From the NCBI GenBank assembly GCA_003169975.1, contig PNAA01000055.1:1-32682 (forward strand): a DNA stretch of 32,682 bases, read 5' to 3'. The stretch comes from Spartobacteria bacterium. Its GTDB lineage: Bacteria > Verrucomicrobiota > Verrucomicrobiia > Chthoniobacterales > UBA10450. Made by a program: the position numbers and the translations under genes. Below, in pieces: positions 1 through 32,682 of the stretch. The notes beneath the pieces were generated by a model. It ran no database searches. It had not been told where the DNA came from and was given only the letters and a program-made list of their open reading frames with translations. Position 1 is the first letter of the stretch; each line of letters opens with the position of its first letter.

Positions 1-234
1 CTTTTCGGATAGCTTCTAGCAAAAGCGATGGAGCCGACAGCGAGCCGCCGTACTATCCTGCTTTCGATGAGTTCAACCCGCCAATCCGCCGCGACGCGCG
101 CGTTGATTGACTCGACCTGCCCAGGTCTCGGGCTCCGCCCGTGCTGCGCACGTCTATGTCGCACCGCCCCCGCGAGCTCCATTCACTCATTTCCCAATCG
201 CCCACCCTCCGGGCTTCCCGTCTGTTGAATTGAT
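1..234. other. No supported gene in the first 234 bases
   Basis: A 66-codon open frame is present on the plus strand, but its translation is rich in Ser, Arg, Pro and Cys and shows no recognisable domain. It looks like chance coding in GC-rich DNA. I see no repeat, RNA gene or clear promoter here. The stretch may hold the promoter of the acetyltransferase gene that starts at 235. Confidence 0.4.
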
Positions 235-711
235 ATGCATGGAGTTAAGATTAGCTACCTGATTGAGCACCCGGAATACATCCCGCAATTGGCGCGGTGG
301 CTCTTTGAGCACTGGGGATCCATTCTTGGCGAAGAAACCCCTGAGGCTCGAATCAAAAAACTAAAGGCGCACATGAATCGAGATGAGTTGCCTATTGCAT
401 GGGTTGCGCATGCGAACGGACAACTTCTCGGAACTGCCGCCCTTCGCGTGGATGATCTGGAGGGGCGCGAAGATCTGACTCCCTGGCTCGGCGGCGTATT
501 TGTCGGCGCACATTTTCGTCGTCGGGTATTGGTGCCGCGCTCTGTGCCACGGTCGAGGAAGGGGGCTTGGTCGCGAGGGATACAGACTTTTTATTTGTTC
601 ACGCTCGACAAGCAGGCGTGGTATGCACGCCTGGGCTGGACATTACTTGGCCCGTGCGTTTGGCAGCAGCGGCCCGGTGACATCATGTGCAAGCAGCTGC
701 AGGCCTTCTAG
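235..711 (+). pseudogene. GNAT-family N-acetyltransferase with two compensating frameshifts
   Basis: The frame reads as a GNAT enzyme, which transfers an acetyl group from acetyl-CoA to an amine. The N-terminal half ends in LTPWLGGVFV and the C-terminal part contains YLFTLDKQAWYARLGW, both typical of one GNAT subfamily. In between, the open frame (about 523-564) encodes nonsense. Reading that stretch one base off gives GIGAALCATVEE, which completes the acetyl-CoA-binding R-x-x-G-x-G/A loop after the Arg run. The simplest account is one base lost near 523-524 and one gained in the G run at 561-565. As written, the protein keeps its length (158 codons) but loses its cofactor loop, so it would probably be inactive. 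Sequence error is an equally good explanation. The substrate is unknown. Confidence 0.7.
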
Positions 712-780
712 CCAGGTTGATTTTGTCCGTCCATTTACCAGACCCCCGCCCGAACGAATCGCTCGACCAGATACCATGAG

Positions 781-1176
781 ATGAAACCAAAGAAGACCAA
801 CCGAAAACAGACTGCGAAACCAGGCAAAGCAGGCAAACCCAAAAGTCCCGACGATTACCTCGCCGCGGTAAGCGCCGACCAGCGGGCCACGCTCGAAAAG
901 CTGCGCAAGATAATCAGGGCCGCGGCGCCGGAGGCCGAAGAGTACATCAGCTACAATCTGCCCGCCTTTCGTCTGAACGGAAAGCTGCTCGTAGCTTACG
1001 GCGCTGCCGCGAACCACTGTGCCTTCTACCCCGGCTCCGTCGTACAGGCCCTGAGCGACGAGCTTAAGGACTACGACACGAGCAAGGGCACCATCCGCTT
1101 TCCGGCGGACAAGCCTCTGCCGCCCGCCCTCGTGCGGAAGCTGGTAAAGCTCCGGATGGCGAAGAAGCGCGGCTGA
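781..1176 (+). CDS. DUF1801 (YdhG-like) domain protein
   Basis: A 131-residue protein. The first 22 residues are Lys-rich and probably disordered. The rest matches the DUF1801/YdhG-like fold: a helical start with DYLAAVSADQRATLEKLR, then EEYISYNLPAFRLNGKLL, then a cystatin-like sheet with HCAFYPGS, and a C-terminal KGTIRFPADKPLPPALVRKLV. The family is small, cytosolic and frataxin-like in fold, and has no established biochemical role. The Lys-rich head could bind nucleic acid, but that is speculation. It stands alone, 69 bases after the damaged acetyltransferase, and converges on the M13 peptidase gene. Confidence 0.8.
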   Translation: MKPKKTNRKQTAKPGKAGKPKSPDDYLAAVSADQRATLEKLRKIIRAAAPEAEEYISYNLPAFRLNGKLLVAYGAAANHCAFYPGSVVQALSDELKDYDTSKGTIRFPADKPLPPALVRKLVKLRMAKKRG

Positions 1177-1239
1177 CTCCCTAATAACCAATAACTGCTA
1201 ACCAGTAACCAGCGTGCGACCGGCAGGCCGCCGCTACAC

Positions 1240-3345
1240 TTACCAGATATTCGCCCGTTCTTTGGCCGGACGGACCATCGGGCTGTTATCCGGCAGGTCG
1301 AAGGCTTTCTGGAATTCCGGCATGTTGGAGATCGGTCCGTCGCAGCGGAAGCGGCCCGGTGAGTGCGGGTCGGTGTTCAGCCGCAGCTTGGTCTCTTCGA
1401 CGCGCTGATTGGCGCGCCAGATTTGCGCCCAGGCAAGGAAGAAACGCTGGTCCGGAGTAAAGCCGTCGATCTTCTTGTTCGCTTCTTCCGGGTGCCGGGC
1501 GAGAGCCTTTTGGAAAGCGGCATAGGCAATCTTGATGCCGCCGATGTCGGCGATGTTTTCGCCCTGAGTGAGTTCGCCGTTGATGTGCAGGCCGGGGAGC
1601 GGTTCATAGGCCGCGTACTGCGCGATGACGGCTTTGGCGCGTTCGGTGAAGGCTTTCGCGGAGCCGGGCGTCCACCAGTCGCGCAAATTGCCGACGGCGT
1701 CGTATTGCCGGCCTTGATCGTCGAAGCCATGGGTCATTTCGTGCCCGATGACCGCGCCGATGCCGCCATAGTTGACGGCGTCGTCGGCGTCGGGGTTAAA
1801 GAAGGGCGGCTGCAGAATGCCAGCCGGGAAGACAATCTCGTTGAGGTTGGGATTGTAGTAGGCATTGACGGTGGGCGGTGACATCCCCCACTCGCCACGA
1901 TCGACCGGTTTGCCGATCTTCTTCATTTCACGCGCGACTTCGAATTGGTCGCTCCGGATGACGTTGAAGGCATAGGGGCCACGATCGATTGTCAGGCGAG
2001 AGTAATCGCGCCACTTATCGGGGTAACCTATCTTGACCGTGAAGGCGGCGAGCTTCGCGAGCGCTGCCTTCTTTGTTGCCTCGTCCATCCAATCGTTGCT
2101 CTTGATGCTTTCGGCGAGCGCCTCCTTGAGATTATTGACCATCTCCAGGGCGCGGGTTTTGGCATCGGGCGGGAAATGATCGGCGACGTAGAGTTTGCCG
2201 AGGGCTTCACCCAGCTCGTCGTCGGTCTCACTAACGACTCGCTTCCAACGCGGCTTGAGCTTCTCCGCACCGCTGAGGGTCTTGATGTAAAAGTCGAAGT
2301 TCTCATCGACAAAATCGCTGGAGAGGGTCGGCGCGGCGTCGTGCACGAGGTGCCAGCGCAGGTAGGTCTGCCAGTCAGCGAGCGGGAGGCTCCTGAAGAC
2401 GTCGTTGGCGGCTTTGAAGAAATCGGGCTGACCAACGTTGACGGCGGCCGGCGGGGCGAGGTTGAGCTGCTGGAAGTAGTCACTCCAGTTAAAGGCGGGC
2501 GTCAGCTTCTGCAGCTCGGCCGCGGACATCTTGTTGTAGTTTTTCTGCGGGTCGCGCAGCGCGACCCGGGTGCGCGCCGGCTTGGCGAGCGAAGTCTCGA
2601 CGGCGAGGACGGTCGTGGCATGAGTCGCGGCGTCGGCCGCGGAGTCGCCGAGCAGGGTAAAGACCTTTGTGACATGCGCGACGTACTGCTCGCGGAGTTT
2701 TTTCGAAGCGTCGTCGTCCTTCGTGTAGTAATCGCGGTCGGGCAGGCCGAGACCACCCTGGCGCGCCTGGGCGATGATCATCGTGCTGTTCTTCGCGTCC
2801 TGGCCGGAACTGAACCGGAAGGCCCCGCTGATTCCAATGCTGTGGAGATGTCCTATCTCCTTCGCCAGGTCTTCGCGATTTTTCATCGCATCGATGCGTT
2901 TCAGCTCGTCCTGCAATGGCTGGACGCGGGCGGCGTTGATGGCCTCCTCGTTCATCCCGCTGGCAAAGAAGTCGCCTACCTTTTGCACGTCGGCCGGCAC
3001 GGCTGGTTCACTCTTGGATTGGCCGGATTCGGTGGCGGCTTTCTCTTCGATCGCGTGGAGGGCGTCGTTATTCTTCTCGATCAACTCGTTGAAGCTGCCC
3101 CAGCGCGAATACTCGGGCGGGATCGGATTGTTCTTCAGCCAGCCGCCGTTCGCGTAGCTGTAAAAATCGTCCTGCGGCTTGACCGATGTATCCATGTTCT
3201 TCGGGTCGAGCGGCGGCGGGTTCTGGTCGGCGGCGGCGGCGGGCGCGCGGTCGTGCATGGCCGGCGATGGTCCGGTCTCCGATTGAGCGCGCAAGGAGGC
3301 CGCGCAGAGCAGGCTGAGAGCAGTGCAAATAATTTTCTTCATCAT
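1240..3345 (-). CDS. M13 family zinc metallopeptidase (PepO/neprilysin-like), secreted
   Basis: A 701-residue zinc endopeptidase of the neprilysin/PepO family, which usually cuts short peptides outside the cytoplasm. I chose the ATG at 3345 (a second lies at 3342) because it places a signal peptide, MMKKIICTALSLLCAASLRAQ, at the N-terminus; the longer frame adds 28 Arg-rich residues. The zinc site HEMTH lies at residues 535-539. It is followed by GENIADIGG, which carries the third ligand Glu. The late motif TDPHSPGRFR and a C-terminal Trp are family hallmarks. Length fits the family (about 650-700). A Pro/Asp-rich linker follows the signal peptide. The gene is divergent from the cysteine cluster gene at 3444, with about 100 bases shared. 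The substrate cannot be read from the sequence. Confidence 0.93.
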   Translation of the reverse strand: MMKKIICTALSLLCAASLRAQSETGPSPAMHDRAPAAAADQNPPPLDPKNMDTSVKPQDDFYSYANGGWLKNNPIPPEYSRWGSFNELIEKNNDALHAIEEKAATESGQSKSEPAVPADVQKVGDFFASGMNEEAINAARVQPLQDELKRIDAMKNREDLAKEIGHLHSIGISGAFRFSSGQDAKNSTMIIAQARQGGLGLPDRDYYTKDDDASKKLREQYVAHVTKVFTLLGDSAADAATHATTVLAVETSLAKPARTRVALRDPQKNYNKMSAAELQKLTPAFNWSDYFQQLNLAPPAAVNVGQPDFFKAANDVFRSLPLADWQTYLRWHLVHDAAPTLSSDFVDENFDFYIKTLSGAEKLKPRWKRVVSETDDELGEALGKLYVADHFPPDAKTRALEMVNNLKEALAESIKSNDWMDEATKKAALAKLAAFTVKIGYPDKWRDYSRLTIDRGPYAFNVIRSDQFEVAREMKKIGKPVDRGEWGMSPPTVNAYYNPNLNEIVFPAGILQPPFFNPDADDAVNYGGIGAVIGHEMTHGFDDQGRQYDAVGNLRDWWTPGSAKAFTERAKAVIAQYAAYEPLPGLHINGELTQGENIADIGGIKIAYAAFQKALARHPEEANKKIDGFTPDQRFFLAWAQIWRANQRVEETKLRLNTDPHSPGRFRCDGPISNMPEFQKAFDLPDNSPMVRPAKERANIW

Positions 3346-3443
3346 AACAGTAGGTCTGAGCAATAGGCGGAGCGGGCCCGAATGGCAAATGCGGCGCGAG
3401 CGGTTGGCAGCGCGGCGAAGGCACGGCATCTTGGCGACGAACG

Positions 3444-3911
3444 ATGTCCGCCATGAATCGACGAGCCGCGTCCGGCGCTGAGGAGTTTGCCTCGGCTAGC
3501 GACGAGGTGCGTCAAATTTATGTCGAGCTGGCCGGACGACCGGTCGAGCGACAATGCATCCGGCGCACCGAGTGCTGCCAGTTCAAGCTGACGGGGCTAA
3601 CTCCTTACCTAACGAAAGGCGAAGCGCTCGTCGCGGCGCGCGCGCTGCGCGCCACCGGGCGCACGAAATTGCCGGCGGAAATCGACGGCGCGTGCCCAAT
3701 GCTCGAGTCGCAATCGGGCCGATGTTTGATCTATGCCGACCGGCCGTTCGGCTGCCGCACGCATTTCTGCGCCGCGGCCGGGGGACCAATGGCCCGGCGC
3801 GAAGTGGTCGATCTGATCCGGCGGCTGGAGAAGATCGACGCGCAACTAGGCAGCGACGGCCCGCGCAAGCTGCCGGGCGCGGTCGCGGCGGCACTGGCGG
3901 AAATCGCCTAA
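3444..3911 (+). CDS. YkgJ/UPF0153-type cysteine cluster protein
   Basis: A 155-residue protein with the conserved cysteine pattern of the YkgJ family, thought to bind zinc or an iron-sulphur cluster. Cysteines are at about 38, 44, 45, 84, 94, 104 and 109, in QCIRRTECCQF, GACPM, GRCLIYADRPFGCRTHFC. The YADRP-x-x-CR signature is typical. Two in-frame ATGs (3444 and 3453) are possible; the first is used here. The stop codon TAA (3909-3911) lies inside a copy of the window-wide GCCTAACGA word, and an inverted repeat follows at once. The role is unknown; it is probably cytosolic. Confidence 0.85.
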   Translation: MSAMNRRAASGAEEFASASDEVRQIYVELAGRPVERQCIRRTECCQFKLTGLTPYLTKGEALVAARALRATGRTKLPAEIDGACPMLESQSGRCLIYADRPFGCRTHFCAAAGGPMARREVVDLIRRLEKIDAQLGSDGPRKLPGAVAAALAEIA

Positions 3912-3917
3912 CGATTC

Positions 3918-3968
3918 CGGAGGGACATGCTTCCGCATGTCCTGGACGCGCAGAAGCGTGTCCCTCCG
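3918..3968. repeat. Small palindromic intergenic repeat (GGAGGGACA type)
   Basis: Two 16-base arms, 3918-3933 and 3953-3968, are reverse complements with one mismatch (CGGAGGGACATGCTTC against its partner). The 19 bases between them hold a second, shorter inverted repeat. It lies between two convergent genes, so it could act as a bidirectional transcription stop, although there is no T run. The arms are flanked by CTAACG (3908-3913) and CGTTAG (3968-3973), so the over-represented word also forms a partial inverted pair around it. It resembles REP-type elements. No second copy of this sequence is in the window. Confidence 0.75.
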
Positions 3969-4003
3969 TTAGTGCGCGCCGACCGGCGCTTTCGCCTGCC
4001 GCG

Positions 4004-4450
4004 CTAGATCCCGTCGAACTCTTTGACGTAGGAATGCTGTGTCTTGTTGCGCCGATAGCCGAGATGCTCGTAAAACGGGTGCGACTCCGAACGCGCCGCA
4101 TTGGAGCGCACGGAAATCCCGGTCAGCCCTCGACCAACCGCCCATTTCTCCGCCGCGCCGACGAGCGCCTGGCCCACCCCGCGACGCCTCGCGTCCGACC
4201 CGACGACCAGACCGATCAGTTCCGCCCTGGCTTCGGAGTGCAAAAGCAAACGGTGCTCGGCGGCGATCCAGCCGAGAAAATGCCCGTCCGCTTCCGCGAC
4301 GACGACGAGAAAGCGATCGGCCAGGGGCAGGAGGGCGGCGAGGCGCGACGCGGTTTGTTCGACGCTGGCTGGATAGCCGAGCTCCGTCGTTAGGCGCGCG
4401 ATCTCCGCGGCGTCGCTCGCGCGCGCCGCGCGGATGTCATAAGCGCTCAT
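4004..4450 (-). CDS. GNAT-family N-acetyltransferase
   Basis: A 148-residue acetyltransferase of full family length. It opens with YDIRAARASDAAEIARLTTELGYP, a common GNAT start, and has the acetyl-CoA pyrophosphate loop VVGSDARRRGVGQAL at about residues 82-96. The C-terminal SNAARSESHPFYEHLGYRRNKTQHSYVK is typical of GNAT enzymes of the AAC(3)-I/PhnO-like type. The likely role is N-acetylation of a small amine, amino acid or phosphonate; the substrate cannot be assigned. It lies 27 bases downstream of ispH on the same strand, so the two may be cotranscribed. A TCGTTAGGC copy sits within it at 4387-4395. Confidence 0.88.
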   Translation of the reverse strand: MSAYDIRAARASDAAEIARLTTELGYPASVEQTASRLAALLPLADRFLVVVAEADGHFLGWIAAEHRLLLHSEARAELIGLVVGSDARRRGVGQALVGAAEKWAVGRGLTGISVRSNAARSESHPFYEHLGYRRNKTQHSYVKEFDGI

Positions 4451-4477
4451 CTTCGCGCCCGCGGGAAAGCTCCACGT

Positions 4478-5719
4478 CTAGCCCACCGCCGCGTGGAGCT
4501 GCGCTACGCCGATGCCGCGCAGTTGGAAAAGCCGGATCAACGTTTCTTCGATGAGGTTGTTCGGGCAGGACGCGCCGGCGGTGATCCCCACAACGACGGG
4601 CCCTTCCGGCAGCCAGTTGTGCGCCACCACCTCGCGCCGTTCATGCAAGTTGTAGTGGAGGATTTCCTTGTTGGAAATAAGACGGCTGGCATTGAGGACG
4701 AAGTAGGTCGGCAATTTCTCCTCGCCCATTTCGGCAAGGTGCGACGTGTTTGAGCTGTTGTAGCCGCCGACGACCAGGAGCAGTTCCATCTTCACGGCGA
4801 GCAACTCGCGCAGGGCGTCCTGGCGTTCCTGCGTGGCGCCGCAGATGGTGTCGAAAAAGCGAAAGTTTTTCGTCGCCAATTCCGCCCCGTCGCGATCGGC
4901 GATCGCTTTTTGGATGCGCCGTTGCACTTCCTCCGTCTCCCCGCGCAACATGGTGGTCTGGTTGGCCACGCCAATCGTGCGCAGATGAATGTCGGGATCG
5001 AAACCAGGCGAATAGGCGCCGCGAAATTTGTCGAGGAAAGCCTGCTTGTCGCCGCCGTGCCGGACGTAATCGCAAACATAATCCGTGTCGGAAAGCGTCA
5101 GGACGACGAGGTAATGCCCCTGGCCGTCGCCGAGCGCGCGTGAGCTGGTCGCCTTGGTTTCTTCGTGCTCTGCCTTGCCGTGGATGATCGAGGTCGCGGA
5201 TTCGCTCGCGTATTTGCGGACCCGTTTCCAGACACTCATCACGTCGCCGCAGGTAGTGTCGACGATCTGGCAGCCGCGATCCTTGATCTGCTGCAAAATG
5301 GAGAGCTCGGTGCCGAAGGCGGGCAGAATGACGACGTCGTCGGGTTGCAGCTCCGAGATGTCGGCCTGCTTGTTGTGCCCGGTCAGGTTCTTGATGCCTA
5401 ACGACGAGATTTGCTCGTTGACCTCGGGGTTATGAATGATCTCGCCGACAATGAAGAGACGGCGGTCCTGGAAAACCTTGCGCGCGGCGTAGGCGAGATC
5501 GATTGCGCGCTCGACGCCGTAACAAAAACCAAACTGCTTCGCCAGCCGCACGGTCAGGTCGCCGACCGAGATGATCCCGCCCGTCCTCCGGACTTTGTCG
5601 ACGATTTCGCTCCGGTAATGCGACTCGACCTGCTCCTGCACCGCGGTCATGACCTCCGGGGTGCGGAGGTTGACTTTGTTGCGCGCGGTCGTGCCGCTGG
5701 AAATAAGGTTCGCGCTCAC
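4478..5719 (-). CDS. ispH: 4-hydroxy-3-methylbut-2-enyl diphosphate reductase, long form
   Basis: IspH (LytB) performs the last step of the methylerythritol phosphate pathway, reducing HMBPP to IPP and DMAPP with a 4Fe-4S cluster in the cytosol. The three cluster cysteines are visible: C66 in FGFCYGVERA, C157 in DTTCGDV, C293 in FDTICGATQERQ. Substrate-binding motifs HNPEVN (96-101), KAEHEET, VANQTTML and GGYNSSNTSHLAE are all present. At 413 residues it is about 100 longer than the E. coli enzyme and matches the long cyanobacterial/plant-type form, with an N-terminal extension of about 50 residues. Intergenic palindromes lie upstream. A TCGTTAGGC copy encodes Ser-Leu-Gly at 106-108. Confidence 0.96.
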   Translation of the reverse strand: MSANLISSGTTARNKVNLRTPEVMTAVQEQVESHYRSEIVDKVRRTGGIISVGDLTVRLAKQFGFCYGVERAIDLAYAARKVFQDRRLFIVGEIIHNPEVNEQISSLGIKNLTGHNKQADISELQPDDVVILPAFGTELSILQQIKDRGCQIVDTTCGDVMSVWKRVRKYASESATSIIHGKAEHEETKATSSRALGDGQGHYLVVLTLSDTDYVCDYVRHGGDKQAFLDKFRGAYSPGFDPDIHLRTIGVANQTTMLRGETEEVQRRIQKAIADRDGAELATKNFRFFDTICGATQERQDALRELLAVKMELLLVVGGYNSSNTSHLAEMGEEKLPTYFVLNASRLISNKEILHYNLHERREVVAHNWLPEGPVVVGITAGASCPNNLIEETLIRLFQLRGIGVAQLHAAVG

Positions 5720-5773
5720 CGGCTAATGTCGTCGTCCCCGGGCGCGCCGCAACTCGTTAGTCGCGTTCCACCC

Positions 5774-5849
5774 AATGTGGGAGGGGCCCTGGCGCCCCGA
5801 CCGCCCAGAGTGTCGCAACCCATCGGGGCATCAAGGCCCCTCCCACATT
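5774..5849. repeat. Small palindromic repeat, GTGGGAGGGGCC family, copy 1
   Basis: The ends are exact inverted repeats: AATGTGGGAGGGGCC at 5774-5788 and its complement at 5835-5849. Further pairing inside (CCCCGA with TCGGGG) extends the hairpin. A second copy lies at 24021-24103, so this is a family of mobile-looking palindromic units, similar in style to REP elements. It lies between the L,D-transpeptidase stop at 5851 and the ispH start at 5719, both on the reverse strand, and could terminate or protect the upstream transcript. Confidence 0.85.
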
Positions 5850-5850
5850 A

Positions 5851-6513
5851 TTATTCCTGGAGCAGCGATCCTTCCGGTTTTTGAAATGCAGCCGAAGTGA
5901 CCATGAGACGCGGGTCGGGGTCGGGCGCTTTCGAATCGTCCACCCGGCGGACCGTTGGCCCGAGCGTCGCATCTTCCGGCTGGGCGCTGGCAATGTTCAC
6001 CGGCGTCCCGTTACGCACGAGGGCGAAGAATTTCGGCGCTGCCTCTCCGTGCAAACGGACGCAGCCGTGGGTGCGCGGATACGGGTGGACAAAGCCCTGA
6101 TGAAAGCCGTAAGCAGGCGCAAATTCGCACCAGTATCCCATCGGATACCCGACGTAACTCCCGGGGATATTTGCGCCTGCATCTGCCGGCACGACACGGT
6201 TTCCCTGCACCCGGTAGCCGTAGGAGCCGGAGCGTTTATGCTCGATCTTGTTGTAGATGGTGAAATGGCCCTTCGGCGTGGGTTTGTTAGGCAAGCCGAC
6301 CGAAACGGCGGCCGCCATCAGGCAACGATCGCCTTCCATCACGTAGACGTTCTGCTTCGAAAGCGAAAGGTCGACTCGCACCTTGGAAGGATCGTGCGGC
6401 TTGTGCGCGGTGACATGATATTCGCCGGAAGTCGACGGCATCGTGGTGCAGCTCGTGAGCAAGGCAAAGGCGGCCAGCGGGACGGGAAAAAGAAGGCGGT
6501 AGATGTGTCGCAT
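5851..6513 (-). CDS. L,D-transpeptidase (YkuD domain) lipoprotein
   Basis: A 220-residue YkuD-domain protein. Such enzymes make 3-3 peptidoglycan crosslinks or attach proteins to peptidoglycan in the periplasm. The N-terminus has a signal peptide ending in the lipobox LLTSC, with C22 as the lipidated residue. The catalytic motif is intact: H143 in FVHPYPRTHGCVRLH, with H149, C151 and R153. KGHFTIYNKIEHKRSGSYGY before it is the usual substrate-strand region. The last 45 residues (after VNIASAQPED) are polar and probably disordered. It appears monocistronic. A repeat unit lies between it and the TIGR03118-like gene upstream. Confidence 0.92.
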   Translation of the reverse strand: MRHIYRLLFPVPLAAFALLTSCTTMPSTSGEYHVTAHKPHDPSKVRVDLSLSKQNVYVMEGDRCLMAAAVSVGLPNKPTPKGHFTIYNKIEHKRSGSYGYRVQGNRVVPADAGANIPGSYVGYPMGYWCEFAPAYGFHQGFVHPYPRTHGCVRLHGEAAPKFFALVRNGTPVNIASAQPEDATLGPTVRRVDDSKAPDPDPRLMVTSAAFQKPEGSLLQE

Positions 6514-6584
6514 AAGTTTTCAACTGGAGAGCTTATGGCGGGCGTGTTGTCAACAGAAGCGCGCTGGACATCGCCGCCACAGCC

Positions 6585-6697
6585 TTGTAGACGCCGCCCT
6601 CTGGGCGACGCGGGGAGGTGGTCGCCAGGAGAGAAATTCAAGTCTGTCCCACGCTTCGCACCCTCCGGCTCGGAGAGAGCGAAGCGCCGATAGTCGC
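6585..6697. repeat. TTGTAGACG-type intergenic repeat, copy 1 (inverted)
   Basis: Begins with TTGTAGACG (6585-6593), runs through GCCCTCTGGGCGACGCGG and ends near GAGAGAGCGAAGCGCC at about 6672-6687. It is the reverse complement of the element at 13565-13692: both share the TGTAGACG end, the CCCTCTGGGC block and the GCTTCGCTCTCTCCGAGCCG block. A third, diverged copy lies at about 14555-14656. The outer end here is worn. It fills most of the gap between the L,D-transpeptidase and the TIGR03118-like gene. Confidence 0.75.
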
Positions 6698-6709
6698 AAT
6701 GCAGACTTC

Positions 6710-7810
6710 TTATTGGCCTGCTTTGATCACGCCGAAGAGACCGTGCGCCTCTCCCAAAATCCCGGCAGTGAAGTAGACGCTCTTTCCCCCAAGGGCTTGC
6801 AGGGCCCACAGTCCATCCGTGACGAGCGGTGTCTGATCCGGCTTCAACATCGTGCCGAGGAAAGCTCCGGTCGTCGGATCGTAGCCGTCAATGTGCCCGT
6901 CGCCAAAGTTGCCCACGAGCAAGGCTCCGCTCAGGTTTCCGAAGTTGTTAGGCGCAAGCGTCAGACCCCAGGGTGAGTTGAGCAGCCCGCGCGAGACGAG
7001 GCGACTGATGAAATTGCCGTCCGTGTCGAAGACGTCCACGTAACCGTGGCCGGGACCGGGCACATCATCATGCGCCTCTCGATCCTGCTTGGCATAGGTG
7101 ACGTAGATCAAGCCGTTGATGTTCTCAATGCCGAAAGGAGCAAAGCCTTTGGGAATGTCGGGATCGACGAAGGCTTCATCATCCTCAATCTCGGCGAAGC
7201 TGTCGTCGTAGATGCTGACCTTTGCCTCGTGGAAATTGGTCACGAAAAGCCGCAACCCGCTCGATGACTCCCCGAGCGCAGCGCCTTTGTAGACCGACCC
7301 CTCGACCCCGTCATCGACTGCGAGGATCGCGTTATCGAGAGAGACGGTCGGATTCCAACCGGAGATGCTTCCATCTTCGCCGACAAAGATGAAGATGCTC
7401 GGACCGGAAACACCACCGCTCGAAACGACAAAACCCGGGCCGGAATTGAAGACGATCCCGGTCGGATTGGCGCCTTCGGTGTTGGTCGCCGACGGCGGAA
7501 TGGTAACGACGAGCGATTGCGGCACGCCATGGAAGTCGTAAAGGGTCGACGTCCCGGTGCCGTTGTTCGCCACCCAGATGGTGCCGCTGCTGCCAACTGC
7601 AATTCCCCAGGAGTTGACCGCATTCGCGTCGGTCCGTCGCGCGACGCCGGGGATGTCGGAGACGAGGTTCGTGGCCGCGTAACCTGCCCACGCCTCGGTC
7701 GCGCAGGCGATGCCGGCTATGAAAACACCAGCGAGAATGCTGAGGCGGGTGAGGCGACCTAACGACTTGCGCGAGATGTCTCGCGAGGAGTCAAAGAGAG
7801 CTGTTTGCAT
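6710..7810 (-). CDS. Secreted TIGR03118-like beta-propeller protein
   Basis: A 366-residue protein matching the uncharacterised TIGR03118 type: YAATNLVSDIPG near the mature N-terminus, then NSWGIAVGSSGTIWVANNGTG, repeated NHL-like strands (GIVFNSGPGFVVSSGG, FISRLVSRGLLNSPWGLTLAP) and a late VGNFGDGHIDGYDPTTGAFLG. These suggest a six-bladed propeller. I chose the ATG at 7810 over the longer frame because AAAGGA lies about 6 bases upstream. The N-terminus then carries a membrane-directing segment (LSILAGVFIAGIACATEAWA, about residues 22-41), so it is probably exported. No enzyme function is known for the family. A TCGTTAGGT near-copy of the abundant word lies at 7757-7765. Confidence 0.85.
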   Translation of the reverse strand: MQTALFDSSRDISRKSLGRLTRLSILAGVFIAGIACATEAWAGYAATNLVSDIPGVARRTDANAVNSWGIAVGSSGTIWVANNGTGTSTLYDFHGVPQSLVVTIPPSATNTEGANPTGIVFNSGPGFVVSSGGVSGPSIFIFVGEDGSISGWNPTVSLDNAILAVDDGVEGSVYKGAALGESSSGLRLFVTNFHEAKVSIYDDSFAEIEDDEAFVDPDIPKGFAPFGIENINGLIYVTYAKQDREAHDDVPGPGHGYVDVFDTDGNFISRLVSRGLLNSPWGLTLAPNNFGNLSGALLVGNFGDGHIDGYDPTTGAFLGTMLKPDQTPLVTDGLWALQALGGKSVYFTAGILGEAHGLFGVIKAGQ

Positions 7811-7973
7811 GGTAATTCCTTTCATGTTTTTGGAGGTTGAAGAATGACTGACAATCAGCATTCGGCCCCGTCCGGCCCTGCTCAAGCCGCGTTCCGTAAC
7901 GGTTCTGTTACCTCTTTCCCGGTCCGCCGCCGCGCAGGCGGGATCAAGTTGAGCGGGCGTAATCGCCGCTTCG

Positions 7974-8942
7974 TCAGCGTGAACTCTGGGTCAACAACTC
8001 GTCGAAGCGGGGCGCGGGATGCGCGTAAAAGGGATACGAGCGGGTCGCGTTGGTGGGGCGGAAGCGCCAGTATTTGTACATCCAGAGCCAGGGCGACGGG
8101 TTTTGCCTAACGACAGGCTCGAACTGATCCCAGCAAAGCTGCGCGATCTCCTGGTCGGTCGCGCCGGACGGGATCTCGAGCTTCGGATGAAAGACGACGC
8201 GGCAACGCCCACCCGGGAGCGGTTCCTGGTGCACCGGGACAATGGGCAGCCCGGTGCGACGGTGCAACCAGGCGTGCGCGAACGTGACCGGCATTTTCAT
8301 CCCGAGGCAATCGATCGCCACCGTCGGCTGGCTCGGCCGCAGGGTGAGATCGACCAGGATGGCCGCTGTGCCGCCGCGCCGGAGGGTTTTGTAAAGTTTC
8401 ACGATGGCACCTTCCCGCGTGACAAAGTGATGCCCTGACTGCTCGCGCAGCCGGTTGAAGATGGCATCGAGCTTCGGGTTCTTGAATTCCTGCGCGACGA
8501 TGGTGGCGATGAGCCCGGCGTAGCCGGCTGCGAGACTGAACCATTCGAAGTTGCCGTAGTGACAGGCGGCGATGATGCATGGGCCCGTCGGCCCCACCGT
8601 GCGGCAGAATTCGTCCCAGCCCTCAAACTCGATCAGCCTGCGATAATTGTCTGCGTTGATGCGCGGGTTCCAAAAGAGATCGATCATCGTGCTGGCAAAT
8701 TGCTGGAAGGATTCGCGCGTTATTTTGGCGCGTTCCGCCTCGGAAAACCGATCGCCGAAAGCGGCCTCGAGATTGCCCAGCGCGACCCGCCGGCCCGGCC
8801 GATCGAAGTGCGCGGCCAACGCGCCAGCGATGCGTCCAAACTGCACCGCGAGCGGACGCGGCAGCCGCGGCACGAGCAGAGCGAGCAGGCGCAGCCCGAG
8901 CCATTCCAACTCGTAGCGCAGTAATTTCCAGCGCGACTTCAT
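7974..8942 (-). CDS. LpxL/HtrB-like lysophospholipid acyltransferase
   Basis: A 322-residue acyltransferase of the lipid A biosynthesis family, which adds late acyl chains to lipid A precursors at the inner membrane. The catalytic H-x4-E motif is H128 to E133 in ACHYGNFEWFS. Family features include the hydrophobic N-terminal stretch (WLGLRLLALLVPRLP), NLEAAFGD near residue 57-64, and a C-terminal PSPWLWMYKYWRFRP in place of the usual P-x-Q-W-x-W-x-H-x-R-W. It suggests a Gram-negative envelope with lipid A-like lipids, but the acyl donor is unknown. It is divergent from the fused gene at 9033 with 90 bases between; a TCGTTAGGC copy (8953-8961) lies in that gap. Confidence 0.88.
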   Translation of the reverse strand: MKSRWKLLRYELEWLGLRLLALLVPRLPRPLAVQFGRIAGALAAHFDRPGRRVALGNLEAAFGDRFSEAERAKITRESFQQFASTMIDLFWNPRINADNYRRLIEFEGWDEFCRTVGPTGPCIIAACHYGNFEWFSLAAGYAGLIATIVAQEFKNPKLDAIFNRLREQSGHHFVTREGAIVKLYKTLRRGGTAAILVDLTLRPSQPTVAIDCLGMKMPVTFAHAWLHRRTGLPIVPVHQEPLPGGRCRVVFHPKLEIPSGATDQEIAQLCWDQFEPVVRQNPSPWLWMYKYWRFRPTNATRSYPFYAHPAPRFDELLTQSSR

Positions 8943-9032
8943 GTTCTGAGCGTCGTTAGGCGGGCGGCTTCGTTGACTTGAGGGAGATTAATTTTAGGTT
9001 GGCGCAGGTCCTCGCCGCCGCGTCCACGCATC

Positions 9033-10838
9033 GTGAAATACGTCCTTTTTGTCTGTACGGGTAACATTTGCCGCAGCCCCATGGCCTTGGGACTTTTCCG
9101 CCGGTTGGTCGGCAATCGCAAGGACATCGCGGCCGACGCGGCCGGCGTGCACGCGGTCCGGGGGCAGCCGCCAAGTGTGCATGCGATCGATGTCTGCCAG
9201 AAACGCGGAGTCGATATTTCGACATTTCGCAGTCAACCGCTGACCGCGACACTGGTCGATCGGGCCTCGCACATTTTCGCGATGACCGCTGCTCATCTGG
9301 AGACCATCCACCTCCTCTTCCCGCAAAGCGCGGACAAGACGTTTCTGCTCCGGGAGTTTGAAGAACCGGGCGCAACGCTCTGGCGGGATCTGCCCGACCC
9401 GATCGGGATGGGGCGCGAGGTTTACGAGGAATGCGCCGAGAGCATTGAAAAGGCTTTACCGAGCGTGCTCGCCTTCGTAGAAGAAACCGAACTGGCGATC
9501 CCGCGCGCCGCCCGCGAGAGTTCGGCCCCGCGATCCACCAGCGGAAATATGCCTCAACCTCTCGAATCCGAAACCGGCGACGGCCACAGCGCCGACCCGT
9601 TAGGCAGCGCCCTCCGCAAAGTGGATCCCGAAATTTTTGACGCCATCGCCGCGGAGGAAAGACGGCAGCGCGAAAACATCGAGCTGATTGCCTCGGAAAA
9701 TTTCACCAGCCGCGCCGTGATGGAAGCCCAGGGTTCGTGCCTGACGAACAAGTACGCCGAAGGTTACCCGGGGAAACGTTGGTACGGCGGCTGCGAAAAT
9801 GTCGACGTCGTCGAACAGCTGGCGATCGATCGGGCGAAAAAAATCTTCGCGGCGGACCACGTCAACGTGCAACCGCACAGCGGCGCGCAGGCCAACATGG
9901 CAGTCTACTTTGCCGCGATCAAACCGGGCGATCGCATCCTGACGATGAACCTCGCCCATGGCGGCCATCTGACCCACGGGCATCCGGCGAATTTTTCCGG
10001 CAAACTTTACGAAGTGACGCACTACGGCGTCGATCAGCAGACGGAGCAGATTGACTACGAGGCGCTTGCCAAGCAGGCCGCGGAAGTTCGCCCGGCCATG
10101 ATCACGGCCGGAGCTTCGGCTTATCCGCGTTTTCTCGATTTCCCGCGCCTCCGGCAGATTGCGGATTCGGTGGATGCGCTTTTGTTTATCGACATGGCGC
10201 ACATCGCGGGCCTGGTTGCGGGCGGCGAGCATCCGAGCCCGGTGCCGCATGCGCATTTCGTCACGACCACGACGCACAAAAGCATGCGCGGACCGCGCGG
10301 CGGGATCGTCCTTTGCCAGGATAAATTTGCGAAGTCGATCGACTCGTTAGTCTTCCCCGGCGTCCAGGGCGGACCGCTGATGCACGTGATCGCGGCCAAG
10401 GCCGTCTGTTTTCACGAAGCGCTGCAGCCGGGCTTCCGCGAGTATCAACACCAGGTGGTTTTGAATGCCAAAGCGCTCGCCGCAGGCGTCGCGAAACATG
10501 GTTTCCGGATCGTTTCCGCCGGGACCGACAACCATCTCATGCTGGTCGATCTGCGGCCGAAGGAAATTAACGGGAAGGTCGCGCAGGACGTGCTCGATCG
10601 CGCCGGGATCACGGTGAACAAGAACGCGATTCCGTTCGACACCTATCCGATCTTCAAGCCCGGCGGCATTCGTCTCGGCACGCCGGCGGTCACGACCCGC
10701 GGGATGAAAGAAGAAGAGATGCTCGAAATCGCCGACTTGATCGCCGAAGCGCTGGCGGCGCGCGACGACGAGCGGGTGATCGCGCAGGTGCGTCAGCAGG
10801 TCCAACAATTGACGCGGCGCTTTCCGTTGCCGAGCTGA
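9033..10838 (+). CDS. glyA: Fusion of low-molecular-weight protein-tyrosine phosphatase and serine hydroxymethyltransferase
   Basis: A single 601-residue open frame. Residues 1-155 form a low-molecular-weight phosphatase with the P-loop CTGNICRS (nucleophile C8, R14) and the general acid D122 in LPDPIG. About 30 linker residues rich in Ser, Pro and Arg follow. From about residue 185 it is a complete SHMT, which interconverts serine and glycine and charges tetrahydrofolate: [29 protein letters not shown] and the PLP lysine K416 in [14 protein letters not shown]. The start is GTG; no Shine-Dalgarno is evident. An internal ATG at 9549 could give SHMT alone, but no good ribosome site precedes it. 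In Bacillus, ywlE (phosphatase) and glyA are near neighbours, so a fusion of linked genes is plausible. Ile12 favours phosphotyrosine over phosphoarginine, for which YwlE uses Thr. Confidence 0.93.
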
Positions 10839-10857
10839 CTTCGAGACCACGAAAACC

Positions 10858-12396
10858 ATGAGCGAAAAGCATTTAGCAAATCCATTGCGTGAAGGGCTCT
10901 CGACCAAGGCCGTGCCACAGCCGTGCGCGGTGGTGATTTTTGGCGCAACCGGCGACCTCACCCATCGCAAACTCGTCCCCGCACTCTACAACATCGCCGC
11001 CGACGGCGAGCTCCCGCCGGCTGTCGCGGTCGTTGGTTTCGCGCGCCGGCCGAAGACCGATGACGAGTTCCGGAAGGAAATGGAGGAAGCGACCCGAAAA
11101 TTTTCCCGGCAAACGGTGCGCGACGAAATCTGGGAGGGCTTTGCCAAGTCGCTTTATTATCACCAGAGCGAATTTGGCGATGAAGCCGGCTATCAAAAAC
11201 TGGCCGCGCGCCTCGACCGGCTGGACAAGGAAAGTGGCACGCGCGGTAACCGCCTCTTCTACTTCGCGACTTCGCCCGAGCAGTTCGAGACGATTGTGGA
11301 AAACCTGAAAAAGGCGGGACTGAACAAGGCACGCGAAGGGAGCTGGGCGCGGGTGATCCTGGAGAAACCGTTTGGGACCGATCTCAATTCGGCGCGGCAC
11401 CTGAATCGGGTGGTGCAGAGTGCGTTCTCCGAGGACCAGACCTACCGGATCGATCACTTCCTCGGCAAGGAAACCGCGCAGAATATTTTAGTCCTGCGTT
11501 TCGCGAACGCGATCTTCGAGCCGCTCTGGAACACGCGTTACATCGATCATGTCCAGATCACCGCCGCGGAAACGTTAGGCGTGGAGAACCGCGCCGGTTA
11601 TTACGAAAGCGCCGGCGCTTTGCGCGACATGGTGCAGAACCACCTCCTGCAATTGCTTTGCCTCGTCGGGATGGAGCCGCCCACCGACCTTGGCGCGGAC
11701 AGTATTCGCGATGAAAAGGTAAAAGTCGTCCGCTCGCTCCGCCGTTTCACGGAAGCGGAGGTTAAGACGCAGGTGGTCCGCGGTCAGTACGCGCAGGGGG
11801 CGATCAATGGCCAGGCGGTCGCCGCCTACCGCGCGGAAAATGGGGTCGACCCGAAATCACAGACCGAGACCTATGTCGCCCTCCGCATCCTGGTCGATAA
11901 TTGGCGCTGGGCGGATGTGCCGATCTACGTCCGGGTCGGCAAACGGCTGCCAAAATCGGGCACCGAGATTTCGGTTCATTTCAAGAAAGCGCCACAGGTG
12001 CTGTTCAATCGCGAATCGCAAGCGCTCGACCAGAACGTGCTCGTGATTCGCATCCAGCCGGACGAGGGAATTTCGCTCCGGATGCAGGCCAAAGTTCCTG
12101 GCACGAGCTTCCGGATCGAATCGGTGAAGATGGATTTTCATTACGGAACTTCCTTCGGCAAAGCGAGCCCGGAAGCCTACGAACGTTTGCTCCTCGACGC
12201 GATGGCGGGCGACGCGACGCTCTTCGCCCGCCGCGACGAGGTGGAGCGGGCCTGGGCGTTCATCGACGCGATCGAGGAAGCATGGGTTGCGAAGGAAGAC
12301 GCGCCGAAATTGTGCACCTATCCGGCCGGTTCCTGGGGACCGGAGGAAGCGGATGAACTGCTGGCGCGTGATGGCCGCCGCTGGCGGAGGCTGTGA
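10858..12396 (+). CDS. zwf: Glucose-6-phosphate 1-dehydrogenase
   Basis: A 512-residue enzyme that oxidises glucose 6-phosphate to 6-phosphogluconolactone with NADP+, the entry to the oxidative pentose phosphate pathway. The nucleotide-binding motif VVIFGATGDLTHRKLVPALY lies at about residues 23-42. The active-site signature RIDHFLGKE contains the catalytic H200. Length matches the family. It starts 19 bases after the phosphatase-SHMT stop and is followed by opcA, so the three forward genes probably form one transcript that ties NADPH supply to one-carbon metabolism. CGTTAGGC occurs at 11573-11580, encoding Thr-Leu-Gly. Confidence 0.97.
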   Translation: MSEKHLANPLREGLSTKAVPQPCAVVIFGATGDLTHRKLVPALYNIAADGELPPAVAVVGFARRPKTDDEFRKEMEEATRKFSRQTVRDEIWEGFAKSLYYHQSEFGDEAGYQKLAARLDRLDKESGTRGNRLFYFATSPEQFETIVENLKKAGLNKAREGSWARVILEKPFGTDLNSARHLNRVVQSAFSEDQTYRIDHFLGKETAQNILVLRFANAIFEPLWNTRYIDHVQITAAETLGVENRAGYYESAGALRDMVQNHLLQLLCLVGMEPPTDLGADSIRDEKVKVVRSLRRFTEAEVKTQVVRGQYAQGAINGQAVAAYRAENGVDPKSQTETYVALRILVDNWRWADVPIYVRVGKRLPKSGTEISVHFKKAPQVLFNRESQALDQNVLVIRIQPDEGISLRMQAKVPGTSFRIESVKMDFHYGTSFGKASPEAYERLLLDAMAGDATLFARRDEVERAWAFIDAIEEAWVAKEDAPKLCTYPAGSWGPEEADELLARDGRRWRRL

Positions 12397-12407
12397 TGCA
12401 GACAATT

Positions 12408-12499
12408 GTCATCCTGAGCGGAGCGCAGCGGAGTCGAAGGATCCCGGCGCGCAACCTGCCGGTGACGCCACGGGATCCCTCGACTTCGCTTGGAATGAC
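12408..12499. repeat. Inverted repeat between zwf and opcA
   Basis: Two arms, 12408-12445 and 12472-12499, are imperfect reverse complements with GTCAT/ATGAC-type outer ends and a central GGATCCC/GGGATCC. The left arm carries an extra GAGCGCAGCG-type insertion. The sequence type (CCTGAGCG...GTCGAAGGATCCC) belongs to a widespread class of bacterial interspersed palindromes. It starts 12 bases after the zwf stop and ends 7 bases before the likely opcA start, so it fills the gap within the transcript. It could stabilise the upstream mRNA or reduce read-through. Confidence 0.85.
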
Positions 12500-12505
12500 C
12501 TGATC

Positions 12506-13570
12506 ATGCCCGCCGTCACTGAAACCTTCACCCCCGGAATGCCGGTCGAAATCGGCCAGATCGGGCGCGAATTGAAAAAACTCTGGGATGCCGGCGACGG
12601 GGTGATGACCCGCGCGTCGCTCATCAATCTCGCGGTTTACAGCGAGGCCCCTGACTCGTTAGGCACGAACACAGCGATGATTTCGCAGATCACCGAAAAC
12701 CATGCCTGCCGTGCGATCGTCATTGCCGCGGATCCGGCCGCGAAGGAGAGCCGGGTCGAGGCCTGGATCAGCGCGCACTGCCACGTCAGCCGCGCGGGCC
12801 GCAAACAGGTTTGCTCGGAGCAGCTTTCATTTTTTCTCCAAGGCGAACAGTGCGGGCTGCTCCCGAACATCGTTTTCGCACAGCTCGATTCGGACCTGCC
12901 GCTTTATCTCTGGTGGCAGGAGGAATTTCGCGCTCCGATGGACCCGCAACTTTGGGCCTGGGTCGATCGCGTGATTTACGACAGCCAAGCGTGGCGCAAC
13001 TTTGACGAACAGATGCGGCTGGTGGAGATCGCGCAACGAGAGGCGAGACAACGCATCGTGCTCTGCGACATCAATTGGGTGCGCCTGGTCCACCTGCGGA
13101 TTGCGCTCGCCCAATTTTTCGATCATCCCGCGACCTATCATCACCTCGCCGAGATCAAGGCGCTCGAGATCGAGCACGCGCCGGGGTTTCATTCGACGGC
13201 GCTTCTGCTCGCCGGCTGGCTGGCGGGGCAGCTGGGCTGGGAACGGAGCCGCGCCAACGGGAAATCGTTAGGCTTCCGCAAGGAGGAGGAGGACGGCGAA
13301 CGGACGATCCAGGTCTCGCTCCGCGAAAAAAAAGGCGAGCCCATCGGCAGCTGCAAGATCACGACGGAGGGCGCGGAGTTTCACGTCGAGCACAAACCGG
13401 GCGCGGATTTGCTCGATCTTTTTTTTGGCCGCGCGGGCGGCCGGCAGATGCAGCAGGTCCTGCCCGCCGGAGGCAACGATCCCGTCGAGTTGATGAAAGA
13501 AGAGTTGATGCGCGGCGGACCGCATCGGGTTTATCTGCGCGCGGTCGAGCAGGTGCGGCACCTTTTGTAG
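12506..13570 (+). CDS. opcA: OpcA-like glucose-6-phosphate dehydrogenase assembly protein
   Basis: A 354-residue protein with the OpcA pattern. OpcA is an allosteric partner needed for full G6PDH activity, best known in cyanobacteria and actinobacteria. Visible features are CRAIVIAADPAAKESRVEAWISAHC, the Gln-Leu-Ser region around VCSEQLSFFLQG, LPLYLWWQEEFRAP and DINWVRLVHLRIALAQFFD. The open frame extends upstream to 12287, but that part overlaps zwf and the palindromic repeat; the ATG at 12506 gives the normal start. Position directly after zwf supports the assignment. Two exact TCGTTAGGC copies (12656, 13265) each encode Ser-Leu-Gly. The TAG stop lies inside the TTGTAGACG end of the next repeat. 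Confidence 0.88.
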   Translation: MPAVTETFTPGMPVEIGQIGRELKKLWDAGDGVMTRASLINLAVYSEAPDSLGTNTAMISQITENHACRAIVIAADPAAKESRVEAWISAHCHVSRAGRKQVCSEQLSFFLQGEQCGLLPNIVFAQLDSDLPLYLWWQEEFRAPMDPQLWAWVDRVIYDSQAWRNFDEQMRLVEIAQREARQRIVLCDINWVRLVHLRIALAQFFDHPATYHHLAEIKALEIEHAPGFHSTALLLAGWLAGQLGWERSRANGKSLGFRKEEEDGERTIQVSLREKKGEPIGSCKITTEGAEFHVEHKPGADLLDLFFGRAGGRQMQQVLPAGGNDPVELMKEELMRGGPHRVYLRAVEQVRHLL

Positions 13571-13692
13571 ACGCTTCGCTCTCTCCGAGCCGTAAGCTCT
13601 TCCGCGCCGGAGGCGGCGAAGCCCGGGAGGAAACGCTCGCTGCAATTTTCGGCCGCCCTCACGTCCGCGTTGCCCAGAGGGCAACGTCTACA
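13565..13692. repeat. TTGTAGACG-type intergenic repeat, copy 2
   Basis: A 128-base element with terminal inverted repeats TGTAGACG (13566-13573) and CGTCTACA (13685-13692). Inside are a GCTTCGCTCTCTCCGAGCCG block, a GCGCCGGAGGCGGCG palindrome and GCCCAGAGGGC. Its left end supplies the opcA stop codon (TAG at 13568-13570). Related copies lie at 6585-6697 (opposite orientation) and about 14555-14656 (same orientation, diverged). It separates opcA from the convergent CBS-like gene. The size and ends suggest a miniature palindromic element with no coding capacity. Confidence 0.8.
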
Positions 13693-13731
13693 GGCCGCAC
13701 GCTCGTTCGTCGGCGCCTAACGAAGGCTTGC

Positions 13732-14505
13732 TCAATCCGCTTTCTCTACTCGTTGCGCGATCTCGGTCAGGATGCTGGCGGTGAGTTTGGAGCGGTCGAC
13801 AATGCCATCGAAATTTCCCGCTTCGTCCAGGACGGGCAGCACCTGCGCATCCTCGGTGTTCATCATTTCGAGCGCTTTGCGTTTGTCGTCCTTTTTGTGC
13901 AGCGCCTTCTCCGCCGAAATGAAGCCGGGCAACGCCGCGAGTTCAGCCTTCTGGCCACCGTTGATCCAGTCGGCGAAGGCATCAACGTTGAAGCGAGGAT
14001 TGGAAGCGCGCACCACGTCCGCGATTTGGCGTGCATCCGCGATCCCAAAAAAAGTGCCATCCGAATTGTTGAGCACGATGTAGCGGAGAAAGGGATACTG
14101 GGTCAGTTGGTCGAGATAATCGGCGATCGCCGGGCCGGCGTAACCTCCCTGGCCGATCGTAAAACTGAGCGCCTGGCTCTTCGTGTTGATCATTTGCGGG
14201 ATCACGTCCGGCGCGCCCTTCGACATCATGCGCACCGGTTCGCGCACCGCGTCGATTGTTAGCTTGGAAACTTCCGGCCCCACGGGCGCGGCCGAGGCGA
14301 GCTTGATCGCAGCGACGATTTTTACCTCGCCGAAGGCGAATTCCTGAATCTTGCCGGTGAGGAAGAGCCAGAGCGCGACCGGAACCAACGCGAGCACGAT
14401 GTCGGAGTTGCGGATGTCAACCTTGTTCCCGGTCTTCGCCCGGAGGGCGACGAGCAACGCGAGGAGTGCGGCAAACATGCCGAGCGCAACTGCGACCGTG
14501 CTCAT
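13732..14505 (-). CDS. Membrane-anchored protein with CBS-like C-terminal domain
   Basis: A 257-residue protein of unknown function. The N-terminus has two hydrophobic segments, TVAVALGMFAALLALLVALR (about 3-22) and SDIVLALVPVALWLFLTG (about 34-51), likely membrane helices. The soluble part contains PFLRYIVLNNSDGTFFGIADARQIADVV, which resembles one CBS half, and DAQVLPVLDEAGNFDGIVDRSKLTASIL, which resembles a second. A CBS pair often senses adenine nucleotides, but I cannot confirm it binds any. A helical insert (NPRFNVDAFADWINGGQKAEL) separates them. It is isolated between two copies of the same repeat family. A GCCTAACGA copy lies 9 bases beyond its stop. Confidence 0.6.
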   Translation of the reverse strand: MSTVAVALGMFAALLALLVALRAKTGNKVDIRNSDIVLALVPVALWLFLTGKIQEFAFGEVKIVAAIKLASAAPVGPEVSKLTIDAVREPVRMMSKGAPDVIPQMINTKSQALSFTIGQGGYAGPAIADYLDQLTQYPFLRYIVLNNSDGTFFGIADARQIADVVRASNPRFNVDAFADWINGGQKAELAALPGFISAEKALHKKDDKRKALEMMNTEDAQVLPVLDEAGNFDGIVDRSKLTASILTEIAQRVEKAD

Positions 14506-14554
14506 GCCCGCGATTCTGAGATTTCCGGCGGAAGATGCAATCCGATTTTGCCTC

Positions 14555-14656
14555 CCCAGCGCCGCTCGCCGCTGCGCTCTGCGAAGCGCGGGAGTGATCG
14601 TGCGTCGCGTATTCCGGCCGCGCCCAGACCCGCGTGCCCGGACGGCAACGTCTACA
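14555..14656. repeat. TTGTAGACG-type intergenic repeat, copy 3 (diverged)
   Basis: The right end is GCAACGTCTACA (14645-14656), the same as the right end of copy 2. The left part has GCTGCGCTCTGCGAAGCGCGG in place of the GCTTCGCTCTCTCC block. The exact left boundary is uncertain. On the reverse strand its end reads TTGTAGACG and supplies the stop codon (TAG at 14654-14652) of the radical SAM gene, just as copy 2 supplies the opcA stop. It separates the CBS-like gene from the radical SAM gene. Confidence 0.65.
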
Positions 14657-16042
14657 ACAGTTGACTTTGCCTAACGAGTTCGGGATCGTGCAAGCGCGCT
14701 TCGTAAACTTCCGACCAGGTCTGCTGATTCATCGAGCACATCGGCACCGCGACCCACTCGCCGTTGCGTTTCACCGCGCCCTTGAAAACGCAGGAGTCCA
14801 GCCGCGCGCGCACGATGGGATCGTGCGCCGCATTCGCCACTTGGGCGGCGTCCATGAAGTTGTGCATTCCCACGCTGACGGTGTGTACCTGCCCGCGGAC
14901 TAACGAACGCAAGATCTCCGGCGGCGCGTCCCGCGAGCTCATGGAGCGAAAAAAACGGTAAAATACCCTGGCCGCGAGCAGCGGATGCCGGAGCAAAACG
15001 CCGAGCAGACGAAAGGGCGGAGTTCCTGCGTCGTCGTTGACCAGCGACAAGCCGCCAATCTTGCGCAGCACTTCGCCGAGCAACTTGTCGAATCTCCGAT
15101 CGTCCGGCAAAAGCGGAAAGATTTTCCCGGACGGCCGCGCGACGAGAAAGGAGGCCCAGCTGTTGCAGTCGGGATGGCCGAAAATCGAGACATCGCGCCG
15201 CAGCGGCAATCCCACGCCCGCGCAGATTTTTTCCCACACGTCCGCTGGCGTGATCGGTCGCTCCGAAAGAATGGTGCGGCCGGTATCGGCCTCCGGCTGG
15301 AAGCTGATCATGCGCCAGATGTGGGTGCGTTGCGGATCGCACAGATACCAGCGCAAGACCTCCGGCACATCGTCGATGTTGCGGCGTGTGACAGTAAAGC
15401 TGAGGGCGAACTCCAGCGGCAGGCCGGTGCGTGCGCGAATGCGCAAAGCGAGGTCGGTGAAAGCCTGTCGGACGGGATGCAGATCGGCTTCGGATTTGAT
15501 CCGGCCGATCGGAATAACCGTGCCGCCCGGCCTGCGTCATATCGACGTGCAACGACACCTGGCGCAATCCCCTTCGACGACTAGCCGCTCGAGAAACTCC
15601 GGTTGCTCGAGGAGCGTCTGGCCATGCGTCATGAGCATTGGAATCGAGCCGACCGAAATCGCATAACGAAGATCTCCACCAGTTCGTTAGGCCGGCCCGC
15701 CCGCCAGTAGGCATCGGCGACGTCGCCGCCGGTGATTTGCAGCCCGCCACCGGGACCCTGGAGGCGGCGGTTCGCGTCGATCTGTTCCTTCACCTGGGCG
15801 AGGGACGGAATCGGGACCGAGTTAGCGTTTTTCGGCAGATAACAATGCGTGCAGTGAAACGAACAATAGCTGGCGCCGAGAGTGAATCCGCAATGCGTCA
15901 GATGCCGGCCCGCAATTTGATTATCGGTGCGCAATTCCGGCGGGAGCGAAGCCCACCGTTCCTGGAGGACGCGCGTTTTTTCCTCCGAGATAGGACGGCG
16001 AAACGCCTGCCAGCGCGCCCGCCAGCGCTGCGCGGAATTCAT
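14652..16042 (-). pseudogene. Radical SAM protein, interrupted by three frameshifts
   Basis: The N-terminal frame (16042 to 15629) has the radical SAM cluster motif CSFHCTHC (C60, C64, C67) and GGGLQITGGDV. The frame then breaks. Reading on in the right frames gives YAISVGSIPMLMTHGQ, then GLRQVSLHVDMTQAGRHGY, then PIGRIKSEADLHPVRQAF, joining the long C-terminal frame that ends at 14652. This needs one missing base near 15665-15668, one missing near 15568-15569 (a G run) and one extra T at about 15513, all within 160 bases. Repaired, it would be about 463 residues. The C-terminal half contains Cys residues (YLCDPQ, PDCNSW, LDSCVFKG, VPMCSMNQ) and may bind a second cluster, though this is not certain. 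Decay or sequence error are both possible. The reaction is unknown. Confidence 0.75.
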
Positions 16043-16086
16043 CTTAATGGCAAATGTTGGGCTGCACTCCCGTTGCTCGCGCTCAA

Positions 16087-16833
16087 CTATTTTGCCTCGT
16101 TAAGCGACCAATTGTAATCCTGGTAGGTGATCTTGACATCGTTAGGCAGGGACGGATGGCGCCGCTTGTTGATGAAGACCATGGGACCGCCGACCCCTTT
16201 GAAGTCATCCTTGTACCAGTTGAAAATCGCGGAAAGCGCTGCCGTCTTTTTCTCCGGCGAATAGTCGACGCCGCGGGGTGAATTCACGAACGCGACCGCC
16301 AGCTTCTCGAGCTGCGCGTCGAGCTTGTCGCTGCGGAAAGCCTCCGGATTCAACGGCGGACAGCTGCGGCTGGCGCAGTTGAGCGCGACGTGGACGCGCG
16401 GTTCGCCAAACGTGGGGCGAATGATGTCTTTTTCGAGATGATTGAAGCTCATGTTTTCGCCCGCGACCTTGATCCGCTGGCCGGTGAAGAAGGTGAAGAG
16501 CAAATCCTTCACGCTTTTGGTGGGATATTTCCCGAGCGCTTCGTGGAGGATCCAGGCGTTGTAGGCGTTGAGGTAAAAGGCGAGCTGCTCTTTTTTGCTC
16601 AGGCCGGAGATTTTCTCCTGCGCGATGCCGTCGACGACGTCCTGGATGCCCTTCATATCGGCGGGGTTACTCTTCCAAGCGGCGTACTTCACGCCGCTGC
16701 TGGTGACGTATTTGCCGAGCAAGCCGTTGTAAGTGTCGATCCACTTTGCTGATTGTTTCGCGCGACAAACCGTGGCGGATGCGAGCAAGACGGCGAGAAG
16801 GCAAACGGGGCGCAAAGAAAGCGATTGTTTCAT
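16087..16833 (-). CDS. DUF547 domain protein, exported
   Basis: A 248-residue protein with a signal peptide (MKQSLSLRPVCLLAVLLASATVCRA). The mature part has the DUF547 hallmarks: AFYLNAYNAWILHEAL near residues 84-99, FNHLEKDIIRPTFGEPRVHVALNCASRSCPPL and DYSPEKKTAALSAIFNWYKDDF. The conserved Asn, His and Cys residues suggest a papain-like or related fold, but no activity has been established for the family. It lies 44 bases upstream of the radical SAM gene on the same strand, so the two probably form a unit. A TCGTTAGGC copy is at 16139-16147, and a one-mismatch copy (TCGTTAAGC) lies at its end, 16097-16105. Confidence 0.87.
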   Translation of the reverse strand: MKQSLSLRPVCLLAVLLASATVCRAKQSAKWIDTYNGLLGKYVTSSGVKYAAWKSNPADMKGIQDVVDGIAQEKISGLSKKEQLAFYLNAYNAWILHEALGKYPTKSVKDLLFTFFTGQRIKVAGENMSFNHLEKDIIRPTFGEPRVHVALNCASRSCPPLNPEAFRSDKLDAQLEKLAVAFVNSPRGVDYSPEKKTAALSAIFNWYKDDFKGVGGPMVFINKRRHPSLPNDVKITYQDYNWSLNEAK

Positions 16834-16887
16834 GGCAGGAATCTGAGCATGGGAGTTCGCGGCGGCAAGGGCGAACTGTCGCCCCGG

Positions 16888-18084
16888 CTACAGGGCGCCG
16901 AGCTGCTGGAAAATCGCGCCCAGAGCCTGCGCGCTTTGCTCGATCGCAAACCGTTCGCCAGCCCGTTGCCGGCCGGCTTCGCCTAACGAACGAGCCAGGG
17001 CCCGATCTCCGAGCAGGCGGGCGAGCGCATCCGCCAGGGCCGCCGGCCGATGCTCCGGCACGAGCAGACCCGTGACTTCATCGCCCACCATCTCCGGCAC
17101 CCCGCTGATCCCGGTCGAAACGACTGGTAATCCCGCGGCCATTGCTTCCATCACAACGGTCGGCAGGTTATCCATCCCGCCCCCGACCTCCGCAACACAC
17201 GGCAAAGCAAAAACCACGCTGCGAGCCAGCCGGCCAATCACCTCGCCCTGCGCCAGCGGACCGTCCAGCGTGACTTTGTTCGCCAGATCGCTGCTCGCGA
17301 TGCGCTGCTGAAGAGCTGCCTCGAGCGGACCTTCGCCGATAATTTCGCACTGGAAATCGACTCCCCTTTTCAGCAACAACCGGCAGGCCTCGATCAAGTC
17401 GACGAATCCTTTTTTTTCGATCAGCCGGCCGATAGAGATAATCGTTGGCGTGGTGGCGGTGAGATCCGCCGACCGAAATCGGCTGAGATCGATGCCATTG
17501 TAAACCCGGTGCAGCTTCGCCGCGGCGGCCGGATACTTCTCGCGCAAAAACCGCACACCAAAGTCGCTCACCGTGACCACCGCACGGGCCGCGCCCACCA
17601 GGTCACCCAGCGAAATCACGAAGGGTTTTGGCGCAAAAATGTCGTTCGCATGGGCGGTAAAGCTAAATCCAATCCCGAAAAACCGCTCGATCCAGTAGGC
17701 CGTGCGCGCCGCCAATCCGGCGAAGTGCGCGTGCACATGCCGCACGCCGAGCGCTTGCAGGCGCGGCCCGAGATGAGCTGCCTGGTAAAGTCGGAGGAAG
17801 TCGGTCTGCCGGCCCCAGGTCGTGATTTCTCGCTTCGCAGGCTCGGGCAGCATGCCTTTGCGCAACGCCCGGTCCACTTCTCGCACCAGTTGCTCGTCGC
17901 CCGGCAGGTATTGCACCTGGCTGACGATCGACGTCTCCCAGTCCTGCGCGGGTTCATCCAACGGACGCCGGACGGAAAAGATCTCCGGCGAGATGCCCTG
18001 CCGGCGCAGCTCATCGATTTCGCGGAAGCAAAAGGTCTGGGTGAACGAAGGAAACCGCTCAAAAAGGTAGGCGAGCCCGTTCAT
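16888..18084 (-). CDS. GT4-family glycosyltransferase
   Basis: A 398-residue GT-B glycosyltransferase. The start MNGLAYLFERFPSFTQTFCFREIDELR is typical of WcaL/exopolysaccharide-type GT4 enzymes. VHAHFAGLAARTAYW and FSFTAHANDIF lie in the acceptor domain. The C-terminal donor domain has ISIGRLIEKKGFVDLIEA, CEIIGEGPLE and the E-x7-E region VEVGGGMDNLPTVVMEAMAAGLPVVST split around MEAM. It retains the usual EAMA-x-GLPV motif, so the enzyme should be active with a nucleotide sugar. The product is probably a surface polysaccharide. It may be cotranscribed with the DUF547 gene, 54 bases downstream. A TCGTTAGGC copy encodes Ser-Leu-Gly at 16981. Confidence 0.9.
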   Translation of the reverse strand: MNGLAYLFERFPSFTQTFCFREIDELRRQGISPEIFSVRRPLDEPAQDWETSIVSQVQYLPGDEQLVREVDRALRKGMLPEPAKREITTWGRQTDFLRLYQAAHLGPRLQALGVRHVHAHFAGLAARTAYWIERFFGIGFSFTAHANDIFAPKPFVISLGDLVGAARAVVTVSDFGVRFLREKYPAAAAKLHRVYNGIDLSRFRSADLTATTPTIISIGRLIEKKGFVDLIEACRLLLKRGVDFQCEIIGEGPLEAALQQRIASSDLANKVTLDGPLAQGEVIGRLARSVVFALPCVAEVGGGMDNLPTVVMEAMAAGLPVVSTGISGVPEMVGDEVTGLLVPEHRPAALADALARLLGDRALARSLGEAGRQRAGERFAIEQSAQALGAIFQQLGAL

Positions 18085-18193
18085 GGCAAAGGATTACCGG
18101 GGAATCCCGGCCTTGGAAAGGGGCAGTTCGGGCCCATGAATCTTTCTCCGCGGTTCCGTCGGCTCCCCGCACGACTCTTGCTATTATTTAAGA

Positions 18194-19231
18194 ATGCTCC
18201 ACCGCGATTTCTTCGCCTTTTGCACTTCGCTCCACCTGATTGAGCTGAAGGCCATCGGCATCCTTTCGAAGGTAAGGCATTTCGCGGAAAACGACCTCGT
18301 TTATTCCTCCGGCGAAGTCGGCGATGAGCTTTTCATCATCAATCGCGGAGCCGTCGAGTTACTACCACACAATGCCCGCCCGGGGTCGGTGACGACCGTC
18401 CTTTCCCGCGGCGACATCTTTGGTGAGACGGGCGCCCTGATGGAGCTCCCGCGCGATCACACCGCCCGCGCCTGTGCCCCGCTCAGCGTGCAATCATTCC
18501 GCCGCAGCGAATTCCCGGAGCTCATCCAGCGGGTGCCCTCGTTCTTCTTCTTCCTCGCGGAGAAGTTGACGAACCGTTTGTTTCAAGCCAAGGAACTGGC
18601 GCGCTCGCCCAACAGCCTCCTGGAGTTAACCGGCAGCTTGTCAAACTTCGACGTCGTCACCGTTTACCAGACGATCATTCAGTCGATGCAAACCGGTCTG
18701 CTGTCGATCGCGGACGAAGAAGGCGAAACGATCTCCACCTTTTATTTCGAAAAAGGAACACCGCGCTGGGGTCGCTTCGAGCATCTGAGCGGTGAGGAAG
18801 CGTTTTGGCAGCTCTTTCTCCACGAGCATCGATCCGGAACATTCTTCTTCTCCAACCAGACCCAGGTGCGCGCCGACTGGGGCGAGGGTAGCGAGATGTC
18901 CCGCCATGCGGACGAAATTTTGATCAACGCCATCCAGATGCGCGATCAGTTTGAGGATCTGCGCAAGCGGATGACCGACAGCTCGGTGCGACTCAAGCGC
19001 CAAAAATTGAATCTCGCGTGGGACAATCCCAAGATCGAGGAGCTGCGCCCCGTGGCCGAGGAAATCTGGCAGCTCGCCTACAATTCGGCCGTCACGCTCG
19101 CCGACTTGCATGGCCAAAGCCGTTTTTGCGATTGGAAAATCTATCGGACGGTCGACGAACTGGTGCGCAACGGCCACTTCACGCTCGGCGCAAACTGCGA
19201 AGAGCCACAGCTGGTTGGAGCCGGATCATGA
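18194..19231 (+). CDS. Cyclic nucleotide-binding domain protein with PATAN/DUF4388-like region
   Basis: A 345-residue cytosolic signalling protein. Residues about 25-125 form a CRP-type cyclic nucleotide-binding fold: FAENDLVYSSGEVGDELFIINRG, then GDIFGETGALMELPRDHTARA, which is the phosphate-binding cassette with G-E and a following Arg. Residues about 140-240 resemble DUF4388 (PATAN): LTGSLSNFDVVTVYQTIIQSMQTGLLSI, FYFEKGTPRWGRFEHLSGEEAFWQLF and SGTFFF. The C-terminus is mostly helical and ends in a winged-helix-like stretch (LADLHGQSRFCDWKIYRTVDELVRNGHF). It could gate an output in response to cAMP or c-di-GMP; the partner is unknown. The stop codon overlaps the start of the next gene. Confidence 0.83.
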   Translation: MLHRDFFAFCTSLHLIELKAIGILSKVRHFAENDLVYSSGEVGDELFIINRGAVELLPHNARPGSVTTVLSRGDIFGETGALMELPRDHTARACAPLSVQSFRRSEFPELIQRVPSFFFFLAEKLTNRLFQAKELARSPNSLLELTGSLSNFDVVTVYQTIIQSMQTGLLSIADEEGETISTFYFEKGTPRWGRFEHLSGEEAFWQLFLHEHRSGTFFFSNQTQVRADWGEGSEMSRHADEILINAIQMRDQFEDLRKRMTDSSVRLKRQKLNLAWDNPKIEELRPVAEEIWQLAYNSAVTLADLHGQSRFCDWKIYRTVDELVRNGHFTLGANCEEPQLVGAGS

Positions 19232-19485
19232 AAAGAACCTGTCGCGCGGCTGCGCTGCTCCTGGTCGGAGTCGCCCTTCTTTCCGGTTGTTCGATGCTGA
19301 CGGCGAACGGGCGCCGAGAGCGCGCCTACACGCGCTACGTTCAAAAATCGAGTCTCGGCCGCGTCAAACAACAAAAACGGTTGAGACCGCAGAAGCAGAA
19401 GATCCCCGTGATGCAGCCGAGCGAGCCGATGGTCGCGACGGAGGCTTCCGGCCCGCAGTCGGTCGGCGACGGCAGCGGCCAATAA
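19228..19485 (+). CDS. Small predicted lipoprotein, translationally coupled
   Basis: An 85-residue protein starting at the ATG that overlaps the previous stop (ATGA, 19228-19231), a sign of translational coupling. The signal peptide MKRTCRAAALLLVGVALLSGC ends in a lipobox with C21 as the lipid-bearing residue. The mature part is short, basic (GRVKQQKRLRPQKQK) and ends in a low-complexity Ser/Gly tail. No known domain. Tight coupling to the cyclic nucleotide-binding protein suggests a shared process at the envelope. A perfect palindrome follows it. Confidence 0.75.
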   Translation: MKRTCRAAALLLVGVALLSGCSMLTANGRRERAYTRYVQKSSLGRVKQQKRLRPQKQKIPVMQPSEPMVATEASGPQSVGDGSGQ

Positions 19486-19493
19486 GCGCCTAA

Positions 19494-19511
19494 CCCCGAA
19501 AGCTTTCGGGG
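19494..19511. terminator. Perfect palindrome between convergent genes, likely bidirectional terminator
   Basis: CCCCGAAAGCTTTCGGGG is an 18-base perfect palindrome in the 26 bases between the small lipoprotein stop (19485) and the thioesterase stop (19512). It lacks a T run on either side, so it may not be a classic Rho-independent terminator, but its place between convergent genes fits that role. GCCTAAC of the abundant word lies just to its left (19488-19494). Confidence 0.65.
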
Positions 19512-19922
19512 CTAGTCGCGTGGCACCGGGATCGGTTTTCCCGCTTGATCGACCGCCACGTAAGTGAAGACCGCGTGCGTGACCCGGGTCTGCTCGGTGC
19601 GCATGTAGCGCTGCACCCACACTTCCACCGGGATCTTCATCGACGTGCGGCCGATTGACTCGACCCAGGCATAACAGGCGACCGTGTCCCCCACCCTCAC
19701 CGGCGCCAGAAACGACATCCCGTCCAGAGCGACGGTCACCACGCGAGTGCGCGCGGTCTTGGAAGCAAGAATGCCGCTGCCCAGATCCATCTGCGCCATC
19801 AGCCAGCCGCCAAAAATGTCGCCGTTCGGGTTGGTGTCCTTCGGCATGGCGACGGTGCGCGTCACGAGTTCGCCCTTCGGTTTGTCGGATGTTTCGGATG
19901 AATCCATCCGCGAGATTAACAT
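19512..19922 (-). CDS. Acyl-CoA thioesterase, YciA-like hotdog fold
   Basis: A 136-residue hotdog-fold thioesterase that hydrolyses acyl-CoA to free acid and CoA in the cytosol. The signature MPKDTNPNGDIFGGWLMAQMD (from about residue 26) contains the Asn and Asp of the YciA/BACH active site. It is followed by GMSFLAPVRVGDTVACYAWVESIGRTSMKI, the core strand and helix. The start could be the ATG at 19922 or the one 15 bases further in (MDSSETSDK); the latter removes five residues and is equally plausible. It lies downstream of queA on the same strand, with a hairpin in between. Confidence 0.9.
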   Translation of the reverse strand: MLISRMDSSETSDKPKGELVTRTVAMPKDTNPNGDIFGGWLMAQMDLGSGILASKTARTRVVTVALDGMSFLAPVRVGDTVACYAWVESIGRTSMKIPVEVWVQRYMRTEQTRVTHAVFTYVAVDQAGKPIPVPRD

Positions 19923-19942
19923 AAGGATGCAGCGCGGCGAGT

Positions 19943-19972
19943 TGTAGGCGTTTCGCCGAGCGAAACTTCTAC
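19943..19972. repeat. Short TTGTAG-type hairpin between queA and the thioesterase gene
   Basis: Outer arms TGTAG (19943-19947) and CTACA (19968-19972) enclose a stem GTTTCGC (19950-19956) with GCGAAAC (19960-19966) and a 3-base loop. The ends match the TTGTAGACG/CGTCTACA ends of the longer repeats, so it looks like a trimmed member of that family. Its right end supplies the queA stop codon (TAG at 19971-19969 on the reverse strand), as the longer copies do for opcA and the radical SAM gene. Confidence 0.7.
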
Positions 19973-20949
19973 AGAATCAACATGCAGTCGCCATAACTAT
20001 AAAAGCGGTAGTGCTCGCGTACTGCTTCGGCGTACGCCCGAAGGACAAATTCCCGACCGGCAAAGGCCGCGACCAACATCAGGAGCGTAGACCGCGGGAG
20101 ATGAAAATTGGTCAGCAACCGGTCAACGGCCCGGAACTCGTATGGCGGGTAAATGAAAATATCGGTCGCGCCTTCCTGTGCAATCAATCGGCCCTTGTGC
20201 CTAACGGCCGCTTCGAGCACTCGCACGGACGTCGTACCCACCGCGAGCACGCGCTCCGCGCCGTTGATCGCGGCGGCCGCTTCCTCCGTGATCGTGAAGC
20301 GCTCCGCATGCATCCGATGGCCGCCGATCGTCGCACTCTGCACCGGCCGAAAAGTTCCCGTGCCGACGTGCAAAGTGACGAAGGAGTGCGGCAGCTTCGC
20401 CAGAATTTCCGGGGTGAAATGCAAACCGGCGGTCGGCGCCGCGACGGCGCCGGGCGCCTTCGCGAAGACCGTCTGGTAGCGCGTCGCATCTTCCGCGTCC
20501 GCGGCGCGATGGAGATACGGGGGCAAGGGAACATGTCCCCCGCGATAAGGATCGATCGCGCGCTCGAACCTCACGAGCCGCTCGCCTTCTTCGAAGATTT
20601 CCTCCACGCGACCGGCCACTCCGCCGAGCACGGCTGTCGCGCCGAGACGCATCTTGCGTCCTGGCTTCACCAGGCATTTCCAGGCCTGCGCATCGACCTG
20701 TTCGAGGAGCAGGAATTCAATCGCGCCGTCGTCGGAAAAACGCCTGGCCGGCAGGACACGGGTATCGTTGAGCACGAGAAGGTCGCCTGGCCTAACGAAC
20801 TCCCCCAGCTCCTTAAACGGCCGATGCGCGATCGTCCCCCGTGCGCGCTCGAGCACCATCATGCGCGCATCTTCCCGCCGGGGCAGCGGTCGCTGCGCGA
20901 TCAATTCCTCCGGTAACGCGAAATCGTACTCGTCCACTCGGCCGCTCAT
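19969..20949 (-). CDS. queA: S-adenosylmethionine:tRNA ribosyltransferase-isomerase
   Basis: A 326-residue QueA, which transfers and isomerises the ribosyl part of SAM onto 7-aminomethyl-7-deazaguanine in tRNA to make epoxyqueuosine, in the cytosol. Signatures include EYDFALPEELIAQRPLPRREDARMMVL at the start, LLVLNDTRVLPARR, RYQTVFAKAPGAVAAPTAGLHFT, TLHVGTGTFRPV and TNFHLPRSTLLMLVAAF. Length fits the family. A TCGTTAGGC copy falls at 20790, encoding Phe-Val-Arg in another frame. The gene ends within the hairpin at 19943-19972. It is divergent from the uracil-DNA glycosylase gene with 59 bases between. Confidence 0.96.
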   Translation of the reverse strand: MSGRVDEYDFALPEELIAQRPLPRREDARMMVLERARGTIAHRPFKELGEFVRPGDLLVLNDTRVLPARRFSDDGAIEFLLLEQVDAQAWKCLVKPGRKMRLGATAVLGGVAGRVEEIFEEGERLVRFERAIDPYRGGHVPLPPYLHRAADAEDATRYQTVFAKAPGAVAAPTAGLHFTPEILAKLPHSFVTLHVGTGTFRPVQSATIGGHRMHAERFTITEEAAAAINGAERVLAVGTTSVRVLEAAVRHKGRLIAQEGATDIFIYPPYEFRAVDRLLTNFHLPRSTLLMLVAAFAGREFVLRAYAEAVREHYRFYSYGDCMLIL

Positions 20950-21008
20950 CGCCGCACCATCAAAGGAATTGCCGCCACGCGCAAAACCTTGAAGAATGAA
21001 TCCGCCGC

Positions 21009-21755
21009 ATGGACGAGTTTACCCAGGCCCTCGACGCCACGATCGCAGCGCTCGACCAGATGGAGCGCGCGACGGATCGACCGCTCCGCGCCAGTCGCGG
21101 CGCGCTCGATCGGCTTTGCCATCTCCCGCCGCTCGCGAGCGACAAGGCCCAACGGCTGGAGCCCCTCCGCCAGCGCGTGTCGGTTTGCCTCCAGTGCCCG
21201 CACCTCGCCTCCGCTCGCACGCAGACCGTTTTCGGAGTGGGCAATCCAAACGCGGAATTAATGTTCATCGGCGAAGCTCCCGGCGCGGATGAAGATCGTC
21301 AGGGTGAACCGTTTGTTGGGCGCGCCGGTCAATTGCTCACCAAGATCATCGCAGCGATGGGCTTCAGCCGCGACGAGGTCTACATCGCCAACGTCCTCAA
21401 GTGCCGGCCCGACATGCCCGCCGGCGAGCCCGGCAATCGGAAGCCGACTCCTGACGAAATGGAAACCTGCCTTCCCTACCTGACCGAACAGATCGAAATC
21501 ATCGGACCCAAAGTCCTGGTCGCACTCGGGGCAACAGCGGTCGAAGGGCTCCTGAAAATTCGCGAGCCAATGGGGAAGTTGCGCGGCCGCTGGCATGCGT
21601 ATCGCGAGACGCCGCTGATGATCACGTTTCATCCCTCGTATTTGCTGCGGAACCAGAGCAACACGGAGAAGCGCAAGGTCTGGGAAGACATGCTCCTCGT
21701 CCTCGAGCGCCTCGAGCGCTCGATCACGGAGAAACAGCGCAACTACTTTCGTTAG
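21009..21755 (+). CDS. Family 4 uracil-DNA glycosylase with 4Fe-4S cluster
   Basis: A 248-residue type 4 uracil-DNA glycosylase, which removes uracil from DNA to start base-excision repair. The active-site motif [20 protein letters not shown] (about 88-107) is intact. The cluster cysteines are C60, C63, C132 (KCRP) and C154 (METCLPYL). A late HPSYLLR is the conserved DNA-intercalation loop. The first 55 residues form an extra helical head common in this family. The stop codon TAG (21753-21755) lies inside an exact TCGTTAGGC copy (21749-21757), so the abundant word doubles as the gene end. Confidence 0.94.
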
Positions 21756-21832
21756 GCGGGCGCTCCCGACAGAGGTCGGTTTACCGTCACCTCGGCTCCG
21801 GGGAGCGCAACGCGCGGTGAGAATTCCGATGC

Positions 21833-22654
21833 CTAGCGCACGATCCAGAGATTGCACGGAATCACATCCGTGACCCAGGAAATCCGGCCCGGCAGTCTTG
21901 GCGTCGACTCGGACTTCGTCTCCAACGGAACGACGAGCAGATCGGCCTCGACCGCCTGGACAAAATTGGAGGTGGCAAACCCCGTATTGCCGCGAATGCA
22001 GCGCGCGTCGATCGGAACCTCGGTCGCACCGGCGGCAAGGATGAACTCCCGTAGAGCGATTTCCTCTTCTTCCAAAGTGCGGGCTTGACCTTTGGAGGTC
22101 TTGCTCCGCCGCGCGGCGCGCGCCTTGTCAAAGCTGGTGTAGCTGCGGATAACGTAGAGACGTTCGCAATGTTCGCCTTCCGCGAGACGCAAAGTGCGAC
22201 GCAACGCACCTTGGGCGTGCTCGGAATACTCCACGATGAAGACGATATGACGGAGCGGCTTCGGCTCGAGTTCCGGATGGGTGAAAAGCATCACCGAACA
22301 GGTGGCTTCGCGCACCAGCCGACGCGCGACGTCGCCCAGAAATTGCCGATGGATCGCTTCCTTCTCCAGCGCGCCGGCGATCAGAAGTTCGACCTGCAAT
22401 TTGTGCGCCGCGGCGAGGATGCCGCTCGCAGCGTCGCCTTCTTCATAATGCACGACGGAATCGGCGGGCAGCTTCAACTTCTCGATCGCCTCCGCGAATT
22501 TCCGCGTCGTCGCGGCATCGCGTTGTCCGACGTAGATCATGCTCAGCGCGGACCCAAAACGGGTGCGGATTCGGTTGGCCTCGGCCAGGACCTGGTGGAA
22601 ACGGGGCGAGAACGCCGCCGCCACCGCGATGGATCGATAGGGAGTTTCGCTCAT
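21833..22654 (-). CDS. Tandem universal stress protein
   Basis: A 273-residue protein with two UspA-like domains, about 1-130 and 135-273. The first starts YRSIAVAAAFSPRFHQVLAEANRI and ends ARRLVREATCSVMLFTHPE. The second starts LRHIVFIVEYSEHAQGALRRTLRLA and ends in a degenerate NLWIVR. The first lacks a clear G-x2-G-x9-G(S/T) ATP loop (it has GALEKEAIHRQFLGDVARRL), so nucleotide binding is uncertain. I chose the ATG at 22654 because GGGAGA lies about 4 bases upstream; the longer frame overlaps coaD and its translation has no domain. It is divergent from coaD. Confidence 0.87.
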   Translation of the reverse strand: MSETPYRSIAVAAAFSPRFHQVLAEANRIRTRFGSALSMIYVGQRDAATTRKFAEAIEKLKLPADSVVHYEEGDAASGILAAAHKLQVELLIAGALEKEAIHRQFLGDVARRLVREATCSVMLFTHPELEPKPLRHIVFIVEYSEHAQGALRRTLRLAEGEHCERLYVIRSYTSFDKARAARRSKTSKGQARTLEEEEIALREFILAAGATEVPIDARCIRGNTGFATSNFVQAVEADLLVVPLETKSESTPRLPGRISWVTDVIPCNLWIVR

Positions 22655-22750
22655 GATTCTCCCGCTACTTTGGAGCGTGGCCAGCCAACGGCAACCGGGG
22701 TTTCGATCGTGCTGCGTTGAAATTCGCCGTTCCTCTGCGAATTTCCGGCC

Positions 22751-23230
22751 ATGCGACGCGCGATTTATCCCGGGAGCTTCGACCCGGTGACCAACGGCCA
22801 TCTCGATGTGATCGAGCGCGCGCGAAAACTTTTTGACGAGGTGGTGGTCGCCGTGGCGCACAACGACCAGAAGCAACCGCTTTTTACCCTCGCGGAGCGG
22901 CTCGATTTCCTGGGCCAGGTCACGGCGTCACTCGCCGGCGTGAAGGTGGCGCCATTGGACGGATTGCTGGTCGAATTCGCGGTGCAACAGAACGCGCACG
23001 CGGTGGTGCGCGGATTGCGCGCGGTCTCGGATTTCGAATTCGAATTCCAGATGGCGCTGATGAATCGCAAACTGGAAGCGACGGTGGAAACCATCTTTCT
23101 GATGCCGAAAGAGGAGTACACTTATCTTAGCTCGCGGATCGTGAAGGAGATCGCGCGGCTCGGCGGGGATGTGGGGAAGTTTGTCCCGCCCTGTGTGGTG
23201 GAAAGTTTTGCGCGGAAGTTGCAGCGATGA
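22751..23230 (+). CDS. coaD: Phosphopantetheine adenylyltransferase
   Basis: A 159-residue enzyme that adds AMP from ATP to 4'-phosphopantetheine to make dephospho-CoA, in the cytosol. The nucleotidyltransferase motif GSFDPVTNGHLDVIERA at about residues 8-24 includes the T/H-x-G-H signature. VVRGLRAVSDFEFEFQMALMN is the second core block. SSRIVKEIARLGGDV replaces the common SSTLVRE-x-x-x-x-G. Length fits. It heads a forward block with yceD, rpmF, plsX and fabH. Its stop overlaps the start of a micro-ORF (ATGA at 23227-23230). Confidence 0.96.
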   Translation: MRRAIYPGSFDPVTNGHLDVIERARKLFDEVVVAVAHNDQKQPLFTLAERLDFLGQVTASLAGVKVAPLDGLLVEFAVQQNAHAVVRGLRAVSDFEFEFQMALMNRKLEATVETIFLMPKEEYTYLSSRIVKEIARLGGDVGKFVPPCVVESFARKLQR

Positions 23231-23276
23231 ACTCCGAAAGGCTTCGCGAGTGAACTCCGAAAGGTTTCGCGAGTGA
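23227..23276 (+). repeat. 23-base tandem duplication forming two coupled 8-codon micro-ORFs
   Basis: Units 23228-23250 and 23251-23273 are identical but for one base (GGCTTC against GGTTTC). The unit is 24 minus 1 bases, so each copy makes an 8-codon frame whose stop overlaps the next start. Micro-ORF 1 is 23227-23253 (ATG, encoding MNSERLRE). Micro-ORF 2 is 23250-23276 (GTG, encoding MNSERFRE). Their stops overlap the next start as GTGA, and the second overlaps the GTG of yceD at 23273. So coaD, two micro-ORFs and yceD form an unbroken chain of stop-start overlaps. Each unit also carries GAAAGG about 9 bases before the next GTG. Whether the micro-ORFs are translated is unknown. Confidence 0.75.
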
Positions 23277-23734
23277 AAATTCATTTGCGCCAAATACCGG
23301 CCGAGGGCCTGCATCTGGAGGGCGAGGAAGATTGTCCGATTCCGCAGCTGGATCCCGCCGAGGTGCGGTGCGCGGGCCCGCTCCGCTACGCGCTCGATGC
23401 CGGGATTTCCGAGGGTGCGCTTTGGGTAAATGGCGCCCTGGCCCAGCCGGTCGAGCTGCGTTGCGTGCGCTGCCTGGAATCGTTCCCTTTCGACATCGAG
23501 GTGAGGGATTTCACCATTCACACCGAGCTCGCCGGACCCGAAGCCGTCGATCTGACGCCCTTCATGCGGGAAGACATCCTGCTCAATCTGCCGGCCTACC
23601 CGCATTGCGATCGCGAAGGCGGTCGGGTCTGCCCGGTGCCGGAGGCGATCAAGCAGCCAGACGCGAGCGCGGTGCTCGAGGAACGCCCGCCGGACTGGAG
23701 CGCGCTGGATCGGTTAAAGATCCGAGAATCGTGA
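23273..23734 (+). CDS. yceD: YceD family (DUF177) protein
   Basis: A 153-residue YceD/DUF177 protein, a family linked to 23S rRNA accumulation and usually found just before rpmF. The Cys-containing core LRCVRCLESFPFDIEV (about 61-76) and a late PAYPHCDREGGRVCPV fit the family. The start is GTG at 23273, overlapping the stop of the upstream micro-ORF (GTGA). GAAAGG in the repeat unit provides a ribosome site. The neighbouring L32 gene supports the assignment. The inverted repeat at 23723-23782 overlaps its end. Confidence 0.85.
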   Translation: MKIHLRQIPAEGLHLEGEEDCPIPQLDPAEVRCAGPLRYALDAGISEGALWVNGALAQPVELRCVRCLESFPFDIEVRDFTIHTELAGPEAVDLTPFMREDILLNLPAYPHCDREGGRVCPVPEAIKQPDASAVLEERPPDWSALDRLKIRES

Positions 23735-23782
23735 ACTGAGCTTCGTGAATCGTTGCAGCTGATACCCGATTCACGGTTCTCG
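23723..23782. repeat. Inverted repeat between yceD and rpmF
   Basis: Arms CGAGAATCGTGAA (23723-23735) and TTCACGGTTCTCG (23770-23782) pair with one mismatch across a 34-base loop that holds a further GTGAATCG. The left arm covers the yceD stop. It could lower read-through or give rpmF a processed leader. It is unrelated to the other repeat families here. Confidence 0.6.
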
Positions 23783-23836
23783 AATCTTCTTCTGCCGTTG
23801 TTTTTTTCCGAAACCCTGCTTTCCTGAGTCGCTCGT

Positions 23837-24019
23837 ATGGGAGTTCCAAAACGCAAAACTTCAAAGATGCGGCTGCGCACGCGCAAAGCATCGCATCGCT
23901 GGCAGCCGCCACAGCTCAACAAATGCCCGCAATGCGGCAGCACGGTGCAATCGCACACCGCCTGCCCTTCCTGCGGATATTACAAGGGGCGGCAGGTGCT
24001 AACGGTGGACGCTGGTTAA
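23837..24019 (+). CDS. rpmF: 50S ribosomal protein L32
   Basis: A 60-residue ribosomal protein L32 of the large subunit. It starts MGVPKRKTSKMRLRTRKA, the usual L32 N-terminus, and contains the zinc-ribbon pairs CPQCG and CPSCG, so this is the C+ (zinc-binding) form. Position between yceD and plsX is the classic bacterial order. A palindromic repeat follows two bases after the stop. Confidence 0.96.
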   Translation: MGVPKRKTSKMRLRTRKASHRWQPPQLNKCPQCGSTVQSHTACPSCGYYKGRQVLTVDAG

Positions 24020-24020
24020 G

Positions 24021-24103
24021 GTGGGAGGGGCCTTTGTGCCCCGATCTTCGCTCGTCGCTATTCAAGCCACTCTCGATTCTCGCGGCACCAAGGCCGCTCC
24101 CAC
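24021..24103. repeat. Small palindromic repeat, GTGGGAGGGGCC family, copy 2
   Basis: The left arm GTGGGAGGGGCCTTTGTGCC (24021-24040) pairs with 24084-24103 with two mismatches. The outer sequence matches copy 1 at 5774-5849, including the CCCCGA following the left arm. It lies between rpmF and plsX in the lipid operon, so insertion into an operon has been tolerated. It might cause partial termination and set L32 apart from PlsX/FabH levels. Confidence 0.85.
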
Positions 24104-24157
24104 ATTGAGATTTTTCGTTTTGCATTCGCCAACTGAAAATCGCAGATTGGCCCCTCG

Positions 24158-25189
24158 ATGAAAATCGCTCTGGACGCCATGGGTGGCGATTTCGGGCCAC
24201 CGAACCTCGTCGGCGGCGCCGTCCTGGCGCTGCGCGAGTATCCGCAGATCGACAAGCTCTTCCTCGTCGGAGACACCGCGCAGATCGAGGCCGAGTTGCA
24301 GAAGCAGAAGTGCAACGATCGCCGGATCGAGATCGTCCATTCGACCCAGGTCGTCGCGATGACCGACGGCGCGGTCCAATCCGTTAGGCGGAAAAAAGAT
24401 TCGTCCGTCAGTCGGGCTGTCGACCTGGTGAAAAAGGGCGAAGCGGCGGCGATCGTCAGCGCGGGGCACACCGGTGCCGCGGTCGCTGCGACCACGATCA
24501 AGCTGCGCACTCTCCCGGGAATCGATCGGCCGGGCATCGCTGCCCTCTTTCCTTCCGAGACAAATATTTTTGTCCTGATCGACGCCGGTGCGAACAGCGA
24601 CGCGCGACCGGAACACTTGTTGCAGTACGGGATCATGGGCTCCGTCTATTCGCGCCACGTTCTCGGCTACAAAAATCCCTCGATCGGCCTGATGTCGATC
24701 GGCGGCGAGGACGTCAAAGGCACAGACCTGACGAAAGAGGTCTTCAAGATGTTGAAGCGCAGCGCGCTCAATTTCCGGGGCAACATCGAGGGGCACGATC
24801 TTTTTGCTCATCCCGTCGAGGTCGTGGTCTGCGACGGCTTTGTGGGCAACGTTATTCTCAAAACCTGCGAATCAGTCGGCGACGCAATTTTCAAGTGGCT
24901 CAAGCATGAGCTGACGAAAAACAAGTTGCGCATGGCCGGCGCCTACCTCGCGCAAAGCGCCTTTCGCGCGATTCGGAAGAAAGTGAACTACGAAGAGTAT
25001 GGTGGTTCCCCACTCCTCGGGGTGAACGGGATCTGCATTATCGCGCACGGCGCGAGCACCCCGCTCGCGATCAAGAATGCGTTGCGCGTTGCGACCGAGG
25101 CGATTGAACAGCAGGTCAATCCACATATCGTCGAGGAGATCCGCCGCTATAATGAAACGAACGCCCCGCTCGAACCCGCGGTCCGCTAA
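24158..25189 (+). CDS. plsX: Phosphate acyltransferase PlsX
   Basis: A 343-residue PlsX, which makes acyl-phosphate from acyl-ACP to start phospholipid synthesis at the membrane surface. It starts MKIALDAMGGDFGPPNLVGGA, and contains AIVSAGHTGAAVAA, IDAGANSDARPEHLLQY and VVVCDGFVGNVILKTCE, all family signatures. Length is standard. Its end overlaps fabH by 38 bases, which points to tight coupling. CCGTTAGGC occurs at 24381-24389, encoding Ser-Val-Arg in another phase. Confidence 0.96.
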   Translation: MKIALDAMGGDFGPPNLVGGAVLALREYPQIDKLFLVGDTAQIEAELQKQKCNDRRIEIVHSTQVVAMTDGAVQSVRRKKDSSVSRAVDLVKKGEAAAIVSAGHTGAAVAATTIKLRTLPGIDRPGIAALFPSETNIFVLIDAGANSDARPEHLLQYGIMGSVYSRHVLGYKNPSIGLMSIGGEDVKGTDLTKEVFKMLKRSALNFRGNIEGHDLFAHPVEVVVCDGFVGNVILKTCESVGDAIFKWLKHELTKNKLRMAGAYLAQSAFRAIRKKVNYEEYGGSPLLGVNGICIIAHGASTPLAIKNALRVATEAIEQQVNPHIVEEIRRYNETNAPLEPAVR

Positions 25190-26177
25190 GCCGCTTCGCA
25201 CCGTTTCGATTGTCGGCACCGGCAGCTATGTGCCGGAGAAGATCCTGAGCAACGCCGATCTCTCCAGGATCGTGGCGACCGACGATAATTGGATCACCAC
25301 CCGCACCGGGATTAAGGAACGTCGCATCGCGGCGGACGACGAATACACCAGCGACATGGGCGCCAAAGCAGCGCTCGCCGCGATGGAGCAAGCCGAGATC
25401 AAGGGCGAAGAGATCGATCTCATTCTGGTCGCGACCGCCACCCCGGACATGGTGTTTCCCGCAACCGCCTGTTTCATCCAGACGAAGATCGGTGCGACCA
25501 AAGCGGCCTGCCTCGACATCTCGGCGGCCTGCGCCGGTTTCCTTTTCGCGGTTGAGATTGCGCAGCAATTCATCGCCTGCCACACCTACGACACCGTGCT
25601 CGTCGTCGGCGCAGAAAAACTGACGACCATCACCGATTGGACGGAACGCAATACCTGCGTTCTCTTTGGCGACGGCGCGGGCGCGGCCATCCTGCGCCAT
25701 CGCGACGGAGGCAGTCACGGCCTCATCAGCACCCACCTCGCAAGCGACGGAAATTTTGCCGATATCCTCTGGATGCCCGGCGGTGGCACGCGCCATCCCA
25801 TCACTCGCGAGAACGCCGACGATCACCTCCAGACCATCAAAATGTCCGGCAAAGAAGTTTACAAACAGGCGGTCATCGCGATGGTCGACGCCGCAAAAAA
25901 GGCCCTCGCCAAAGCCGACCTAACGATCGACGATATCGCCTGTGTCATCCCACATCAGGCCAACATCCGCATCATCGAGGCGATCGCCGATCGGCTGAAA
26001 ATTTCGGTCGACAAATTTTTTGTGAACCTCGATCGCTATGGGAATACTTCCGCCGCGGCGGTCGCGATCGCCCTCGACGAGGCGAACCGGAGCGGCCGAA
26101 TCAAAGCCGGCGATTATGTGCTGATGGTTGTTTTCGGTGGCGGGCTCACCTGGGCCGGCTCGGTAATCGAATGGTAG
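25152..26177 (+). CDS. fabH: Beta-ketoacyl-ACP synthase III
   Basis: A 341-residue KAS III, which condenses acetyl-CoA with malonyl-ACP to begin fatty acid chains. The catalytic triad is visible: C127 in DISAACAGFLF, H268 in VIPHQANIRIIEA, N298 in NLDRYGNTSAAAV. I chose the ATG at 25152, which gives a 16-residue basic head before TVSIVGTGSYVPEK; the open frame runs further upstream inside plsX, but that part is not FabH-like. The 38-base overlap with plsX suggests coupling. The cyclase gene starts 4 bases after the stop. Confidence 0.95.
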   Translation: MKRTPRSNPRSAKPLRTVSIVGTGSYVPEKILSNADLSRIVATDDNWITTRTGIKERRIAADDEYTSDMGAKAALAAMEQAEIKGEEIDLILVATATPDMVFPATACFIQTKIGATKAACLDISAACAGFLFAVEIAQQFIACHTYDTVLVVGAEKLTTITDWTERNTCVLFGDGAGAAILRHRDGGSHGLISTHLASDGNFADILWMPGGGTRHPITRENADDHLQTIKMSGKEVYKQAVIAMVDAAKKALAKADLTIDDIACVIPHQANIRIIEAIADRLKISVDKFFVNLDRYGNTSAAAVAIALDEANRSGRIKAGDYVLMVVFGGGLTWAGSVIEW

Positions 26178-26180
26178 AAT

Positions 26181-28016
26181 GTGGAACGTCGTCTGACGGC
26201 TATTCTCGCAGCTGACGTGGTCGGCTACAGCCGGTTGATGGGGGCCGACGAAGCCGGCACGCTCGCGACTCTCAAGTCGATTCGAAGCGACTCGATCGAC
26301 GCCCAGATCGCCCAGCATCAGGGACGGATCGTGAAGCTGACGGGCGATGGCATGCTGGTGGAGTTTGCCAGCGTAGTGAAGGCCGTAGCTTGCGCGGTGG
26401 AGATTCAGCGCGGGATGCGTGACCGCAATGCCAAGGTGCCGCAGGATCGGCGCCTCGAATTCCGCATCGGTGTCAATCTCGGCGATGTGATCGTGGAAGG
26501 CGAGGACATCTACGGCGAGGGGGTGAACGTGGCCGCGCGATTGGAAAGCATCGCTCCGCCAGGCGGCATCACGGTCTCAGAATCCGTGCACCAGCAGGTG
26601 GGTAACCGTCTTGAGATCGTTTTCGAAGAGCGAGGCGAACAATGGCTCAAGAATATCGAGAAACCGATTAGCGCTTACAATGTTTTACTCGAAGAACCAA
26701 AGTCGAATGCGAGGCTCGCACCGGGAATAGACAAACCATCGATCGCAGTCCTGCCCTTTACCAATATGAGCGGCGATCCGGAGCAGGAATATTTCAGCGA
26801 CGGCATTACGGAAGACATCATTACCGATCTTTCGAAAATTTCCGCCCTTTCCGTCATCGCGCGTAATAGTTCCTTCACCTACAAGAGCAAGGCGGTAAAG
26901 ATGCAGACGGTCGCTCAGGAACTTGGCGCCGGCTTCATCCTCGAAGGCAGCGTGCGCAAAGCCGGCGCGCGCGTGCGGGTCACGGCCCAACTCATCGGAG
27001 GTAACGACGGCACCCATATCTGGGCCGAGCGCTTCGATCGTGATTTGACCGACATTTTCGCCATCCAGGACGAAATCACGCACGCCATCGTCGCGCAGCT
27101 GAAGGTGAAGCTGCTCCCACAGGAGAAAGAGTCCATCGGACGAGCGGCCACCGGCAACGTGGAAGCCTATACTTTCTATCTGCGCGGGCGCGATTTTCTC
27201 TACCGATATTCCAAACGTTACTTCGAGCTCGCCCGCCGGATGTTTGCGAAAGCGATCGAGCTGGACCGGAATTACGCGCGCGCCTACGCGGGAATCGCCA
27301 ATTGCGATGCCTTCCTCTACATCTCCTACCAGGTCGATGTTTCACTTGAAGGAATTCTCGAGATGTCGGCGAGGGCACTGGCGCTGGACAGCCAGCTTGC
27401 CGAAGCGCATACCGCACGCGGAGTCGCCCTATTCGCAGCCAGTGAATTCGAGGAAGCCAACGTCGAATTCGAACTGGCATTGACGCTCGACCCGAATTCC
27501 TTTGAAGCGCACTTTCTTTATGCGCGTCCCGCTTTCATGCAGGGCAAAATTGCGCGTGCAGTCGAGCTTTTGGAGCGCGCGTCGGAGATCAATCCGGCTG
27601 ACTATAAGCCCCCGGCTCTGGCCATTCACATGTACCGCTCGCTCGGACGCGAGAGCGATTGCAAAGCAGCCGCCCGCAAAACCGTCGAGCTGGCCGAACG
27701 TGAGCTTGCCTTGCAGCCGGAAGATCCTCGCCCCGCGGTGGCGGGCGCTCTCGCGCTGCTGGAACTCGGAGAAAAGGACCGGGCGAAAGACTGGACCACG
27801 CGGGCCCAGGCCATCGAAGACGAAGACCCGATCACGCTCTACAACATCGCGTGCGTCTACAGTCACCTCGGAGAACCTGACGCGGCTTTTGATTTGCTGG
27901 AGCGAGTCGCGACAAACGGGCGACGGCTCTGGAGAGAGTGGATCGAAAAGGACTCCGACCTTGACGCGATCCGAAACCATCCGCGTTATCAGAAAATACT
28001 CGAACTGATCGGATGA
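26181..28016 (+). CDS. Class III adenylate/guanylate cyclase with TolB-like and TPR domains
   Basis: A 611-residue protein. Residues 1-170 are a class III cyclase domain: RLTAILAADVVGYSRLM with metal Asp D12, KLTGDGMLVEF with D56, and DIYGEGVNVAARLE with the catalytic Asn and Arg. So it probably makes cAMP. Residues about 185-330 resemble the TolB-like/FlgO region (PSIAVLPFTNMSGDPEQEYF, DGITEDIITDLSKI), and 335-605 are TPR-like helices (ARRMFAKAIELDRNYARAYAG). This architecture is common in rhizobia. GTG at 26181 lies 4 bases after fabH. No signal peptide is evident. It has no copy of TCGTTAGGC, and its one Ser-Leu-Gly uses other codons (TCG CTC GGA), which hints at transfer. Confidence 0.9.
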   Translation: MERRLTAILAADVVGYSRLMGADEAGTLATLKSIRSDSIDAQIAQHQGRIVKLTGDGMLVEFASVVKAVACAVEIQRGMRDRNAKVPQDRRLEFRIGVNLGDVIVEGEDIYGEGVNVAARLESIAPPGGITVSESVHQQVGNRLEIVFEERGEQWLKNIEKPISAYNVLLEEPKSNARLAPGIDKPSIAVLPFTNMSGDPEQEYFSDGITEDIITDLSKISALSVIARNSSFTYKSKAVKMQTVAQELGAGFILEGSVRKAGARVRVTAQLIGGNDGTHIWAERFDRDLTDIFAIQDEITHAIVAQLKVKLLPQEKESIGRAATGNVEAYTFYLRGRDFLYRYSKRYFELARRMFAKAIELDRNYARAYAGIANCDAFLYISYQVDVSLEGILEMSARALALDSQLAEAHTARGVALFAASEFEEANVEFELALTLDPNSFEAHFLYARPAFMQGKIARAVELLERASEINPADYKPPALAIHMYRSLGRESDCKAAARKTVELAERELALQPEDPRPAVAGALALLELGEKDRAKDWTTRAQAIEDEDPITLYNIACVYSHLGEPDAAFDLLERVATNGRRLWREWIEKDSDLDAIRNHPRYQKILELIG

Positions 28017-28046
28017 GAAAACGCGGGAAGCGGCTTTAGTCTGCGT

Positions 28047-28913
28047 ATGCTCATCGATACTCATGCCCATCTCGATTACCCGGATTTCGCCGACGACTTT
28101 GATGAAGTGCTCGCGCGAGCGAACGAAGCCGGCGTCAAACGCATCATCGCCATCGGCACCTCGCTCGCCAGCAGCCGGCGTGCGGTCGAGCTGGCGGAAA
28201 AATATCCGAATATTTTTGCCGTCATCGGGGTTCATCCAACCAGTGCCGAGGAAGCTCCGGACGACATTATCACCCCCCTGCGCGAGCTGGCGAAAAGCCC
28301 GCGCGTCGCGGCCATCGGCGAGACCGGACTCGACTACCATCGTCTGCCCAGCGCGGTCGTGGCGCGCGAGCGGAAATCGCAGGTAATTTCAGGCGCTTTG
28401 CAGGCCGAAACCGACGACGGGATCGAGAGCGAAATTCACGACGGCGCACTCAAGAGCAAGCAGGCGAGTTTGTTTCAGCAGCAACTCGACCTCGCAGTCG
28501 AGCTTCGGCTTAACGTCGTCATCCATCAGCGCGATGCGTGGGCCGACACGCTCGAAGTAATGCGCGAATATGGGCGCAAAGTGAGCGGCGTGTTCCACTG
28601 CTTCGGCGGTACGAAGGAACAAGCGGAAGAGGTCATCGCGCTCGGTCACCTCGTTTCTTTCACCGGCATCGTGACCTTCAAGAATGGCGCCGCCGTCCGC
28701 GACGTCGCCGCGGCCCTTTCGTTAGGCGAATTCATGGTCGAAACCGATTGCCCCTATCTCGCGCCCGTCCCCTTTCGCGGGAAGCGCTGCGAACCAGCCC
28801 ACACCCGCCTCGTCGCCGAGAGCATCGCCGCCGCGCGCGGGATCAGCCTCGAGGAAGTGGCTCGCGCCACGACCAAGACGGCGGAGGAATTTTTCCGGCT
28901 CAACGGCGCATGA
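28047..28913 (+). CDS. TatD family metal-dependent hydrolase
   Basis: A 288-residue TIM-barrel metallohydrolase of the TatD family, reported as a DNase with 3'-5' exonuclease or repair roles. Metal ligands are visible: H7 and H9 in LIDTHAHLDYPDF, Glu in IGETGLDYH, His in VIHQRDAWADTLEV, His in FHCFGGTKEQ and Asp in VETDCPYLAP. Between GLDYHRLP and QQQLDLA is a polar stretch of about 35 residues (28350-28480), longer than in typical TatD. The stop overlaps the next start (ATGA, 28910-28913). A TCGTTAGGC copy lies at 28719. Confidence 0.92.
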   Translation: MLIDTHAHLDYPDFADDFDEVLARANEAGVKRIIAIGTSLASSRRAVELAEKYPNIFAVIGVHPTSAEEAPDDIITPLRELAKSPRVAAIGETGLDYHRLPSAVVARERKSQVISGALQAETDDGIESEIHDGALKSKQASLFQQQLDLAVELRLNVVIHQRDAWADTLEVMREYGRKVSGVFHCFGGTKEQAEEVIALGHLVSFTGIVTFKNGAAVRDVAAALSLGEFMVETDCPYLAPVPFRGKRCEPAHTRLVAESIAAARGISLEEVARATTKTAEEFFRLNGA

Positions 28914-29530
28914 GCTGGCGTTTCATTGTCCGACTTCTTGCTGCCGTTGCCCTGACTTCGTTAGGCGCTTCCTGCGCCGCGCCTGATCGACGGCATCAGG
29001 TGATCGTCAGTATTCCCGAACAGCGGATGGCGTTGCTCGAGGATGGTGCCCCACTCGCCACCTACCCGGTCTCGACGTCGAAGTTCGGACTCAGCGACCT
29101 TCCCGGGAGCAGCGGGACGCCGCTGGGCACGCTCGAGATTGCGCAAAAAATTGGCAGCGGCGCGCCCAGCGGCGCCGTCTTCAAGGATCGGCGTCAGACC
29201 GGCGAAATCGTGCCGCCCGACGCGCCGGGCCGCGATCCGATCGTGACGAGGATTCTTTGGTTGCGCGGCGAAGAGCCACAGAATGTGCGGGCTTATTCGC
29301 GCTACATCTACATTCATGGCACGCCGGAGGAACGAAACATTGGCCTGCCCGTCAGCTACGGTTGCATCCGCATGCGCTCGCGCGACGTGATCGAGCTTTT
29401 CAACGTCGTCGGGACCGGCGCCCAGGTCAGAATCGCGGACGCGCCGCTCGAAGCGCTCGTCCCGGGATTACCGCCGGCCGCGATCCGCGTCGCGACGTGG
29501 CGCGCGCCGCCGGATTGGGAGATTCGTTAG
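28910..29530 (+). CDS. L,D-transpeptidase (YkuD) lipoprotein with altered active-site His
   Basis: A 206-residue YkuD-domain protein. I chose the ATG at 28910, which overlaps the tatD stop, because it gives a lipoprotein signal ending in LGASC (C22). The catalytic region is YIHGTPEERN...VSYGCIRM, with H136, C152 and R154. The usual SHGC is SYGC here, with Tyr150 in place of the second His. That His normally supports the catalytic site, so activity may be changed, although the first His, Cys and Arg remain. It would act on peptidoglycan in the periplasm. Two TCGTTAGG copies occur, one in the signal peptide (28958) and one at the stop (TAG, 29528-29530). Confidence 0.87.
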   Translation: MSWRFIVRLLAAVALTSLGASCAAPDRRHQVIVSIPEQRMALLEDGAPLATYPVSTSKFGLSDLPGSSGTPLGTLEIAQKIGSGAPSGAVFKDRRQTGEIVPPDAPGRDPIVTRILWLRGEEPQNVRAYSRYIYIHGTPEERNIGLPVSYGCIRMRSRDVIELFNVVGTGAQVRIADAPLEALVPGLPPAAIRVATWRAPPDWEIR

Positions 29531-29539
29531 GGCCTAACG
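29525..29539. terminator. Inverted pair of the abundant word between convergent genes
   Basis: CGTTAGG (29525-29531) and CCTAACG (29533-29539) form a 7-base inverted repeat with one base between. It lies at the stop of the L,D-transpeptidase gene and 13 bases before the end of the convergent gmd gene. A loop of one base cannot fold as drawn, so a stem of about 6 pairs with a 3-base loop is the realistic form. The layout resembles the paired uptake sequences that serve as terminators in Neisseria, but no T run follows. Confidence 0.6.
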
Positions 29540-29551
29540 CCTGCTATTCGA

Positions 29552-30565
29552 TCACGGGAGTTGCCCGAGCTGCTCCCGGGCGGTCGGTTGCGCCAGCAGC
29601 TTCAGGTCGGCGTCGACCATCAGTTCGACCAGTTCGCGGAAGCGGACTTTCGGTTCCCAATCGAGAATCTTCTTCGCTTTGGCGGGATCGCCGATCAGCA
29701 GGTCCACTTCCGCCGGGCGCTCGTAGCGTTGATCGTGCTTTACGTATTCTTTCCAATCGAGGTCGACGCGACCGAATGCGATCTCGAGAAATTCGCGGAT
29801 GGTGTGCGTCTCGTTGGTCGCGAGGACGAAATCGTCGCCGGCATCGTGCTGCAGGATGCGCCACATGCCCTCGACGTATTCCGGCGCGTAGCCCCAGTCG
29901 CGTTTGGCCTCGAGGTTGCCGAGGAAAAGCTCGTGCTGCAGGCCATGCTTAATCGCCGCGACGGCGCGGGTGATCTTGCGGGTGACAAACGTTTCACCAC
30001 GGCGCGGACTCTCGTGATTGAACAAAATCCCGTTGCTCGCGCAGAGCCCGTAACTTTCGCGGTAGTTCACCGTCGCCCAGTAGGCGAACACTTTGGCCAC
30101 ACCATACGGACTGCGCGGCCAAAACGGCGTCGTCTCCGTCTGCGGCACCTCCCGCACCTTGCCGAACATTTCACTGCTCGAGGCCTGATAAAAACGGGAG
30201 CGCACCCCGGCTTCGCGGATCGCCTCGAGGATGCGAATCGTCCCGACGCCACTGACATCGGCCGTGTATTCCGGAATGTCGAAGCTGACCCGCACGTGGC
30301 TTTGCGCGCCGAGGTGGTAGATCTCGTCGGGCTTCAATTCGTAAATCAGCTTCACGAGGCTCACCGAGTCGCTCAGGTCGCCGTAATGCAGGAACAGCCG
30401 GACGCCGTTGATGTGCGGGTCCGCGTAAAGATGATCGATGCGCGAAGTGTTGAAGGTGCTGGCCCGCCGAATGATGCCGTGGACCTCGTAGCCTTTCTGG
30501 AGGAGCAGATCGGCCAGGTAGCTGCCGTCCTGCCCGGTAATCCCGGTGATCAATGCTTTCGTCAT
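29552..30565 (-). CDS. gmd: GDP-mannose 4,6-dehydratase
   Basis: A 337-residue SDR-fold enzyme that converts GDP-mannose to GDP-4-keto-6-deoxymannose, the first step to GDP-fucose, GDP-rhamnose or related sugars. The NADP-binding motif [14 protein letters not shown] lies at about 8-21. The active-site motifs are SSSEMFG and the YGVAK tetrad pair. [15 protein letters not shown] and [14 protein letters not shown] are Gmd signatures. Length fits. No fcl (GDP-fucose synthase) gene is in the window, so the end product is unknown. The glycosyltransferase at 16888 is not linked. Confidence 0.95.
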
Positions 30566-30610
30566 CGCGCGATCTCCGCTCTACCGCATCCTCCGTAGAC
30601 CGGCAACATT

Positions 30611-31354
30611 TTAACCCGTGCCCGCCACTGCCCGGGCCAGGACGGAACGCTGGCCGGCAATGAGATCGGCGATGCCTTTTCGGCCTAACGACAACATTTC
30701 CAAGAGCTGCTCATGGGAAAACGTCGCCTCCTCCCCTGCACCCTGCACTTCGACCAGCGCACCGTCTTCCGTAGCCACCAGATTGAGATCCACCGTGGCC
30801 GCTTTGTCTTCCTCGTAATCGAGATCGAGCAGCGCCACGTCGTCAATCACACCCGCGCTGACCGCCGCGACCAGTTTCTTGATCGGCGATTCTGGAATCT
30901 TTTTTTCGTCCACCAGCCGCTGGCAGGCGAGGGAAACGGCGAGACTCGCTCCCGTGATCGCGGCCGTGCGCGTTCCGCCATCGGCCTGCAAGACATCGCA
31001 ATCGACCCAGATGGTGCGGGCCCCCAATTTCTCCAAGTCGAGCACCGCGCGCATCGAGCGGCCGATCAGCCGCTGAATCTCGCTGCTCCGTCCATCGAGC
31101 CGGCCTTTGGAAATATCGCGCGGTTTTCGTGTCAGCGTCGAATAGGGCAGCATCGAATATTCGGCCGTCAGCCAGCCGCCGCTCACCCGCTGGTCTTTCA
31201 TCCAGCGCGGGACCGATTCTTCGATCATCACGCCGCAAAGAACCCGCGTATTTCCCATCCCAATCAACACCGAACCACTGGCATGCGGCGCAATTCCGAG
31301 TTCGAAATTTACCGGGCGCAATTGATCGGCGCGGCGGTCGTTGAGGCGATTCAT
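30611..31354 (-). CDS. rph: Ribonuclease PH
   Basis: A 247-residue phosphorolytic exonuclease that trims tRNA 3' ends and degrades structured RNA, in the cytosol. It starts NRLNDRRADQLRPVNFELG and contains GNTRVLCGVMIEE, RDISKGRLDGRSSEIQRLIGRSMRAV, VDCDVLQADGGTRTAAITGA and DLDYEEDKAATVDLNLV. I chose the ATG at 31354 over an upstream TTG because GGGCGGA lies directly in front. TCGTTAGGC at 30683 encodes Ser-Leu-Gly near the C-terminus. It is divergent from the 23S gene, with about 540 bases between. Confidence 0.96.
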   Translation of the reverse strand: MNRLNDRRADQLRPVNFELGIAPHASGSVLIGMGNTRVLCGVMIEESVPRWMKDQRVSGGWLTAEYSMLPYSTLTRKPRDISKGRLDGRSSEIQRLIGRSMRAVLDLEKLGARTIWVDCDVLQADGGTRTAAITGASLAVSLACQRLVDEKKIPESPIKKLVAAVSAGVIDDVALLDLDYEEDKAATVDLNLVATEDGALVEVQGAGEEATFSHEQLLEMLSLGRKGIADLIAGQRSVLARAVAGTG

Positions 31355-31892
31355 TCCGCCCAAATTAGATGAAGTCCCGAGCCGCGCTATGCCTAAAATG
31401 AGCGGCGGAACCTCATTTGGGGGTTGGCCTCAGCGCTCGCCATCCAAAAACCGGTCGGCACGCCGCTCCGAGCGCCCCGGCAAAGATTTTGTGAAAAAGT
31501 TTCTTTTCCCGGTTGACGATGATCGCGCGCGGGCTATTTTCGCAATCCCGCCGGAAGCGGGCCTCGAAACTTTTCGGGGTGGTTCTCGCAAATTTTGGGA
31601 CTGCAAATTGGAACTCAATTTTGTCCCGGCATGATGCACGGCAACCCGCCACGGCGGGCCGGCTCTGAATTATCGTCGGCGCCAGGATTGAGTTTTTTGA
31701 CGCCCGGAAGATGCGTGAGTTTACCCCGAAGAAATTCGGGGCTGGTTCTTTGAAATCTACATACAGGGTAGTAAAAACAACTTTTTAGAGCTGAGTCTGA
31801 GAAATACGACCGGAAGGTAAGATGTCCGGTCCGAGAGTTTCAGTTATCAAGTTTGAGCGTCGAATTGGAAACGATTTGGCGTTCTACAGATT
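31355..31892 (+). promoter_or_regulatory. Upstream region of the 23S rRNA gene with leader signals
   Basis: No gene is supported here, although an open frame of about 97 codons exists with no domain. Toward the 23S gene I see a hairpin CCCCGAA-GAAA-TTCGGGG (31724-31741, a GNRA tetraloop), then GTTCTTTGAAATC (31745-31757), which resembles the boxA antitermination signal of rRNA leaders, then a hairpin GACCGGA/TCCGGTC (31808-31831). A possible sigma-70-type promoter is TTGACG (31513-31518), 16 bases, TATTTT (31535-31540); a second TTGACG is at 31697. No 16S gene or tRNA lies in this stretch. Confidence 0.6.

Positions 31893-32682
<790 letters not shown>

Follow-up and report, generated by a model that had tools for sequence, protein, structure and literature searches.

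The 15-bp inverted repeat CGTTAGG-G-CCTAACG between two convergent genes of a Spartobacteria bacterium is best explained as one copy of a dispersed uptake-type word that has become fixed at a stop codon, accompanied by a younger mirrored copy. We hold the case for this explanation to be evenly balanced. The repeat was read at 29525-29539 of the window, i.e. the whole stretch of 32,682 nt analysed here, which corresponds to contig 44 in a draft genome of 4.47 Mb (G000). The first arm of the repeat is one copy of the strand-symmetric word TCGTTAGGC, which one verrucomicrobial clade accumulates and conserves at dispersed sites. In the sense frame CGT TAG, such a word is tolerable only at the end of a gene. 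The second arm may be a later mirrored copy that has fallen into the unconstrained 21 bases in front of gmd. The resulting palindrome is not a U-tailed intrinsic terminator and would at most be a weak two-way 3'-end hairpin; any role of the pair at the 3' end is putative.

An earlier note had placed an inverted word pair at 29524-29540, where the L,D-transpeptidase and gmd genes meet, and had assigned the TAG stop to its first half. Both statements are correct, except that the exact span is one base shorter on each side (GAGATT precedes and CCTGC follows the pair). The first arm (29525-29531, plus strand) is the word CGTTAGG in the 9-base context TCGTTAGGG, the final base of which is off the consensus TCGTTAGGC. 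It contains the TAG at 29528-29530, which follows CGT as last codon and terminates the L,D-transpeptidase (YkuD) ORF at 28538-29530 on the plus strand (PF03734, 2.4e-20). The start of this gene is uncertain: The ORF list gives GTG at 28538, a simple gene caller 29000, and the domain begins at about 28997. A single G at 29532 forms the spacer, and this gap of one base is the over-represented spacing (see below). The second arm (29533-29539) carries the word on the minus strand in the 9-base context GCGTTAGGC, whose initial base is off consensus. The convergent gmd gene, encoding GDP-mannose 4,6-dehydratase, extends over 29552-30565 on the minus strand (PF16363, 1.1e-141). The gmd product shares 87% identity with a protein from a metagenome assembly of Verrucomicrobia (AV19) and 81% with one labelled Chthoniobacter flavus, which identifies the genome as verrucomicrobial; its assignment to an order is tentative. 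The stop codons of both genes are 21 bases apart, and the entire second arm is located within these 21 bases. The minus-strand transcript can also form a CGGGAG...CUCCCG hairpin inside gmd just upstream of its stop codon (29552-29580), the first stem of the computed fold.

The word is abundant. CGTTAGG is present in 26 copies in the window compared to 1.96 expected upon shuffling, and genome-wide in 2956 copies (1431 on the plus and 1525 on the minus strand) compared to 861 copies of the reversed word. In a 433-kb sample of G000, TCGTTAGGC is the top over-represented 9-mer with 215 occurrences vs. 3.5 expected, and the flanks of this 9-mer are nearly information-free (≤0.14 bits). Among 321 words, 269 (84%) are located inside genes, for which the background is 79%, and 10 lie between convergent genes, where the background is 5.2%. 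Strand use did not differ among 21 stretches of G000 (chi-square P = 0.28), and a replication-polar word of the KOPS or Chi type was rejected accordingly. Another word, TGTTGTAGAC / GTCTACAACA (GTTGTAG, 10 copies vs. 0.68 expected), is over-represented in the window to a weaker degree and precedes the word pair in locus L116, too.

High abundance of the word is specific to one clade. The 8-mer CGTTAGGC is plentiful in all five genus members searched as well as in G005 and G014, which represent two further genera of the same family. It is slightly raised in some other genera of the family (e.g. G024 and G022), close to or under the control count in most others and rare, far under the control count, in the remaining families of this order. 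Words are also kept in place. At loci picked regardless of word content, 22 of 54 aligned cases have the word at the orthologous position, and the permuted controls reach 137/757 (P = 2e-4); this count replaces the value of 40/67 from word-chosen loci. G014 harbors, in addition, another dispersed word, AGATCGACA, in the context (GC)AAGATCGACA(A/T), which was counted 114 times over 60 kb, or 1.9 per kb (L239-L241, e.g. L239:6963 and L240:7811). G000 and G003 have hardly any copies of it (about 0.01 per kb). Where two copies are close to each other, they mostly form direct repeats with a distance of 15-17 bases. It might represent a different uptake-type word of a sister genus.

Two properties expected from the DNA uptake sequence (DUS) of Neisseria and the uptake signal sequence (USS) of Pasteurellaceae were found here: over-representation of the word genome-wide on both strands and conservation at orthologous places beyond background. 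With the Pasteurellaceae USS, the word shares a 9-base core, dispersal and a location largely inside genes. It differs from the H. influenzae USS, for which a 3' AT-rich extension is reported (PMC1852404), in having no such extension. Abundance, dispersal, conservation and clade distribution fit an uptake-type word, short of proof of uptake. Judged from these sequence properties, the word most likely marks self DNA for uptake or recombination in one verrucomicrobial clade. ComEC (PF03772), the sole competence gene searched for, was found in six of six genomes, word-rich and word-poor alike, and therefore does not discriminate for or against an uptake role. Literature searches on uptake sequences together with Verrucomicrobia, Chthoniobacter or Udaeobacter gave no pertinent work, and no uptake experiment on this clade, among the matches listed, which does not prove absence from the literature. 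A search with the letters of the word itself yielded no title on a genome-wide bacterial word among the matches listed.

The letters of the word also recall a recombination site. The attC/attI core of integrons is GTTRRRY, and attC sites consist of paired cores, GCCTAAC...GTTAGGC, that are tens to about 100 bases apart and occur in arrays. GTTAGGC fits this core pattern, and the word might be a recombinase site. Furthermore, a genome of another family (G038) contains same-strand runs of CGTTAGGC with spacings of a few hundred bases that resemble cassette arrays (C7:94047-97613, C13:25-1452 and C21:53993-56302). However, the words in G000 are dispersed and mostly located inside genes, and for distances up to 200 bases, the attC-like order shows no excess (9 pairs vs. 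8 in the order seen at our locus and 14 on the same strand in the 433-kb sample). As this sample was partly placed around known pairs, its short-range pair counts were used only for this attC comparison (<200 bases). These arrangement counts largely exclude an attC-type pairing, and an integron-type recombination core is extremely unlikely.

The two arms of the pair are distributed differently among the relatives. The first arm is shared: The L,D-transpeptidase gene ends with CGT TAG G in five word-rich genomes (G000, G001, G003, G004 and G014), one of which belongs to another genus. In G006, it ends with CGT TAG C, and the word-poor genomes G010 and G017 lack the word at this position. The second arm is private to G000; after the same stop codon, it is missing in G001, G003, G004, G006, G014 and G017. 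A palindrome that is not private was found at L123, at the end of a histidine-kinase-like gene. There, all seven genomes have the first arm. The second arm is perfect in G001, G003 and G004; in G000, it is interrupted by a single insertion, in G002, it deviates by one substitution, and G005 and G014 lack it. Beyond this palindrome, the sequences no longer align. At L119 and L129 (from G001 and G003) and at L125 (from G004), a palindrome is found at the boundary facing a peptidase gene, though the last gene in front of it differs. In L119 and L129, a gene with an ORF6N domain is located between a conserved upstream gene and the palindrome. The corresponding stretch of G004 (L125) has no such gene, and the palindrome directly ends the conserved upstream gene. 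In persisting palindromes, either each word is kept singly or the pair has a role.

The arrangement at our locus, CGTTAGG...CCTAACG, is designated +-, the opposite order -+, and direct repeats are termed tandem. With gaps of 0-10 bases, G000 has six +- pairs vs. about 5.4 expected from the copy numbers on both strands, and no -+ pairs. In seven word-rich genomes, 125 +- and 93 -+ pairs with gaps of 0-30 bases were counted compared to about 186 each under random placement. Close pairs as a whole are at or below chance, if anything depleted, and the counts from G000 and from the seven genomes rule out that inverted pairs are generally in excess. For a single window such as this one, about 0.06 close inverted pairs are expected (13 x 13 / 32682 x 11 gaps), which makes the presence of one mildly unusual. 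Degenerate second arms with 5-6 matches of 7 at gap 1 after single words are not in excess in 433 kb.

In Neisseria, inverted DUS pairs serve as rho-independent terminators according to three publications (PMC1852404, PMC2397512, PMC3630211). For N. meningitidis Z2491, the first of these lists 226 +- and 5 -+ pairs within 10 bases among 1892 copies. The verrucomicrobial word resembles the DUS: It is short and dispersed with about one copy per kb and equal strands, and inverted pairs are found at gene ends or between convergent genes. In contrast to the DUS, the word has no overall pair excess, no strong +- bias, no T tail and a favored spacing of exactly one base, and its uptake specificity is putative.

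The earlier note had read the junction as a Neisseria-like terminator layout. At this locus, the pair is not followed by a T tail, and no terminator-like site was found in 29400-29700. On the transcript of either strand, it can fold into a stem of 6 bp closed by a loop of 3 bases (-5.9 and -4.8 kcal/mol), which is not better than shuffled sequences (z-scores 0.08 and -0.07). It shares with an intrinsic terminator an inverted repeat at a gene end but not a stable hairpin followed by a T tract. In addition, U-tailed hairpins are not enriched after stop codons in G000 (8 of 277 stops vs. 31 of 1500 random stretches). Across all loci, a T tail follows a single one of the 34 gene-end +- pairs, namely that of L004 and its duplicate L005. 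Downstream of a gene, these loci (G000 C18:131154 and C18:137723; also G002 C111:914) contain a gap-5 pair as part of a perfect 15-bp stem with CTTTTT behind it, and here the word is included in a true terminator form.

L004/L005 as well as the combination of convergent gene ends with an inverted pair would be in line with a Neisseria-type intrinsic terminator made from an uptake-word pair. Pairs at gene ends were indeed found, though tandem pairs (7/13) are located there, too. The large excess of close pairs with a strong +- bias is missing. Since G000 has six pairs where about 5.4 are expected, no U-tailed excess at stops and, at 29525-29539, neither a T tail nor a fold above shuffle level, a U-tailed terminator at this site was rejected, and a Neisseria-type terminator is very unlikely. 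Whereas Neisseria uses such pairs as terminators, G000 does not do so routinely, and it shows little sign of U-tailed terminators at all. The pair alone, which the earlier note had taken to strengthen the uptake reading, does not do so: The terminator analogy is unsupported, and close pairs are at chance genome-wide. Copy number, dispersal, word conservation and clade-specific abundance are better support.

Among all spacings, only the gap of one base stands out. CGTTAGG-S-CCTAACG is present 21 times in the seven genomes compared to an expectation of 6.0 (Poisson P = 1.5e-6 if shared ancestry is disregarded), and its spacer is C or G in 21 of 21 pairs. By our own grouping, the 21 pairs correspond to 16 loci once shared neighborhoods are merged. 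In the other 76 genomes of the family searched, this form was found twice. The locations of all 21 gap-1 pairs, of 50 of 104 other +- and of 43 of 93 -+ pairs from the seven genomes were examined, with identical flanks (L004/L005) counted once. Genes were predicted with a simple caller (codon score plus start bonus) trained on G000 and applied to the relatives, too.

Gap-1 pairs coincide with stop codons. In 14 of 21 cases, the stop of a called gene is located in an arm; read in the direction of the gene, it is the TAG of CGT TAG in the first arm. An arm also holds a stop in 12/50 other +- pairs (P = 0.001 vs. gap-1) and 4/43 -+ pairs, and 23/321 single words carry one. When a gene-end position was defined as overlapping a stop or lying at most 60 bases after it, it applied to 15/21 gap-1, 19/50 other +-, 11/43 -+ and 7/13 tandem pairs, 48/321 single words and 4.3% of random 15-mers. 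The stops at gap-1 palindromes are credible because all nine tested genes ending in such a palindrome carry Pfam domains. Two convergent stops within one palindrome were found at L119 only among the 14 stop-carrying palindromes and are ruled out as a general cause. The palindrome is in excess at TAG stops across the clade, and the preference for CGT TAG GSC CTA ACG is real on present counts. The clustering at gene ends, for which a search had been proposed, was confirmed insofar as inverted pairs are commoner there than single words and the exact gap-1 form is enriched and sits on stops; it does not extend to an excess of close pairs overall. The outcome named in the earlier note as refuting its reading, equal frequency of inverted pairs at gene ends and elsewhere, was thus not observed.

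Part of these data counts against the explanation preferred here. A second arm that is a mere chance neighbor predicts no favored gap, and gap 1 is favored. Likewise, the stop is located in an arm of 14 of 21 gap-1 but only 4 of 43 -+ pairs, and at L123, three species have a perfect palindrome and two a nearly perfect one. This suggests maintenance of certain gap-1 palindromes as whole units. CGT TAG GSC CTA ACG might be a dedicated gene-end element, selected for coupling a stop codon to a two-way 3' boundary without U tail, for instance by polymerase pausing or exonuclease protection. The gap-1 excess, the stop in the arm and the Pfam domains of the genes concerned speak in favor of such an element, and so do the retention of the palindrome after a conserved gene in G001, G003 and G004 while the following sequence diverged and the palindrome at the end of the L119/L129/L125 array with the same facing neighbor and a different last gene. 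We nevertheless consider it unlikely: A hairpin role should prefer gaps of 3-8 bases, which allow better stems, and a ribosome terminating at a stop codon within the stem would presumably melt it. In addition, a T tail was found in one of 34 gene-end pairs, and at our locus, the second arm is private and folds no better than shuffles. Quite doubtful is an extended version, in which a clade-own uptake-type word fused with a stop codon would make the 15-base palindrome a selected U-tail-free two-way gene-end element that unites stop, uptake tag and 3' boundary and is kept at operon ends amid sequence turnover.

Alternatively, relaxed constraint alone might let words and pairs pile up at gene ends, where non-coding sequence and the TAG and TAA frames are free, and the pairing would have no function. 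Tandem pairs, which cannot form a hairpin, are located at gene ends in 7 of 13 cases, a small sample encountered incidentally in loci retrieved on account of other pairs; this points partly to relaxed coding constraint. The same applies to -+ pairs (11/43 vs. 15% of single words) and to the total of close pairs at or below chance. However, relaxed constraint leaves one favored gap length unaccounted for, and gap-1 pairs carry the stop more often than other +- pairs (14/21 vs. 12/50). On its own, it is rather improbable.

At 29525-29539, a word fixed at the L,D-transpeptidase stop with a younger mirrored copy next to it remains the best explanation, and this pair should not be annotated as a terminator. 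The location of gap-1 palindromes on stop codons is statistically clean but odd: The preferred gap follows neither from the abundance of the word nor from the stability of a hairpin, since chance would favor no gap and stability a longer one. Uptake words have been established chiefly in Neisseriaceae and Pasteurellaceae. An uptake-like word in Verrucomicrobia, abundant in some genera but not in sister genera, would provide a further independent case of the origin and spread of such words.
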